From positions 1 to 64,000 of the forward strand of contig CACLEU010000002.1 in assembly GCA_902606075.1 (NCBI GenBank): a stretch of 64,000 bases of DNA. The letters run 5' to 3'. The DNA comes from an uncultured Pelagibacteraceae bacterium. GTDB lineage: Bacteria > Pseudomonadota > Alphaproteobacteria > Pelagibacterales > Pelagibacteraceae. Shown here piece after piece: positions 1-64,000 of this stretch; position 1 is the stretch's first letter, and each line of letters starts with the position of its first letter. The notes beneath the pieces are model-generated. The model was not told the DNA's origin. It did no database searches and saw nothing but the letters and a program-made list of their open reading frames with translations. Position numbers and translations under genes: made by a program.

Positions 1-1
1 T

Positions 2-115
2 ATGTATTCTAAAGAAATAATTAATTATAGTAATAATTTGTTAAATAATGACAAATTTATTAATTCAAAAGTTATTGATTTAAGGTTAAAAAATAGAATA
101 ATAAAATATGAGTAA
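2..115 (+). CDS. ftsQ: FtsQ cell-division protein, C-terminal fragment (cut by window edge)
   Basis: An open frame enters at the left edge and ends in TAA at 115, giving about 37 residues ending 'KVIDLRLKNRIIKYE'. FtsQ/DivIB proteins of Gram-negative bacteria usually end with such a 'vDLRl..R' strand, and the next genes (ftsA-like, lpxC) are the usual dcw neighbours. The frame overlaps the next ATG by 8 bases, which suggests translational coupling. FtsQ is a bitopic inner-membrane protein whose periplasmic part links FtsB/FtsL to the divisome. Only the C-terminal beta strand is visible, so the call rests on the motif plus synteny. Confidence 0.7.
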   Translation: MYSKEIINYSNNLLNNDKFINSKVIDLRLKNRIIKYE

Positions 116-818
116 TTCTAGAAATGGAGATTTTTATTTTGGTATATCAAATAGTAAAATATATATATGTTTCTTTGAATATGGAAAAAATAATTTTAAA
201 AATTCAATAGACTTTGAAATTCCAGATACAATCAATAATGATTTAAATTTTAAAATAATTTTGGATCTACTTAAAGACAACATAAGAAAACTTGAGAAAA
301 GTTTAGGTTTCTTTTTAACAACTGGAAATGTATCAATCGATTCAGAAACTTATCAAAGTTTTTTATTTAGCATTAAAAACGTATTTGATGAAAAAAGATT
401 AGACGAAACTGTTATTACTAATTTAGTTCAAGGTGGGATACAATACTTTAATAATTATAATAAAAAATTATCAATAATTCATATTATAATAAATAAATAC
501 ATCGTTGATGGCAAAGAGTATAATCTTTTACCATATGACATAAAGTTCAAAAAGATTATCTTGGAAATAGAATTTATATGTTTAGATAAAAACCTGATAA
601 ATAAAGTGAAAAACTTATTCAGAGAATGCAAAATTAATATAAACAAAATAGTTTCTTTTGAATATTCAAAAAAATTCTTAAATGATGAAGAAGACCCAAA
701 TATGTGTCTATCAGCAAAAAAAGTAATAAATGGTGTTAATAAGTCAGAGTTACAAATACAAGAGAACCCCCAAGCAAAAATGAGTATATTTGATAGAATA
801 TTTAACTTTTTTGACTAG
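108..818 (+). CDS. ftsA: Shortened FtsA-like division protein (SHS2 domain plus C-terminal amphipathic helix)
   Basis: The 236-residue protein is FtsA-like but only a little over half the usual length of roughly 410-420 residues. Residues 9-25 ('FYFGISNSKIYICFFE') fit the first FtsA strand pair. Residues about 115-195 follow the FtsA 1C/SHS2 region: a 'YIVDGKEY..LPYDI' segment, a strand, a helix, then 'ECKININKIVSFEYSKKFLNDEED', which parallels the place where E. coli FtsA returns to domain 1A. There the protein jumps to a short linker and a C-terminal amphipathic helix ('MSIFDRIFNFFD') like the FtsA membrane anchor. The second half of 1A and all of 2A/2B, including the DIGGGT-type phosphate loop, are missing. 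The frame is uninterrupted, so this looks like an internal deletion kept as a gene rather than simple decay. Family assignment is inferred from motif order and from its place between ftsQ and lpxC. Confidence 0.62.
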   Translation: MSNSRNGDFYFGISNSKIYICFFEYGKNNFKNSIDFEIPDTINNDLNFKIILDLLKDNIRKLEKSLGFFLTTGNVSIDSETYQSFLFSIKNVFDEKRLDETVITNLVQGGIQYFNNYNKKLSIIHIIINKYIVDGKEYNLLPYDIKFKKIILEIEFICLDKNLINKVKNLFRECKININKIVSFEYSKKFLNDEEDPNMCLSAKKVINGVNKSELQIQENPQAKMSIFDRIFNFFD

Positions 819-884
819 TTAACTGTATTCTTTTGTAACAATACTTGTTTTTCCCCTCATGAAGCAAACATTTATAAGTATTTA

Positions 885-1805
885 ATGTCCGTATTAAATC
901 AAAAAACTATTAAAAATAATTTAAAATTTGAGGGAATAGGACTTCATACTGGAAAAAAAGTTACAATGAACTTATTTCCAGCTCCACCTAACTCTGGGAT
1001 CATCTTTAAAAGATCAGATTTAAAAAATAATAATTTAATTTACCCAAATGTATTTAACGTTTCAAGCGCATCTTACTGCACCAAAATAACTAACGAAAAC
1101 GGAGTGAGCGTTTCAACAGTCGAGCACCTCATGGCGGCACTTTGTGGATTAGGAGTTGATAATCTATTAATTGATCTAAATGAAGAAGAGTTACCAATCA
1201 TGGATGGCTCTGCAAAAAGTTTTGTCGATAGTATTCAAAATGCTGGTTTCAAAATTAGTGATCAACCTATAAGGATTATAAAAATCAATAAAAAAATTAC
1301 TTATTCTGAAGGAGAAAAATATATTAGTTTTGAACCTAATAAAATAAGCTTAGAAATAGATTTTGAGATTAAATATAAACAAAGCTCAATATTAAATCAG
1401 AGAAATATGAAAAATATATATATGGATGATTTAAAAGATATGTACGAGTCAAGAACGTTTTGTTTATTTGAAGATGTAGAAAAATTAAAAAAAATGGGTT
1501 TAGCACGTGGTGGTAGCTTGGACAATGCAATAGTTATTAGACAAAACGAGATACTTAATAAAGAAAAGTTAAGGAACTCCAATGAATTTGTAAATCATAA
1601 AATTTTAGATTGCTTAGGTGATATTTATATTGCTGGATATAAAATGGTTGGAAAAATAACTTCAAGTCAGGGTGGACACAATGTTACAAATTTAGGTTTA
1701 AGAAGTTTATTAGCTAATAACGAGAATTTTTCAATTATTGAAGTCAAAGAAAAAAATATACCACATTCATTTTTAGCAAAAAATCCTTTAAAATCTATAG
1801 CATAA
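885..1805 (+). CDS. lpxC: UDP-3-O-acyl-N-acetylglucosamine deacetylase LpxC
   Basis: LpxC catalyses the committed, zinc-dependent deacetylation step of lipid A synthesis in the cytoplasm. The 306-residue length is normal. The start reads into 'FEGIGLHTGKKVTMNL', a hallmark of the family. Visible zinc-site and catalytic segments are 'VEHLMAALCGLGVDN', 'NHKILDCLGDIYIAG' (His and Asp) and 'SQGGHNVTN' near the C terminus. It sits 66 bases after the ftsA-like gene and 41 bases before bamD. The normal alphaproteobacterial neighbour ftsZ is not in the gap. The 61-residue minus-strand ORF inside it is a shadow. Confidence 0.96.
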   Translation: MSVLNQKTIKNNLKFEGIGLHTGKKVTMNLFPAPPNSGIIFKRSDLKNNNLIYPNVFNVSSASYCTKITNENGVSVSTVEHLMAALCGLGVDNLLIDLNEEELPIMDGSAKSFVDSIQNAGFKISDQPIRIIKINKKITYSEGEKYISFEPNKISLEIDFEIKYKQSSILNQRNMKNIYMDDLKDMYESRTFCLFEDVEKLKKMGLARGGSLDNAIVIRQNEILNKEKLRNSNEFVNHKILDCLGDIYIAGYKMVGKITSSQGGHNVTNLGLRSLLANNENFSIIEVKEKNIPHSFLAKNPLKSIA

Positions 1806-1846
1806 ATACTTAAGCTTTTTTATTTATCTGTTAATAATTATTAATA

Positions 1847-2677
1847 ATGAAAACTTTTATAAATTTTTTTTTAATTTTTTTGATATCAATATTTTTGTCG
1901 TGTTCAAAAGAAGAAAAAGTTTCATTAGTTAAAGAAAAAAATATTGAAACTCAAATGATTGAGGCCTTCGAGGAAGGTTACATAGAACTGGAAAATGGAG
2001 ACGTGTTATTTGCTGCAAAAAAATTTAATGAGGCAGAACTTTTGTATCCACAATCTGAGTGGGCACCTAAGGCTGCGCTTATGGCAGCCTACTCATATTA
2101 TTCTCAAGATTATTATTATGATGCAGAATATGAACTTAATCGATTTTTAAAGGTCTATCCCAATGAAAAAAATATCCCATACGCTCACTACTTATTAGCA
2201 ATGGTTTATTATGAAAAAATTGTTGATGAAAAAAAAGATTTAAAGCCTTTAGTAATGGCTGAAAAAAAATTCAAATTTATTCAAGAAAATTATCCAAACA
2301 CAGATTTTGCTTTAGACTCTTCATACAAGTTAGATTTGATAGAAGACTATCTTGCATCTAAAGAAATGTATATTGGCATTCACTATATGAATAAGAAAAA
2401 ATGGATTGCTGCAATTAATCGTTTTAAAAATGTCGTTAACAATTATGAAGAAACATCATTTATAGACGAAGCCCTTCACAGGTTGGTAGAAATACATTAT
2501 ACGCTCGGTTTAATCGAGGAGTCCCAAAAATACGCATCATTATTGGGATATAACTATAAATCCAGTGAATGGTATTCAAAAAGTTATAAAATTTTTAATA
2601 AAAACTATAAATCAAAATTAGAAATCAAAAAAGAAAAAGAGGGAATTTTTCAAAAATTTAAAAAACTTCTTTATTAA
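1847..2677 (+). CDS. bamD: Outer-membrane assembly lipoprotein BamD (ComL)
   Basis: BamD is an essential lipoprotein of the BAM complex that inserts beta-barrel proteins into the outer membrane. The 276-residue protein starts with a signal peptide ending in a lipobox ('ISIFLSC'), so Cys-19 would be acylated. It then shows TPR-like helical repeats, including 'AKKFNEAELLYPQSEWAPKAALMAAYSYYSQDYYYDAE' in outline (conserved 'YP.s.wA..A' pattern) and a later 'WIAAINRFKNVVNNYEET' repeat. Its place between lpxC and ligA is the usual alphaproteobacterial order, except that recN is missing between bamD and ligA. The stop TAA directly abuts the ligA ATG. Confidence 0.93.
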   Translation: MKTFINFFLIFLISIFLSCSKEEKVSLVKEKNIETQMIEAFEEGYIELENGDVLFAAKKFNEAELLYPQSEWAPKAALMAAYSYYSQDYYYDAEYELNRFLKVYPNEKNIPYAHYLLAMVYYEKIVDEKKDLKPLVMAEKKFKFIQENYPNTDFALDSSYKLDLIEDYLASKEMYIGIHYMNKKKWIAAINRFKNVVNNYEETSFIDEALHRLVEIHYTLGLIEESQKYASLLGYNYKSSEWYSKSYKIFNKNYKSKLEIKKEKEGIFQKFKKLLY

Positions 2678-4702
2678 ATGAAAGACTCATTATCAAAAGA
2701 ATACCGTAAAAAATTGAGTTTATTGGAAAAATATAATAAGTTTTATTATCAAAATCAAAAACCCTTAGTTTCAGATAAAAAATATGATGAATTAAAAAGT
2801 GAAATTTTAGAACTAGAAAGTAATTATGGTTTCAATGATTTAAAATCACCTAATGTTAAAGTTGGATACAAACCCTCAAAAAAATTTGAGAAATTTAAAC
2901 ACAAAGTTAAAATGTTATCATTATCAAATGCATTTAACGAAGAAGATTTAATAAATTTCCAAAAAAAAAACATTAACTTTTTAGCATTTGATAAGAATTA
3001 TGAATTTGAATATAACGCAGAGCCTAAAATTGATGGTATCTCTGCCTCTCTAAATTATAAAAATGGTAAGTTAATCAAGGGTCTTTCCAGAGGTGATGGT
3101 GATGAGGGTGAAGATATAACTGAAAATTTGAAAACTATTAAAGATATTCCATTGAATATTTCATATAAAGATTTTCCTGACGAAATAGATATTAGAGGTG
3201 AGGTCTTTATAGAAACTAATGATTTTAAAAAAATTGAAAAAGATTTTGCAAATCCGAGAAATGCTGCATCTGGGTCTCTAAGGCAAAAAGATCCTAAAAA
3301 AACGGAACTAATACCTCTAAAATTTATTGCTTACACTTTTGGTTATAATTCAAACATGAAAGAAAGCAAACAAAGTGATTTTATCAAAAATCTAGATAAG
3401 TGGGGTTTTAAAATTTCTGCGTTAAATAAAACAATTAAAGGAATAAATAATTTAGTTAAGTACCATTCTGATATAGAAAAAAAAAGATTTACTCTTAACT
3501 TTGATATTGATGGTATAGTTTACAAAGTCAACGAATTTAACTTGCAAAAAAGATTAGGTTTTATGGCCACTGCTCCTAGATGGGCTATTGCACATAAATT
3601 TTCAGCTAACTATTCTATAACCAAAATTATAGATATCGATATTCAGGTTGGAAGAACAGGAGCTTTAACGCCAGTAGCAAAAGTGAAACCAGTTAACATT
3701 GGTGGTGTAATGGTTTCTAACGCAACTCTACATAATGAAGATGAAATAAATAGAAAGGACGTAAGAATTGGTGACACTGTAAAAATTGAAAGAGCCGGGG
3801 ATGTTATACCTCATGTTATATCTGTAGATAAAAAATTAAGAACAACAAAATCACAAAAATATGTATTTCCAAATAAATGCCCTTCTTGTGGGTCAAAAAC
3901 AATAAAAGAGTATAATTCAACAACAAAAAAAATTGATGCAGTCAGAAGATGTAGTAATGAGGGTTTTGGATGTGAAAAAATTTCAATTGAAAAATTAAAA
4001 CATTTTGTTTCCAAAGATGCCTTAAATATCGAGGGTTTAGGCAAAAAAGTTGTTGAAAAATTTTGGGATTTAAAATTAATAAAATTTCCTGATGATATCT
4101 TTAATTTAAATTTTAAAAAAATTTCAGAGTTAGATGGATGGGGACCCCAATCGGTGGAAAATCTTGAAAAATCTGTAAATAAATCAAAAAAAATAAAGCT
4201 AGATAAATTTATTTATTCTCTTGGTATAAGGCATATAGGACAAGAAAATGCTAAATTGATATCTGAATTCTTAAAAAATTATTCAAACTTTATTAAGTTA
4301 AAAGATGAGCGTAAGATTGAAGAATTATCCAATATAGATGGCATTGGAGAAACACAAATTAATTCCTTAAAAATTTTTTTTAAGAACAAAACTAATCTAA
4401 ATGTGACTATGTCTTTGGGTAGAATTCTAATTTTTGAAAAAAATGTTATTAAAAAAATGGAGGGAGCATTTTCAAATAAAATATTAATGTTTACAGGAAA
4501 ATTAAATAATATTAGCAGAGCTGAAGCTAAATCAATTGTCGAAAATAACGGGGGAAAAATTGTAAGCAATGTGTCAAAAAAACTTGATTATTTAGTTGCT
4601 GGTGAAAAACCCACCTCAAGAAAAGTTAAAATGGCAAATGATTTAAAAGTTAAAATATTAAACCAAATAGACTTTGAAAAAATTTCAAAATTGGGACAAT
4701 AA
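2678..4702 (+). CDS. ligA: NAD-dependent DNA ligase LigA
   Basis: LigA seals nicks in duplex DNA using NAD+. At 674 residues it is full length. Domains in order are: N-terminal Ia region (residues ~1-70), adenylation domain with the active-site lysine in 'EPKIDGIS' and 'SRGDGDEGEDIT', OB fold ('VGRTGALTPVAKVKPV'), a four-cysteine zinc finger ('CPSCGS...CSNEGFGC'), helix-hairpin-helix repeats ('HIGQENAKL', 'IDGIGETQ'), and a C-terminal BRCT domain ('MFTGKLNNISRAEAK'). It starts with no gap after bamD. Its 3' end overlaps the convergent pepP-like gene by 18 bases. Confidence 0.97.
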   Translation: MKDSLSKEYRKKLSLLEKYNKFYYQNQKPLVSDKKYDELKSEILELESNYGFNDLKSPNVKVGYKPSKKFEKFKHKVKMLSLSNAFNEEDLINFQKKNINFLAFDKNYEFEYNAEPKIDGISASLNYKNGKLIKGLSRGDGDEGEDITENLKTIKDIPLNISYKDFPDEIDIRGEVFIETNDFKKIEKDFANPRNAASGSLRQKDPKKTELIPLKFIAYTFGYNSNMKESKQSDFIKNLDKWGFKISALNKTIKGINNLVKYHSDIEKKRFTLNFDIDGIVYKVNEFNLQKRLGFMATAPRWAIAHKFSANYSITKIIDIDIQVGRTGALTPVAKVKPVNIGGVMVSNATLHNEDEINRKDVRIGDTVKIERAGDVIPHVISVDKKLRTTKSQKYVFPNKCPSCGSKTIKEYNSTTKKIDAVRRCSNEGFGCEKISIEKLKHFVSKDALNIEGLGKKVVEKFWDLKLIKFPDDIFNLNFKKISELDGWGPQSVENLEKSVNKSKKIKLDKFIYSLGIRHIGQENAKLISEFLKNYSNFIKLKDERKIEELSNIDGIGETQINSLKIFFKNKTNLNVTMSLGRILIFEKNVIKKMEGAFSNKILMFTGKLNNISRAEAKSIVENNGGKIVSNVSKKLDYLVAGEKPTSRKVKMANDLKVKILNQIDFEKISKLGQ

Positions 4703-6376
4703 CCAAAATTTTTCATTATAATTTAAATATTTCTCTACATTTGAGTAAACTTCTAAATTATACCCAATTAAATAATCTTTTTCTTTTTTATTAAGAAGTT
4801 TAAAATTGATTAATTCTTTATCGAAAGGAACCATTGTTAAATTTTTAAAGCACATTTTATTTTGGAATTTTTTTACATAAATCATATTTTCTATTCTAAT
4901 ACCGAATTTATCTTTCTTATAATAACCAGGTTCATTGCTTATTACGTGGCCTGGTTTAAGTATTATTTTATAACCTTTTGAGATTGCAATAGGTCCTTCG
5001 TGCACATTAAGAAAATAACCTACGCCATGCCCTGTGCCATGGGGATAATCTAATCCATTTTTTTTAAGAAATTTTCGAGCTAGATTATCTATCAAGTGAG
5101 CACTTTTTAATTTGTTTAAATTTGAATTAGCAACAGCAATATGACCCTTTAAAACATACGTAAATATATTTTTAATCTTTTTTGTTTGCTTTCCTAGACT
5201 AATTGTTCTTGTAATATCAGTAGTTCCATATTTATATTGACCACCCGAGTCACATAAAAAAATATCATTTTTTTTTATAATTCTATTAGAACTTTTATTT
5301 GCTCTATAATGTATAATTGCACCATTTGGCCCTGATGCAGCAATTGTATTAAAGCTTGGAAATAAATAATTTTTATTTTTCCTCCTAAAAAAATTTAATT
5401 TTTTTTCAGCATCCAATTCAGAGAGTTTTTTTTTGTAATTCTTAATCCAATACAAAAACTTTATTACCGCTACACCATCTAAAATATGTGTTTTTATAAA
5501 ATTTTTTATTTCAATATCATTTTTTATTGATTTCAAATTATAAATAGGATCATTTTTATCTGATATATAAATTTTATTTTTGAGTATATTTCTGTAAGCT
5601 AAAGAACAACTCAATCGATCTAAAATAATCTTTTTAGATACAAAATCTTTTAAAAAAATATTTATTTTATTTTCATCAATTAACTTTCCTTTTAATAAAT
5701 TCCTTTTTATTGATAAATTTTGTATTTTTGATTTGTTTGCAAACAAATATATTTCACCATTATTTTTTAAAATCATCCTACAGTTAGGAATTGGACTGTG
5801 TGGACTATCTTTACCCCTTAAATTTAATAGCCAGGCAACGTTTTCGGGAGCTGTAATAAAAAGACAGTCTGCTTTGTCTTCACGAAGATATTTCAAAACT
5901 TTATTAATCTTAGATTTTGAACTTTCCCCTGAAATGTGATCTTTTATAAAATAAAATTTATTATTAATTTTTCTTGATTTTTTCTTAATTATCAAATCTT
6001 CGTAAATTGGTACAAGTGTAAAGTAACTTTTAAAATATCTCGTTAAAGTCAAACTTGTAAAGCAATATGGATTATAGCCTATTCTGATTTTATGTTTTAG
6101 TACTTTCCATGGTAGTTTTTTATGAATCTCAACGATATCAAAGTTATTACCAGACTGAGATTTTGCTTGAATTGTATACCTTCCGTCTACAAATAGATAA
6201 TTTTTGTTTCCCAAAATTATTGCTAGACCAGCAGATCCATCAAAATTAGATATAAACTTTAGTCTATCAGGTGAAGAATATTCATTAAAATAGGAGTCGT
6301 TTTTAGGGACAATATAGCCATCTATATTATAAATATTAAATTTAAGTCTCAACTTTTTAATTTTAGTGGAGATCAT
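4685..6376 (-). CDS. pepP: Xaa-Pro aminopeptidase, M24B family (long, XPNPEP1/AMPP-like form)
   Basis: This M24 metallopeptidase removes N-terminal residues preceding proline. At 563 residues it matches the long three-domain form (two creatinase-like N-terminal domains followed by the pita-bread catalytic domain). The five metal ligands are all visible: 'CDSGGQYKYGTTDITRT' (two Asp), 'HGTGHGVGYFLNVHE' (His), 'SNEPGYY' (Glu) and 'GIRIENM' (Glu). It overlaps the upstream uvrD stop in an ATGA arrangement, so the two are probably co-translated. No signal peptide is seen, so it is likely cytoplasmic. The gene symbol is used in the broad family sense. Confidence 0.9.
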   Translation of the reverse strand: MISTKIKKLRLKFNIYNIDGYIVPKNDSYFNEYSSPDRLKFISNFDGSAGLAIILGNKNYLFVDGRYTIQAKSQSGNNFDIVEIHKKLPWKVLKHKIRIGYNPYCFTSLTLTRYFKSYFTLVPIYEDLIIKKKSRKINNKFYFIKDHISGESSKSKINKVLKYLREDKADCLFITAPENVAWLLNLRGKDSPHSPIPNCRMILKNNGEIYLFANKSKIQNLSIKRNLLKGKLIDENKINIFLKDFVSKKIILDRLSCSLAYRNILKNKIYISDKNDPIYNLKSIKNDIEIKNFIKTHILDGVAVIKFLYWIKNYKKKLSELDAEKKLNFFRRKNKNYLFPSFNTIAASGPNGAIIHYRANKSSNRIIKKNDIFLCDSGGQYKYGTTDITRTISLGKQTKKIKNIFTYVLKGHIAVANSNLNKLKSAHLIDNLARKFLKKNGLDYPHGTGHGVGYFLNVHEGPIAISKGYKIILKPGHVISNEPGYYKKDKFGIRIENMIYVKKFQNKMCFKNLTMVPFDKELINFKLLNKKEKDYLIGYNLEVYSNVEKYLNYNEKFWLLSQF

Positions 6377-8406
6377 TTTAGTCGTTTTTGGTATCTCAAC
6401 CAGCCAGGGCTTCTGTAAACATTTTCATCATTTTCTAAATCTTGATTAAATTCAAAAATTTCTTCCTCGTCTCTATCAAAATTGTTGATTCTATTTGTAT
6501 ATTTTTCAGGAAGTTCATCTACAAATCTAGAAGAAATACTGTCTATCCAATCTCCCTGATAAAATCTATTAAGTGAAAATGAAATATATACCTCGTGTTT
6601 AGCTCTAGTAATTCCAACATAAGCAAGTCTTCTTTCCTCTTCAAGGCCTTGTTGTCCCTTTTCATCAATTGATTTTTGGTGAGGGAATAAACCTTCCTCC
6701 CAACCTGGAAGGAAAACCGTATCAAATTCTAGCCCTTTAGAAGCATGCATTGTCATCAAATTAACTTTTTCTCCTTCCCAATCATTGTCAGTTGATGTTG
6801 CAAGAGAAACATGTTCTAAAAAACTTTCTAAATTATCAAACTCTTTCATTGCATTTATAAGCTCCTTTATATTTTCTAGTCTATTTTCGTTTTCTAAATC
6901 TTTCTTGTTTTTTAATGATAATGAATAACCAGACTCATCTAGTATTATCTGTAATAGCTTTATGTGATCAATTTTTTTATTAAAATAATCATTTCTCCAT
7001 TTTTCTAAGAAATTTAAAAAATTAAACAAACCAACTTTTGTTTTGGGTTTAATCTTATTTAAATCAATCAACTTCTTTGAGGATTTTTCAAGGGATAACC
7101 CATTTTTTTTTGCGTACTCACTTATCATTTTAAAAGAGGTATTGCCTATAGATCTTTTCGGGACATTTACTATTCTTTCAAAAGCTAAGTCATCTTTGTT
7201 TTGGTAAACAATTCTAAGATAGGCAATACAATCTTTAATTTCCGTACGTTCATAAAATTTAACACCACCTAATATTCTATAAGGCAATCCAATTTTAAGA
7301 AATCTTTCTTCGAATTCTCTTGTTTGGAAAATTGCCCTAACTAATATAGCAACATTGTTTAAATTATATTTTTTTGAAATCTCATTTTCGAGTTTTTTTG
7401 AAATATTTGTTGCCTCGTCTTTTCCATTTTTAAAGCAATTAAGATTTATCAATTCCCCTTCATTTTGATTTGATTTGAGTTTTTTACCTAATCTATTTTC
7501 ATTGTTCGATATTAGCTCTGACGCAACATTAAGAATATTTTGAGAAGATCTATAATTTTCCTCAAGTTTAATAATTTTTGTATCTTTATATATTTTGTCA
7601 AATTCTAAAAAATTTTTAATTTCTGCACCTCTCCAACTATAGATAGATTGATCATCATCGCCTACACAACAAATATTATCATGAGTTTTCGTTAAAAGTT
7701 TTAACCATTTACTTTGTATAAAATTTGTATCCTGATACTCATCAACTAAAATATACTTAAAGGTTTTAGAGTACATTTCATTTATATCAAGATTGTTTTC
7801 AAAAATAGACACACAGTGTAAAATTAAATCACCAAAATCACATACATTTAAATCTGTAAGTTTTGCTTGATAAATTCTATAAATTCTCAATAAATTTTTT
7901 TCGAGATTTTCACTCTTTTTCAAAATAACATCATTTGGGTACCACCCAAGGTTCTTCCATTTATTAATTAAGGATATTATAAAATTAGGTGAAATTTTTT
8001 TTATATCAATATTTTCCGCATTACATATTGATTTTATTAGTCTTGATTGATCATCTTGATCTATAATTGTAAAACTCTGAGTTAAATTTACAGCCTTAGC
8101 ATGTCTTCTGAGAATTTTTGCACAAATTGAATGAAAAGTTCCTAACCAGGGTAGCCCCACCTCCGTGTTGTTAATAATTTTGATAACTCGATTTTGCATC
8201 TCTCTAGCAGCCTTATTTGTAAAAGTTACCGATAATATCTGATTGGGGAAAGCTTTATTGCTTTTTAAAATATGCGCTATCCTTGCGGTAAGAACTTTGG
8301 TTTTCCCAGATCCTGCACCCGCAACAATTAAAAGAGGTCCTGAGATATTCAAAACAGCTTCTTTTTGAGACTCATTTAAACTATCTAAATATTCAAGATT
8401 TGGCAT
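6373..8406 (-). CDS. uvrD: ATP-dependent DNA helicase UvrD/PcrA (superfamily 1)
   Basis: A 3'-5' SF1A helicase acting in nucleotide-excision and mismatch repair. The 677-residue protein shows motif I 'GAGSGKTKVLTARIA', motif II 'LVDEYQDTN', motif III 'GDDDQSIYSWRGAE', motif IV 'LEENYRSSQNIL', motif V 'TMHASKGLEFDTVFLPG' and motif VI 'RRLAYVGITRAK'. It is somewhat shorter than E. coli UvrD (720 residues), mainly in the C-terminal tail. The start is 41 bases from the divergent AsmA-like gene, so the promoters must share a very small region. Its stop overlaps the pepP-like start (ATGA). Confidence 0.95.
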   Translation of the reverse strand: MPNLEYLDSLNESQKEAVLNISGPLLIVAGAGSGKTKVLTARIAHILKSNKAFPNQILSVTFTNKAAREMQNRVIKIINNTEVGLPWLGTFHSICAKILRRHAKAVNLTQSFTIIDQDDQSRLIKSICNAENIDIKKISPNFIISLINKWKNLGWYPNDVILKKSENLEKNLLRIYRIYQAKLTDLNVCDFGDLILHCVSIFENNLDINEMYSKTFKYILVDEYQDTNFIQSKWLKLLTKTHDNICCVGDDDQSIYSWRGAEIKNFLEFDKIYKDTKIIKLEENYRSSQNILNVASELISNNENRLGKKLKSNQNEGELINLNCFKNGKDEATNISKKLENEISKKYNLNNVAILVRAIFQTREFEERFLKIGLPYRILGGVKFYERTEIKDCIAYLRIVYQNKDDLAFERIVNVPKRSIGNTSFKMISEYAKKNGLSLEKSSKKLIDLNKIKPKTKVGLFNFLNFLEKWRNDYFNKKIDHIKLLQIILDESGYSLSLKNKKDLENENRLENIKELINAMKEFDNLESFLEHVSLATSTDNDWEGEKVNLMTMHASKGLEFDTVFLPGWEEGLFPHQKSIDEKGQQGLEEERRLAYVGITRAKHEVYISFSLNRFYQGDWIDSISSRFVDELPEKYTNRINNFDRDEEEIFEFNQDLENDENVYRSPGWLRYQKRLK

Positions 8407-8447
8407 TTTAATTAATAATTAAACTAATATAAATCATTTAACACATT

Positions 8448-10016
8448 ATGAAAAATTTTAAATTGAAATTGAACTTTTTATTTAATTTATTCAGAAAAAT
8501 TAGAATATTTGAAAAAATTAATATCAGTCTTAAAAATGTGAAAAACTACCTAAAGTTTCAAAATTTAAAAAAAAAAATATTAGAAATATATAATAAATTT
8601 TATCTTGAAAAATTTAGGATAAATTATCTGTTTTTTTTTGTAAGTTTATTAGTATTTTATTACCTTATTTATCTATCTTTTCCGGGGATATTACATAATA
8701 AATCAGATCAAAACTACCTTACAAAATTACTAAAGGATCAGTACGATCTAGAATTTTCATTATCATCAGAAATAAATTATTCCATACTTCCAAAACCGCA
8801 TTTTCAAATAAAGGATGTAATTATATTCAATAAAAATGATAAATTTCAGAAGGAAATTGCCCAAGTAAAAAAATTAAAGTTATATTTAGCTCAAAAAAAT
8901 TTTTTTAAAAAAAGGCAACTTAAAATAAAATCAGTAGAACTTTTAGAAACAAATTTTTTTATTAATAAATCTGACATAAGTCTAGTTGAAAATTTTCTAA
9001 AAAAAGGTTTTAAAGGAAAAAATGTTATTATCAAAAAAGCAAATTTATTTTATCAAGATATGGATAATCAAACCATATCATTCTTGAATTTAAAAAAAAT
9101 AAATATGCAATATAATGATAAGACTAATAATGACGTATTAATTTCTGAAGGAGAAATTTTTAATATTCCTTTTAATGCCACGTGGAAACAAGATCTAAAC
9201 AAATTAGAGCAAGTAACAAATTTAAAATTTAAAAGAATTAATCTGAATATATCTAATTTAACAAAACTTATAAATAAGAAAAAAAAAAATAAATTACAAA
9301 TTTATTTAAATAGATCTAAATATATTATTAATTATGAATTGAATAACAAAAAAATTAGTTTTTATTCTGACAACTCATTTATAGGAAACGATAAATTAAT
9401 ATACACTGGCAAAGTATCCTTAGATCCTTTCAATTTTGATATAAATTCCTCTCTTGATAGTCTCAATATTAAAAAAATATTTGTTAATAGTTTTTTTTTT
9501 AAAGAAATTTTAACCAAAGAATTTATTTTAAATGAAAATTTTAATGGAAAAATAAATCTAGACATCAAAAAATTGGATAAGGGTCGTATTTTTAATACAC
9601 TGAAATTACATATAAATTTTAAGGGACAAACTTTAGAGTTTAATGACTCAGTTTTTTTTAATCAAAAAATTGCAAATTTAATTATTAAAAAAGGAATTTT
9701 GTATGAGGAAGGAAATAACTTACTTTTTAAAAGTAATATAGATTTCGATATCAATGATATTAGCAAGCTATATAACAAATTCGTAGTTCCAAAAAAAAAT
9801 AGAAAAAATCTAAAAAAAATAAATTTTGATATACTAATCAACCTAACAAATAATGATTTCAAAATCCTAAAAATTACTAATGATTCTTTTAAAAATAAAG
9901 AATTTGAAGATATTGATAAGCTGATATTCGAATTTAATAGTGGTGGTATTAAAATTTCTAATTGGATAGAATTTAAAATGTTTGTAAATAAAATAATTTC
10001 ATCTTATGCCGGATGA
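8448..10016 (+). CDS. AsmA-like inner-membrane-anchored envelope protein
   Basis: The 522-residue protein has a basic N terminus, one transmembrane segment around residues 60-78 ('LFFFVSLLVFYYLIYLSF') and a long beta-rich periplasmic part. Residues ~80-180 resemble the AsmA N-terminal domain: after the membrane segment a 'LLKDQYDLEFSLSSEINYSILPKPHFQIKDV' pattern, the usual 'g..v....g.i.w.l.P.p.l.l.dv' layout. AsmA-family proteins are bridge-like proteins linked to lipid transfer or outer-membrane homeostasis. The C-terminal half is poorly conserved and extremely rich in Lys/Asn/Phe. Its 3' end overlaps the convergent fumC by 13 bases. Family membership is inferred from topology and this motif. 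Confidence 0.72.
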   Translation: MKNFKLKLNFLFNLFRKIRIFEKINISLKNVKNYLKFQNLKKKILEIYNKFYLEKFRINYLFFFVSLLVFYYLIYLSFPGILHNKSDQNYLTKLLKDQYDLEFSLSSEINYSILPKPHFQIKDVIIFNKNDKFQKEIAQVKKLKLYLAQKNFFKKRQLKIKSVELLETNFFINKSDISLVENFLKKGFKGKNVIIKKANLFYQDMDNQTISFLNLKKINMQYNDKTNNDVLISEGEIFNIPFNATWKQDLNKLEQVTNLKFKRINLNISNLTKLINKKKKNKLQIYLNRSKYIINYELNNKKISFYSDNSFIGNDKLIYTGKVSLDPFNFDINSSLDSLNIKKIFVNSFFFKEILTKEFILNENFNGKINLDIKKLDKGRIFNTLKLHINFKGQTLEFNDSVFFNQKIANLIIKKGILYEEGNNLLFKSNIDFDINDISKLYNKFVVPKKNRKNLKKINFDILINLTNNDFKILKITNDSFKNKEFEDIDKLIFEFNSGGIKISNWIEFKMFVNKIISSYAG

Positions 10017-11392
10017 ATCATCTTTTTGGGATCTACAATTTTCCTATACTCCTTTTCACTCATCAAACCACTTTTAATTATCTCGGTTTTAAGAGTAGTA
10101 TTGTTTTTCAAAGCTTTTTTTGCGATGCTAGCAGCTTTATCGTATCCAATTTTTGGCGCTAACGCAGTTACCAACATTAAAGAATTTTCTAAATCCTCTT
10201 TAATTTTTTCTTTGTTAGCCTTTATTCCTTTAATGCAATATCTTGCAAAATTTTTTGAGCTATCAGAAATTAGATCAATTGATTGTAAAATGTTATGTGC
10301 AATTAATGGTTTGAATACATTAAGCTCAAATTGTCCTTGAGATCCTGCAATTGTAATACCCGTGTGATTGCCTATTACTTTGACACATACCATGGTAACT
10401 GCTTCTGACTGTGTTGGATTTACCTTGCCTGGCATTATTGAAGATCCAGGTTCATTTGCTGGCAAAGTTAATTCACCATAACCCGCCCTTGGTCCAGATC
10501 CAAGAAATCTAATATCATTAGCAATCTTTAACAAACATACAGCTGCGGTATTCAGTGTACCAGAGAAATTTACAATTGAGTCGTGCGCAGCAAGTGCAGC
10601 AAATTTGTTATTAGATGGTTTAAAATTTATATTTGTTAATTTACTAATTGCTCCGCAAATTTTTTTATCAAAATTTTTTCTTGTGTTAATTCCGGTTCCT
10701 ACAGCAGTACCTCCTTGAGCTAGAAAATATATTTCCTTCAGAGCTATTTTAATTCGACTTATGCAGTCCTCTAATTGAGACTGATAGCCAGAAAATTCTT
10801 GTCCAAGTGTTAAGGGCGTTGCATCTTGTAAGTGCGTCCGCCCAACTTTTATTATTTTATTAAATTTCTTAACTTTTATTTTAAGTTCTTTATTGAGAAA
10901 ATTTAAGCTTGGCAAAAGTTTATTTTTTGTCTCTAAAGCAATAGCTATATGCATAGCTGTCGGAAAAACATCATTTGTAGATTGAGATTTGTTAACATGG
11001 TCATTTGGATGAACAGGTTTCTTAGAACCTAATTTGCCACCTAAATATTTAATAGCCCGGTTAGCAATTACTTCATTAACATTCATATTAGTTTGAGTCC
11101 CAGATCCTGTTTGCCATACTTTCAAAGGAAAATTATCTTGAAGTTTACCCAAAATTACCTCATTTGAAGCTCTAATAATTGCATCAGCTATTTTCGAATT
11201 AATCTGTTTATCTTTCTTATGGACAATTGCAGCAGCTTTTTTAATTATTGCTATCGATTTTATTAAAATTTTTTGTACATAAATTTCACCAATATCAAAA
11301 AATTTTTTTGATCTTTCTGTAGATGCACCCCAATATTTGTCATTTGGGACATTAATTTTTCCAATACTATCGTATTCTTTTCTAAATTTCAT
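10004..11392 (-). CDS. fumC: Fumarate hydratase, class II
   Basis: This TCA-cycle enzyme interconverts fumarate and L-malate as an iron-independent tetramer. The 462-residue protein has the fumarase/aspartase signature 'GSSIMPGKVNPTQSE', the substrate loops 'GSGTQTNMNVNEVIANRA' and 'GRTHLQDATPLTLGQEF', and 'KSQSTNDVFPTAMHIA'. Length and motif order are normal for class II. It is transcribed alone on the minus strand, divergent from the MazG-like gene with a 56-base spacer that must hold both promoters. The plus-strand 104-residue ORF at its C-terminal end is a shadow. Confidence 0.97.
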   Translation of the reverse strand: MKFRKEYDSIGKINVPNDKYWGASTERSKKFFDIGEIYVQKILIKSIAIIKKAAAIVHKKDKQINSKIADAIIRASNEVILGKLQDNFPLKVWQTGSGTQTNMNVNEVIANRAIKYLGGKLGSKKPVHPNDHVNKSQSTNDVFPTAMHIAIALETKNKLLPSLNFLNKELKIKVKKFNKIIKVGRTHLQDATPLTLGQEFSGYQSQLEDCISRIKIALKEIYFLAQGGTAVGTGINTRKNFDKKICGAISKLTNINFKPSNNKFAALAAHDSIVNFSGTLNTAAVCLLKIANDIRFLGSGPRAGYGELTLPANEPGSSIMPGKVNPTQSEAVTMVCVKVIGNHTGITIAGSQGQFELNVFKPLIAHNILQSIDLISDSSKNFARYCIKGIKANKEKIKEDLENSLMLVTALAPKIGYDKAASIAKKALKNNTTLKTEIIKSGLMSEKEYRKIVDPKKMIHPA

Positions 11393-11448
11393 TTGGATAA
11401 TTATGTTATGTTATACATTAAAAATAAAAAGAATCATATAGGAGAGCT

Positions 11449-11820
11449 ATGACAAATTTTGAAAAAGTTGGATTGTTTATGACAACATTTGGTCAGGAAG
11501 TTAAAAAAAAAGCAAGTTTCAGTGACGATAAAACTAACAACTTAAGAATTAATTTAATTGAAGAGGAGCTAAATGAGTTTAAAGAGGCGATGTCTAAAAA
11601 AGATTTAAAGGAAGTAGCTGATGCATTAACAGATATTCTATATGTTACTTATGGTGCCGGACATGCATTTGGAATAAATTTAGACGATTGTTTCGAGGAG
11701 GTTCAAAAATCAAATATGAGCAAATTAGACAATGATGGAAAACCTATTTATAACCAGCATGGAAAAGTAATGAAAGGACCCAAATATTTTAAGCCTAATT
11801 TAAATAAATTTTTATATTAA
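11449..11820 (+). CDS. MazG-like / phosphoribosyl-ATP pyrophosphohydrolase-like NTP pyrophosphatase
   Basis: This 123-residue all-alpha NTP pyrophosphohydrolase has the metal-binding 'EEELNEFKEA' (EExx(E/D)) and 'EVADALTDILYVTYG' (ExxD) helices that define the MazG/HisE fold. The C-terminal segment 'EVQKSNMSKLDNDGKPIY' followed by 'GKVMKGPKYFKP' is typical of a subfamily common in marine bacteria and phages. The likely role is hydrolysis of non-canonical or excess nucleoside triphosphates. The exact substrate cannot be read from sequence. A good ribosome site ('ggagag') lies 6 bases before the ATG. It is not HisE, since no histidine genes are nearby. Confidence 0.85.
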   Translation: MTNFEKVGLFMTTFGQEVKKKASFSDDKTNNLRINLIEEELNEFKEAMSKKDLKEVADALTDILYVTYGAGHAFGINLDDCFEEVQKSNMSKLDNDGKPIYNQHGKVMKGPKYFKPNLNKFLY

Positions 11821-11822
11821 TA

Positions 11823-12119
11823 TTAATTGTTTAAAATAAACATCAGCACATGACTTATCAAATACATAGAAACTGTAAAACCTACAAAAAAGTTCCAATA
11901 CATAAATGAAACTGTTCTGTTTCTGATTCTTCTTCTTCTTACAAATTCCTTATCATCCAAATCGGATACATCTCTTACTCCTTTTACTTGGTAATCATAT
12001 GACCATTTCCAGATGGTGTTTCCAAATCTTTCATCTGTTTTATTATAATATTTAATCCAAGCAGTTATATATTGATGTAAAAGATATATTAAAAGTAAAG
12101 CAATAAAACCAAATAACAT
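11823..12119 (-). CDS. Small hypothetical membrane protein
   Basis: This 98-residue protein has a hydrophobic N-terminal helix (residues 1-20, 'MLFGFIALLLIYLLHQYI') and a second helix near the C terminus ('YWNFFVGFTVSMYLISHVLMFIL'). Between them lies a charged loop with 'VSDLDDKEFVRRRRIRNR'. Two transmembrane segments and a conserved-looking aromatic/basic loop suggest a real protein, but I do not recognise a family. It lies immediately downstream of ssrA on the same strand, after the ssrA terminator, and ends 3 bases from the MazG-like gene. Confidence 0.65.
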   Translation of the reverse strand: MLFGFIALLLIYLLHQYITAWIKYYNKTDERFGNTIWKWSYDYQVKGVRDVSDLDDKEFVRRRRIRNRTVSFMYWNFFVGFTVSMYLISHVLMFILNN

Positions 12120-12145
12120 AATTTAATATTATAAAATTATTAGAT

Positions 12146-12179
12146 AAAAAAAAAGGGGCGTTCTGTTGCCAGGTGCCCC
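12146..12179 (-). terminator. Intrinsic terminator of ssrA
   Basis: On the minus strand GGGGC (12179-12175) pairs with GCCCC (12159-12155), with an inner CTG-GCAA-CAG stem-loop, followed by nine T residues (12154-12146). The hairpin may also be part of the 3' end of the tmRNA coding piece before trimming. Confidence 0.8.
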
Positions 12180-12428
12180 AAACCCCGTAACTTAATTAAA
12201 AAAAATTAATTAAGCTGCAAGAGCAAATTTATTATTTGCAATTATAAATAGCCCGTTACGGTGGAACTATTCCGAACGAAAGAAAGACTTTTAGACATCC
12301 GTCGATCCTATTTCACCCCCATAAGTTGTAAATTTTTGGTGGAGGTGGTGGGTACTGCCCCCACGTCCGCAATGTTTATTACGAAATTCGTTTATCGTCG
12401 TAGTTGGAAAACCAACAGTTATAATATA
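12155..12428 (-). ncRNA. ssrA: tmRNA (ssrA), circularly permuted two-piece form
   Basis: Read on the minus strand, the acceptor piece comes first and ends in a T-arm ('GTGGGGGCAGTACCCAC') plus 'CACCTCCACCA', with CCA at 12339-12337. Only 16 bases later (12336-12321) the coding piece begins at 12320 with 'GGGGGTG', which pairs over 7 bp with 'CACCTCC', followed by 'GGATCGACGG', equivalent to the conserved GGATTCGACGG element of tmRNA. The tag reading frame is GCA AAT AAT AAA TTT GCT CTT GCA GCT TAA (12239-12210), coding ANNKFALAA. It tags stalled nascent proteins for proteolysis and rescues ribosomes. The 5' end is approximate. The 3' side ends in a hairpin and T-tract. The 67-residue plus-strand ORF here is spurious. 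Confidence 0.95.
12210..12239 (-). other. tmRNA proteolysis-tag reading frame (ANNKFALAA-stop)
   Basis: On the minus strand, nine codons encode ANNKFALAA followed by TAA. With the alanine carried on the tmRNA the added tag would be AANNKFALAA. The 'ALAA' end is the ClpXP/ClpAP-type degron common to most bacterial tags. The frame lies in the coding piece downstream of the pseudoknot-like 'CCGTAAC' element, whose partner 'GTTACGG' lies after the tag. The exact resume codon is inferred. Confidence 0.88.
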
Positions 12429-12434
12429 AAAGCA

Positions 12435-12440
12435 ATTATA
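12435..12440 (-). promoter_or_regulatory. Possible -10 box for ssrA
   Basis: The minus strand reads TATAAT about 20 bases upstream of the first stable hairpin of the acceptor piece (GTTGG-TTTT-CCAAC, 12416-12403). A start near 12428 would fit. No clear -35 box is visible, and AT-rich sequence makes chance matches likely. Confidence 0.3.
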
Positions 12441-12460
12441 TTAGATTCAACAAATAATTC

Positions 12461-13408
12461 ATGAAACTTACAAAAGAACAAGAGCTAGAAATAAAGGATT
12501 TACAATCTCAAGAGAACAAGACTAAAAGAGTCGTTGCTCCCGAACTTGAGAAAATTCTTTATGATGCAATCTCAGTTTTAGATCATGGGTTTGTTAGAGT
12601 TATAGATTATATGGGAGATGACACGTCAATAGTTCAAGCAGCAAGAGTTTCATATGGAAAAGGAACCAAAAAAGTTTCCACAGATAGTGGATTAATAAAA
12701 TATTTAATGAGGCATTGGCACAGTACTCCTTTTGAAATGTGTGAGATTAAATACCATGTGAAGTTACCAATATTTATTGCCAGACAATGGATAAGACATA
12801 GAACAGCAAATGTTAATGAATACTCAGCGCGATATTCAATTTTAGATAAAGAATTCTATCTTCCAAAAAATGAAAATCTTGCTGCACAATCTAAAAGCAA
12901 CAGACAGGGTAGAGGAGAGGTTCTTCAAGGGGAGCAAGCAAAAAAAGTTCTTAGTCTTTTAAAAAATGATGCAGAACGTACATATGAAAATTACGAAACA
13001 ATGTTAAATGAAAGATATGACGGTTCAGTAGTTGATGAAAAAGAAACAGGGCTCGCAAGAGAACTTGCGAGAATGAATTTAACTTTAAATACTTATACGC
13101 AATGGTATTGGAAAACAGACTTATTGAACCTAATGAATTTTTTAAGATTAAGAGCAGATCATCACGCACAATATGAAATAAGAGCTTATGCTGATGTGAT
13201 GTTAGATACATTAAAAAGGTGGGTCCCAACAACTTATGATGCATTTATGGATTATAGAGTAGGTGGCACAGAAGTATCATCCAAAGGTAAAAAAATTATC
13301 CAAAAACTAATCAGTGGTGAAAAAGTAGATTCTGAACAGTCAGGACTGTCAAAAAGAGAGTGGAATGAGCTTATGCTGGCTTTTGATCTAGAAGATAAAT
13401 TGATATAA
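12461..13408 (+). CDS. thyX: FAD-dependent thymidylate synthase ThyX
   Basis: ThyX makes dTMP from dUMP using methylene-tetrahydrofolate and reduced flavin, replacing ThyA. The 315-residue protein has the ThyX signature '[15 protein letters not shown]' (RHRxxxxNExSxRY) at residues ~111-125, preceded by '[23 protein letters not shown]' in the usual place, and a later '[20 protein letters not shown]' region with conserved Arg/His. It is longer than the shortest ThyX proteins (~220), with about 55 extra N-terminal residues and a C-terminal extension. It starts 21 bases upstream of the ssrA promoter region and points away from it. Confidence 0.95.
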
Positions 13409-13431
13409 TCCTTAGAAAAATAAAGCATCAA

Positions 13432-15558
13432 ATGAAACTTATAAAAAAAATAATTTTTATAATTATTTTTTTGCATCTAAATACAAATGCCTTTGCGTTT
13501 ACAGATCCAAATCATGTTGATGACTTTGATATAAGTGGAGTTGAAACAATTTCGACTTCAGTAAAATTTAGTTCAGATGGTAAGACAATGTTCATAATAG
13601 GTGTTAATAGTGATACATTAAGACAATTTTCACTTAGCACTCCATTTGATTTATCTTCTTCACCTACACTAGTGAATAGTTTAGATATATCTTCAATTCA
13701 AGATGCGGCTCAAGATATAGAATTTAATTCAGATGGAACAGTTTTATTTATTATAGGAAGGGAAGCTGGAAATAGAGGAATTGATCGATGGGATTTAAAC
13801 ACACCTTATGACATAGGCGGTATTACCGTCGGGGACGCAACACGTGAACCATTGAGTGGTGATTTAAGAGGATTTAAATTTTCTAATAATGGAAAAAAAT
13901 TATTTACAATAACTCAAACTTCATCCACTGTAGGAACAGTTACTGAATATACTCTAACAACTGCTTACGATCTTGACACATTAAATGAAACAAATACTTT
14001 AACAACAACTTTTTCTGTTGGGGGTAGACGTCAAGGTATAAATTTTAGCTCAGATGGTTATAAATTATTTATTACAAATTCTGCAATTGATGCTGCCAAT
14101 CCTGTAGCGGCAAGAAATGTGATTAGAGAATTTTCTTTAAAAACACCATTTAATATTTCAAATGCTATCAATAATGGTGACTTTCAACCCAGTTACACTG
14201 CAAAATTTAGAATTACTGGTCTAACTTTTAATAATGATGGTTCAAAAATGTTTCACACTGATTTTTCTAATTCTACAGTAAATGAATACATTTTATCTTG
14301 TGGATTTGGTGTTAAAACTTGTACAGATCCAACTAATGACAAAGATGATGTAGCTTCTATTGAGGCTCAATCTGAAAGCGCAAAAAAATTAATACAACAC
14401 ACCACATATCCAGTGATCAATCGTATGCAATGGTTAAGAAGGAACAACAGTAGTGGAAATTTAACTAATCAAAACATTAAAATTCAATTTAATAATGAAA
14501 TTTTAAACTCTTTATCAAAAACGTTGCTACCAGTTTATTTATCTAATTATAATTCTTCAAACACTGATAATGAAAATTCTAGCTGGTCTCTATGGAGCGA
14601 AGGAACAATTAGTGTAGGTCGAATAGGTGATACCTCTGTTTCATCCTCAAAAAATATCAATACTTCAGCAATCACGCTAGGTGCGGACAAAAGAGGTAAA
14701 GATAACATAATGAGAGGTATTGCATTAAGATTTGGAAGTGATGATGTTGATGTGGGAGACCTTGGAAGTGCATTAAATATGAACACATTTGGTCTGACTT
14801 TTTATGAGACCAAACCAAAAGGAGAAGAAAGATTTACTGATCACTTATTAGGTTTAAGTTTCATAAATTCTGATTTAATTAATAATAGCGGTTCTACTTC
14901 AACTAATGGTGAGAGGTCCGGTGAGCAAATTTATGGCTCTTTTAGTTTAAGAGATACTCTTTCAAAAAATAATTTGAATTTTACACCCAAAATAAAAATA
15001 GACTACGGTGTAACACACTTTGCAGAATACACAGAAACAGGTGCCGCAGGTTTAAATTTAAAATTTAAAGATCAATACATTGGAAATTTTATAACCTCAG
15101 TTGGTGCTAATATTGATAAAAAATTCGATTTAAAAAATAAGTCTTTTCTACCTTTTTTTGATTTTAATTACTCTGCTGATATGAGCCCGTCGACAAGACA
15201 AAAATTTTCATACACATCAAGTGGAGATAAATACACTTTAGATAACATTAATAATGCCACCCACAGTGTTCATACTGGTATAGGTTTTGATTTAATTACA
15301 GACAGTGGTTTTAATTTGATGACAAAGTATACTAGAGACCAATCTACAGGAGGCAGTTACAATGATAATTTTGTAATTGCAGGAGATTATAGAGCATCAT
15401 ACAATTCATCTTACACTCTTTCAGTTCATGAAACCTCAACAGAAGTCTCTTTCAAAAGTAAGCATAACAACTTAAATTTTGATGTAACTAGTAATCTAGA
15501 TTTCTTTGCTGAAGATCCTGAATATGGTATTTATTTAAAACTCTATACCTTGAATTAA
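13432..15558 (+). CDS. Autotransporter with propeller-like passenger and C-terminal beta-barrel
   Basis: The 708-residue secreted protein begins with a signal peptide (residues 1-22, 'IFLHLNTNAFA'). Residues ~25-300 contain five copies of a 'F(S/N)(S/N)DGxxxF' motif ('VKFSSDGKTMFIIG', 'IEFNSDGTVLFIIG', 'FKFSNNGKKLFTIT', 'INFSSDGYKLFITN', 'LTFNNDGSKMFHTD'), the pattern of beta-propeller blades. A Cys-containing linker ('SCGFGVKTCTD') and a helical segment ('ASIEAQSESAKKLIQ') follow. From ~residue 385 an aromatic-rich domain ('WSLWSEGTISVGRIGDTS') looks like an autotransporter beta-barrel that would export the passenger across the outer membrane. The function of the passenger is unknown; adhesion or substrate binding are possibilities. 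It stands alone between thyX and the convergent mrp. Confidence 0.78.
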   Translation: MKLIKKIIFIIIFLHLNTNAFAFTDPNHVDDFDISGVETISTSVKFSSDGKTMFIIGVNSDTLRQFSLSTPFDLSSSPTLVNSLDISSIQDAAQDIEFNSDGTVLFIIGREAGNRGIDRWDLNTPYDIGGITVGDATREPLSGDLRGFKFSNNGKKLFTITQTSSTVGTVTEYTLTTAYDLDTLNETNTLTTTFSVGGRRQGINFSSDGYKLFITNSAIDAANPVAARNVIREFSLKTPFNISNAINNGDFQPSYTAKFRITGLTFNNDGSKMFHTDFSNSTVNEYILSCGFGVKTCTDPTNDKDDVASIEAQSESAKKLIQHTTYPVINRMQWLRRNNSSGNLTNQNIKIQFNNEILNSLSKTLLPVYLSNYNSSNTDNENSSWSLWSEGTISVGRIGDTSVSSSKNINTSAITLGADKRGKDNIMRGIALRFGSDDVDVGDLGSALNMNTFGLTFYETKPKGEERFTDHLLGLSFINSDLINNSGSTSTNGERSGEQIYGSFSLRDTLSKNNLNFTPKIKIDYGVTHFAEYTETGAAGLNLKFKDQYIGNFITSVGANIDKKFDLKNKSFLPFFDFNYSADMSPSTRQKFSYTSSGDKYTLDNINNATHSVHTGIGFDLITDSGFNLMTKYTRDQSTGGSYNDNFVIAGDYRASYNSSYTLSVHETSTEVSFKSKHNNLNFDVTSNLDFFAEDPEYGIYLKLYTLN

Positions 15559-15560
15559 AA

Positions 15561-16358
15561 TTAATTTTCAACAAAAGAGGATTTAATTTTTTTTGCTATA
15601 TCTAAATAAATTTTAGAAATCTCGTTATCTGGATTACTCTCAACAATTGGTTTGCCTTGATCACCAGATTTACCAACTTCAGGATCAATAGGAATTTCAC
15701 ATAAAAATTCTTTATTGAATTCTTCTGCAGTTCTTTTAACCCCGCCTTCTCCAAAAATAGGATATTTTTTTCCATCTTCTCCTTTAAAAAAGCTCATATT
15801 ATCAACAAGACCAATAATTTTAATACCTAATTTATCAAACATTCTTATTCCTCTTTTTACATCTTGAAGTGCAAGTTCTTGGGGAGTTGAAACAATTATA
15901 GCTCCATCCATTTCTATTTCTTGTGCAAATGTTAGTTGAGTATCTCCTGTCCCTGGAGGCATATCTACAATAATAAAATCTAGATTATTCCAGCTTACTT
16001 TTTGAGCAAAAGTTTTTATAGTACTAGTTACCATAGGACCCCTCCAAATCATTGGAGTTTGTTCGTCAGTTAAGAAACCAATCGACATACATTGAATGTC
16101 ATATTTTACAATGGGTTTTAAATTTGAACCATCACTCTCAGGTTTTTGATTAATTGAAAAAAGCTTTGGTAGTGATGGACCATAAATATCAGCATCCAAC
16201 AATCCAACTTTGCAACCCAAATTTTTCAACGCTAAAGCTAAGTTGGTTGCAAAAGTTGACTTTCCAACACCTCCTTTGGCACTAGAAATTGCTATTGTAA
16301 ACTTAGTACCTGATATTGGGTTTTTAACGAATGTTTTTTTATAAGGTTTTCCTATCAT
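15561..16358 (-). CDS. mrp: Mrp/ApbC-type iron-sulfur carrier P-loop ATPase
   Basis: This ParA/MinD-superfamily ATPase delivers Fe-S clusters to apoproteins. The deviant Walker A 'SAKGGVGKSTFATNLALAL' is at residues ~27-45, with 'DADIYGPSLPKLF' and 'VDMPPGTGDTQLTF' following. The 265-residue form lacks the N-terminal MIP18/DUF59 domain of longer homologues. I see no obvious CxxC pair at the C-terminal position used by many Mrp proteins for the bridging cluster; the only clear cysteines are scattered ('GCKVGL', 'IQCMSI', 'FLCEIP'). It is transcribed divergently from hflK across 81 bases. Confidence 0.9.
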   Translation of the reverse strand: MIGKPYKKTFVKNPISGTKFTIAISSAKGGVGKSTFATNLALALKNLGCKVGLLDADIYGPSLPKLFSINQKPESDGSNLKPIVKYDIQCMSIGFLTDEQTPMIWRGPMVTSTIKTFAQKVSWNNLDFIIVDMPPGTGDTQLTFAQEIEMDGAIIVSTPQELALQDVKRGIRMFDKLGIKIIGLVDNMSFFKGEDGKKYPIFGEGGVKRTAEEFNKEFLCEIPIDPEVGKSGDQGKPIVESNPDNEISKIYLDIAKKIKSSFVEN

Positions 16359-16405
16359 TGCTACATTAAGTCCAATTTTTTAAAGGATCTTTTAACACAC
16401 TAAAC

Positions 16406-16433
16406 TTGTTTTTCCCAACAAAGACACTATATA
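16406..16433 (+). promoter_or_regulatory. Possible sigma-70 promoter of hflK operon, with very short leader
   Basis: TTGTTT (16406-16411) and TATATA (16428-16433) are separated by 16 bases, close to sigma-70 consensus. Transcription would start almost at the hflK ATG (16440), and no ribosome-binding site is visible before that ATG, so a leaderless message is possible. This is a visual match only. Confidence 0.35.
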
Positions 16434-16439
16434 AAGTTC

Positions 16440-17537
16440 ATGGTTGACGATTTTAAAAGTAGAGGTGGTAGCCCTTGGGGATCCCCTCCAGGTGGTGGCG
16501 GAAATGGTTCAGGAAGAAGAGGTCCAACACCTCCAAACATCGATGAAATAATTAAAATCTTACAAGATAAAATAAATAAGTTTTTACCTGGCGGCGCATC
16601 AAAGGGTGGTAAGCCATTAATATTTGGAATTTCTATTTTATTAATTGTTTGGGCATTAAGTGGATTGTATCGTGTTTTACCTGATGAGCAGGGAGTTGTT
16701 TTAAGATTTGGAAAATTTGTTTCAACTACTCAACCAGGTTTAAATTATCACATACCTTTTCCGATTGAGAGCGTCCTGACACCTAAAGTTACAAAAGTAA
16801 ATAGAATTGATATTGGGTTTAGATCAGAAAGAGACTCGGGATTTAGCTCAGGCGTTGTAGCAGATGTTCCAGAAGAAAGTTTAATGTTAACAGGAGACGA
16901 AAACATTGTTAATATAGACTTTTCAGTATTTTGGCTAATCAAAGATGCCGGTAAGTTTTTATTTAAAATTCAGGATCCGGAAGGAACAGTAAAAGCAGCC
17001 GCAGAGACTGCGATGAGAGAAGTTATAGCCAAAAGTAATATTCAACCAATTTTAACAGAAGGAAGATCAGTTATCGAACAGGAAACTGAAACGATCATTC
17101 AGCAGATTTTAGATGAGTATCAAAGCGGTATTCAAGTAACACAAGTTCAAACACAAAAAGCAGATCCACCAGATCAAGTTATAGACGCATTTAGAGACGT
17201 TCAAGCAGCTAGAGCAGATATGGAAAGATCTAAAAATGAAGCAGAAGCCTATGCAAACGACGTAATCCCAAGAGCAAGGGGTGAGGCTGCTAAAATTTTA
17301 CAAGCTGCAGAAGCTTATAAAAAAGAAGTCGTAGCTAAAGCAGAAGGTGAAGCAAGTAGATTTATATCGATATTCACTGAGTATGCAAAAGCAAAGGAAG
17401 TGACACAAGAGAGAATGTATTTAGAAACAATGGAGAAAGTTCTTGCTGATATAGATAAAGTAATAATAGATAAAGACTCAGGATCAGGAGTTGTTCCTTA
17501 TCTTCCGTTACCTGAATTAAAAAAGAAAACTAATTAA
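16440..17537 (+). CDS. hflK: FtsH protease modulator HflK
   Basis: HflK and HflC form a large inner-membrane cage around FtsH and modulate membrane-protein degradation. The 365-residue protein has a Gly/Pro-rich cytoplasmic N terminus ('GGSPWGSPPGGGGNG'), one transmembrane helix at ~60-80 ('FGISILLIVWALSGLY') and an SPFH/band-7 domain starting at 'YRVLPDEQGVVLRFGKF'. The 'QTQKADPPDQVIDAFRDVQAARAD' segment and a long Ala/Glu-rich helix follow, as in HflK. It is followed one base later by hflC. Confidence 0.95.
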   Translation: MVDDFKSRGGSPWGSPPGGGGNGSGRRGPTPPNIDEIIKILQDKINKFLPGGASKGGKPLIFGISILLIVWALSGLYRVLPDEQGVVLRFGKFVSTTQPGLNYHIPFPIESVLTPKVTKVNRIDIGFRSERDSGFSSGVVADVPEESLMLTGDENIVNIDFSVFWLIKDAGKFLFKIQDPEGTVKAAAETAMREVIAKSNIQPILTEGRSVIEQETETIIQQILDEYQSGIQVTQVQTQKADPPDQVIDAFRDVQAARADMERSKNEAEAYANDVIPRARGEAAKILQAAEAYKKEVVAKAEGEASRFISIFTEYAKAKEVTQERMYLETMEKVLADIDKVIIDKDSGSGVVPYLPLPELKKKTN

Positions 17538-17538
17538 A

Positions 17539-18408
17539 ATGAAAAAATTTGCAATTCCTGTTATACTTATTTTAGCATTCACAGCTTTTTTCTCAATTTT
17601 TATTGTTAAAGAAATCAATCAAGCTATTGTTTTACAATTTGGTGATCCTAAAAAAATTATTTTAAAACCGGGTATCAATTTTAAGTTACCTTTCATTCAA
17701 AACGTAGTTTATTTAGATAAAAGAATTTTAAACTTAGATACACCACCGGAGGAAGTTATTGCATCCGATCAGAAACGTTTAATAGTCGATGCTTTTGCAA
17801 GATTTCAAATTATTGACCCATTAAAATTTTACATTTCTGTTGGGAATGAAAGAGTTGCAAGATCAAGACTTTCAACAATCATAAATTCAAGAATTAGAAA
17901 TGTATTAGGTCAACAGGAATTACAAACATTGTTATCTCAAGATAGAACAAAGCAAATGTCACTTATTCAAGAAGGTGTAAATAACGAAGCTGAAAATTTT
18001 GGAATAAAAATTGTAGACGTAAGAATTAAAAGAGCTGATCTACCCCAAGCAAATAGTGATGCTATATATAGAAGAATGCAGACAGAAAGAGATAGAGAGG
18101 CAAAAGAGTTTAGAGCTAAAGGAGCAGAGATGGCTGTTACAATAACATCAACAGCTGACAAAGAAGTTACAGTAATACTTGCTGATGCTGAAAAAAAATC
18201 GCAAATTATGAAAGGTGAGGGAGATGGTAAAAGAAATAAAATATTTGCAGATGCTTTCGGGCAAGACCCTGAATTCTTTGCTTTTTATAGAGCAATGCAA
18301 GCTTACGAGAAAGCTTTGATAGGAGGAGAAACTTCTTTAATCCTTTCACCAGACAGTGAATTTTTCAAATTCTTTGGGGACATAAAAGCAAAACAAACTA
18401 ATCAGTAA
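17539..18408 (+). CDS. hflC: FtsH protease modulator HflC
   Basis: The partner of HflK in the FtsH-HflKC complex. The 289-residue protein has an N-terminal membrane anchor (residues ~4-24) and a band-7 domain beginning 'INQAIVLQFGDPKKIILKPG'. Family-typical segments are 'RIKRADLPQANSDAIYRRMQTERDREAKEFRAKG' (in part) and a C-terminal 'FFAFYRAMQAYEKAL' helix. Start, length and gene order (hflK-hflC) match other proteobacteria. It lies 4 bases upstream of a DUF2065 gene. Confidence 0.95.
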   Translation: MKKFAIPVILILAFTAFFSIFIVKEINQAIVLQFGDPKKIILKPGINFKLPFIQNVVYLDKRILNLDTPPEEVIASDQKRLIVDAFARFQIIDPLKFYISVGNERVARSRLSTIINSRIRNVLGQQELQTLLSQDRTKQMSLIQEGVNNEAENFGIKIVDVRIKRADLPQANSDAIYRRMQTERDREAKEFRAKGAEMAVTITSTADKEVTVILADAEKKSQIMKGEGDGKRNKIFADAFGQDPEFFAFYRAMQAYEKALIGGETSLILSPDSEFFKFFGDIKAKQTNQ

Positions 18409-18412
18409 AAGT

Positions 18413-18601
18413 ATGAGAGAAATAATAGTCGCTTTTGGACTATTTTTATTTATAGAAGGTGCTTTATATGCCTTATTCCCTACAAAAATGAAAAATATGT
18501 TAGAAAAATTAAAACTTATAAAAGATAGCCAATTGAGATTTGGAGGATTTATATTTGCATTAGTGGGATTTTTAATTATTTGGTACATGAAAATTTTATG
18601 A
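18413..18601 (+). CDS. DUF2065 small membrane protein
   Basis: A 62-residue protein with two hydrophobic helices (residues 1-22 and 43-60) joined by a basic loop. The pattern 'FLFIEGALYALFPTKMKNM' followed by 'LRFGGFIFALVGFLIIW' matches the DUF2065 family, which is often found beside hflKC or degP. The role is unknown; context suggests membrane quality control. Its stop overlaps the downstream degP start as ATGA. Confidence 0.82.
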   Translation: MREIIVAFGLFLFIEGALYALFPTKMKNMLEKLKLIKDSQLRFGGFIFALVGFLIIWYMKIL

Positions 18602-20004
18602 GAATTATATTAAAAAGATACTTTATTTTGATATTGTTGTTCTCTTTTGCAGCAGTTTCACCAATTAACTCTCAAGATAGACCAGTTTCATTTGCAGATC
18701 TGGCAGAAAATTTAATGCCATCAGTTGTAAATATTTCAACCACAACAACTGTGGTACAAAACACAAACCCTTTCCCATTTGAATTTCCTCCAGGATCACC
18801 TTTTGAGGATATGTTCAAAGAATTTGGTTCTCCACAGAAAAGAAAAGCAAGTGCTTTGGGTTCAGGTTTTGTGATAGATGTCAGCGGAACAGTCATTACA
18901 AATAATCATGTGATAAAAGGTGCAGAGGATATTGTTGTAAGATTTAGCAATGATAAAGAATATAAAGCGGAAATAATTGGTGCAGACCCATTATCAGATG
19001 TTGCGGTTTTAAAAATTAAGTCTGATGATAAGTTTAAACCAGTGAAATTTGCAGACTCGGATAAAGCTAGAATAGGTGATTGGGTTATAGCAATCGGAAA
19101 CCCTTTTGGTTTAGGAGGCACAGTTACCTCAGGAATAATTTCTGCTAGAAATAGAAATATAGGTTTATCGAGATACGAAGATTTTATTCAAACAGATGCA
19201 TCAATTAATACAGGAAACTCTGGAGGACCTTTATTTAATATGGATGGAGATGTAATCGGTATTAACACAGCAATCCTTGGGCAACAGGGTTCAATTGGTA
19301 TTGGTTTTGCTATCCCATCAAATAGTGCAAAACAAGTTATTGATCAACTAATTGAATTTGGTGAAACTAAAAGAGGATGGTTAGGTGTTAGAATTCAGAA
19401 TGTTACAAAAGAAATTGCAGAAATTGAAAAATTAGGAAAAGCAAGAGGTGCGCTTGTTGCAAGTGTAGCTCCCGGAAGTCCCTCAGACGAAGGTGGAATT
19501 AAAGATGGGGATATAATTTTGGAATTTGATGGAAAAAAAATTGATGAAATGCAAGAGTTACCACTAATAGTTGCTCAAACAAAAGTTGGTAAAGTTGTTA
19601 AACTTAAAGTGTGGAGAAATAAAAAAGAGATAACAAGAACTATTACTCTTGGAAGACTCGAAACATCAGAAGATTTTAAAGCTGAAACTCCAAATATACC
19701 AAAAGTTGAAGTTATAAATGCTCTAAAAATTGAAGTCAGACCAACAACTAAAGAAGATCTTATGCAAAGACAACTTCCACCAAATATTTCAGGATTAGTA
19801 ATAACCAAAATAGAGCCGGATAGTCCGATTAATTATTTGAAGATAAATGACATTATAGTTGAAGCAGGTAAGAGAAAAGTTAAGTCCGCTAATCAATTAA
19901 ATAATTTAGTTAATACAGCCTTAAAATCACAAAATAAAACTATACTAATCGCAATATTTAATAATCAAAATCAAAAAAGATATATCGGCGTAAAATTGGA
20001 TTAA
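18598..20004 (+). CDS. degP: Periplasmic Do-like serine protease/chaperone (DegP/DegQ family)
   Basis: This trypsin-like protease degrades misfolded periplasmic proteins. I place the start at the ATG at 18598 rather than the ORF-track start at 18580, because it overlaps the DUF2065 stop (ATGA) and leaves a clean signal peptide ('RYFILILLFSFAAVSPINSQ'). Catalytic triad: His in 'ITNNHVIKGAED', Asp in 'DPLSDVAVLKI', Ser in 'TGNSGGPLFN'. Two PDZ domains follow ('GWLGVRIQNV', 'GLVITKIEPDSPI'). About 468 residues, a normal size. It is co-directional with hflKC and miaA. Confidence 0.95.
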   Translation: MRIILKRYFILILLFSFAAVSPINSQDRPVSFADLAENLMPSVVNISTTTTVVQNTNPFPFEFPPGSPFEDMFKEFGSPQKRKASALGSGFVIDVSGTVITNNHVIKGAEDIVVRFSNDKEYKAEIIGADPLSDVAVLKIKSDDKFKPVKFADSDKARIGDWVIAIGNPFGLGGTVTSGIISARNRNIGLSRYEDFIQTDASINTGNSGGPLFNMDGDVIGINTAILGQQGSIGIGFAIPSNSAKQVIDQLIEFGETKRGWLGVRIQNVTKEIAEIEKLGKARGALVASVAPGSPSDEGGIKDGDIILEFDGKKIDEMQELPLIVAQTKVGKVVKLKVWRNKKEITRTITLGRLETSEDFKAETPNIPKVEVINALKIEVRPTTKEDLMQRQLPPNISGLVITKIEPDSPINYLKINDIIVEAGKRKVKSANQLNNLVNTALKSQNKTILIAIFNNQNQKRYIGVKLD

Positions 20005-20005
20005 T

Positions 20006-20917
20006 ATGGACATAAAGTCCAAAATAATTTTAATTTCAGGACCTACAGCCTCAGGTAAATCTAAATTCGCATGTAATCTTGCAGAAAAGATTAATGGAGA
20101 AATTATCAATGCGGATAGCATGCAAATATTCAAAGAAATAAAAATTTTAAATGCAAGACCAAGTGTAAAAGATAGATCAAATATTAAACATCATCTATAC
20201 GGCTTTTTAAGTGTAAAGAAAAATTTTTCAGCAGGTGAGTGGTTAAAAAAATGTATTACAAAAATTTCAGAAATTAAAAAAAGAAAGCAAGTACCAATTA
20301 TTGTAGGTGGCACTGGTCTTTATTTTAAGTCTTTAGTTGAAGGTTTAGCAAAAATACCAAATATAACTAAAAGCAATAGGGATAAAGTAAGAAAATTACA
20401 AAAAAAAATTGGTCAGAAAAATTTTTATAAAAAATTAATAGAATTAGACCCTTTGTGTAAAAAAAATATTAATTTCAATGATCAAAATAGATCTATAAGA
20501 GCTTTTGAAGTTTATATTCAAACTAATAAATCTTTATATACTTGGTTTAAGAATACAAAAGTTTATTTTCAAAATAAGGATTTTGAGAAAATTTTTATTG
20601 ATGCTCCTAGAGAGAAAGTTGTTAAAAGCATATCAGTCAGGATAGAAAAAATGATCAAAGCAGGAGCAATTTATGAAGTTAAAAGGTTTAACAAATTAAA
20701 AGTAAAAAAAAACAATAGTTCATTCAAGATAATTGGAATTAGGGAAATCAACGAATTAAAACCTGATAATTCAAATTTAAGTGTTATAAAAGAAAAAATC
20801 ACCATAAAAACAAGGCAATATGCTAAAAGGCAGATGACTTGGGCAAGAGGTCATATGAAAGACTGGTATAAGATTGCACCAAACAAACTAAATTCTTATC
20901 TAAAAAAGATTAGTTAA
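20006..20917 (+). CDS. miaA: tRNA dimethylallyltransferase MiaA
   Basis: MiaA transfers a dimethylallyl group to A37 of tRNAs that read UNN codons. The 303-residue protein has the P-loop 'ISGPTASGKSKFA', the tRNA/substrate motif 'NADSMQIFKEIKILNARP' (usually DSMQ.Y), 'VGGTGLYFKSLVEG', and the C-terminal 'TRQYAKRQMTWAR' signature. It starts one base after the degP stop. An inverted repeat begins 3 bases after its stop, see the ilvB leader. Confidence 0.95.
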   Translation: MDIKSKIILISGPTASGKSKFACNLAEKINGEIINADSMQIFKEIKILNARPSVKDRSNIKHHLYGFLSVKKNFSAGEWLKKCITKISEIKKRKQVPIIVGGTGLYFKSLVEGLAKIPNITKSNRDKVRKLQKKIGQKNFYKKLIELDPLCKKNINFNDQNRSIRAFEVYIQTNKSLYTWFKNTKVYFQNKDFEKIFIDAPREKVVKSISVRIEKMIKAGAIYEVKRFNKLKVKKNNSSFKIIGIREINELKPDNSNLSVIKEKITIKTRQYAKRQMTWARGHMKDWYKIAPNKLNSYLKKIS

Positions 20918-20919
20918 AC

Positions 20920-20955
20920 TTGACCAATCAGTACAACTTCAGCTAGATTGGTTAA
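20920..20955 (+). promoter_or_regulatory. Inverted repeat abutting the ilvB start codon (possible leader hairpin)
   Basis: TTGACCAATC (20920-20929) and GATTGGTTAA (20946-20955) form a 10-bp stem with one G-U pair and a 16-base loop (AGTACAACTTCAGCTA). The right arm ends directly at the ilvB ATG (20956). No Shine-Dalgarno sequence is visible, so folding would block initiation. It could instead be an operator (two half-sites centred 26 bases apart). No poly-T tract follows, so it is not an intrinsic terminator. Confidence 0.55.
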
Positions 20956-22722
20956 ATGTCAAAATTATATTCAGGTGCAGAAATAGTTTTTAAATGTATG
21001 GAGGACCAAAAAGTTGAATTTATTTTTGGTTATCCTGGTGGCGCAGTTTTACCAATATATGATGAATTAAAAAATCATGATGGCATTAAACATATACTTG
21101 CAAGACATGAGCAAGGAGCAGGACATGCAGCTGAAGGATATGCAAGGTCATGTGGAAAACCAGGAGTAGTATTAGTTACATCTGGTCCAGGTGCAACAAA
21201 TGTAGTTACTGCCTTGACAGATGCTTATATGGACTCTATCCCTCTTGTTTGTATTTCAGGACAAGTTCCAACACATTTAATAGGCACAGACGCGTTTCAG
21301 GAATGTGACACAACAGGAATAACAAGACCGTGTACCAAACATAACTGGTTGGTAAAAGACGTTAAGGATTTAGCAAAAACAATTCATAAAGCATTTGAGG
21401 TTGCCACTACAGGAAGGCCAGGACCTGTTTTAGTAGATATCCCTAAAGATATTCAATTTCAAAAAGCTAAATACACAAATTTTAAAAAACAAAAAAAACT
21501 AAATGGAAAATCAAATAATAGATTTTCACAAAAAGATATAGACAAACTTATTGATATGATGAGTAAATCAAATCAGCCAATATTTTATACAGGTGGCGGA
21601 GTAATTAACTCTGGCCCTAAAGCGAGTGAGAAATTAAGAGAACTAATCTCTATCACTGGTTTTCCAATAACTTCTACACTCCAAGGTTTAGGTTCGTATC
21701 CAGGAGATGATAGTCAATTTTTAGGAATGCTTGGTATGCATGGTACATATGAGGCTAATAATGCTATGCACGATTGTGATCTTATGATTAACATCGGTGC
21801 AAGATTTGATGATAGGATAACAGGTAAAATTGATGAGTTTTCTCCTAAATCTAAAAAAGTTCATATAGATATAGATCCATCTTCTATAAATAAAAACGTA
21901 AAAGTAGATCTTCCAATTGTGGGAGATGTGTCAGATGTAATTTCATTATTAATAAAGACAATTAAAAAAAATAAACCAAATTTTTTAAAGTCTAACAAAG
22001 AAAATACTTCAAAGTGGTGGGAACAAATTGCAAAATGGAGATCTGTTAATTCTCTAAACTTTATTAATAGTGATAAAACAATAAAACCCCAATTTGCAAT
22101 TCAAAGACTTTACGAGCTAACCAAAAATAAAGATACATTTATTACAACTGAAGTAGGTCAACATCAAATGTGGGCTGCACAACATTATAAATTCGATAAA
22201 CCAAATAGATGGATGACGTCGGGTGGGCTTGGTACAATGGGTTATGGTTTACCAGCAGCAGTTGGTGTTCAAATAGCTCATCCTGATAAGTTAGTGGTTG
22301 ATATTGCAGGAGAGGCCTCGGTTCTTATGACAATGCAAGAAATGTCTACAGCTGTTCAGTATAGCTTACCAATAAAAATATTTATTTTAAACAATGAGTA
22401 CATGGGAATGGTAAGACAATGGCAAGAATTACTTCACGAAAAAAATTATTCTGAAAGTTATACAGCAGCTCTACCAGACTTTGTAAAACTTGCTGAGGCT
22501 TATGGATGTGTTGGAATAAGAGCAAAAACTCCAGATGAATTAGATCAAAAAATCCAAGAGATGATAGATGTAAAAAAACCAGTAATATTTGATTGTTTAG
22601 TCGATAAAGAGGAGAATTGTTTCCCAATGATCCCATCAGGCAAACCTCATAATCAAATGTTGTTAGGTCCAAATGATCAAAAAAAAAATAAAATCACCGG
22701 AAAAGGAAAAACTTTAGTTTAA
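20956..22722 (+). CDS. ilvB: Acetolactate synthase large (catalytic) subunit
   Basis: This ThDP enzyme makes acetolactate/acetohydroxybutyrate, the first common step of valine, leucine and isoleucine synthesis. The 588-residue protein has the catalytic Glu in 'ILARHEQGAGHAAEG', the ThDP/FAD core 'GARFDDRITGKIDEF' and the C-terminal ThDP site 'GLGTMGYGLPAAVG' plus 'NNEYMGMVRQWQE'. The pyrophosphate/Mg motif reads 'DIAGEASVLM', with Glu where GDG/GDA is usual. Its last base is shared with the ilvH start, so the subunits are co-translated. Length is normal. Confidence 0.96.
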   Translation: MSKLYSGAEIVFKCMEDQKVEFIFGYPGGAVLPIYDELKNHDGIKHILARHEQGAGHAAEGYARSCGKPGVVLVTSGPGATNVVTALTDAYMDSIPLVCISGQVPTHLIGTDAFQECDTTGITRPCTKHNWLVKDVKDLAKTIHKAFEVATTGRPGPVLVDIPKDIQFQKAKYTNFKKQKKLNGKSNNRFSQKDIDKLIDMMSKSNQPIFYTGGGVINSGPKASEKLRELISITGFPITSTLQGLGSYPGDDSQFLGMLGMHGTYEANNAMHDCDLMINIGARFDDRITGKIDEFSPKSKKVHIDIDPSSINKNVKVDLPIVGDVSDVISLLIKTIKKNKPNFLKSNKENTSKWWEQIAKWRSVNSLNFINSDKTIKPQFAIQRLYELTKNKDTFITTEVGQHQMWAAQHYKFDKPNRWMTSGGLGTMGYGLPAAVGVQIAHPDKLVVDIAGEASVLMTMQEMSTAVQYSLPIKIFILNNEYMGMVRQWQELLHEKNYSESYTAALPDFVKLAEAYGCVGIRAKTPDELDQKIQEMIDVKKPVIFDCLVDKEENCFPMIPSGKPHNQMLLGPNDQKKNKITGKGKTLV

Positions 22723-23270
22723 TGGCTAAATCAAAATCAGCTTATAGCGATCCAGGTAAAAAGGGTAAATTAGATACTCATGTAATAGTAGTATGGGTAG
22801 ATAATGAGGCTGGAGTTTTGGCTAGAGTAGCAGGTCTATTTTCAGGTAGAGGATATAATATAGAGTCTTTGGCTGTTGCAGAGGTTGATCCTAAAAGAGG
22901 TATATCAAGGATAACAATTGTAACCACCGGTACACCCCAAGTAATTGAGCAAATAAAATTACAATTAGGTAAGTTAGTGCCAGTACACAAAGTTGCAGAT
23001 TTTATGAGAGGAGACAAAAAAATTATTTTTAAGGAAATGGCATTATTAAAGGTTGTCGGTAACACTTCAAAAAGAAAAAAAGCATTAAAAGTTTGCAAAA
23101 AATTTAATCCAGTAGTATTAGACAAAACTCAAAAATCAGTTGTACTTCAAATAACTGCATTAAGAAGAGAAATAGATATTATAATGGGAGATTTAAAAAA
23201 ATTTGGATTAGTAAGTGTGTCTAGAACTGGTGCAGTTGCTATGACAAGAGGTTCAGAAATTTTCAAATAA
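22722..23270 (+). CDS. ilvH: Acetolactate synthase small (regulatory) subunit
   Basis: The regulatory subunit confers activation and valine feedback control on IlvB. The 182-residue protein has an N-terminal ACT domain ('WVDNEAGVLARVAGLFSGRGYNIESLAV') and a C-terminal ACT-like domain ('LLKVVGNTSKRKKALKVCKKF'). It is slightly longer than usual (~165) because of a ~17-residue N-terminal extension, 'AKSKSAYSDPGKKGKLDTH'. It overlaps ilvB and lies 12 bases before ilvC. Confidence 0.95.
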   Translation: MAKSKSAYSDPGKKGKLDTHVIVVWVDNEAGVLARVAGLFSGRGYNIESLAVAEVDPKRGISRITIVTTGTPQVIEQIKLQLGKLVPVHKVADFMRGDKKIIFKEMALLKVVGNTSKRKKALKVCKKFNPVVLDKTQKSVVLQITALRREIDIIMGDLKKFGLVSVSRTGAVAMTRGSEIFK

Positions 23271-24305
<1,035 letters not shown>

Positions 24306-24363
24306 AATAGTTAAAAAAAACCCAGAATTGACTATTTTGTTTTGCAATCTCTGCTAGAGATTG
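24306..24363 (+). promoter_or_regulatory. Tandem inverted repeats between ilvC and leuA
   Basis: AATAGT (24306-24311) can pair with ACTATT (24331-24336), which is followed by TTGTTTT. Next, CAATCTCT (24345-24352) pairs perfectly with AGAGATTG (24356-24363) around a 3-base GCT loop. The first could be a weak terminator of ilvBHC. The second has no clean T-run and ends 27 bases before the leuA ATG, so it may be a leader hairpin or a regulator-binding palindrome. Confidence 0.45.
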
Positions 24364-24390
24364 TATTATTCAAAAAAAAATTACTTAACA

Positions 24391-27001
<2,611 letters not shown>

Positions 27002-27007
27002 GATAAA

Positions 27008-27856
27008 ATGGAAACAAACAGAGATGATTTCATAATTGCAATCAGATCTGCTTTTTTAAAAAAAGGAACAAAACAAAGATTTTCATTAGTTGTTCTACTA
27101 TTCTTTTCAGTTTCAATTTTAGTTTTAGGAAAATTTGATTTCAAGGGAGTAAATGTTTTAAAATCGGGATTAAATGAAATTGTTTATCGCGCTTCCTTTA
27201 TAATTTCTGCTCCTGAAAATTTTATAAAAAATACTTATAACTTAACCATATCGCATATTAATTTATATAACGATCATAAGAAACTCAAAAAAGACTACAA
27301 AGATTTAAAAGCTGAAAAATTAAGAAACAATTTTATTATATCTGAAAATATAATGCTTAAATCTAAAATAGAAGATATCGTTGATATATCCTCAGAAATT
27401 TTAGCAAAGGTATTAGTGGATAAACAAAGCCCATTTCTTAAATCGGTAATTGTTAATAGAGGAAGTAAAGATAAAATAAAATTAGGAATGGCGGTTTTAG
27501 ACGGAAAATTCTTAATTGGCAAAATTGTAGAAGTTAATTATCTAACTTCAAGAGTGCTATTATTATCTGATTTAAACAGCAAAGTACCAATCACAGTTGA
27601 ACCCAATAGTATTCAGTCTATTTTGACTGGAACAGGAGAACAATTTGGAAAACTGCAATATACACAAATAGAAAACTTTAATTTAGAAAATGGCCATCAA
27701 ATTTATACCTCAGGCTCAGGTGGTATATTTAAATCTGGGATACCGATTGGCGAAATAAATATAATAGATGATAGTAAAGAGAGCTATGTTTCATTCCATT
27801 CGAATTTTTCACAACTTAGATTGGTAAAAATAGTTCTTTATGAAAATATAAATTAA
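27008..27856 (+). CDS. mreC: Rod-shape-determining protein MreC
   Basis: A bitopic inner-membrane scaffold linking MreB to PBP2 and RodA. The 282-residue protein has a basic N terminus, a transmembrane helix (~residues 24-42, 'SLVVLLFFSVSILVLGKF'), a coiled coil (~85-125, 'NDHKKLKKDYKDLKAEK') and the MreC beta domains with 'AKVLVDKQSPFLKSVIVNRGSKDKIKLGMAVL'-type sequence and 'YTSGSGGIFKSGIPIGEI' near the C terminus. Gene order and length are standard. Confidence 0.94.
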   Translation: METNRDDFIIAIRSAFLKKGTKQRFSLVVLLFFSVSILVLGKFDFKGVNVLKSGLNEIVYRASFIISAPENFIKNTYNLTISHINLYNDHKKLKKDYKDLKAEKLRNNFIISENIMLKSKIEDIVDISSEILAKVLVDKQSPFLKSVIVNRGSKDKIKLGMAVLDGKFLIGKIVEVNYLTSRVLLLSDLNSKVPITVEPNSIQSILTGTGEQFGKLQYTQIENFNLENGHQIYTSGSGGIFKSGIPIGEINIIDDSKESYVSFHSNFSQLRLVKIVLYENIN

Positions 27857-27860
27857 TTTT

Positions 27861-28370
27861 ATGGAACTATCAAAATTACCTATATCAAGAAAACTTTTGT
27901 CACTAGGTCCTATAATATTGCTTTATATTTCAGTTTTGAATGAATTTGATTTCAATTATTTAAGCTTAAAATATTTTTCTTTTAATTTTCCATATATATT
28001 AATTTTTTATTGGAGTTTAAAAGGAGAGGGAAGATTAAGTTATGTGTTAGTATTTTTTGCTGGACTCATAAATGATGTCGTAGTTGGCTTGCCAATTGGC
28101 ATCAGCAGTATGACATACTTATCAATATGTGTCTTTGCGGTGTACTTAAGAAATATTACGTTAAGACCTAGTCTTATTAAAGATTGGTTTTTTTTTCTTT
28201 TTACAATCTTAGTTACAACTTCAGTATTTTATTCAATATTAGTCATTTTTTTTTACGTTAAGATTGATTATTACAATTTATTATTTAACGTATTATATAC
28301 TTTCTTGTTCTATTATTTTTTTTCATATATTTTTGGTTATTATTTAAATTTACTCAGAAGAACAAAATGA
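27861..28370 (+). CDS. mreD: Rod-shape-determining membrane protein MreD
   Basis: A small polytopic inner-membrane component of the elongasome. The 169-residue protein is almost all hydrophobic, with about five to six transmembrane helices. The conserved 'FFAGLINDVVVGLPIGISSMTYL' segment corresponds to the family's 'G.l.D...g.plG...l' motif. It lies between mreC and mrdA, and its stop overlaps the mrdA ATG (ATGA, 4 bases). Confidence 0.92.
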   Translation: MELSKLPISRKLLSLGPIILLYISVLNEFDFNYLSLKYFSFNFPYILIFYWSLKGEGRLSYVLVFFAGLINDVVVGLPIGISSMTYLSICVFAVYLRNITLRPSLIKDWFFFLFTILVTTSVFYSILVIFFYVKIDYYNLLFNVLYTFLFYYFFSYIFGYYLNLLRRTK

Positions 28371-30346
28371 TTAGTGGTGGCTCAGATACCAGTTATAGAA
28401 AACAAAGTGTTGTCAATAGAAGAATGTTTATTCTATCTGCGGCTAAATTATTTGTTTTTGGGGGAATAGTTGCAAAATTATTTTCACTTCAAATCAATCA
28501 AAATAAAAAATATTTAACTCTTTCAGATAAAAATCGTTTGAGAGAATGGAAGTTACCACCAATAAGAGGAGATTTTCAAGATTTTTTTGGAAATACAATT
28601 GCTGGAAATTTAAAAGTTTATCAACTTCATATTATTCCAGAACAAGTTGAAAATTTTAATAATTTAATTATTAGGGTAAAAGATATACTAGAACTAGATC
28701 AAAATACTTTTAACAAAATTATTAAAAAAAAAAATTCCCAAAAACCTTGGGAAACTTTGATAGTTTCAGAGAATTTATCTTGGGATCAATTCGTTAAAAT
28801 AAATTTTTATTTACACGAATTATCAGGTGTAAAACCAGTTCTATCTGTAGCAAGAAGTTATCCTTACAATGAAAATTATACTCATCTTTTGGGATATGTT
28901 GCACAAGCCAGTCCAAATGATCTTCTAAATAATGAAAAAATTAAGAAAAGACATGTGCCCGGGTTAAGAGTTGGAAAAACTGGCTTAGAGAGATCCTTAG
29001 AAAATGATTTAATAGGAATGAACGGAGTTCAAAGATACGAAGTCAATGCATATGGTAAAAGAATAAATCAAATAGATCACATAGAAGGTCAAAAAGGAAA
29101 ATCAATAAGGTTAACAGTCGACACAAAAATTCAACAGGTGTGCAATGAACTTTTGAAAGATAGAGCGGGATCGATAAGTGTCATGGATATATTTACTGGT
29201 GATATTTTAGCAATGCACTCAACACCATCTTTCGATCCAAATTTATTTCTATATGGAATAAGTTACGAAAACTGGGAAAATATTGTAAATAATCCAAAAA
29301 AACCACTTATAAACAGATCGATTACAGGATTATATCCTCCTGGTTCAACAATAAAACCAATTGTTGCACTATCAGCATTAGAACACAATGTAATATCCCC
29401 AAATTTTAAAGTTAATTGCTCAGGAAAAATTGAAATGTACGGTCAAACATATAACTGTTGGAAAAAGAAAGGTCACGGAGTAGTCAATCTTAGAGATGCT
29501 CTAAAAGTTTCATGCGATACTTTTTTTTATGAAATGTCTAGAAGGCTAGGAGTTGATCGTCTTAATGAAACTGCGAAAAAATTTGGATTAGGTAATAAGG
29601 TTTTTAGCAATATTTTTAATGAGGAGAGAACTGGCTTAGTTCCATCAACTGAATGGAAAAAAAATGCTTTAGGAAGAGGTTGGGTTCTAGGTGAGACTTT
29701 AATAACAGGAATTGGTCAAGGATATATTCAAACCACGCCATTACAGCTATGCCTAATGACTGCTCAATTAGCTAATGGTGGTTTTAAAATAAATCCAAAA
29801 ATAGTTGTAAATAAAAAAGATCCAACTTTTGAGGAAATAAAATCAACAATGAACAAAAACTTAGAAAAAAAAATACTAGGTCCTGACTTTGATGATGCGA
29901 TGTTAGATTTGGAAATTTCAAATAGCAAAGAAAGTATTACACATAAACCTCTTTTTAGAAATCAAGAAAATATAAAATTTGTTTTAGAGGCGATGTTTGC
30001 ATCCACAAACGAAGTTAGAGGTACATCTTACTCATCAAGAATTGAAGATAAAAAATATCAATTTGCAGGAAAAACAGGAACATCTCAAGTTAAAAGAATA
30101 ACTGAAGCGCAAAGAGAACTTGATTTGGATATATCCCAAATTCCTTATAAGGACAGAGATCACGCTCTTTATGTTGCTTTTGGACCTTATAGAAAACCAA
30201 GATATGCGATGAGCATTTTTATAGAACATGGCGGCTCAGGAGGCTCGACTGCAGCACCAATGGCTAAAAAATTATTTAAGGTAGTAATAGATAGGCATGA
30301 TGAAAGAGAAAAAATCAAAGAAGATAATAAAAATTTGAAAATATAA
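28367..30346 (+). CDS. mrdA: Penicillin-binding protein 2 (elongation transpeptidase)
   Basis: PBP2 cross-links lateral peptidoglycan with RodA. The 659-residue class B PBP has one N-terminal transmembrane helix (~24-42), a pedestal domain ('LPPIRGDFQDFFGNTIAGNL', 'HVPGLRVGKTGLERSLENDL') and a transpeptidase domain. The active-site motifs are SxxK 'GLYPPGSTIKPIVAL', SxD/N 'KVSCDTFFYEMS' and KTG 'QFAGKTGTSQV'. Its stop shares bases with the rodA start (30346). Length is typical. Confidence 0.96.
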   Translation: MISGGSDTSYRKQSVVNRRMFILSAAKLFVFGGIVAKLFSLQINQNKKYLTLSDKNRLREWKLPPIRGDFQDFFGNTIAGNLKVYQLHIIPEQVENFNNLIIRVKDILELDQNTFNKIIKKKNSQKPWETLIVSENLSWDQFVKINFYLHELSGVKPVLSVARSYPYNENYTHLLGYVAQASPNDLLNNEKIKKRHVPGLRVGKTGLERSLENDLIGMNGVQRYEVNAYGKRINQIDHIEGQKGKSIRLTVDTKIQQVCNELLKDRAGSISVMDIFTGDILAMHSTPSFDPNLFLYGISYENWENIVNNPKKPLINRSITGLYPPGSTIKPIVALSALEHNVISPNFKVNCSGKIEMYGQTYNCWKKKGHGVVNLRDALKVSCDTFFYEMSRRLGVDRLNETAKKFGLGNKVFSNIFNEERTGLVPSTEWKKNALGRGWVLGETLITGIGQGYIQTTPLQLCLMTAQLANGGFKINPKIVVNKKDPTFEEIKSTMNKNLEKKILGPDFDDAMLDLEISNSKESITHKPLFRNQENIKFVLEAMFASTNEVRGTSYSSRIEDKKYQFAGKTGTSQVKRITEAQRELDLDISQIPYKDRDHALYVAFGPYRKPRYAMSIFIEHGGSGGSTAAPMAKKLFKVVIDRHDEREKIKEDNKNLKI

Positions 30347-31470
30347 TGTTGCAAGAAACAGCACTTAGTGGACAAACAACTTTTTTTCAAAAATTAAGAT
30401 CATTAGATTATATTTTATTATTCTGCATATTAACACTTGGCGTAATAAGTTCTTTGTCAATGTATTCAACCGAGGGCGGCGAAGTTCTTTACCACACAAA
30501 AAGTCATGTAATTAGATTTTTAGTCTTCTTTTCTATGATGTTAATATTTTCTTTTGTAAATTTAAAATTTTGGCACACAACTAGCTACATTTTTTACTTA
30601 GTAGTTTTGTGTTTATTAATTTGGGCATCTTTATATGGCATTAAAGCTTCCGGATCTCAGAGATGGGTTGATCTATACTTTATTAACCTTCAACCATCAG
30701 AATTAATGAAGGTAGCTATAATAATGTGTTTTGCAAAATATTATCACCGAACACAAATCCATTTAGTTAATAATTTTAAAAACTTAATTATTCCAATGGT
30801 AGTGTTAATTTTGCCAATTTTGTTAGTTATTAGCCAGCCAGATTTAGGCACATCAATTTTGATAGGTTTAAGTGGTTTAGTTGTTTTATGGTTATCGGGT
30901 GTTAATGCAAAATACTTTATATACTCGTCTCTTATTTTGCTGATATCCTTGCCATTTGTAATATCTTTTTTAAAACCTTATCAAAAACTAAGAATATTAA
31001 CTTTCTTTAATCCAGATAGAGATCCTCTTGGCGCAGGTTATCAAATAATACAATCAAAAATTGCCGTAGGTTCCGGTGGTTTATCAGGCAAAGGTTTTCT
31101 TAAAGGAACACAGAGCTACTTAGATTTTTTACCAGAAAAGCATACAGATTTTATATTCACTTTATTCTCAGAGGAGCAAGGTTTTATTGGTTCGGTTCTA
31201 TTGCTTTTGCTATATGCAATAATAATTTATAGAACCGCCAAAATAGGCGCATCTGCAAGAAGCTTTTTTGGAAAATTATTTTGCTATGGATATGCTTCTT
31301 CTATATTTATTTTTGTGACAGTTAACATGAGTATGGTTCTAGGACTACTCCCAATTGTAGGATCTCCATTACCTATAATGTCTTATGGAGGCTCATCAAT
31401 GTTGGCGACAATGATTGGTTTCAGTATTGTAATGAGTGCAAAAATTTATCAAAAGCAAATTATTGCATAA
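30346..31470 (+). CDS. rodA: Rod-shape SEDS glycosyltransferase RodA
   Basis: RodA polymerises lipid II glycan in the elongasome. The 374-residue protein has about ten transmembrane helices. SEDS-family motifs are visible: 'GSQRWVDLYFINLQPSELMKVAII' (the usual 'a.RWi.l....QPSE..K'), 'QPDLGTSILIGLSGL' and 'DFIFTLFSEEQGFIGS' with 'LPIVGSPLPIMSYGGSSML' near the C terminus. Last gene of the mre operon. Confidence 0.96.
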   Translation: MLQETALSGQTTFFQKLRSLDYILLFCILTLGVISSLSMYSTEGGEVLYHTKSHVIRFLVFFSMMLIFSFVNLKFWHTTSYIFYLVVLCLLIWASLYGIKASGSQRWVDLYFINLQPSELMKVAIIMCFAKYYHRTQIHLVNNFKNLIIPMVVLILPILLVISQPDLGTSILIGLSGLVVLWLSGVNAKYFIYSSLILLISLPFVISFLKPYQKLRILTFFNPDRDPLGAGYQIIQSKIAVGSGGLSGKGFLKGTQSYLDFLPEKHTDFIFTLFSEEQGFIGSVLLLLLYAIIIYRTAKIGASARSFFGKLFCYGYASSIFIFVTVNMSMVLGLLPIVGSPLPIMSYGGSSMLATMIGFSIVMSAKIYQKQIIA

Positions 31471-31513
31471 AATGTCGCGATAATTTTTTTCTCTCATGAT
31501 GTAAGTTATTTGT

Positions 31514-32758
31514 ATGACAAAAAATGAAGTAGCAATTATTGGTGCTGGCATTCAAGGTGTTTGTAACGCTTTATTTCTCCAAAAAAAAGGTCTTGATGTA
31601 ACTTTATTTGATAAAGATGAACCAGGATGCTCAACTTCTTATGGTAATGCTGGTCATTTCTCACCTTATGCTTCATTACAATTAAACAGAGCCGATGTGC
31701 TATCAGACGTACCTGCAATGCTGCTAAGCAGCAGAGGTCCCTTAGCTTTGAAATGGAACTATTTAATAAAAATGATACCGTGGTTTTCAAAATTCGTGAT
31801 GAGTTGCTCGGAAAAAAAAATGATGCATACAGCAAGATATATGCACCAAATTTTAGATATCTCACTAAATGCATATGATGAATTATTTGCAGATATTAAT
31901 TTAGACGGTCTTGTTGAAAACAAAGGCATTATGTATGTCTGGGAAAAAAAAGGGATTAAAAGTAGAGAGATTGAAATTAATATTAGGGAAAAATTGGGTG
32001 TAAAACAAAAGATTTTAAATCCTAAAGAAGTTCATGATTTAGAACCAAACTTAAAACCGTTTTATGATGGAGGTGTATTTTACGAATATGCTCGGCATGC
32101 AAGAAATCCAAAAAAAATAATTGAAAAATTATTTGCAGACTTCTTAAAAAAAGGGGGAAAATTTAAGAAAACAAATATTAATAACATAAATTTTAAAGAT
32201 CAAAAGCCCATCTTAGTAACTGAAAATGCTAACCTATTATTTGATAAAGTTGTTATTGCTTGTGGCGCATTTTCAAAAAAATTCACTGATAAATTAGATG
32301 AAAAAATTCCGCTTGATACTGAAAGAGGTTACCATATTCATTTTAAAAATTATTCAAATCTTTTGTCTAGGCCAGTAGTTTGGGCAGACAGAGGATTTGG
32401 TATTACACCTATGGAACAAGGTTTGAGAGTTGTAGGAACCGTTGAATTTGGAGGTTTGGATAATCCATTATCTAAATCAAGAATTAAAAACTTAATTTTA
32501 AACGCAAAAGATATGCTTAATGGTTTGCCAGAAAATGAAGATCATGAAGATGAATGGTTGGGTTTTAGGCCGACATTACCTGATTTCCTGCCAGTAATTG
32601 GTAAATCTAAGAATTATAATAATGTTTATTATTCTTTTGGACATCATCATTTAGGATGGACATTAGGAGCAATTTCGGGGAAAATAGTTTCTAAAATGAT
32701 TGTTGGAGAAAAAACAAACTTAGATTTATCTCCATACAGTTCTGAAAGATTTAACTAG
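31514..32758 (+). CDS. FAD-dependent D-amino-acid dehydrogenase-like oxidoreductase (DadA family)
   Basis: The 414-residue DAO-superfamily flavoprotein begins with the FAD-binding 'VAIIGAGIQGVCNALFLQKKG' (GxGxxG) and 'LFDKDEPGCSTSYGNAGHFSP'. The C-terminal 'LPVIGKSKNYNNVYYSFGHHHLGWTLG' segment matches the DadA-type family, which oxidises D-amino acids to 2-oxoacids and passes electrons to quinone. Substrate cannot be fixed. It is followed at 7 bases by an EamA transporter and then by a 2-hydroxyacid dehydrogenase, which could reduce its 2-oxoacid product. Confidence 0.86.
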   Translation: MTKNEVAIIGAGIQGVCNALFLQKKGLDVTLFDKDEPGCSTSYGNAGHFSPYASLQLNRADVLSDVPAMLLSSRGPLALKWNYLIKMIPWFSKFVMSCSEKKMMHTARYMHQILDISLNAYDELFADINLDGLVENKGIMYVWEKKGIKSREIEINIREKLGVKQKILNPKEVHDLEPNLKPFYDGGVFYEYARHARNPKKIIEKLFADFLKKGGKFKKTNINNINFKDQKPILVTENANLLFDKVVIACGAFSKKFTDKLDEKIPLDTERGYHIHFKNYSNLLSRPVVWADRGFGITPMEQGLRVVGTVEFGGLDNPLSKSRIKNLILNAKDMLNGLPENEDHEDEWLGFRPTLPDFLPVIGKSKNYNNVYYSFGHHHLGWTLGAISGKIVSKMIVGEKTNLDLSPYSSERFN

Positions 32759-32765
32759 GAATTTT

Positions 32766-33659
32766 TTGTCAAAAAATTATTTAGCTTATATGCTGCTTGT
32801 GTTCGCAACATTTTGCTGGTCAGGAAATTTTATTGTAGGGAAATTTGCACATTTATTTGAAGTTCCTCCTTTAACATTAAACTTTTTTAGATGGGTTTCA
32901 GTTTGGTTAATTTTGATACCTTTTACCTATAAAGAAATTTATAATAATTCGTCATATATTAAAAAAAATTTGATTGTAATAGGTTTTATGGGCATCATTA
33001 CAATAAGCACTTTTAATTCTGTAGTATATTTTGCACTTAACTATACTCAAGTAATTAACGCGGTCTTGGTGCTTTCTGCAATTCCTGCAGCTACTATTGT
33101 AATTTCAGCTTTGATGAACGTTGATAAAACAAATAAGTATCAATTAATTGGACTGATGTTATCTGTGATAGGTATTTGTGCAATAATTTCAAATGCAGAT
33201 ATTAAAAAAATAATAAATTTAAGTTTTAATAAAGGTGATTTATGGATGTTGGTTTGTGTAATTACATGGGCTCTTTACTCAACTTTACTTAAAAAAAATA
33301 AATTTAAATTCTCTCAATTCACTTTAATACAATTAATGGTTTCAGTTGGAATTATATTTTTAATACCACAATTTTTTTACGAGAGATCAATTGGTCTTGA
33401 GTTAAATCTGAACAAATCTTTTGTTGTAATTCTACTTTATGTTGTGATTTTTCCTGCTTTAGCTGCATATTATTGTTGGCAGAAAGGCATCGAGATAGTT
33501 GGACCAAACAGAGCCACCATGTTTATTCAATTGATGCCACTATTGAGTGCAGTTTTGGCTATAATTATATTTAAAGAAAAATTTGAAATGTATCATTTTG
33601 TTGGAGCTGCATTTATTCTTACCGGAATTTATTTATCTAACAGGAAAGTAAATGCTTAA
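32766..33659 (+). CDS. EamA/DMT-family inner-membrane transporter
   Basis: The 297-residue protein is predicted to have ten transmembrane helices in two five-helix EamA repeats. The first starts 'YMLLVFATFCWSGNFIVGKFA', the second 'KGDLWMLVCVITWALYSTLLKKN'. It ends 'FKEKFEMYHFVGAAFILTGIYLSNRK', a very typical EamA end. DMT proteins commonly export amino acids or metabolites. The start codon is TTG, placed by frame and by the fit of the first helix. It overlaps the next gene by 8 bases, so the two are coupled. Confidence 0.88.
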   Translation: MSKNYLAYMLLVFATFCWSGNFIVGKFAHLFEVPPLTLNFFRWVSVWLILIPFTYKEIYNNSSYIKKNLIVIGFMGIITISTFNSVVYFALNYTQVINAVLVLSAIPAATIVISALMNVDKTNKYQLIGLMLSVIGICAIISNADIKKIINLSFNKGDLWMLVCVITWALYSTLLKKNKFKFSQFTLIQLMVSVGIIFLIPQFFYERSIGLELNLNKSFVVILLYVVIFPALAAYYCWQKGIEIVGPNRATMFIQLMPLLSAVLAIIIFKEKFEMYHFVGAAFILTGIYLSNRKVNA

Positions 33660-34602
33660 AGTTGCGATCTTAGATGACTATCAAAATGTTTCTAAAGAAT
33701 TTATAGATTCAAAAAAAATATCAAATAAATACGACATTAAAGTTTTTAATGAGCCTTTCTTAAATCAGGATGATATAATTAGTAATCTTAAAGAGTTTGA
33801 AGCTTTGATGATCATGAGAGAGCGTACTAAATTTCCAAAAGAAGTAATATCTAAACTAACAAACCTTAAATATATAATGACCAGTGGAATGAGGAATAAA
33901 GCAATAGATATAGAAGCAACTAGTCAAAAAAAAATAATTGTATGTGGCACCGATCTAAGTGCAAATTCTACTGCCGAATTAACAATAGCTTTAATGTTAT
34001 CTTTAGCCAGAAATTTCAAAAATGAAATAGAAAATATGTATCAAGGTTATTGGCAGACTACTGTTGGACTAGAGCTGAAGGGTAAAATTTTAGGTTTAAT
34101 TGGTTTAGGAAAAGTCGGTTCAAAAGTTGCTAGTATCGCTAAAGCTTTTGGCATGGAAATTGTTGCCTGGAGTGAAAATTTAGACTTAAACAAATGTAAA
34201 GAATTAAGTGTTTTGCCTGTTACCAAAGATCACTTAATTGAAAATTCAGATTATCTTTCTATTCATGTTCAAGGGGGAGAAAGATACAAAAATTGCATAA
34301 CTATTGAAGAATTAAATAAAATGAAAAAAAGTGCTTTTTTAATAAACACCTCAAGAAGTTTAATTGTAAATGAAAATGATTTAATTTTGGCACTTTCTAA
34401 AAATATTATAGCAGGAGCTGGTATTGATGTTTATGACCTGGAGCCTTTACCTGAAAATCACAAATTAAGATTCATTCCAAATGCTTTAATTTTACCACAT
34501 CTTGGTTATGTTACAGCAGAGAATTATTTAAATTTTTATACACAAATGTTTGAAAATCTTGAGGCATGTTTAGATGGAAAACCAAAAAGAGTAATTAGCT
34601 AA
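33652..34602 (+). CDS. D-2-hydroxyacid dehydrogenase (NAD-binding, PGDH-like)
   Basis: This 316-residue enzyme reversibly reduces a 2-oxoacid to a D-2-hydroxyacid. The NAD-binding Rossmann motif is 'LGLIGLGKVGSKVA' (~145-158). Catalytic elements are Arg in 'INTSRSLIVNENDL', Glu/Asp in 'GAGIDVYDLEPLP' and His in 'LPHLGYVT'. The substrate loop 'IHVQGGERYKN' differs from the usual 'HvPlt..T' pattern, so the substrate may be atypical. It sits in the DadA-like/EamA cluster and abuts the HDAC-family gene (stop TAA directly followed by ATG). Confidence 0.88.
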   Translation: MLKVAILDDYQNVSKEFIDSKKISNKYDIKVFNEPFLNQDDIISNLKEFEALMIMRERTKFPKEVISKLTNLKYIMTSGMRNKAIDIEATSQKKIIVCGTDLSANSTAELTIALMLSLARNFKNEIENMYQGYWQTTVGLELKGKILGLIGLGKVGSKVASIAKAFGMEIVAWSENLDLNKCKELSVLPVTKDHLIENSDYLSIHVQGGERYKNCITIEELNKMKKSAFLINTSRSLIVNENDLILALSKNIIAGAGIDVYDLEPLPENHKLRFIPNALILPHLGYVTAENYLNFYTQMFENLEACLDGKPKRVIS

Positions 34603-35496
34603 ATGAATTTACCAATTGTCAATCATGAAGATTATGTAGCAAAGATTAATGATGACAACAAATTTCCAATAAAAAAATTTGGTGAACTTGCTAAATACAT
34701 ATTAAGTGAAAATATTGTTGATAAATTTTATAAACCTAATTGTTGCTCTATAGATACTTTGAGTAGAGCACATTCTTTAGATTACATTAATAGTATCAAA
34801 AAAAAAACATTAGATATTAAATTACAAAAAAAAATTGGTTTTCCGATTAACGATAGCGTTATTAATAGATCTTTTAGAGCAACTGGCGGAACTGTATTGG
34901 CAAGTAAGCTAGCAGTTGATCATCGAATTGCATGCAATACTGCAGGCGGCAGTCATCATGCGAGTTATAATGAAGGTGCTGGATATTGTGTGTTTAATGA
35001 TGTGGCTGTAGCTGCTAGATATTTACAATCAAAAGGCTATGCTAAAAATATATTAGTCGTAGATCTTGACGTTCACCAAGGAAATGGAACATCAGAAATT
35101 TTCAAAAAAGATAGATCTGTTTTTACATTTAGCATGCATTGCAAGTCTAATTATCCTGCAAAAAAAACAAACGGTGATTTAGATGTTGGCTTAGATGATA
35201 ACGCTGAAGATGAAGAATATCTTAATAAACTTAAGGAAAATATTTTACTATTAAACAAAGAAAATTATGACTTTGTATTTTATGTAGCAGGGGTTGATAT
35301 ACATTTAAACGATAGATTAGGTAAATTAAAAGTTTCTGAAGACGGAATTAAAAAAAGAGATGAAATGATAATAAATAATTTTTTTGAAAAAAATATTCCT
35401 ATTTGTGGAGTTTTAGGTGGCGGTTACAATAAAGATTTTGAAACATTGGTAAGACTTCATGCTATATTACACAAAACTTGCGCATCTATAATATGA
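34603..35496 (+). CDS. Histone-deacetylase-superfamily amidohydrolase
   Basis: A zinc-dependent deacetylase-fold protein of 297 residues. The class-typical tandem His is in 'AGGSHHASYNEGAGYCVFND', the zinc site in 'VVDLDVHQGNGTSEIF' and 'AGVDIHLNDRLGKLKVS', with 'LGGGYNKDF' near the end. Bacterial members deacetylate acetylated polyamines, acetoin-utilisation targets or other amides, so 'histone' refers only to the fold. The first ~90 residues are shorter than in AcuC. It is probably in one operon with the upstream dehydrogenase (no gap) and msrB (ATGA overlap). Confidence 0.88.
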   Translation: MNLPIVNHEDYVAKINDDNKFPIKKFGELAKYILSENIVDKFYKPNCCSIDTLSRAHSLDYINSIKKKTLDIKLQKKIGFPINDSVINRSFRATGGTVLASKLAVDHRIACNTAGGSHHASYNEGAGYCVFNDVAVAARYLQSKGYAKNILVVDLDVHQGNGTSEIFKKDRSVFTFSMHCKSNYPAKKTNGDLDVGLDDNAEDEEYLNKLKENILLLNKENYDFVFYVAGVDIHLNDRLGKLKVSEDGIKKRDEMIINNFFEKNIPICGVLGGGYNKDFETLVRLHAILHKTCASII

Positions 35497-35861
35497 AAAA
35501 AAATCCTAATTTAACATCAGAGCAAAAATTAATTTTATTTGAGGAAGGAACTGAAAGACCAGGATCTAGTGAATTAAATTTTGAAAAAAGAGAAGGAAGT
35601 TATCATTGTGCTAATTGTGATAAAAAACTCTTTGATTCGAAAAAGAAATATGAAAGTGGTTCTGGATGGCCATCTTTTTTTGAATCTCTACCAGATGCAT
35701 TTGATACCAAAACAGATCATCATATCGGTTATGCAAGAACCGAATATCATTGTAAAAGTTGTGGCGGTCATCATGGTCACATATTTGAGGATGGGCCTAA
35801 GCCTACTGGCAAAAGATATTGCAGTAATGGTCTTTGCTTAGTATTTAAAGCAAAAAATTAA
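35493..35861 (+). CDS. msrB: Peptide-methionine (R)-S-oxide reductase MsrB
   Basis: MsrB repairs oxidised methionine in proteins. I start it at the ATG at 35493, which overlaps the upstream stop, rather than at the TTG at 35478. The 122-residue protein has both zinc CxxC pairs ('CANCDKKLF', 'CKSCGGHHGHIF'), the 'GSGWPSFFESLP' motif and the catalytic Cys in 'RYCSNGLCLVF'. A second Cys four residues after the catalytic one replaces the usual Ser. No signal peptide is seen, so it is cytoplasmic. Confidence 0.95.
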   Translation: MKKNPNLTSEQKLILFEEGTERPGSSELNFEKREGSYHCANCDKKLFDSKKKYESGSGWPSFFESLPDAFDTKTDHHIGYARTEYHCKSCGGHHGHIFEDGPKPTGKRYCSNGLCLVFKAKN

Positions 35862-35896
35862 TTGTAAAATACTTAAAAATTAATTATTAAATACCA

Positions 35897-36781
35897 GTGA
35901 AAAAAATTCTAACAATATTTATATCTTTGTTTTTTGCTGCCGAGGTATCCGCAGATACTTTAAATGACGTAATAAATAAAGTTTACGATAAAGGCTCAGA
36001 AAAAACAGAGACATATTTACAAAATGTATTAGATGGACCTGGAGAGACCGAAGTATCTATATCAACAAAGAATGAAAACAAGCCAACCGGCACAATAATG
36101 ATTGTTCGACCATATTCAATAAACGAAAAAGATTTAACATTTTACCAAGCTCAGTTTAATAGTCATCACGTTTTAGGTGATACAAGACAATCACTTAATT
36201 ATGGAGTGGGCAAGAGATTTTTATCTGGTGATGAAAGTTATTTTTGGGGGATAAATAGTTTTATAGATTTAGATAAAGAATTTAATAGCAGGATAAGTTT
36301 AGGTACGGAATTGAAAGCTTCAAATTTTAATGTTTCTGGAAACTATTATTTAGATGCAATGGGTGGCTCACAAAATGTCGGATCTGATACAGAGAGAGTT
36401 TTAGATGGATACGATATTGAAATTGAAGGTCAACTTCCATACGCGCCTTGGGCTAATGTTTCTTATAACTCTTATACATGGGAAGCTATAAAAGCTTCTA
36501 GTGACTCTGAGGGAGATATTTATTCAACAACAATTAATCTTTCAAATGACTTAACACTTAAAGCTGGCTATGACGATAATAACATAAGCGATAGTATGGA
36601 TTTTATAAAGCTAACTTACAAATTTGGTGGAAAAGATAGGCCGACAATATCTGATGGTTTTTCAACCACTGCATTTGAGAATTCTGATGTAAGAGAAGAA
36701 ATGTTAACTAAAGTCAAGCGAAGTAATATTATTACTTTAGAAGTTGAGAGCACTGGTGTTGTGATAACAAACGGTAACTAA
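35897..36781 (+). CDS. Inverse-autotransporter-like outer-membrane beta-barrel protein without a long passenger
   Basis: The 294-residue protein starts at a GTG and has a signal peptide (residues 1-19, 'TIFISLFFAAEVSA'). Residues ~75-235 resemble the intimin/invasin beta-domain (inverse autotransporter): 'RQSLNYGVGKRFLSGDESYFWGINSFIDLD', 'ISLGTELKASNFNVSGNYYL' and 'LDGYDIEIEGQLPYAPWANVSYN', ending in 'LTLKAGYDDN' and a 'YKFGG' strand. Unlike intimins it stops after ~55 more residues, with no Ig-like passenger. A secreted protein gene follows 4 bases later and may be the displayed or tethered partner. The function is inferred: an outer-membrane pore or surface-display module. Confidence 0.7.
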   Translation: MKKILTIFISLFFAAEVSADTLNDVINKVYDKGSEKTETYLQNVLDGPGETEVSISTKNENKPTGTIMIVRPYSINEKDLTFYQAQFNSHHVLGDTRQSLNYGVGKRFLSGDESYFWGINSFIDLDKEFNSRISLGTELKASNFNVSGNYYLDAMGGSQNVGSDTERVLDGYDIEIEGQLPYAPWANVSYNSYTWEAIKASSDSEGDIYSTTINLSNDLTLKAGYDDNNISDSMDFIKLTYKFGGKDRPTISDGFSTTAFENSDVREEMLTKVKRSNIITLEVESTGVVITNGN

Positions 36782-36785
36782 AATT

Positions 36786-37475
36786 ATGAAAAAATTATTT
36801 TTTATTTTATTGTTTACATTCTTCATAATTGAAAGAGGTTATACAGCTTCAGATGAAGGACAACCTACTCAATATCAAGTGACTATGAAAAAAGTTGAGT
36901 TATGTACAGATTTAGCATGCACATCTCCATTCGTTCTTGGAGAAAAAGATATGGATGCTGATATTGCATCAGTAACTGCAGGAGCTGATGTAGGTTCTTA
37001 TGCTCCTACTACAGGAATACCTCCTGGAATAGTTTATACACACTTAAGAGTTACTATTAGTCGAACATTTACTATCACAGCAAGTATTTCTGTTGATGGA
37101 GGTTTATGTAGAACAGATGGTGGTGATAATGCCACTGCAACTCAAATGACAGTTGGTGCTAGCAGTGGTACTGCTGTTGCTGAAACAATGTTCTTAGTTA
37201 ATGCTGGAAGCTACGGTGCTTCTGATGGAACTAGAGATGGCGCTGTTGGAAGTTCGAACATTGATGTTGATTATTCATCACCTGAATCAGCAAAATCTAT
37301 GACAGTTTCAGGAGATAATGCAGTAATGGTTTATGAACTCACTGCTCCGTATCAAAAAACTTTAAGAGCACCAGTAATTAAAGTAAAATTTAATACTGCA
37401 ACAGCTATAGGAGTTGAAGATACAGCTTGTTCTATGTATATTAATGAACCATCAGTAACTATTTCACTTCAATAA
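36786..37475 (+). CDS. Small secreted beta-rich protein, unknown family
   Basis: The 229-residue protein has a signal peptide (residues 1-20, 'FTFFIIERGYTA') and a Ser/Thr/Gly/Ala-rich mature part with little lysine, unlike its neighbours. It has short hydrophobic/polar alternations typical of beta strands ('VTISRTFTITASISVDGG', 'APVIKVKFNTATAIG'). Four cysteines ('LCTDLACTS', 'GGLCRTDGG', 'DTACSMY') could form two disulfides. It resembles secreted surface or fibre subunits in general character, but I recognise no family. It lies 4 bases after the beta-barrel gene, suggesting a two-gene secretion or surface unit. Confidence 0.65.
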   Translation: MKKLFFILLFTFFIIERGYTASDEGQPTQYQVTMKKVELCTDLACTSPFVLGEKDMDADIASVTAGADVGSYAPTTGIPPGIVYTHLRVTISRTFTITASISVDGGLCRTDGGDNATATQMTVGASSGTAVAETMFLVNAGSYGASDGTRDGAVGSSNIDVDYSSPESAKSMTVSGDNAVMVYELTAPYQKTLRAPVIKVKFNTATAIGVEDTACSMYINEPSVTISLQ

Positions 37476-37490
37476 TCAATTTTTTAATAA

Positions 37491-37832
37491 ATGATTTTGA
37501 AGTTTACTAGTTTTTTAATTGGAATAATCTGGTCTTATTCAATAATAAAAACTCAATCTGTATTTAGTAAAAAAGCTGGGCTTATATTTAAAATATTTAT
37601 AACAAAAGTATCTTGGTTTACCTTAATTGCAGCAATTTATTTTGGTTATAAAAATTTCCAAATAAAATTTGTTCTTATTGGATTAATAATTGGACTAATA
37701 ATAGTTAATTTAGGATTTTATTTTTTAAAAAAAAAAATAAATCAAAAGTTTAATGAAAATCAAATTGCAAAATTTAAAAGCTATTTTGAATACGCACTTA
37801 TATTTTTGATAGTTTACTTTATTTTATTTTAA
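37491..37832 (+). CDS. Small polytopic membrane protein, unknown
   Basis: This 113-residue protein has about four hydrophobic segments (residues 1-20, 31-50, 55-78, 92-113) and a basic loop 'FLKKKINQKFNENQIAKF'. No family is recognised. It follows the secreted protein by 15 bases on the same strand, so it may belong to the same operon. Its last 9 bases overlap the convergent glutaredoxin gene. Confidence 0.55.
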   Translation: MILKFTSFLIGIIWSYSIIKTQSVFSKKAGLIFKIFITKVSWFTLIAAIYFGYKNFQIKFVLIGLIIGLIIVNLGFYFLKKKINQKFNENQIAKFKSYFEYALIFLIVYFILF

Positions 37833-38078
37833 AAGATCCTGAAGTTTGTCATCTTTTTCTAAGGCTCTAATTTCTTCATAACCACCAATGTGTTGATCAT
37901 CAAAAAATATTTGTGGAATAGTTCTTTTACCGTTTGATTTTTTAAGCATTTCATCTAACGCTCCATCAACCTCTGCAATATTAATTTCGGTAAACAATGC
38001 GTTATTTCTTTTTAGTAATCTTTTTGCAGCATCGCAATAATTACAAACAGGTCCTGTATAAACAGTAATTTTTTTCAT
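37824..38078 (-). CDS. grxC: Glutaredoxin 3 (GrxC-type)
   Basis: The 84-residue dithiol glutaredoxin reduces disulfides with glutathione. The active site is 'GPVCNYCDAAKRLL' (CNYC instead of the common CPYC), with the cis-Pro glutathione-binding loop 'RTIPQIFFDDQHIGGYEE'. Length is normal for GrxC. Four bases upstream on the same strand is a DUF2805 gene, so the two are probably co-transcribed. Confidence 0.93.
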   Translation of the reverse strand: MKKITVYTGPVCNYCDAAKRLLKRNNALFTEINIAEVDGALDEMLKKSNGKRTIPQIFFDDQHIGGYEEIRALEKDDKLQDLLK

Positions 38079-38081
38079 AAT

Positions 38082-38375
38082 TTATATATAGTCATTTTTT
38101 TTAATTTTTCTTCTTATTTCTTTTCTCGTTTCCTCAAACTTTTTTCTATGTTTAATACTTTGTCTTTTTGCCCTTTTTCTCCAAAGTCTGAAAGAAGACG
38201 GTTTAAGAGATTTTCTCATCAATTTTATAACATCTCCCTCAGACATACCTGTTTTTGATTTAATGTCTTCAAAAGTTATACGATCTGCCCAAGCAGCCCA
38301 AACCACCCAATCCTGACTGCCCACTTTGGGCTCTGGATTTTTTACTTTTGTCATAGGTCTGCGACTTTTTTTCAT
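38082..38375 (-). CDS. DUF2805 / TIGR03643-family small protein
   Basis: A 97-residue, very basic protein. The core 'AAWADRITFEDIKSKTGMSEGDVIKLMRKSLKPSSFRLWRKR' in outline fits the DUF2805/TIGR03643 family, whose helix-turn-helix-like 'GLsE.eVIkLMR..LkpsSFr.WR.R' motif is strongly conserved. The function is unknown; the basic, helical character suggests nucleic-acid binding. The C terminus is an Arg/Lys-rich tail. Its start is 118 bases from the divergent lysE ATG. Confidence 0.8.
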   Translation of the reverse strand: MKKSRRPMTKVKNPEPKVGSQDWVVWAAWADRITFEDIKSKTGMSEGDVIKLMRKSLKPSSFRLWRKRAKRQSIKHRKKFEETRKEIRRKIKKNDYI

Positions 38376-38437
38376 AAATTATTAATAAATATTAAAAAAA
38401 ACATTAATGCAATTTTTAAAGGGCATGTTATATTAAT

Positions 38438-38493
38438 CTAGATAGTCCTATCTAGCCATCTTTAGCTCCCGGTTGATTAGGACTATCCCAAAA
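38438..38493 (+). promoter_or_regulatory. Putative SD-masking leader RNA of the LysE exporter gene (two mutually exclusive pairings)
   Basis: CTAGATAG (38438-38445) and CTATCTAG (38448-38455) can form a local hairpin. The segment GATAGTCCTA (38441-38450) is also a perfect 10-base complement of TAGGACTATC (38478-38487), which contains the only Shine-Dalgarno-like AGGA (38479-38482), 11 bases before the lysE ATG at 38494. The two folds exclude each other, unless the hairpin loop pairs in a pseudoknot. This is the layout of a translational on/off switch. The 22-base middle (CCATCTTTAGCTCCCGGTTGAT) could hold the sensing element. I cannot match it to a named riboswitch class. Confidence 0.6.
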
Positions 38494-39108
38494 ATGTTTC
38501 CCACTGATTATTTCCTTTTTTTACAAATTATACTTTTTTTGTTCATAACTCCGGGAACGCCAAGAATTGTAATTATCTCTTACTCCATGAATTATGGTGT
38601 GAAAAAATGTGTTTGGGCAGCTTTAGGTGACATCACAGCAAATTTAGTTCAGGCAACTCTAGTAATTTTTTTCATAGGATCTTTTATCTCTAACAACGGT
38701 GATACTTTAAATATACTTAAGTGGTTTGGTATTGCTTATTTATTTTATCTTTCTTATGATATCTATAACTCAAGCCCAAAAAATTTTAAAAAAAGTTCTA
38801 TTAAATCAAAAACTTTGCTATCTTTTTTTAAAGATGGCTTTATTGTTGCGGGTACCAGTCCAAAAGCATGGATATTTTTTCCATTAATTTTTCCACAGTT
38901 TATAAATTTCAATGAAAATTATATTACACAATTTATAATTTTAATTATTACCTACATGGTATTAGACTTTCTCTCATTAATTGGTTATGCAGTTCTTGCA
39001 AACAAACTTTTAAAATGGATTAAGGCAAACCCAAGAACAATAAACACAATTTCAGCGTGTGCACTTATCATAATTGGGGTTTTTATTGGATTTACACAAA
39101 ATTATTAA
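38494..39108 (+). CDS. LysE-family amino-acid exporter/translocator
   Basis: I place the start at the ATG at 38494, because the ORF-track TTG at 38473 lies within the inverted repeat and is 7 codons upstream. The ~204-residue protein has about six transmembrane helices. LysE/RhtB features are 'FITPGTPRIVIISYSMNYGVKKCVWAALGDITANL' in outline (family 'tPGP....v...g...G...g....lG...g') and 'GFIVAGTSPKAWIFFPLIFPQF'. Such proteins export amino acids or related compounds. The leader repeat suggests translation is tuned to a metabolite level. Confidence 0.86.
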   Translation: MFPTDYFLFLQIILFLFITPGTPRIVIISYSMNYGVKKCVWAALGDITANLVQATLVIFFIGSFISNNGDTLNILKWFGIAYLFYLSYDIYNSSPKNFKKSSIKSKTLLSFFKDGFIVAGTSPKAWIFFPLIFPQFINFNENYITQFIILIITYMVLDFLSLIGYAVLANKLLKWIKANPRTINTISACALIIIGVFIGFTQNY

Positions 39109-39192
39109 TTCGATCGCGTCATATGTTGGCTTGCAAAATAATTTAATTATTAGTTTAATTAACTAATTATTAATTAATAGAGGGAATAAATA

Positions 39193-40431
39193 ATGAAAAT
39201 AAAAAAAATAATCATTACGTTTGTTTCTGCAATAGCTATTTTATTATCAACTTCAGTTGTATCATTTGCAAAAGTAGTTGGTGACAAAATAGTTTTAGGA
39301 GCAGCAATTTCTCTAACTGGAAAATACTCATCAAACGGTGTTCATACTCAGAATGGATACAATTTAGCTGTTGAAAGAATTAACAGCATGGGTGGAGTAA
39401 AAGTTGGGGGAAAATCTTATAAATTTGACATTATCTACTACGATGATGAGTCGAATCCAAAAAGAGCAGCACAACTTGCAGAAAGATTAATTTCACAAGA
39501 TGGTGTTGAATTCATGCTTGGGCCTTACAGTTCAGGTTTGACAAAAGCTATCGCACCAGTAACGGAAAAATATGGTGTTCCAATGGTTGAAGCGAATGGT
39601 GCTTCTAGATCTTTGTTTACCAAAGGTTACAAATATCTATTTGCAGTACTAGCTCCAGCTAATTTATATCTTGATGTAGCTATTGATTTAGCTGTGGAAA
39701 AGAATAATGGAAAACCAGTAAGAATAGCACAAGCATTTGAACAAGATGCTTTCTCACAAGATGTTAGATTGGGAATTTTAGAGGCAGCAAAAAGAACTAA
39801 CTCTGAAATTATAATCGACGATAAGCTTCCAAAAGAGTTGAATGATATGGCTGCAACATTAGTTAAAGTCAAACAAATGAAGCCAGATGTTCTAGTTGTA
39901 TCAGGACATACGAAGGGAGCCTTAACAGCAGTTAGACAAATTGCTGAGATGAAAGTAGATGTTCCGATGTTAGCAATGACACATTGTGATGCCGCTAAGC
40001 TTTCTAAGCAACACGGTAAAAATTCACAGTATGCTTTATGTGCTTCTCAATGGCATAAATCATTAACTTACAAAGATAAATTCTTTGGAACTGGAATGAA
40101 ATACGCAAAAGACTTCGAAAAGCAGTTTAAGTATGACCCACCGTATCAATCGGCTGAGTCTTCTGCGGCATTGTTAGTTTTTAAAGATGCCTTTGAGAGA
40201 GCTAATTCTTTTGATCAAAAGAAAGTAAGAGATGCTCTTGCAGCAACAAATATGCAAACATTCTATGGAAATATAAAGTTCGCACCAGGTGGACAAAATG
40301 TTGACAAACCAATGGTTCTTTTCCAAGTAATGTGTGACGACTCAGGAAAATGTGAAAATAAAGTTGTAGCACCAACAAAATGGGCTTCAGCAAAATTAAT
40401 TCACCCAATTCCTAGCTGGTCAAAAAGATAA
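39193..40431 (+). CDS. Liv-type ABC transporter periplasmic substrate-binding protein
   Basis: The 412-residue binding protein has a signal peptide (residues 1-26, 'LLSTSVVSFAK') and a type I periplasmic fold of the LivJ/LivK family: 'IVLGAAISLTGKYSSNGVHTQNGYNLAVERIN', 'DDESNPKRAAQLAERLISQDGVEFMLGPYSSG' and 'VPMVEANGASRSLF'. It is followed by a strong terminator and then by livHMGF homologues, so it feeds that permease. The substrate is not readable; amino acids, amides or urea are all known for the family. A ribosome site (AGAGGGAA) precedes the ATG. Confidence 0.92.
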   Translation: MKIKKIIITFVSAIAILLSTSVVSFAKVVGDKIVLGAAISLTGKYSSNGVHTQNGYNLAVERINSMGGVKVGGKSYKFDIIYYDDESNPKRAAQLAERLISQDGVEFMLGPYSSGLTKAIAPVTEKYGVPMVEANGASRSLFTKGYKYLFAVLAPANLYLDVAIDLAVEKNNGKPVRIAQAFEQDAFSQDVRLGILEAAKRTNSEIIIDDKLPKELNDMAATLVKVKQMKPDVLVVSGHTKGALTAVRQIAEMKVDVPMLAMTHCDAAKLSKQHGKNSQYALCASQWHKSLTYKDKFFGTGMKYAKDFEKQFKYDPPYQSAESSAALLVFKDAFERANSFDQKKVRDALAATNMQTFYGNIKFAPGGQNVDKPMVLFQVMCDDSGKCENKVVAPTKWASAKLIHPIPSWSKR

Positions 40432-40443
40432 CAAACAAATAAT

Positions 40444-40475
40444 AATACCCCCTAAACTCTAGGGGGTATTTTTTT
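40444..40475 (+). terminator. Intrinsic terminator between binding protein and livH
   Basis: AATACCCCCTA (40444-40454) pairs perfectly with TAGGGGGTATT (40460-40470) around a 5-base loop and is followed by T residues. It lies 12 bases after the binding-protein stop and 11 bases before the livH start, so only read-through or a second promoter would supply the permease genes. Confidence 0.93.
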
Positions 40476-40485
40476 AAGGCAAATT

Positions 40486-41379
40486 ATGGATTTCATGGTT
40501 TTCCAATATCCGATGATAACTATTCAGGCTTGCTTGGATGGTATTCTTTTGGGAGTTTTGTTTGCTTTAATTGCTTATGGGATGGCTCTTCAATGGGGAG
40601 TCATGAATATCATCAATATTGCTCAAGGTGATCTGGTAATTCTTGGAGGGTATATAGCATACTTTATGTATCTATATGGTATCCATCCCGCATGGGGAGT
40701 GATTGTTTCACCAATCATAATGTATTTTGTTGGAGTTGGAATTTATAAATTAGTAATTAATAAAGTTGTAGACAGAGACTTATTTATCTCAATCTTAGCT
40801 ACTTTTGGAATAAGTATTCTTTTCATGCAATTAATGAATTTTGCATTTGGGGCAGACGTAGTCCTAGCCAATTCAGGTTATGGAACAACCTTTTTGTTTG
40901 ATAGCAACGTAGTTTTGCCAAATTCAAAAATATTCTCAGCCGTAGTTAGTATTGTTTTTGCAATTTGCTTAGTAATTTATATGAAAAAGTCAAAGCTAGG
41001 CCGCGCGATAAGGGCTACAGCTCAAAATTCTAGAGCAGCTAAAATCTTGGGCGTCGATACAGAAAAAGTTTATGCAGCAACATTTGGTATTAATGCTGCT
41101 TTATGTGGTGTTGCTGGAGCTTTAATTTCAATAACTTTTACCATTCATCCATATATGGGTCTGCCATATACAATTAGATCTTTTATGATTGTAATTGTTG
41201 CAGGTCTTGGAAATTTACCCGGAGTAGCAATGTCTGGAATGGGCTTGGGAGTTTTTGAGGAATTTGCAGATTATCTTTTAGGAACTGAATTCAGGATCGG
41301 TTCAGTCTTCTTATTATTGGTATTAATACTAGTTTATAGAAGGTTTAAATTATCAAGAAAAAGAGAATACTTAAAATGA
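40486..41379 (+). CDS. livH: Liv-type ABC permease LivH
   Basis: Inner-membrane permease subunit of a branched-chain-amino-acid-type ABC importer. The 297-residue protein has about eight transmembrane helices. The LivH pattern is visible in 'GILLGVLFALIAYGMALQWGVMNIINIAQGDLVILGGYIAY', 'RAIRATAQNSRAAKILGVDTEKVYAATFG' (the ATPase-coupling EAA-like loop) and 'IVAGLGNLPGVAMSGMGLG'. It overlaps livM by 4 bases (ATGA). Confidence 0.94.
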   Translation: MDFMVFQYPMITIQACLDGILLGVLFALIAYGMALQWGVMNIINIAQGDLVILGGYIAYFMYLYGIHPAWGVIVSPIIMYFVGVGIYKLVINKVVDRDLFISILATFGISILFMQLMNFAFGADVVLANSGYGTTFLFDSNVVLPNSKIFSAVVSIVFAICLVIYMKKSKLGRAIRATAQNSRAAKILGVDTEKVYAATFGINAALCGVAGALISITFTIHPYMGLPYTIRSFMIVIVAGLGNLPGVAMSGMGLGVFEEFADYLLGTEFRIGSVFLLLVLILVYRRFKLSRKREYLK

Positions 41380-42425
41380 ATAAGAACCTAATATTATATG
41401 TAACCCTACTAGTATTTGGATTGGCAGCCCCATTTGTATTTCCAGCATTTAAAGTTCAGCTCTCAATACTTTGTGTATTAATTGTTCTTGCTATGACTTG
41501 GAACATTCAAGGTGGCGAGATGGGTTATAACTCTTTTGGCAATATCCTATTTTACGGACTTGGAATGTATTTATGTGCATCAGTTCAAGTTGGTATGTTT
41601 TTCCCCTTAGCTGAATGGACAGAAAGCGGAGGAGAAAAAACATTTGTTCATACACCCAATCAATTCTTTCAAGGCATGGCAGCAGGTTTAGTTTTTGCTG
41701 CAGTCATCCCAACTATTATTGCCGGTTTAATTGGTTATTCAATTTTAGGTTTGAGAGGACATTATTTTGCAATTTGTACTTTAGGTCTAGGGGTTGCTGC
41801 TGGAGAAATCTCAGGTGGTATAGAAATAATTGGAGCAGGCCAAGGTTTTACAACACCTCCTTTCCCAGATGTAGGAGGTTTAGAGGCTAGGGGTGAGTTT
41901 TTTTATTTCTTAAGTTTCTTAGCACTTGTGCTTGCTTTCATTGCAATAAAATCAATTTACCCAACAAGATTTAAATTAATTTTAAATGCAATAAGAGACA
42001 ATGAGGACAAAGCAGAAGCTATGGGTATTGAAACAATGAAATACAAAATAATTGGATGGATGATTTCAGCTTTTTTCTGTGGTCTTGCTGGTGGAATAAT
42101 GGGTGGTCTTGTGGGTTATATAGACTCAACTGATGTTGCATTTGACGGAAGAGAAATGGGTGTCTTCATGGTACTGATGGCAATATTGGGCGGTAAAGGA
42201 ACTTTATGGGGCCCAGTAATTGGTGCAACTTTATTTCATATTTTTAAAGAGGGTTTCTGGACTTTCTTTTTGGGTTGGCAGTATGTTGCTTTAGGAGTTT
42301 TAATTGTAGTTATTGTAATTTATTTTCCTGAAGGTCTTATGGGCTGGTTAAGAGAAAAATTTCCTGAAAAATTTGGAGAGGTTATAGATGAAGCGGATAG
42401 AAAGGCACAAGTAGAACTTAAATGA
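41376..42425 (+). CDS. livM: Liv-type ABC permease LivM
   Basis: The second permease subunit, 349 residues with about eight to nine transmembrane helices. LivM features are 'LAMTWNIQGGEMGYNSFGNILFYGLGMYLCA', 'GLRGHYFAICTLGLGVAAGEI', 'LNAIRDNEDKAEAMGIETMKYKIIGW' (coupling loop) and 'MAILGGKGTLWGPVIGATLF'. It overlaps livG by 4 bases. The 91-residue Arg/Phe-rich ORF inside it is a shadow frame. Confidence 0.94.
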   Translation: MNKNLILYVTLLVFGLAAPFVFPAFKVQLSILCVLIVLAMTWNIQGGEMGYNSFGNILFYGLGMYLCASVQVGMFFPLAEWTESGGEKTFVHTPNQFFQGMAAGLVFAAVIPTIIAGLIGYSILGLRGHYFAICTLGLGVAAGEISGGIEIIGAGQGFTTPPFPDVGGLEARGEFFYFLSFLALVLAFIAIKSIYPTRFKLILNAIRDNEDKAEAMGIETMKYKIIGWMISAFFCGLAGGIMGGLVGYIDSTDVAFDGREMGVFMVLMAILGGKGTLWGPVIGATLFHIFKEGFWTFFLGWQYVALGVLIVVIVIYFPEGLMGWLREKFPEKFGEVIDEADRKAQVELK

Positions 42426-43162
42426 CAATTTTAGAAGTAAATAATGTTAGCAAATCATTTGGTGGTGTAAAAGCAAATGTTGATATTTCTATGTCAGTTG
42501 AAAAGGGAAAAATTGTTGGATTAATAGGACCAAATGGTTCTGGCAAAACAACATTGTTTAATTCTATTGTTGGAACTTACCCAATAGATAAAGGATCAAT
42601 AAAATTTAATAACAAAGAAGTTTCAGAATTGCCAGTGCCGGTAATTGCAAAACTTGGATTATTACGTACTTTTCAGCAAACCAGAATTTATGGAAAATTA
42701 AATTGTGTAGAAAATATGCTAATAAGTCATAAGGGAAGCGATGAGAGTATATTTAGAATTTTTACAAAAATACCAAAGGATCTAACTGAAAAATCGGAAA
42801 GTCTTTTAAATTTTGTTGGCCTTTATCAAAAAAGAAAATTAAGAGCAGGTGATTTATCCTTTGGACAACAAAAACTTTTAGAACTTGCTATGGCTTTGAT
42901 GAATGAGCCAGAAATGCTTTTACTTGATGAGCCTACGGCTGGAATTAATCCAACTTTAATTAATGGTATTATAGATAGATTAATTAAAGTAAATCAAGAC
43001 TTTGGAATTACTTTGTTAGTAATAGAGCATAATATGAGAGTAATCATGCAACTTGCAGAAAATATTTTTTGTTTAGCTCATGGTAAATTATTAGCCAATG
43101 GGTCACCAAATGAAATTAAAAACGATAAAAGAGTAATCGACGCATATTTAGGAGCTCAATAA
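42422..43162 (+). CDS. livG: Liv-type ABC ATPase LivG
   Basis: The first ATPase of the importer, 246 residues. It has Walker A 'GLIGPNGSGKTTLFNSI', the Q-loop region 'LLRTFQQTRIYGKLNCVENM', the signature 'AGDLSFGQQKLLELAMALM' (LSFGQQ variant typical of LivG), Walker B 'LLLDEPTAGINP' and H-loop 'VIEHNM'. It shares a base with livF, so expression is coupled. Confidence 0.95.
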   Translation: MTILEVNNVSKSFGGVKANVDISMSVEKGKIVGLIGPNGSGKTTLFNSIVGTYPIDKGSIKFNNKEVSELPVPVIAKLGLLRTFQQTRIYGKLNCVENMLISHKGSDESIFRIFTKIPKDLTEKSESLLNFVGLYQKRKLRAGDLSFGQQKLLELAMALMNEPEMLLLDEPTAGINPTLINGIIDRLIKVNQDFGITLLVIEHNMRVIMQLAENIFCLAHGKLLANGSPNEIKNDKRVIDAYLGAQ

Positions 43163-43947
43163 TGTCAAACCAGTATGAAGTTTTAGGAAAAGCACCTGAT
43201 GCAATGGATTTAAAAAAATTATCTTCGAAAGACGTTCACCTAACTATTAAAGGCTTGAATGCCGGATATGGTAAAATGGAAATCCTACATAATTTTGATC
43301 TTTTTGTTAGCAAGGGACAATCATTATGTTTAATTGGACCAAATGGTGCTGGTAAATCCACTATACTTCATTCGATTTATGGTTTTACCAATATTTTTTC
43401 TGGTAAAATTGAATTAAATAACAGTGAAATAACTAATTTGACACCAGCAGAAAAACTAAAATCAGTTGGTATCGCTTACATACTTCAAGATAACTCAGTT
43501 TTCCCTGACATGACTGTAGAAGAAAATCTTTTGATGGGTGGTTACATAAAAGATAAAGTGGACGAGTCCTATGAAGAAGCAGAGAGAATTTTTGAAAAAT
43601 ATGAAAGACTAAGAAATAGAAGAAATCAGCCAGCAAAAGTTTTATCTGGTGGGGAAAGAAGATTATTAGAAATTTCAAGAGCATTAGTAATGAAACCATC
43701 GGTATTACTTGTTGACGAACCATCTATTGGTTTGGAACCAAGATACATAAGTATGGTTTTTGATATTTTAAGAGACCTTCAACAAAATGAAAAAAAAACT
43801 ATTATACTTGTCGAACAAAATGCTAAAAAGGGATTAGAATTTGCTGACATTGGTTACGTTTTGGTTTCAGGCCAAACAGCAATAGCAGGATCTGGTGAAG
43901 AATTGTTAGACAACCCAGATGTTGGCAGACTATTCCTTGGTGGCTAA
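43162..43947 (+). CDS. livF: Liv-type ABC ATPase LivF
   Basis: The second ATPase, 261 residues, about 25 longer than usual because of an N-terminal extension ('YEVLGKAPDAMDLKKLSSKD'). It has Walker A 'LIGPNGAGKSTILHSI', signature 'LSGGERRLLEISRAL', Walker B 'VLLVDEPSIGLEP' and H-loop 'LVEQNAKKGLEFAD'. It overlaps the following AzlC-type gene by one base, which ties the importer and the exporter-like pair into one transcript. Confidence 0.95.
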   Translation: MSNQYEVLGKAPDAMDLKKLSSKDVHLTIKGLNAGYGKMEILHNFDLFVSKGQSLCLIGPNGAGKSTILHSIYGFTNIFSGKIELNNSEITNLTPAEKLKSVGIAYILQDNSVFPDMTVEENLLMGGYIKDKVDESYEEAERIFEKYERLRNRRNQPAKVLSGGERRLLEISRALVMKPSVLLVDEPSIGLEPRYISMVFDILRDLQQNEKKTIILVEQNAKKGLEFADIGYVLVSGQTAIAGSGEELLDNPDVGRLFLGG

Positions 43948-44645
43948 TGATAAATAAAAAATATTTCTTTGAAGGATTTTTTTCAATTAAAGGAATTAAT
44001 AGTCCAGCTTTAGCCTTAGCTGCGAGCTTTATTGCGATTGGAGCGCTACTTAAAAATGTAGGTTTTTCAATACAGCAAAGCATTCTTTCAACTTTTTTTA
44101 CCTATGCTTTACCAGGATCTCTTGTAATGGCAGAGTCTCTTATTGTAGGAGCCTCTTTATTAAATATATTTATAGCAGTTTGGTTAGTTAACTTAAGACT
44201 TTATCCCATGACAGTTTCATTAATGCCGTTATTGATGCATAAAAGTCAACCAAAATGGAAATATTATTTGTCTTGCCACTTTGTTGCAGTTTCATCATGG
44301 CTAATAGTAAAAGATAAATATTTAAATTTTGACAAAAGAAACAGAATTGATTTTTGGATAGGTATTGGATCAGCAACTTGGGGAATTGCAATATTGTCAA
44401 CAGTTGTTGGTTATTTATCTTCAGATTATCTAAACAAAGATATCATGATTGGTTTAGCGATAGTGAACCCAATTTATTTTATTTGCATGATGATTGACGC
44501 AATGAAAACTATTCAAATTAAAATATCAATAATTCTTGGTTCAATTTTAGGACCTTTATTTTATAGCCTATCTCCAGAATGGTGTATTTTATATGGAGGT
44601 TTCGTTGCTGGTACAGTCGCTTATTTTGTAGGTGAGAAAAAATGA
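43947..44645 (+). CDS. AzlC-family (branched-chain amino-acid exporter large subunit-like) membrane protein
   Basis: The 232-residue protein has five to six transmembrane helices. The pattern 'SPALALAASFIAIGALLKNVGFSIQQSILSTFFTYALPGSL' in outline and the 'NLRLYPMTVSLMPLL' segment match the AzlC/YgaZ family ('gllf..G.s...a...s...faGa.Q....l......NlR...y'). AzlCD/YgaZH pairs export valine or related compounds. Here the pair sits at the end of a Liv-type importer operon, an unusual combination. It overlaps the next gene by 4 bases. Confidence 0.82.
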   Translation: MINKKYFFEGFFSIKGINSPALALAASFIAIGALLKNVGFSIQQSILSTFFTYALPGSLVMAESLIVGASLLNIFIAVWLVNLRLYPMTVSLMPLLMHKSQPKWKYYLSCHFVAVSSWLIVKDKYLNFDKRNRIDFWIGIGSATWGIAILSTVVGYLSSDYLNKDIMIGLAIVNPIYFICMMIDAMKTIQIKISIILGSILGPLFYSLSPEWCILYGGFVAGTVAYFVGEKK

Positions 44646-44971
44646 TTAGCACTTTTTTTTTAGCAATAGTTGTTACTTCTTTAGCCACATATTTATCTAG
44701 ATTATTGGGAGTAGCAACATCTCAAAAAATATCAGAAGACTCAAAAATTTTTAGATGGTTTAATTGCTTAGCTTATTCAACTTTAGCTGCTTTAATAGCC
44801 AGAATTGTAATTTTTCCATCAGGAATGCTTGCAGATGTTGATTTTAATTTGAGGCTTATTATCGTACTTTTGTGTATAGCAATGTTTTTTATTACAAAAA
44901 GAAATCTGGTATATCCAACCATATTTTCATGTGTATTATTATCAACATTAAGTGCTTTTTTTAAAATTTGA
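44642..44971 (+). CDS. AzlD-family small membrane partner
   Basis: The 109-residue protein has four hydrophobic helices and the layout of AzlD/YgaH: 'FLAIVVTSLATYLSRLLGV' at the N terminus and 'FNCLAYSTLAALIARIVIF' next. It starts within the last 4 bases of the AzlC-type gene. Together they would form the exporter. It is the last gene of the liv-azl operon; the next gene follows 33 bases later. Confidence 0.8.
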   Translation: MISTFFLAIVVTSLATYLSRLLGVATSQKISEDSKIFRWFNCLAYSTLAALIARIVIFPSGMLADVDFNLRLIIVLLCIAMFFITKRNLVYPTIFSCVLLSTLSAFFKI

Positions 44972-45004
44972 AATAGATAAAAAAATTTATTAAATTATTA
45001 CTGA

Positions 45005-45925
45005 ATGGATTTTGTACAAAATATTGATGGAGTGAGAATAAGTAAGCATAAATTATCCAACAGAATTATTAATATAAATTTTGAGGATGATTTTATTAAT
45101 AAGTTAACTTTTCCATTTAATAAATTTGATTTAACCGCACTTGAATACAAACCTTTTACTAGGTTCACAATCGCAAAGAGCCTTGACGATTTATCAAAGA
45201 ATAAGCTTAGCCATTTTATTAAACAAATTATTAATGATAGAAACACAGGTTGTATTATTTTTCATACAAACATCAAAAATAAAAATGTGAATGATATTTT
45301 TTTAACAAAATTATCTACATCTATTACTCATTTAATTGGAACACCCAATCATGATGCAATGGCTGGAAAATACTATGCAAGATTTCACGTAAAACATGAG
45401 GATAAAAGTGACTCATATTTAAGAAAAGCATATACCAATATGGACTTACATACTGATGGAACTTACGTTAGAGAAAAAACAGATTGGTTAATTATGGCCA
45501 AGCTCGAAGAAAGAAATGCAAAAGGAGGCGAAACTGCGATGCTCCATTTAGATGATTGGGAACATTGTGATACACTCTATAAGGATCCTGTTGGTAGACA
45601 AAATTTTATTTGGGGTTCACCTAAAAGTAAAAATATTGGATATAAAGTAGAACACCCTGTTTTTTTTTCAGATAAAGAGGGAAGACCTCAGATTTCTTAT
45701 ATTGACCAATTTCCAGAGCCACAAAATATGAGACAAGGAATATTTTTACAGAAATTATCCGACTCTCTTGAAGAAAGTAAAAATAAAATTGTTACTGAGC
45801 TACCCGTAGGTTCCGCTGTATTAGCGAACAATTATTTTTGGCTTCATGGAAGAAAACCGTTTAAGGAGAACAAAAACCTGAGTCGAGAGTTGTTGAGAAT
45901 TAGAGGTTCTTTTTTTACTCATTAG
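45005..45925 (+). CDS. glaH: Glutarate 2-hydroxylase GlaH (CsiD), Fe(II)/2-oxoglutarate dioxygenase
   Basis: GlaH converts glutarate and 2-oxoglutarate to L-2-hydroxyglutarate and succinate in lysine/5-aminovalerate breakdown. The 306-residue protein matches the CsiD family: iron-site HxD in 'MDLHTDGTYVREKTDWLIM', 'GGETAMLHLDDWE', 'RPQISYIDQFPEPQNM', distal His in 'NNYFWLHGRKPF' and 2-oxoglutarate-binding Arg in 'LSRELLRIRGSF'. Length agrees with E. coli CsiD (about 325). The partner LhgO is not in the window. A related substrate cannot be excluded. Confidence 0.86.
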   Translation: MDFVQNIDGVRISKHKLSNRIININFEDDFINKLTFPFNKFDLTALEYKPFTRFTIAKSLDDLSKNKLSHFIKQIINDRNTGCIIFHTNIKNKNVNDIFLTKLSTSITHLIGTPNHDAMAGKYYARFHVKHEDKSDSYLRKAYTNMDLHTDGTYVREKTDWLIMAKLEERNAKGGETAMLHLDDWEHCDTLYKDPVGRQNFIWGSPKSKNIGYKVEHPVFFSDKEGRPQISYIDQFPEPQNMRQGIFLQKLSDSLEESKNKIVTELPVGSAVLANNYFWLHGRKPFKENKNLSRELLRIRGSFFTH

Positions 45926-45950
45926 TATAAATCAGTGTTATTAATACTTT

Positions 45951-46733
45951 ATGAAAATTGGTTTTATAGGCTCAGGTCAAATAACTAAGGCTGTAGTAGA
46001 AGGCATAATTGATTCTAAATTAAAGATTACAAAAATTTATATTTCAAAGAGGAACAAAATAATATCCAGAAATTTAAAAGCAAAAAGTAAGAAAATAATT
46101 ATATTAAATGATAATCAAAATATAATAGATAAATCTAGTTGGATTTTTCTTGCGGTTACTCCAAATATTGGAAATAAAATTTTAAATCAATTAAGGTTTC
46201 GTAAAAATAAAACGATCATCAGTTTTATCTCTACTATAAATATGACCCAGCTAAAAAAAATTACTGGTTTAAAAAAAAATATCGTAAGAGCAATACCTTT
46301 GCCTCCAATTTCTTTACGCAAGGGTCCAATTCCAATTTATCCAGTTAATAAAAAAATTAAGAAGTTCTTTGACAAATTAGGAACAACAGTTGAAATTAAT
46401 AATGAAAATTTATCCCTGAATTTTTGGGCAACCTCTGCAATGATGGCTCCTTTTTACGAAATATTATATTCATTGTCTAACTGGTTAGTAAAAAAAGGAA
46501 TTAAAAAAGATAACGCTCAAAAATATATTTCATCTTTATTTCACGCACTAGCAGAGGATGCACTTCAACATAAAAAAGATTTGAAAAAACTTGTCAAACA
46601 ATCACAGACGCCTGGTGGTCTAAATGAACAGGCTGTTAATGATTTAAGAAAGGCTGGTTTTTATAGTTTACTGGAAAAAACATCTAATAAGATAATTAAA
46701 AGGTTAAAAAAGTCACAATCTAATAAATTTTAA
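45951..46733 (+). CDS. Pyrroline-5-carboxylate reductase-like protein (ProC family)
   Basis: The 260-residue protein has the ProC N-terminal NAD(P)-binding 'IGFIGSGQITKAVVEGI' and 'IFLAVTPNIGNKIL', and the C-terminal family motif 'QSQTPGGLNEQAVNDL' (PGGtT-like). ProC makes proline from pyrroline-5-carboxylate. The central 'PLPPISLRKGPIPIYP' replaces the usual 'RaMPNtP..v..G.t.l', so this may be a paralogue with another imine substrate rather than the main ProC. It follows glaH by 25 bases. Confidence 0.75.
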   Translation: MKIGFIGSGQITKAVVEGIIDSKLKITKIYISKRNKIISRNLKAKSKKIIILNDNQNIIDKSSWIFLAVTPNIGNKILNQLRFRKNKTIISFISTINMTQLKKITGLKKNIVRAIPLPPISLRKGPIPIYPVNKKIKKFFDKLGTTVEINNENLSLNFWATSAMMAPFYEILYSLSNWLVKKGIKKDNAQKYISSLFHALAEDALQHKKDLKKLVKQSQTPGGLNEQAVNDLRKAGFYSLLEKTSNKIIKRLKKSQSNKF

Positions 46734-46753
46734 TTAGTTTATATATTTTAATA

Positions 46754-47389
46754 ATGTCAGAAAAAAAACCATTAAAAAGAAAAATAAAAGTTGCTTTGAA
46801 AAGAAAAAGCAAAATATTTAAAAGATCGATTGTTAAGAAAAAAGAATTGATATCTAAAAAACTCAACAGCTCTATTAAGAGTAGAAAAATTGATTTTGGA
46901 AAATCTGTAAAAAATTTATTTGATTGGGTTAAAGGTGCTGAGATTATTGAGTTGCCTAATTGTAATACCTTAGAGGATCCGGTAAGACCAGAACTAGATA
47001 ACGAGTTTAGAACAAGTTATGGGCGAAAAATTTATGGTGTAAAATATCAAAATGAAATACACGCCGTAATGTGTTTTGCTTTTACAAATAGCATTCCTAA
47101 AACTGTGGATGAACTTGATATGATGAGTAAAGATGCATATTTACAAAGCATAAATAGAGATTTTAAGGTTGGACAAATTGCTATTGCTTACACTGTTTGG
47201 TCAAAAAAAAAAGGTGGTGGCAGATTAATTGTGAAAGAAGTTTTTAAAAAAATTAAAAAAACAAATCATTTAAATAGATTAGTAACACTTTCTCCACTAA
47301 CAGATATGGCTAGAAAGTTTCATTTAAGTAATGGAGCAATTGAAGTCTGCGTGAATGAAACTTCACAAAATTTTGAGTATAAAATGTAA
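46754..47389 (+). CDS. GNAT-fold-like protein with basic N terminus
   Basis: The 211-residue protein starts with a ~55-residue Lys/Arg/Ser-rich tail ('KRKIKVALKRKSKIFKRSIVKKK'). It continues with a domain that looks like a GNAT acetyltransferase: 'GVKYQNEIHAVMCFAFTN', 'QIAIAYTVWSKKKGGGRLIVKEVFKKIKK' (Q/R-x-x-G-like acetyl-CoA loop) and 'RLVTLSPLTDMARKFHLSNGAIEV'. From memory this type is common in marine phages, but there are no other phage genes here. The N-terminal tail suggests binding to nucleic acid or ribosomes. The function is unknown. Confidence 0.55.
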   Translation: MSEKKPLKRKIKVALKRKSKIFKRSIVKKKELISKKLNSSIKSRKIDFGKSVKNLFDWVKGAEIIELPNCNTLEDPVRPELDNEFRTSYGRKIYGVKYQNEIHAVMCFAFTNSIPKTVDELDMMSKDAYLQSINRDFKVGQIAIAYTVWSKKKGGGRLIVKEVFKKIKKTNHLNRLVTLSPLTDMARKFHLSNGAIEVCVNETSQNFEYKM

Positions 47390-48082
47390 TTATTGGTATT
47401 TATTATCTAAATAGTAATCAAAGAAATTCGATAAAAGATTATCTATTTTATAAAAATTTGGCACTAGGAATGGCCTTCTAGCATGCACTCTATCATTTAC
47501 CCAGTACTTTGACCATTCAGTAGTTGTTTCTACGCATTGTTTTGGAAATTCATTAATTTTATATCTCTCCTTGATCTGAAAACAACCACCTATAAATAAA
47601 TCGACATATGATTGAACAATTGGATGACTATTACTTGGTTTTTTTATTTTTCCAGGATTAGCTGCATAAACCCAAAAGTTTTTATTTTTAGTTTTAATTT
47701 TATTTCCATAAAAACTTAAGTCTTTACCTTCAACTTTTACTCTACAATAGCCGCTCTCTCTCCTATCAGTTTTATCCAAGTCCTTTATTGAAACTGGGTA
47801 ATAAACTGCATTAACAGCTGAGTTTTCTTTTTTAATGATTGTTAAAAAGGTAATTTTGTACATTCTGCCCTGAAGGCCCCAAGTTCTTTCAAAGCCTTTA
47901 ATTAAAATAGGTTTCACTACAAAAGCTGATTTATTTGTTCTAATTCTCGACTCTTTGTCCATTAAGGATCCATAGCCAATAATATAATTTTTACTCCCTC
48001 GCTCTGGATTTAAATTACATTCTTGACTTTGAACTAACTGTGTTGAAAAAATAAATACTATAATTATTAGCAAATTTTTCAT
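47390..48082 (-). CDS. Secreted gamma-glutamylcyclotransferase-fold protein
   Basis: The 230-residue protein has a signal peptide (residues 1-19, 'IIIVFIFSTQLVQSQ'). It contains the GGCT-fold substrate loop 'YIIGYGSLMDKESR' (YGSL) and a candidate catalytic Glu in 'DRRESGYCRVKV', matching the cyclotransferase-like superfamily. GGCT enzymes release 5-oxoproline from gamma-glutamyl amines and peptides, but are usually cytoplasmic. This copy would act in the periplasm. Three Cys pairs are possible. 5-oxoprolinase genes (pxpABC) lie a few kilobases downstream, so a periplasmic 5-oxoproline source is conceivable. Confidence 0.72.
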   Translation of the reverse strand: MKNLLIIIVFIFSTQLVQSQECNLNPERGSKNYIIGYGSLMDKESRIRTNKSAFVVKPILIKGFERTWGLQGRMYKITFLTIIKKENSAVNAVYYPVSIKDLDKTDRRESGYCRVKVEGKDLSFYGNKIKTKNKNFWVYAANPGKIKKPSNSHPIVQSYVDLFIGGCFQIKERYKINEFPKQCVETTTEWSKYWVNDRVHARRPFLVPNFYKIDNLLSNFFDYYLDNKYQ

Positions 48083-48091
48083 TTTTAATAT

Positions 48092-48718
48092 TTAAAAATA
48101 TTTCTTAAATTCCTCGGCTACTTTTAAAATTTCTAAATCTACAAGCCCACCGATAATAAGTTGAATTGCAACTATTAAAATAAATGCTAACCCTACGTAA
48201 GCAATCCATAAATGTTTTTGAATATAATTAGCAAGATATGTTGCCAAAGCACCGGTCAAAATTACTGACAAAACTAAACCAAAAATCATAAAACCAAAAT
48301 ATCCTTTTGATGCACCAACTACACCAATTACGTTGTCAAAACTGATCGTTATATCTGCAAACAAAACTTTATAGACACTCTGTATATAAGATGGTTCTTT
48401 TGAAACTTTTGTCGGTGATTTTACTTTCTTAATTTCAAACAAATCTTTTCGCAAATCATATACTATCCAAATTAGAAGCAGCCCACCTAAAATTTTGATA
48501 AAATAAAATTTAAATAAATAAGTAGCAAAAATCGCAAAAATTACTTTAAAAACAAGCGCTCCAGCTACACCCCAAAGTATAATTTGTCTTCTATGTTTTG
48601 GAACAAAATTTGCAGCTATTAGACCAATTATTATAGCATTATCTGCTGCTAAAATAATATCGATAAATATTATTTGTAAAAGAATTATAGATTGTTCAAA
48701 AAATAGCGATTGTTCCAT
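48092..48718 (-). CDS. TerC-family integral membrane protein (YjbE type)
   Basis: This 208-residue protein has about seven transmembrane helices. The paired acidic motifs of the TerC family are present: 'FIDIILAADNAIIIGLIA' in helix 2 and 'FADITISFDNVIGVVGAS' in helix 5. Members are linked to manganese or other metal efflux and to co-translocational metalation of exported proteins. It has a short 3' spacer to the secreted GGCT-like gene on the same strand (9 bases), suggesting co-transcription. Confidence 0.88.
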   Translation of the reverse strand: MEQSLFFEQSIILLQIIFIDIILAADNAIIIGLIAANFVPKHRRQIILWGVAGALVFKVIFAIFATYLFKFYFIKILGGLLLIWIVYDLRKDLFEIKKVKSPTKVSKEPSYIQSVYKVLFADITISFDNVIGVVGASKGYFGFMIFGLVLSVILTGALATYLANYIQKHLWIAYVGLAFILIVAIQLIIGGLVDLEILKVAEEFKKYF

Positions 48719-48820
48719 TAGAATAATTGGATAATAAATGAATATTAGGATTTTTCAATTAAAAGTAGACAATTTTTTTATTGATTTAATATTAATTTAA
48801 TAATCAAATATAATTATATA

Positions 48821-48827
48821 AAGGAGG
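48821..48827 (+). promoter_or_regulatory. Strong Shine-Dalgarno of dctP
   Basis: AAGGAGG at 48821-48827 lies 6 bases before the ATG at 48834. This near-perfect site is unusual in this window, where many genes have weak or no visible site, and fits high expression of a binding protein. Confidence 0.8.
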
Positions 48828-48833
48828 GTTTAA

Positions 48834-49802
48834 ATGAAAATAATTAAATTTTTTATTTCAATATTTACATCGCTACTTCTATTTTCTAATGTATCAAGTG
48901 CTGAAAAATGGGATATGGCTCTTGCTTATGGAGCAGGAAATTTTCATTCGGCAAATGCGACTGAATTTGCAAAAAATGTTACTGAAAAAAGTGGTGGTAA
49001 ATTAACAATAGTCACACATCCAGGTGGGTCATTATTTAAAGGTGGTGAAATCTTTAGAGCTGTTAGAACTGGGCAAGCACCGATAGGTGAAAGATTCATG
49101 TCAGCATTAGGAAAGGAAGATCCTTTGCTTGAAATCGATTCATTACCTTTTTTAGCTTCATCATATTCTGATGCTATGAAATTATATAAAGCTTCAAAAG
49201 CTGAAATAGCTAAAAGTTTAGATGCTAAAGGTTTGGTATTTTTATATGCAGTGCCTTGGCCAGCTCAAGGACTATACTCTAAAAAAGAGATAAATAATGT
49301 AGCGGATTTAAAAGGTTTGAAGTTTAGAGCCTATAACGGTGCTACGATAAGGATTGCTGAGTTAACTGGTATGTCGCCTACAAAAATTGAAGCAGCTGAA
49401 ATATCACAAGCATTTTCGACAGGAGCAGTTGAAAGTATGATTACTTCACCAACAACCGGAAAAAATAGCAAGATATGGGAGAACGGAGTAAAATATTTCT
49501 ATGATATAGCTGCGTGGTTTCCGAAAAACATGATTATTGCTAACAAAAAAGCTTGGGACAAACTTGACAAAGAAACTCAAGATTTGATCATGAAAGAAGC
49601 AGCTCTTGCAGAGAGAAAGGGTTGGCAACTTTCAAAAATGGGAAATAAAAATGATAAGAAAGCTTTAGCTGATGCTGGAATGATTGTCGGTAAAGTTAAT
49701 TCTTCTTTGAAACAACATTTCGAAAAGGTTGGATCTCAAATGGCGTCTGAATGGACCAAAAAAGCTGGTTCAAGAGGTCAATCTGTTTTATCAGCTTATT
49801 AA
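48834..49802 (+). CDS. dctP: TRAP transporter solute-binding protein DctP
   Basis: The 322-residue periplasmic protein has a signal peptide (residues 1-23, 'LLFSNVSSAEK') and the DctP fold: 'MALAYGAGNFHSANATEFAKNV', 'SGGKLTIVTHPGGSLFKGGEIFRAVRTGQAPIG' in outline, and 'LKGLKFRAYNGATIRIAEL', which contains the conserved Arg that binds the substrate carboxylate. Substrates are therefore likely organic acids or zwitterions such as ectoine or sugar acids. It is followed by a terminator and dctQM. Confidence 0.92.
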   Translation: MKIIKFFISIFTSLLLFSNVSSAEKWDMALAYGAGNFHSANATEFAKNVTEKSGGKLTIVTHPGGSLFKGGEIFRAVRTGQAPIGERFMSALGKEDPLLEIDSLPFLASSYSDAMKLYKASKAEIAKSLDAKGLVFLYAVPWPAQGLYSKKEINNVADLKGLKFRAYNGATIRIAELTGMSPTKIEAAEISQAFSTGAVESMITSPTTGKNSKIWENGVKYFYDIAAWFPKNMIIANKKAWDKLDKETQDLIMKEAALAERKGWQLSKMGNKNDKKALADAGMIVGKVNSSLKQHFEKVGSQMASEWTKKAGSRGQSVLSAY

Positions 49803-49812
49803 ATAATCTTTT

Positions 49813-49842
49813 AAAAGGCCGTTATTTATTAACGGCCTTTTT
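49813..49842 (+). terminator. Intrinsic terminator between dctP and dctQ
   Basis: AAAAGGCCGTTA (49813-49824) pairs with TAACGGCCTTTT (49830-49841) around a TTTAT loop, then a T-run. It lies between the dctP stop and the dctQ ATG (49848), so the abundant binding-protein message is separated from the permease message. Confidence 0.93.
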
Positions 49843-49847
49843 ACTAT

Positions 49848-50333
49848 ATGCTTGAAAAAATCGATAATTATTTAAAAAAAATATATAAATTTTCTGGATA
49901 CTTAGCGGCCTTTTTTTTAATTTTAATAGCAATTTTTATTTTATTAGGAGTTTCGTCAAGGATATTTGAATTTTATATAAGAGGTTTATCTGAATATTCC
50001 GGCTATTGCATGGCTTCATCAACCTTTTTCGCTTTGGCATACACATTTTCTGAGGGTGGTCACATAAGAATTACTTTGTTTCTAGAAAAGCTTAATAAAA
50101 AATTCAGAAAAATATTTGAAATATGGTGTTTATCAGTTGCATCAATTTTTTCTGCTTATGTAGCATTTTATTTCATTAAAATGCTTATAGTTTCTTTTAA
50201 TTTTAAGGAACGAAGCGAAGGTGCTGATGAAATATTAATTTGGATTCCCCAATTACCTTTGGCAATTGGATCCATAATTCTATCAATATGTATTTTACAC
50301 CAATTGATAAAAAGTATTTATATAAATGACTGA
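49848..50333 (+). CDS. dctQ: TRAP transporter small membrane subunit DctQ
   Basis: The 161-residue protein has four predicted transmembrane helices and DctQ-type features ('YSGYCMASSTFFALAYTFSEGGHIRITLFLEKL' in outline, the family 'a......fGa.......HirvD.l...l' pattern, and 'WIPQLPLAIGSIILSICILHQL'). It couples the binding protein to DctM. It overlaps dctM by 8 bases. Confidence 0.9.
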   Translation: MLEKIDNYLKKIYKFSGYLAAFFLILIAIFILLGVSSRIFEFYIRGLSEYSGYCMASSTFFALAYTFSEGGHIRITLFLEKLNKKFRKIFEIWCLSVASIFSAYVAFYFIKMLIVSFNFKERSEGADEILIWIPQLPLAIGSIILSICILHQLIKSIYIND

Positions 50334-51636
50334 AATTTTATTAAGTTTATTTTTTATTACTGTACTTTTATTATTTTTGAGTACTGGTGTTTGGGTTGCT
50401 CTAAGCATGATCGGAGTCTCTGCGATAGCAATGACTTTATTTACCTCTAGACCAGTAGGGGATGCGATGGCGACAACTATATGGGGTACCTCATCTTCCT
50501 GGACTCTAACAGCCTTACCTTTATTTGTTTGGATGGGTGAAATACTTTTTAGAACAAAATTATCGGAAAATTTGTTTGAAGGTTTGTCACCCTGGATGCA
50601 AAAGCTACCAGGTGGTTTAATTCATGTAAATGTTGTTGGGTGTGCATTATTTGCAGCAATTTCTGGTTCCTCAGCCGCAACAGTTGCAACAGTAGGAAAA
50701 ATGTCAATCCCTGAGCTCAGAAAAAGGAAATATCCTGAGAAGATACTTTTAGGTAGTCTTGCTGGTTCAGGAACTTTAGGCTTATTAATTCCACCCTCGA
50801 TAATTTTAATCATTTATGGAGTTACTGTTCAAGAATCTATTGCAAAATTATTTGTAGCCGGAATTATACCTGGATTAATGATTGCGCTAATTTTTATGGG
50901 TTACGTAATAACATGGTCTTTATTTAACAAAAAAGAAATGCCAAATATTCTTACTGAATATAGTTTTTTTGAAAAAATAAAACGATCTGGCCAATTAATA
51001 CCGGTAATTATTTTAATTCTCTCAGTTATTGGATCTATCTATACAGGAATAGCAACTGCTACTGAAGCTGCTTCCTTAGGGGTAGTTGGTTCATTAATCC
51101 TTTCTTATTTCCAAAATAGTTTAAATTGGAGCAATTTTAAAAGCTCTCTACTGGGTGCAACAAAAACATCATGTATGATATCTTTTATTTTAGCTGGTTC
51201 AGCTTTTTTATCTTTATCTATGGGTTTTACTGGTCTACCAAGAAATTTAGCTTTATGGATAAATAGTCTTGAGCTTTCTCCATATTTTTTAATTTTTGTT
51301 TTAATGATTTTTTATATTATTTTAGGCATGTTTTTAGATGGTATATCTGCTGTAGTTTTAACAATGGCAATAATTGAACCTATGATAAGACAAGCAGGTT
51401 TTGACATGATTTGGTTTGGTATATTTCTTGTAGTAGTAGTTGAAATGGCTCAAATAACTCCGCCAGTCGGGTTCAATTTATTTGTACTTCAAGGAATGGC
51501 AGAAAAAGATATGGGTTTTATAGCAAGAAGTGCATTCCCATTGTTTTTATTAATGATACTCGCAACAATTATATTAATAATTTTTCCTGAAATTGTAATG
51601 TGGTTACCTGATCAAATGATAAAAAATATTAATTAA
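50326..51636 (+). CDS. dctM: TRAP transporter large membrane subunit DctM
   Basis: The sodium-coupled transport subunit, 436 residues and about twelve helices. Family motifs are 'FVWMGEILFRTKLSENLFEGLSPWMQKLPGGL', 'GCALFAAISGSSAATVATVGKMSIPELRKRKYP', 'GTLGLLIPPSIILIIYG' and 'AQITPPVGFNLFVLQG'. It is a full-length DctM. Its 3' end overlaps the convergent TPR gene by 4 bases. Confidence 0.95.
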   Translation: MTEILLSLFFITVLLLFLSTGVWVALSMIGVSAIAMTLFTSRPVGDAMATTIWGTSSSWTLTALPLFVWMGEILFRTKLSENLFEGLSPWMQKLPGGLIHVNVVGCALFAAISGSSAATVATVGKMSIPELRKRKYPEKILLGSLAGSGTLGLLIPPSIILIIYGVTVQESIAKLFVAGIIPGLMIALIFMGYVITWSLFNKKEMPNILTEYSFFEKIKRSGQLIPVIILILSVIGSIYTGIATATEAASLGVVGSLILSYFQNSLNWSNFKSSLLGATKTSCMISFILAGSAFLSLSMGFTGLPRNLALWINSLELSPYFLIFVLMIFYIILGMFLDGISAVVLTMAIIEPMIRQAGFDMIWFGIFLVVVVEMAQITPPVGFNLFVLQGMAEKDMGFIARSAFPLFLLMILATIILIIFPEIVMWLPDQMIKNIN

Positions 51637-52139
51637 TATTTAGACTGTTTTGTTCCATCAATTACTTGTTTAAGCTCATTATACTCTTTGCAATTACAAT
51701 CCTTTAAAACAGCCAATCTCTTTTTAGCTTCATCCATTCTATTTGTAGCAACAAAAAGTTCCCCCATGTATTCATTTATTCCAACATGCTTAGGATCAAT
51801 TTCTAACCCGAGAGAATAATAAATTTCAGCACTATCAAAATCACCTATTTTTCTATGTGAAAAACCTAAAAGGTTTAGAGTATCTGGATCAGTTTGATTT
51901 TCCGAATTAGCCTCCAATAAATATTTTATTGCTCTTTCATAAGTTTTTTTAGCCTTAGCTTTTTTATTTTTTTTCTCATACTTTTTAGCTTTAGATACAA
52001 ATTTTTTTCCAATATCAAATTTTGTAGCTGCTTTAACCCCTGAACTGGCTGTGGTTTTTCCTTCCTTAGAACCCATCCCTGCAGCAAATGCTGAAGAGCT
52101 GTACAAAATTAATATAATAATAAATATAATTTTTTTCAT
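51633..52139 (-). CDS. Secreted TPR-repeat protein
   Basis: The 168-residue protein has a signal peptide (residues 1-19, 'IFIIILILYSSSAFAAG'), a Lys-rich linker and two to three tetratricopeptide repeats ('PDTLNLLGFSHRKIGDFDSAEIYYSLGLEIDPKH', 'VGINEYMGELFVATNRMDEAKKRLA'). A C-terminal 'KDCNCKEYNELKQVI' pair of cysteines is conserved-looking. TPR proteins mediate protein contacts; this one would act in the periplasm. The partner is unknown. It ends within dctM and lies 2 bases downstream of pxpA on the same strand. Confidence 0.8.
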   Translation of the reverse strand: MKKIIFIIILILYSSSAFAAGMGSKEGKTTASSGVKAATKFDIGKKFVSKAKKYEKKNKKAKAKKTYERAIKYLLEANSENQTDPDTLNLLGFSHRKIGDFDSAEIYYSLGLEIDPKHVGINEYMGELFVATNRMDEAKKRLAVLKDCNCKEYNELKQVIDGTKQSKY

Positions 52140-52141
52140 TT

Positions 52142-52918
52142 TTATATACGAAACTTTTTTAAATTATCCAAAGGTTTAAGGTATATACTATTATCTTCAA
52201 GAACTTTTTTAATTTGTTTTGCAGTCTCAAGAGAAGCTATATTGTCGCCATGAATACAGACAGAGTCAATCTCACACTTTATTTTTTTTCCAGACATACA
52301 ATTAAGTGATTGATTTTCTACCATATTTAGAACATGTTTTTTACATTTTTCTGGGTCGGTTATAATTGCATGAGGTTTAGTTCTTGAAACAAGATTTCCA
52401 TCATCTTCATAATTTCTATCCGCAAATATTTCACACGCTATTTTCATTTGAAGTTTTCTAGCTGCCTCTTCCATCTTTGAACCAGTTGGTACTAAGTAAA
52501 TCAAATCTTTATCAATATCAAAAATTGTTTTTGCCAATATTCTTGACAAATTTAAGTCCTCACAAGCCATATTATTTAACGCTCCATGGGGCTTGATATG
52601 CGTTACTTTTGAATCAAGTCTTTCTGCTATATTTTGTAGTATTTCATATTGGTCAATTATAAGTCTTTTAATCTCCTCCTCAGGCAAGTTATGCCTTTTT
52701 CTCCCAAAGTTTAAAGGATCTTTAAATGAGGGATGAGCACCAATACTAACATTATTTTTTTTTGAAATTTTAATTGTATTTACCATTGTTTCCTTATCAC
52801 CTGCATGAAAACCACATGCTATATTTGCTGAATTAACAATCTGGAGCAAGTCTGGATCAAATTTAGTAGAATGTAACTCTGATTTTTCACCTAAATCACA
52901 ATTAATATTAATTTCCAT
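52142..52918 (-). CDS. pxpA: 5-oxoprolinase subunit A (PxpA, LamB/YcsF family)
   Basis: PxpA, with PxpBC, hydrolyses 5-oxoproline to glutamate using ATP. The 258-residue protein starts 'INCDLGEKSE', close to the family's 'DlNcDlGE..g', then 'NSANIACGFHAGDKETM', 'IGAHPSFKDPLNFGRK', 'VTHIKPHGALNNMA' and 'CIHGDNIASLETAKQI'. All the conserved blocks are present. Here pxpA is on the minus strand, only 28 bases from the divergent pxpB, although the three are usually in one operon. Confidence 0.93.
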   Translation of the reverse strand: MEININCDLGEKSELHSTKFDPDLLQIVNSANIACGFHAGDKETMVNTIKISKKNNVSIGAHPSFKDPLNFGRKRHNLPEEEIKRLIIDQYEILQNIAERLDSKVTHIKPHGALNNMACEDLNLSRILAKTIFDIDKDLIYLVPTGSKMEEAARKLQMKIACEIFADRNYEDDGNLVSRTKPHAIITDPEKCKKHVLNMVENQSLNCMSGKKIKCEIDSVCIHGDNIASLETAKQIKKVLEDNSIYLKPLDNLKKFRI

Positions 52919-52946
52919 AAAATTTTATGCTGAAGTATAACATTGT

Positions 52947-53624
52947 ATGATTAAAAATATAGTTAATCTTGGTGACGCAGCAATATATTGTGATTTTGGA
53001 AATGAAGTTAATAAAATTACAAATTCAAAAGTTATACAATATTTTAAAACTCTAAAAACAAAAAATGTAAATGGAATTACCAACATGTCTCCTTCTTATA
53101 ACAAATTAATTATTACATTTGACTTAAATGAAACTAATTTTGATAAATTAAAAGAAGACTTACTTAATTTAGAATTTAAGGATCAAATAGCAAATGATAG
53201 TAATAAAATTGAAATCCCTTTATGTTGTGACGATGAATATTCATTAGACATACAAAGACTTGAAACAAAACTTAAGATAACTAAAAATGAAATATTAAAA
53301 GTTTTTTTAGATAAAACTTATTTTTGTTATATGACGGGATTTGTTGCTGGAATGCCTTTTTTGGGTGATTTAGAAAAAACAATTATGCTAGATAGACTGG
53401 AAACTCCAAGAGTTACAGTTCCAAAGGGATCAGTGGGTTTGACTGAGCAATTTTGCAATGTTTATACTTTTGAAAGTCCAGGAGGTTGGAATATAATTGG
53501 AAATACACCGATAGAAATTTTTAATCACAAAAACCCGGATCAACCAAATCTAATAAGCCCAGGCGATGAGGTTACTTTTTATAAAATTAATAAAAAAGAC
53601 TTTATAAAATTTTATGATAAATGA
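52947..53624 (+). CDS. pxpB: 5-oxoprolinase subunit B (PxpB, KipI family)
   Basis: The 225-residue KipI-like subunit supports phosphorylation of the 5-oxoproline intermediate. Family features are 'NLGDAAIYCDFGNEVN' near the start, 'YFCYMTGFVAGMPFLGDL' and 'RLETPRVTVPKGSVGL' (the usual 'l.rLs.PR..VPaGsVgi'), and 'TPIEIFN' followed by 'SPGDEVTFYKI'. It overlaps pxpC by 11 bases. Confidence 0.93.
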   Translation: MIKNIVNLGDAAIYCDFGNEVNKITNSKVIQYFKTLKTKNVNGITNMSPSYNKLIITFDLNETNFDKLKEDLLNLEFKDQIANDSNKIEIPLCCDDEYSLDIQRLETKLKITKNEILKVFLDKTYFCYMTGFVAGMPFLGDLEKTIMLDRLETPRVTVPKGSVGLTEQFCNVYTFESPGGWNIIGNTPIEIFNHKNPDQPNLISPGDEVTFYKINKKDFIKFYDK

Positions 53625-54561
53625 TTATTTTTCGGTAATAAGAGGAGGTTTAAACTCTACTTTTCAAGATAACGGAAGAAAGTATTTTTATCATATTGGC
53701 TTACCTTTCAGTGGTGTGATGGATAAAAGAAATTTTGAAATAGCAAATAAAATCGTTAATAACAAGAAAAATGATCCAATGATTGAGTTTGCATTTCAAG
53801 GACCTGCTCTAAAATTTTTTGGTAGTAAAAGATACATGGTGGTGACTGGAGATGTGAATTTTAAGATTATAAAAAAAAGTAATATAGAAAATCATGGAAA
53901 ATGTTACCAGACATTTGAAATAAATGATGGAGATATAATAGATATTATTTCAACAAATAAATCCGTTTATGGATATCTTTCTATTAATGGAGGTTTTAAA
54001 TTAAATAAAATTTGGGGAAGTTACTCGACAACAGTAAGAGCTAGAGTTGGACCAAATGAAGGAAATAAGATAACAAATGGTCAAAAACTTATATTAAATA
54101 ATTCCAATGAATTGGTTAAAAGATCGTTAAATTTTATTAATTCCAAGATAGAATTTATTAGAGTATTAGCAGGAACTAATTTTAATTATTTTTCCGAGCA
54201 GTCAAAAAATGACTTTTTTTCGAGAGAATTTTTAGTCTCTAAACTTACAGATAGAATGGGTATGAGACTAGAGGGTGTAAAATTAAAGAATCTTAAAAAA
54301 ACAAATATTAAATCGGAAGGTCTTGTAAAAGGGACAATCCAAGTACCGGCTGACGGTAATCCAATAATTTTATTATCTGATCATGGTACAATTGGGGGTT
54401 ATCCTAAATTTGGTGTCGTTATAAGCGCTGATTATGGTAGACTTGTACAGTTACCACCTGGATCAAAAATAAAATTTAAAGAAATTCAGTTAAAGGATGC
54501 TGAAAATTTATACAAACTATATAATATGGAAACTCATAATATACTTAGTAAAATTTTATGA
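53614..54561 (+). CDS. pxpC: 5-oxoprolinase subunit C (PxpC, KipA family)
   Basis: The 315-residue KipA/biotin-dependent-carboxyltransferase-like subunit. Features are 'GLNSTFQDNGRKYFYHIGLPFSGVMDKRNFEIAN', 'YGYLSINGGFKLNKIWGSYSTTVRA' and 'EGLVKGTIQVPADGNPIILLSDHGTIGGYPKFGVV' in outline; all are typical conserved blocks. It is coupled to pxpB and overlaps panB by 4 bases. Confidence 0.93.
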   Translation: MINDYFSVIRGGLNSTFQDNGRKYFYHIGLPFSGVMDKRNFEIANKIVNNKKNDPMIEFAFQGPALKFFGSKRYMVVTGDVNFKIIKKSNIENHGKCYQTFEINDGDIIDIISTNKSVYGYLSINGGFKLNKIWGSYSTTVRARVGPNEGNKITNGQKLILNNSNELVKRSLNFINSKIEFIRVLAGTNFNYFSEQSKNDFFSREFLVSKLTDRMGMRLEGVKLKNLKKTNIKSEGLVKGTIQVPADGNPIILLSDHGTIGGYPKFGVVISADYGRLVQLPPGSKIKFKEIQLKDAENLYKLYNMETHNILSKIL

Positions 54562-55334
54562 GTTTAAAAATTAAAAAAATTATTTTAAAAAAAAATAAAA
54601 CAAAAATAATTTGTTTAACTTCGTATTCGAAAAATATTTCAGAAATTTTAGATAATTATGCTGATATAATTCTTGTGGGTGACTCTCTAGGTTCAGTCTT
54701 GTACTCATACGATACTACAAAAAAAGTTAAACTTAATATGATGATTGAACATTCCAAAAGTGCTAGGCAAGGGATCAAAAAAAGTTTAATGGTTGTAGAT
54801 ATGCCCTACAATACTTATAGAAATAAAAGTGAGGCCCTATTTAATGCAAAAAAAATAATAAAAAATACTCAAGCTGATGCAGTTAAATTAGAAGGAGGAA
54901 AAAAAATAATAGATATTATAAAACACTTAAAAAAAAATAAAATTAGCGTGATGGGTCATTTAGGTATTTTGCCACAAAGCCAAAAAGGTAAATTCAGATA
55001 TAAAGGAAAAACAAAACAAGAGAGAAAAAATTTATTGAGTGATGCAATTTTGTTGCAAAAAAGCGGAGTATTTTCAATTGTATTGGAATGTATAGAGACA
55101 ACTTTGGCGAAAAAAATTACAAAAGAATTAAAAATTCCAACAATTGGAATAGGATCTTCTGTTCATTGTGATGGTCAGGTTTTAGTAACAGATGATTTAA
55201 TTGGTCTTAATTTAACTTCTATTAAGTTTATAAAGAGTTTTTATAATATTCGAAAGCACATAGATTTAGCAGTAAAAAAATTTAGAAAAGAAGTTAAGAA
55301 TAAAATATATCCATCAAAAAAATTTAGCTATTAA
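54558..55334 (+). CDS. panB: 3-methyl-2-oxobutanoate hydroxymethyltransferase PanB
   Basis: PanB makes ketopantoate from 2-ketoisovalerate and methylene-THF, the first step of pantothenate synthesis. The 258-residue protein has 'KIICLTSYSKNISEIL', the metal-binding 'ILVGDSLGSVLYSYDTT', 'MGHLGILPQS', a catalytic-type Glu in 'SIVLECIE' and 'IGIGSSVHCDGQVLVTDDLIGL'. No panC follows. Coupling to pxpBC (4-base overlap) is unusual and may only reflect genome compaction. Confidence 0.92.
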   Translation: MSLKIKKIILKKNKTKIICLTSYSKNISEILDNYADIILVGDSLGSVLYSYDTTKKVKLNMMIEHSKSARQGIKKSLMVVDMPYNTYRNKSEALFNAKKIIKNTQADAVKLEGGKKIIDIIKHLKKNKISVMGHLGILPQSQKGKFRYKGKTKQERKNLLSDAILLQKSGVFSIVLECIETTLAKKITKELKIPTIGIGSSVHCDGQVLVTDDLIGLNLTSIKFIKSFYNIRKHIDLAVKKFRKEVKNKIYPSKKFSY

Positions 55335-55337
55335 AAT

Positions 55338-56567
55338 TTATCTAATTTTTTTTGTTTTAATTTTTCCTCTCTTTAAATCAACTTCAAAAAATGAACCAAA
55401 TGAGTCGCCAGCTTCATCAAATTCTACACCTGTTGCTCCCTCATAATTTATGAATTTTCCTTCTCTTAAAATTTTTATAGCTTTTTTTATTTCACCTGGG
55501 TAAATCTTGGTACCAGGTTTGTTTGCTACTGAATAAATATTATCTTTTATTGATTTTTTCTCAGAATAAATTTTTGAAAAATTTGATAAAATAATTATAG
55601 CCGCGGCGTCATATGATTCTCCAGTGTAAGGACTAGTTGGATCTATACCTGATTGTTGAGCTAAATTTATAAATTTTTCTGCTCCTATATTCGTCAATCC
55701 TTGCAAATAACCAAAAGATTTTTTTAAATTCTTATTTTTAAATTCGTCAACTATTTTGTCTTCAATCATATCATCTGGAAGAATGAAAACATTAAACATA
55801 CCAATATCCAACATTGATTTGATAATTTGATCACCTCCTAACTTAATATTACTTATTACAGCAAGAGCATCACCTCCAGCAGCAGTTAAAGTTGAAATAT
55901 GGTTAGAATAATCTTTTGTATTTTTAATATGTGGAACCATTATTGATGTTTTTATATTATTTTTGTTTAGTATTTCACTGTAAGCTTTTGCAAACTTTTC
56001 ATAATCGTTGTCTCTACCATAAGAAATAGCCACACTCCTTATACCTCTGTCTTTTGTTATTTCTGCTAATATTTGACTGCCTCTGATTTTTGATGGAGTT
56101 GTTCTAAATAAAAAACCGTTATCTTTTAAGGTTATTAATTCATTAGACGTATCTGAAGGTGAGATCATTAATATTTTTTTCGGGATTGAAAATTCTTTGG
56201 CAATTTCGATTGTAACATTCGGACATGCAGCTCCTATAATTGCACTTACTCTATCTTTAACAATCTTAGATGCAGCATTTTTTGCTAACTTTATATTATT
56301 ACAAGTTGTATCGTATCTTTTTATTTTAAAAGTGATCTCATTAGCTAATTTTGCATCACTATTTATTTCATAAAATGCTAATTCTGCTGACTCAGCCATT
56401 GATGGGGTTAAACTTTCAACCACTCCAGTAAAACCTAGTAAAATGCCAACTTTAATTTCTTTATCTTTTTCGGCAAAAGACTTTGGTATTAATATTAAGA
56501 CATTAATAAATAATATTAAAAATATTATCTTTAAATTAGCTTTAATTCTATTTCTTAACATAACCAT
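55338..56567 (-). CDS. Orphan Liv-type periplasmic substrate-binding protein
   Basis: The protein belongs to the type I periplasmic-binding family ('IKVGILLGFTGVVESLTPSMAESAELAFYEIN', 'VSAIIGAACPNVTIEIAKEF'). I start it at the ATG at 56567, giving ~409 residues, rather than the ORF-track start (56633), because the longer frame runs into the divergent gene and lacks a tidy signal peptide; the shorter form has one ('LIFLILFINVLILIPKSFA' in outline). No permease genes adjoin it, so it either serves the livHMGF importer at 40-44 kb or acts in sensing. The ligand is unknown. Confidence 0.82.
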   Translation of the reverse strand: MVMLRNRIKANLKIIFLILFINVLILIPKSFAEKDKEIKVGILLGFTGVVESLTPSMAESAELAFYEINSDAKLANEITFKIKRYDTTCNNIKLAKNAASKIVKDRVSAIIGAACPNVTIEIAKEFSIPKKILMISPSDTSNELITLKDNGFLFRTTPSKIRGSQILAEITKDRGIRSVAISYGRDNDYEKFAKAYSEILNKNNIKTSIMVPHIKNTKDYSNHISTLTAAGGDALAVISNIKLGGDQIIKSMLDIGMFNVFILPDDMIEDKIVDEFKNKNLKKSFGYLQGLTNIGAEKFINLAQQSGIDPTSPYTGESYDAAAIIILSNFSKIYSEKKSIKDNIYSVANKPGTKIYPGEIKKAIKILREGKFINYEGATGVEFDEAGDSFGSFFEVDLKRGKIKTKKIR

Positions 56568-56607
56568 TAAACTTGGTATCTTTGTATTTATAATATAACT
56601 TATTAAT

Positions 56608-57348
56608 ATGAATTCAAAAAAAATTAAACCCAAATTTATAAAAAAAACAAATCCTAGAGTAGGCCTAATTGTATTGGCAACAGATGTAATGATAGAAAGA
56701 GATTTTTTAAAAGTTTTTAATGGGATTTCAGCTGATCTTTTTGTTAACAGAATAACTAATTATAATCCTGTCACAGCTGATAATTTAAAAAAAATGACAA
56801 ATAATATTACATCTGTCACTGAAAATATTCTACCTGGAGAGAAAATAGACTGCATAGTTTATGGCTGTACTTCAGGCACAATTGTTTCTGGTTATGATAA
56901 TATAAAAAAAAAGATCAATCTTGCAAAACCAGATGCAAATGTAACTGCACCAAGTACCGCAGTATTGAATGCATTAAAGAAAAAAAAGATAAACAAGATA
57001 TCAATAGTAACGCCTTATATTAAAAGTGTTAATGACGACGTAGTTAACTTTTTCAAAAATAATAATTTTGAAATTACCTCAAATACATATTTTGATATAA
57101 AATCTGACATAGATATTGGCAAAGTAGATCAAGATAAACTATTTGATATTTTATCCTCTATTGATCATAAAAACGCTGAAGCTTTGTTTGTTTCTTGCAC
57201 TTCATTACCAGTATTAAATATTATTGAAAAATTAGAAAAAAAATTAGATATAACTGTCCTATCTAGTAACCAAGCTTTGATCTGGGAAACTTTAGAAAAG
57301 ATAAATAGAAACAACTTTATAAAAGGTTACGGAAGCTTATTTTTTTAA
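56608..57348 (+). CDS. Asp/Glu-racemase-superfamily protein (EutA / maleate isomerase / arylmalonate decarboxylase-like)
   Basis: The 246-residue protein has the two-cysteine plan of this superfamily: 'CIVYGCTSGTIVSGYD' and 'ALFVSCTSLPVLNII', with 'RVGLIVLATDVMIERDF' at the start and 'APSTAVLNALKKKKINKISIVTPY' in between. Members are maleate isomerase, arylmalonate decarboxylase, and EutA of ectoine/hydroxyectoine utilisation. The next gene is strongly ectoine-hydrolase-like, so an EutA role is the best inference. It starts 40 bases from the divergent binding protein. Confidence 0.78.
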   Translation: MNSKKIKPKFIKKTNPRVGLIVLATDVMIERDFLKVFNGISADLFVNRITNYNPVTADNLKKMTNNITSVTENILPGEKIDCIVYGCTSGTIVSGYDNIKKKINLAKPDANVTAPSTAVLNALKKKKINKISIVTPYIKSVNDDVVNFFKNNNFEITSNTYFDIKSDIDIGKVDQDKLFDILSSIDHKNAEALFVSCTSLPVLNIIEKLEKKLDITVLSSNQALIWETLEKINRNNFIKGYGSLFF

Positions 57349-57357
57349 TATTAAATC

Positions 57358-58524
57358 ATGAGTTTTTCAAAGGAAGAATATAAAAATCGTTTAAAAAAAG
57401 TTCAAATGTCAATGCAAAAAATGGGTATCGAACTTTTGATATCCCAAGATACTGCAAATATAAATTATTTAACTGGTTATGATGCTTGGTCTTTCTATTA
57501 TGCACAATGTGTAATAGTACATTTAAATTCTGATGAACCCATATGCTTTATCAGATCTCAAGATGCTGGTGGTGCATTTATTAAAACTTATTTAAAAAAA
57601 GAAAATATTATAATTTATGATGAAAAATATATTCATACTTGGCCCTCTCATCCTTATGATGCACTAGTTGATTTATTGAGAAGAAATAAGTGGGATAAAC
57701 TTAATATTGGTGTTGAGATGGATGCTCATTATTTTACAGCATACTGTTATGAAAAACTCAAAAAAGGTTTGCCTAATGCTAAAATCAGTGACTCAGAAAG
57801 ACTGGTTAATTGGGTAAGAGTAGTTAAATCAAATACGGAAATAGATTTTATGAAAAAAGCCGCAATTATTTCAGAAAATGCAATGAGAACTGCAATGGAA
57901 ACAATTAACCCAGGCGTTAGGCAATGCGATGCAGTAGCTGAAATTCAAAAAACATTGTTTAAAGGAACAAGTGATTATGGAGGTGAATATGCAAGTATTG
58001 CGACATTGCTACCTACTGGCAAAGGTACATCTGCATCACACCTCACTGCAAGCGATAAACAATTTTTGAATGGGGAAGCTACTGTTATTGAATTATCTGG
58101 TACTTACAAAAGATATCATGCGCCTATGGCAAGAACATTAAATCTTGGTAAGCCAGAGCAAAAAAAAATTGATGCAATGAATGCAACGAACGAAGCTTTG
58201 GAGGCAGGAATAAATGCTAGCAAACCTGGGAATACTGCAAATGATGTTGCAGAAAAATTTTGGGAAGTATTAGATAAATACAAAATAAAAAAAGATTCTA
58301 GAACGGGCTATTCAATAGGTATAGGATATCCACCAGACTGGGGAGAGCATACTATTAATATATCCAAAGGTGACATGACTATATTAAAACCTAATGTGTG
58401 TTATCACATGATTGCTGTTATGCAATTTGGTGATTGGGGAGTTGAGGCGTCTGAGTCTATAAGGATAACAGATGAGGGAAATGAGTTATTATGCAATTTT
58501 TCGAGAGATTTACACGTAAAATAA
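57358..58524 (+). CDS. doeA: Ectoine hydrolase-like M24-fold protein (DoeA/EutD family)
   Basis: The 388-residue pita-bread-fold protein matches DoeA/EutD block by block: 'NYLTGYDAWSFYYAQCVIV', 'RLVNWVRVVKSNTEIDFM', 'LLPTGKGTSASHLTASD', 'RTGYSIGIGYPPDWGEHT' and 'VEASESIRITDEGNELL'. DoeA opens the ectoine ring to N-acetyl-diaminobutyrate. The M24 metal Asp residues are replaced ('VIELSGTYKRYHAPMART' instead of a D...D pattern), as in creatinase-type metal-free members, so this is not an aminopeptidase. doeB/C/D are not in the window. A paralogous substrate is possible. Confidence 0.8.
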   Translation: MSFSKEEYKNRLKKVQMSMQKMGIELLISQDTANINYLTGYDAWSFYYAQCVIVHLNSDEPICFIRSQDAGGAFIKTYLKKENIIIYDEKYIHTWPSHPYDALVDLLRRNKWDKLNIGVEMDAHYFTAYCYEKLKKGLPNAKISDSERLVNWVRVVKSNTEIDFMKKAAIISENAMRTAMETINPGVRQCDAVAEIQKTLFKGTSDYGGEYASIATLLPTGKGTSASHLTASDKQFLNGEATVIELSGTYKRYHAPMARTLNLGKPEQKKIDAMNATNEALEAGINASKPGNTANDVAEKFWEVLDKYKIKKDSRTGYSIGIGYPPDWGEHTINISKGDMTILKPNVCYHMIAVMQFGDWGVEASESIRITDEGNELLCNFSRDLHVK

Positions 58525-58548
58525 AAAACTTGAAAAAATACTCTACAA

Positions 58549-58561
58549 ATGTTTTAAACAT
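58549..58561 (+). repeat. Short palindrome before the Pot-type ATPase gene
   Basis: ATGTTTTAAACAT is a perfect 6+1+6 palindrome 6 bases before the ATG at 58568. It could be an operator half-pair or chance in AT-rich DNA. A related CGTTTAAACG palindrome occurs at 59759-59768. Confidence 0.3.
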
Positions 58562-58567
58562 AACCTA

Positions 58568-59656
58568 ATGTCAAAGAACTTAGAATTTGTAAAATTCGAC
58601 AAAGTAGACAAAAGTTACGATGGGAAAGTACTTGTTGTAAAAGATTTAAATTTGGACATCGCTGAGGGAGAGTTTATTACAATGCTTGGACCATCTGGCT
58701 CAGGAAAAACAACTTGTTTAATGATGTTAGCTGGTTTTGAAACACCAACTAATGGGGAAATTTTTTTAAACAAAAATCCTATTTCAAACATACCACCTCA
58801 TAAAAGAGGTATAGGAATGGTTTTTCAAAATTATGCACTTTTCCCTCATATGACTGTCTTTGAAAATTTAGCGTTTCCACTTAAGGTAAGAAAAATAAAC
58901 AAAGATGATATAGATAAAAAAGTCGATAAAGCATTATCAATGGTATCCCTCACTGGTTTTGAAAATAGAATGCCCGGACAATTATCTGGTGGTCAACAAC
59001 AACGGGTTGCAGTTGCAAGAGCTTTAGTATTTGATCCTCAGGTAGTTTTGATGGATGAACCTTTGGGAGCTTTAGATAAAAATCTTAGAGAGAGTATGCA
59101 ATATGAAATTAAACATATTCATGAAAGTATTGGTGTCACTGTTGTTTATGTTACGCACGACCAAAGCGAGGCTCTTACAATGTCTAATCGAATTGCAGTA
59201 TTTAATGACGGAAAGGTCCAACAACTTTCTTCACCAGATAAATTATATGAGGAGCCTGTAAATTCTTTTGTTGCAGAATTTATTGGAGAAAATAATACTT
59301 TTGCAGGAGAAGTAACAAACTTTCAAAAAGATCAATGTAAAGTAAAACTATCAAATGGTTCTGAGATAATTGCTAATCCAGTATCTGTAAAATCTAATGG
59401 TGACAAAACTACAGTTTCATTAAGACCTGAAAGAGCTTTAATAAACACTAAAGATAAATTGGAAAACAATTTTAACGGCAAAATTGAGGAAATTATTTAT
59501 CATGGAGATCATACGAGAGTAAGAATTGATTTGTTAGGAAATAAAGAATTTATTTTAAAGGTGCCCAATAGTTCTGCTAATATGGATATAAAAATGGGAA
59601 ACCAGATTAATGTTAGCTGGAGCAGTTATGATGCAAGAGCATTAGATCCAAAATAA
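58568..59656 (+). CDS. Spermidine/putrescine-type ABC ATPase (PotA-like)
   Basis: The 362-residue ATPase has Walker A 'MLGPSGSGKTTCLMMLAGFE', the Q-loop 'GMVFQNYALFPHMTVFENLAFPLK', signature 'PGQLSGGQQQRVAVARAL', Walker B 'VVLMDEPLGALDKNL' and H-loop 'YVTHDQSEALTMSNRI'. A C-terminal TOBE domain ('VSLRPERALI') follows. It pairs with the binding protein and two permeases downstream. The substrate class (polyamine, ectoine, other cation) is not fixed by the ATPase. Confidence 0.92.
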   Translation: MSKNLEFVKFDKVDKSYDGKVLVVKDLNLDIAEGEFITMLGPSGSGKTTCLMMLAGFETPTNGEIFLNKNPISNIPPHKRGIGMVFQNYALFPHMTVFENLAFPLKVRKINKDDIDKKVDKALSMVSLTGFENRMPGQLSGGQQQRVAVARALVFDPQVVLMDEPLGALDKNLRESMQYEIKHIHESIGVTVVYVTHDQSEALTMSNRIAVFNDGKVQQLSSPDKLYEEPVNSFVAEFIGENNTFAGEVTNFQKDQCKVKLSNGSEIIANPVSVKSNGDKTTVSLRPERALINTKDKLENNFNGKIEEIIYHGDHTRVRIDLLGNKEFILKVPNSSANMDIKMGNQINVSWSSYDARALDPK

Positions 59657-59691
59657 AAACAAGTTACAATTAAATTACATAGATAAAACAA

Positions 59692-59776
59692 GGCTATATT
59701 AGCCAAATGCGTTATTGACTCCTTACGCATATATTGCTGTAATTAGTCTTTTAAAAAACGTTTAAACGGAGGAATA
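59692..59776 (+). promoter_or_regulatory. Structured leader of the Pot-type binding protein, with possible anti-SD loop
   Basis: GGCTA (59692-59696) pairs with TAGCC (59700-59704). Next, ATGCGT (59707-59712) pairs with ACGCAT (59725-59730), enclosing the loop TATTGACTCCTT. The CTCC of this loop (59719-59722) is complementary to the Shine-Dalgarno GGAG (59768-59771) before the ATG at 59777, so a pseudoknot or long-range pair could mask initiation. A potC RNA motif has been described near such transporters in marine bacteria; I cannot confirm a match from memory. Confidence 0.5.
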
Positions 59777-60892
59777 ATGAAAAAACTAAGTAAATTGTTA
59801 CTAGTTCTAACTTTTGCTCTTTCTATAAGCTCATCAGCATTTGCAGTTACTGTTGCATCTTGGGGTGGAGCGTATACAGAATCACAAAAGCTAGGATATG
59901 GTGACCCTACTGCTAAAAAACTTGGTGTACCGATCAATTGGGTCGACTACTCAGGTGGATTATCAGAGATTAAAGCACAAAAAGAGGCAGGCAAAATAAC
60001 GTGGGATATTATCGACGTTTTTGCTATGGATACGATCACTGGATGTGACGAAGGTTTATTTGTAGAATTTGATTTCGACAAAGACTTTCCAGCAGCTCCA
60101 GATGGTACTTCTGCGAGTAAAGATTTCTTTGCTCCAATGCCAAGTAAATGTGCTGTAGGAAACATTTTATATTCTTGGAACTATGCTTACAACACGAGTA
60201 ATGTTAAAGGCACACCAAAGACTATAAAAGATTTCTTTAACACAAAAAAATTCCCTGGAAAAAGAGCTATCTACAAAAGCGCTTTAACAAATTTAGAGAT
60301 CGCTTTAGCAGCAGATGGTATTAAACCAGGAAAAGGTGGATCAAAAATCTACAAAGCTCTTGAAACTGAAAAAGGTGTAAACAGAGCAATGAACAAGATC
60401 AAAGAGCTTTGCACAGACCCTAACGGTGGATGTGTATTTTGGTCAGCAGGTGCTCAACCACCAGAATTATTAGTATCTGGTGAAGTTGTTATGGCAACTG
60501 GTTGGAATGGTAGATTCTTCAACGCAGAGATCGGTGAAGGTGCTCCAATTAAACAAGTTTGGGATGGTCAAGGTCTTGACTACGAATATTTCGTACTAGT
60601 TAAGGGTGGACCAAACGAAGCTGATGCTAAAAAAGCTTTAGCGGAGATGACAAGTACAGAAGGTTTAGCTGGAAGTGCAAAATATATTGCATATGCACCT
60701 TGGAGAAAATCATCACTTAAAGTTATGGCAAAAGGCGAGCCGTGGTACAAAGATGGTAAGACTAACATGGTACCACAAATGCCGACTGCGCCAGCAAATA
60801 CAAAAAATTACTTCTTAGTAGATCCATTATTCTGGGCTGATAACGGTACAGAGCTTGGTGAAAAATGGGAAGCAATGAAAGCTGGTCTATAA
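59777..60892 (+). CDS. Pot-type ABC periplasmic substrate-binding protein
   Basis: The 371-residue binding protein has a signal peptide (residues 1-23, 'LALTFALSISSSAFAV' in outline) and a type II periplasmic fold of the PotD/family 1 class: 'VTVASWGGAYTESQKLGYGDP', 'SEIKAQKEAGKITWDIIDV', 'FPGKRAIYKSALTNLEIAL' and 'LVSGEVVMATGWNGRFFNAE'. Acidic/aromatic pocket residues are not assignable by eye. Codon use is cleaner (more C-ending) than its neighbours, which suggests high expression. A strong SD (GGAGG) precedes it. Confidence 0.92.
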   Translation: MKKLSKLLLVLTFALSISSSAFAVTVASWGGAYTESQKLGYGDPTAKKLGVPINWVDYSGGLSEIKAQKEAGKITWDIIDVFAMDTITGCDEGLFVEFDFDKDFPAAPDGTSASKDFFAPMPSKCAVGNILYSWNYAYNTSNVKGTPKTIKDFFNTKKFPGKRAIYKSALTNLEIALAADGIKPGKGGSKIYKALETEKGVNRAMNKIKELCTDPNGGCVFWSAGAQPPELLVSGEVVMATGWNGRFFNAEIGEGAPIKQVWDGQGLDYEYFVLVKGGPNEADAKKALAEMTSTEGLAGSAKYIAYAPWRKSSLKVMAKGEPWYKDGKTNMVPQMPTAPANTKNYFLVDPLFWADNGTELGEKWEAMKAGL

Positions 60893-60928
60893 TTTTAAGT
60901 TTTAAAGACTAAAATTATATATTATATT

Positions 60929-60958
60929 AAGGGCGGTTATTTATAGCCGCCCTTTTTT
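60929..60958 (+). terminator. Intrinsic terminator between binding protein and PotB-like permease
   Basis: AAGGGCGGTTA (60929-60939) pairs with TAGCCGCCCTT (60944-60954) around a TTTA loop, followed by a T-run. It sits between the binding-protein stop and the permease ATG at 60964. Confidence 0.92.
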
Positions 60959-60963
60959 ATTTT

Positions 60964-62217
60964 ATGAGCAGTGAAACTAAACAAATTTTAACGACAGATG
61001 GCATACCGCTTGAGGTAAGTCTTAAAAAAGCTGAAAGAAAAAATAAGATCAAAGCATTTCTTTTAGTTGCGCCCCTATTATTATTTTTACTTATAACTTA
61101 TATTTTTCCAATTGGAGACATGTTGATGAGAAGTGTGGATGACAAAATGGTGACTGAAATGCTACCAAAAACATTTAAATCAATGGAGAAATGGGATGGA
61201 AATGAAATGCCACCTGAAGAAGTATTCGAATCTTTTTATTTGGACTTTCAAAAGTTAGTAGAGGAGAAACGTGATGGTAAATTATCCACTCAATTAAATT
61301 ATACTAAAAATGGTTTTAAAAGTATTTTAAAAAAATTGAGAAGAAAAGCCAAAAACTTTGAAGAAGGAAATTATAAAGAACAAATAATGGATGTTCACAA
61401 AAGGTGGGCTAATGTTGAATATTGGCGAGCTATCAAAAGAAGAGCACCAGCATATACCAGCTCAAAATATTTAAAAGGCATGGATATGTATAAAAACGAG
61501 GAGGGCAAAATTGTTAATGTCGAAGAAGATAGGAGAATACATAGAATACTTTGGCTTAGAACTTTGGAGATAGCCTTTTTTGTTACTCTGTTATGTTTTT
61601 TAATGGCGTATCCAATTGCGCACCTTCTTGCAACACTACCAATGAAGTATAGTAACCTTTTAATGATATGTGTACTCCTTCCATTTTGGACATCCCTACT
61701 AGTTAGAACTGCCAGTTGGATGATACTTCTTCAACAACAAGGTGTTGTTAATGATTTTTTTGTCATGATTGGATTAGTGCCCGACGATAATAGGCCTGAA
61801 ATGATGTACAATAAAACTGGAACCTACGTTGCTATGACGCAGATTTTATTACCCTTTATGGTTTTACCTTTATACAGTGTAATGAAAACTATATCTCCAA
61901 GCTTAATGAGGGCTGGAAAATCCCTAGGCGGAACACCATTTGTTACATTTTGGAAAGTCTATTTTCCCCTAACAATTCCTGGAATTGGAGCTGGCTGTTT
62001 GTTAGTTTTTATACTTGCTATTGGATATTATATTACACCTGCACTGGTAGGCGGAGCATCTGGAACTTTGATAAGTAATCAGATTGCCTTTCACATGAAA
62101 AGTACTCTGGATTGGAGCTTTGCATCAGCAATGGGACTAATGTTACTTGCTGGGGTATTAGCAATATACTGGATTTATAATAAATTAGTTGGAATTGATA
62201 ATATTAAATTAGGATAA
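60964..62217 (+). CDS. Pot-type ABC permease, PotB-like, with large periplasmic insertion
   Basis: The 417-residue permease is much longer than PotB (~285). After the first helix (~31-52, 'FLLVAPLLLFLLITYIFPIGDML') there is a ~140-residue charged, helical segment ('EVFESFYLDFQKLVEEKRDG', 'AKNFEEGNYKEQIMDVHKRW') before the remaining five helices start at 'RTLEIAFFVTLLCFLMAYPIAHLLA'. The EAA coupling loop is 'AGKSLGGTPFVTFWKVYFPLTIPGIGAG'. Such inserted versions occur in marine alphaproteobacterial Pot-like systems. It lies 2 bases before the second permease. Confidence 0.88.
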   Translation: MSSETKQILTTDGIPLEVSLKKAERKNKIKAFLLVAPLLLFLLITYIFPIGDMLMRSVDDKMVTEMLPKTFKSMEKWDGNEMPPEEVFESFYLDFQKLVEEKRDGKLSTQLNYTKNGFKSILKKLRRKAKNFEEGNYKEQIMDVHKRWANVEYWRAIKRRAPAYTSSKYLKGMDMYKNEEGKIVNVEEDRRIHRILWLRTLEIAFFVTLLCFLMAYPIAHLLATLPMKYSNLLMICVLLPFWTSLLVRTASWMILLQQQGVVNDFFVMIGLVPDDNRPEMMYNKTGTYVAMTQILLPFMVLPLYSVMKTISPSLMRAGKSLGGTPFVTFWKVYFPLTIPGIGAGCLLVFILAIGYYITPALVGGASGTLISNQIAFHMKSTLDWSFASAMGLMLLAGVLAIYWIYNKLVGIDNIKLG

Positions 62218-62219
62218 TT

Positions 62220-63074
62220 ATGGCACTACCTAAATATACTGAACCACATTACAGAATTTGGCATTATGTTTACATTTTTATTTGTGCCTGTGTATTTTTC
62301 TTTTTGATAGCCCCTTTATTTGTAATTTTCCCTTTATCATTTAATGCTGAAGAATTTTTAAGTTTTTCTGAGGGTATGAAAAATCTTGATCCGGACGCAT
62401 TTTCTTTAAGATGGTATAAGGATATGATTTATGGAACAAAAAATCCTTGGGGTCTCGCAGCTAAAAATAGTTTTATAATCGCCATTTTTGCAACACTAGG
62501 ATCAGTTCTTTTAGGAACAGTTGCAGCATTAGGTTTAAGTAGTAGACACATGCCTTACAAAGGATTGGTCATGGCAACACTAATTTCTCCAATGATTGTT
62601 CCTTTAATTATTTCTGGTGTGGCCATTTTCTTTTTTATGGCAAAAGCTGGATTGGCTGCAACTCATACTGGGATAGTTCTAGCACATATAATATTGGGAA
62701 CTCCATTTGTAGTAATAACAGTGACCGCAACTCTCTCCGGGTTTGATCATAGTGTAACTAGAGCCGCATCAAGTCTTGGAAGTGATCCAGTTAATACTTT
62801 CATGAAAATTACGTTACCTTTAATTTTACCTGGTGTAATCTCAGGTGGCTTATTTGCTTTTGTAACCTCTTTTGATGAAGTTGTTGTCGTATTATTTCTA
62901 GCTGGATTGGAAAATACAACAATCCCAATTCAAATGTGGACAGGTTTAAGGGAACAGCTAAGTCCTACAATTCTTGCTGTTGCGACATGTTTGATTATTT
63001 TATCTACACTTATTCTTGTTACAGCTGAGTTGTTAAGAAGAAGATCTGAAAGACTCAGAGGAATTAATAGATAA
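62220..63074 (+). CDS. Pot-type ABC permease, PotC-like
   Basis: The 284-residue permease has six helices. The coupling loop is 'RAASSLGSDPVNTFMKITLPLILPGVISGGLFAFVTSFDEVVVVLFLAG', which matches the PotC family ('A...LGA.....f..v.lP...pGi..g.l.aF..s.De'). It starts 2 bases after the PotB-like gene and is followed 7 bases later by a 3-hydroxyacyl-CoA dehydrogenase-like gene. Confidence 0.93.
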   Translation: MALPKYTEPHYRIWHYVYIFICACVFFFLIAPLFVIFPLSFNAEEFLSFSEGMKNLDPDAFSLRWYKDMIYGTKNPWGLAAKNSFIIAIFATLGSVLLGTVAALGLSSRHMPYKGLVMATLISPMIVPLIISGVAIFFFMAKAGLAATHTGIVLAHIILGTPFVVITVTATLSGFDHSVTRAASSLGSDPVNTFMKITLPLILPGVISGGLFAFVTSFDEVVVVLFLAGLENTTIPIQMWTGLREQLSPTILAVATCLIILSTLILVTAELLRRRSERLRGINR

Positions 63075-63081
63075 AAAACAA

Positions 63082-64000
63082 ATGCAGATTAAAAGTGTTG
63101 TCATCATTGGATCTGGAACTATGGGTAGTGGAATAGCTGCCCATCTATGTAATGCCAATGTGCCTGTTACTCTTTTAGATCTAACTACTGATATTAGCAC
63201 AAAGGCTAGAGAAAGAATTTATAAATCTAGACCACCACTTCTAATCGACAAAAATAAAATTGATAATATTAAAGTTGGCAACATCAACGATGATTTTGAT
63301 GTGGTTAAAAAAGCTGATTGGATTGTGGAAGCTGTTGTTGAGAGAATAGATATAAAACATAAAATATATGATAAAATATTTAAAAATAGAAAGTCAGGAG
63401 CAATTGTATCCTCTAATACATCTTCAATTCCTATAAAAATTTTATCAGAACATTTAAGCAATGATGAAAAAAAAGATTTTTGTATAACTCACTTTTTTAA
63501 TCCTGTTAGATATATGGGACTTTTAGAGATCGTCAAAAATGAAAATAACGATTTAAAAAAGATAGATTCTTTAAAAAAATTTTGTGAAAATGAATTAGGC
63601 AAAGGTGCAATTGTCTGTAATGATACACCAGGTTTTCTTGGAAATAGAATAGGTGTTTACGCAATGCAAGTAGCCATGACTGAAGCATTCAGAATGAAGT
63701 TATCAATTGAAGAGGCTGATGCTGTATTTGGAAGACCAATGGGAATTCCTAAAACAGGTGTTTTTGGTTTATATGATCTAATCGGAATAGACCTTATGGC
63801 TGATGTACTAAAAAGCTTTATAAAAGAGCTTCCTGAGCAAGATTCATTTCAAGAAGTTGCTAAAGAAATACCCTTAGTTAAAAAATTAATTGAGACTGGT
63901 TATACAGGAAGGAAAGGCAAGGGTGGTTTCTATCGAATGAATAAGGCAAATGACCAAAAAATATTAGAGGCTATAAATTTAGAATCCGGTGATTATTCTC
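63082..64000 (+). CDS. 3-hydroxyacyl-CoA dehydrogenase-like protein, N-terminal part (runs off the window)
   Basis: This frame is absent from the ORF track because it is open to the window end. From the ATG at 63082 (7 bases after the permease stop) it reads 306 codons. Visible features are the NAD-binding 'VVIIGSGTMGSGIAAHLCN', 'IVSSNTSSIPIKIL', 'THFFNPVRYMGLLEIV' (family HFFNP motif), 'CNDTPGFLGNRIG' and 'ETGYTGRKGKGGFYRM'. That is FadB/FadN-like dehydrogenase sequence; the ORF continues past the end. It would oxidise a 3-hydroxyacyl-CoA with NAD+. Co-location with the transporter suggests catabolism of the imported compound, but this is inference. Confidence 0.88.
   Translation, partial: MQIKSVVIIGSGTMGSGIAAHLCNANVPVTLLDLTTDISTKARERIYKSRPPLLIDKNKIDNIKVGNINDDFDVVKKADWIVEAVVERIDIKHKIYDKIFKNRKSGAIVSSNTSSIPIKILSEHLSNDEKKDFCITHFFNPVRYMGLLEIVKNENNDLKKIDSLKKFCENELGKGAIVCNDTPGFLGNRIGVYAMQVAMTEAFRMKLSIEEADAVFGRPMGIPKTGVFGLYDLIGIDLMADVLKSFIKELPEQDSFQEVAKEIPLVKKLIETGYTGRKGKGGFYRMNKANDQKILEAINLESGDYS

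Follow-up and report, generated by a model that had tools for sequence, protein, structure and literature searches.

Gene content and order at the ftsA locus

The window, a stretch of 64,000 nucleotides, covers the first part of contig C2 in the genome (G000) of an uncultured Pelagibacteraceae bacterium, an assembly of 825 kb and 76% completeness. The contig begins inside ftsQ, 107 bases before ftsA, and its first genes are as follows.

2..115, + strand: C-terminal end of ftsQ, matching the FtsQ tails of relatives G032 and G016
108..818, + strand: short ftsA, 236 aa, with ATG start and intact frame; predicted FtsA lobe 1 (1A and 1C) plus membrane tail, without 2A and 2B
885..1805, + strand: lpxC, assigned by PF03331 (E=9.1e-91) and synteny

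Bases 2-115 translate to SKVIDLRLKNRIIKYE (also given as MYSKEIINYSNNLLNNDKFINSKVIDLRLKNRIIKYE), the C-terminus of FtsQ, and the end of ftsQ overlaps the start of ftsA by 8 nt, as in relatives. The frame, the match of the FtsQ tail and the PF03331 hit confirm the initial annotation in placing an intact 236-residue ORF between the ftsQ end and lpxC. A bamD-like gene follows lpxC in the window. The order ddl-ftsQ-ftsA-lpxC is alike in the genus and its sister family, and lpxC is the next gene after ftsA in all relatives with a complete locus; the short ftsA holds the dcw-locus position between ftsQ and lpxC, in an order from which ftsZ has been relocated.

In the dcw cluster of relatives, ftsZ stands second, between mraZ and mraW, and lies ~15 kb upstream of ftsA rather than after it. 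This spacing was read from L041:1325-18164 (G032) and is the same in sister-family loci such as L092. Loss of ftsZ, which is absent from the window genome, was considered and rejected: since the contig begins 107 bases before ftsA and the ftsZ of relatives lies ~15 kb upstream, its lack is probably an assembly gap. Two further features of gene structure were seen. The murE and murF genes of the G032 cluster are apparently fused into one 940-aa ORF, in which the Mur-ligase middle and C-terminal domains each occur twice (L041:10459-13278, minus strand), and a 563-aa ORF of the window (4685-6376, minus strand) overlaps by 18 nt the end of a ligA-like gene on the other strand (2678-4702). The names of these two window genes are my own reading, and the 563-aa ORF presumably resembles an aminopeptidase P-type peptidase.

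Identity and domain anatomy of the short protein

Subdomain 1C (SHS2) is the feature that sets FtsA apart from other actins. The window protein matched the ftsA model TIGR01174 with E=1.5e-5 (aa 56-186 on model positions 54-182 of 371), scoring 24 bits where the family cut-off is 175.85, a value that the full-length FtsA proteins of the genus also fail to reach; a Pfam search of the protein gave no FtsA match. A 20-member profile of short forms found FtsA chains as its best PDB matches. An AlphaFold2 model, for which an alignment of 20 short relatives served as input, reached a pLDDT of 84.5 and a pTM of 0.80, and its best 19 structural matches in the PDB were all solved FtsA (E 6.6e-12 to 5e-9), followed by PilM and then, more weakly, GspL/EpsL. 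The PDB profile matches and the predicted structure both agree with the earlier assignment to FtsA.

A full-length congener, G030 (371 aa), was modelled in the same way and aligned along whole FtsA structures (TM 0.64-0.76). The elements that the two models have in common follow in one order: three 1A strands, a helix and a strand, next 1C, a return to 1A by one strand and one helix, and finally the last helix of 1A with the tail. The parts of the short protein are:

108..347, + strand: N-terminal part of subdomain 1A, aa 1-80, with modelled strands 7-13, 17-24 and 32-37, helix 45-66 and strand 72-77 (AlphaFold2); phosphate-1 loop degenerate
348..629, + strand: subdomain 1C (SHS2), aa 81-174 (model, TIGR01174, PDB profile matches)
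630..680, + strand: 1A return strand 177-183 and helix 184-190, aa 175-191, with invariant Y186 (model, conservation)
681..701, + strand: junction, aa 192-198, site of the missing 2A+2B block (alignments, paired models)
702..728, + strand: last 1A helix, aa 199-207, homologous to the long-form helix ICESGLKL (model, alignments)
729..755, + strand: NGxNxxEV motif, aa 208-216, conserved more highly in short than in long forms
783..815, + strand: amphipathic membrane-targeting helix SIFDRIFNFFD, aa 226-236 (hydrophobic moment, conservation)

Absent from the short form is one contiguous 2A+2B block of ~140 aa, corresponding to about residues 190-328 of the congener, and the phosphate-2 and adenosine motifs are gone with it. 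Most FtsA of the genus exceed the window protein by ~140-150 aa, and those of the sister family by ~160 aa. Alignments and paired models thus bear out the reported absence of 2A/2B with its phosphate loops, and the retention of 1C/SHS2 and of a C-terminal amphipathic helix is upheld by the model, the profile matches and the hydrophobic moment. This moment is 0.68 in the window protein and averages 0.54 in short and long tails alike, against 0.31 in random 11-mers; among short forms, the tail residues F228 and F232 are invariant. The initial annotation was wrong, however, in reporting the second half of 1A as missing: strand 177-183, helix 184-190 and the last helix 199-207 are present and pair one to one with strand 170-176 and helices 177-189 and 331-342 of the congener. 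The whole of lobe 1 is kept, which therefore points to a domain-precise excision of lobe 2 and not to the loss of half of 1A.

The short protein retains 1C, the C-terminal amphipathic helix and orthology to the full-length FtsA of the genus (by synteny and gene tree), and it lacks the two-lobed fold with 2A/2B, the phosphate-1, phosphate-2 and adenosine motifs, and the FtsZ-binding strands of 2B. As modelled, the ORF at 108-818 is an FtsA ortholog reduced to a complete lobe 1 and membrane tail, with lobe 2 excised.

Distribution of short and long forms across SAR11

At least 136 intact short ftsA genes of 220-246 aa were present among the matches listed for 399 sampled congeneric genomes, while ~100 sampled congeners had full-length FtsA with intact nucleotide motifs, and no intact FtsA of in-between length was found in congeners. 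At the locus, lengths in the genus and sister family fall into classes of 220-237 and 368-405 aa (393-401 aa in the sister family), the few others being contig-cut or broken. Long forms such as those of G025, G030 and G054 keep the DxGS, DIGxxxTS and GxGSK motifs. What had been taken for the peculiarity of one streamlined cell is thus a form occurring in at least 136 sampled species of a SAR11 genus.

The window contig has 107 bases ahead of ftsA, and in many single-cell genomes the gene is cut by a contig end, as might be expected if the short form were an artefact of assembly or gene calling in fragmented single-cell genomes. But short ftsA also sits deep inside long contigs, always between ftsQ and lpxC at complete loci, and it occurs in the single-contig genomes G338, G425 and G122, which refutes an artefact and leaves it a negligible probability. 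In these three genomes, each with an intact short gene, a TIGR01174 search found no second FtsA, full-length or otherwise; the remaining matches were proteins of ~345-360 aa and ~650 aa, taken as MreB and DnaK. A separate 2A/2B ORF in the same cell was rejected on the same grounds.

SAR11 contigs often stop inside or just before ftsA (G000, G035, G196, G376, G421, G181 and G382; likewise G201, G213, G366, G299, G350, G308 and G321). An even shorter FtsA of 125-170 aa was considered and rejected, the intact-looking matches under 200 aa that were checked being contig ends. Broken ftsA genes were found in both classes, in G012 and G180 (L270) among short forms and in G010 and G380 among long forms. 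In the single-contig genome G012, the frame of the short gene (L060, ~770-540 nt upstream of lpxC) is broken at a T7/A8 homopolymer, and because the break falls at such a run it may be a sequencing error.

Selection and motif change in the short form

Pairs of short genes gave dN/dS values of 0.10-0.37, compared with mostly 0.12-0.44 for ftsQ and 0.09-0.31 for long ftsA in the same genomes. The short ftsA is under purifying selection. Conservation was then compared between 53 short and 44 long forms. It is equal in the two sets for 1C and the membrane tail, while constraint on the N-terminal, nucleotide-binding part of 1A has loosened in short forms, where identity is 0.22 against 0.32 in long forms, and the D/E and G of phosphate-1, kept in 44/44 long forms, are mostly lost in the 53 short ones. 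The NGxNxxEV segment between the last helix and the tail changed in the opposite direction, its mean identity being 0.46 among short forms and 0.17 among long ones, with E214 and N211 at 0.98 and 0.94 in the short set; NxxEV is already seen in some long forms (G025, G030). The short forms of G267 and G124 have a long-like start and a last helix (NICESGLKL...NKQEVVIVPRK) nearly as in the long G025, and this near-identity fixes the position of the junction.

Decay of ftsA to a pseudogene in a streamlined genome could account for the broken copies in G012, G180, G010 and G380 and for the fast evolution of the 1A N-terminal part. The frame of 220-246 aa is nevertheless intact in at least 136 species, 1C and the tail match the long forms in conservation, NGxNxxEV has become more conserved, and dN/dS resembles that of ftsQ and long ftsA, so that decay is largely refuted and very improbable. 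The gene is conserved in sister genomes, and I hold with high confidence that it encodes a functional FtsA ortholog without lobe 2.

One deletion or several

In the ftsA gene tree (domain 1 and tail), the 53 short forms make up one clade with support of 91/86 (82/71 in a subset), which is sister to one long-form group and nested among long forms at 100/100. Flanking genes, taken up to ~12 kb around ftsA, mix genomes of the two FtsA classes in their trees, and one clade of short-FtsA genomes is rejected on them (lnL difference 361, p 2e-71), and ftsA in turn rejects the groupings of the flank tree (p 1.4e-4 and 0.008). This disagreement between ftsA and its flanks implies either that the allele has been exchanged through recombination or that the loss occurred more than once.

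Simple independent losses, the reading of the first trees, weakened after more sequences were added. Since support for the short clade is moderate, several independent excisions within SAR11, with convergent relaxation, keep some probability; the interleaved flanks speak for them, whereas the single short clade on ftsA itself, its sister relation to one long group, the rejection of the flank-tree groupings and the short-form junctions, which coincide in position and differ by no more than ~1 residue in loop length, speak against them, and I judge them unlikely. The gene tree moderately supports one deletion in SAR11. On this sequence evidence, lobe 2 was probably deleted once, in an ancestor whose FtsA resembled that of G025/G030, after which the short allele may have spread between SAR11 lineages through recombination; a single deletion with recombinational movement of the allele is suggested as the simplest account.

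FtsZ, division partners and a possible mechanism

In the usual view, FtsA is an actin that binds ATP and forms filaments, and its subdomain 2B attaches FtsZ to the membrane. In both E. coli and T. maritima FtsZ binds to 2B, and 1C serves self-interaction and the recruitment of FtsQ and FtsN (PMC4281207); the longitudinal filament contact of FtsA is IIA-IIB, and FtsN binds in the IA-IC cleft (PMC7613929). With 2A/2B missing, the short form therefore lacks the phosphate-2 and adenosine motifs, the strands known to bind FtsZ and the IIA-IIB contact of the filament.

The C-terminal peptide of FtsZ is DLEIPAFLRRQKN, and the end EIPAFLRRQK(N/H) is identical alongside short and long FtsA in the genus, so that a co-change of this peptide with FtsA was rejected. 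Profile searches for SepF, ZipA and MinC found none above chance in 11-15 of these divergent, AT-rich SAR11 genomes, including the single-contig G338, G425, G122 and G012. A SPOR-type FtsN was likewise not detected by profile in SAR11 genomes including the same four, and the sole SPOR protein detected was rejected as FtsN as it looks like an RlpA-type lipoprotein. The short forms lack 2B, the classical reader of the FtsZ tail, yet the tail persists and no known replacement was seen, and FtsZ would thus be held in a way not yet described.

The short FtsA would sit on the inner membrane via its tail helix and, given the lost motifs and lobe, would neither bind ATP nor form the IIA-IIB longitudinal filament. 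Its role may be that of an adaptor, independent of nucleotide and perhaps dimerising through 1C, whose 1A-1C face brings in later division proteins. FtsZ might be held by a new contact on the reduced protein, for example at the NGxNxxEV segment, or by a second tether that reads the unchanged C-terminal peptide. The initial proposal of a minimal FtsA with SHS2/1C and membrane tail but no ATPase lobe stands, and its recruiting role is plausible on this scheme. The explanation as a whole, that is, a genuine FtsA with lobe 2 excised and working as a membrane-bound adaptor, is likely. It is counted against it that E. coli FtsA without 2B loses the FtsZ interaction and the cells filament (PMC4281207), that the searches did not turn up SPOR-type FtsN, the canonical occupant of the 1A-1C cleft, and that short ftsA is broken in G012 and G180.

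Whether the FtsZ tether is the short FtsA itself or another protein is close to an even choice. As sole tether, the reduced FtsA would need a new peptide site on lobe 1, such as NGxNxxEV or the 1A-1C cleft. The unchanged FtsZ peptide, the retained membrane helix, the constraint on NGxNxxEV specifically in short forms and the failure of profiles to find the other known tethers SepF and ZipA fit such a site, while the FtsA-FtsZ contacts in the literature cited are all in 2B, and NGxNxxEV is not a pure replacement, because NxxEV occurs in the long forms of G025 and G030; I hold this reading only tentatively. That the short FtsA no longer links FtsZ to the membrane, and that an undescribed protein reads the FtsZ peptide and anchors the ring, is conceivable but doubtful. 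If true, ring tethering and divisome activation, normally the jobs of one protein, would be split between different proteins, and FtsA would serve the septal machinery as a membrane adaptor that neither carries nucleotide nor polymerises.

Comparison with known systems and significance

Canonical FtsA (T. maritima 1E4F/4A2A, E. coli 7Q6D, V. maritimus 7Q6F/7Q6I and S. aureus 3WQT as reference structures) shares with the short adaptor candidate the ftsQ-adjacent locus, 1A and 1C, the last 1A helix and the amphipathic C-terminal helix, but the short form lacks 2A/2B and has a degenerate phosphate-1 motif. The full-length FtsA of the genus (G025, G030, G054), its nearest relatives in the gene tree, have the same locus and domain-1 and tail sequence and, unlike the short form, keep 2A/2B and the nucleotide motifs. 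PilM of type IV pili (2YCH, 5EOU, 3JC8) has, like short FtsA, an actin-like fold with an FtsA-type 1C, and it binds a short cytoplasmic PilN peptide in its 1A-1C cleft; unlike short FtsA, it has both lobes and binds nucleotide, and its structural match is weaker than that of FtsA. The cytoplasmic domain of GspL/EpsL in type II secretion (1W97, 1YF5, 4PHT) is a modified actin-like scaffold of similar size (~225-240 residues), but it matches much more weakly (TM ~0.35-0.39) and belongs to another pathway with another membrane anchor. The laboratory E. coli FtsA without 2B makes the same split of the FtsZ-binding from the recruiting domain; the deletion is non-functional in E. coli (PMC4281207), whereas the short FtsA is the wild-type state in SAR11. 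Among open-access papers, none on a reduced FtsA in SAR11 was found.

SAR11 is the ocean's most abundant bacterial group. In many of its species, evolution has removed the FtsZ-gripping, ATP-binding half of FtsA and left the FtsZ tail untouched. Long and short alleles occur within one genus, with G267 and G124 as intermediates, and offer a natural comparative series. The finding bears on the need for nucleotide binding and filaments of FtsA in division, on other readers of the FtsZ C-terminal peptide, and on the smallest working divisome scaffold.
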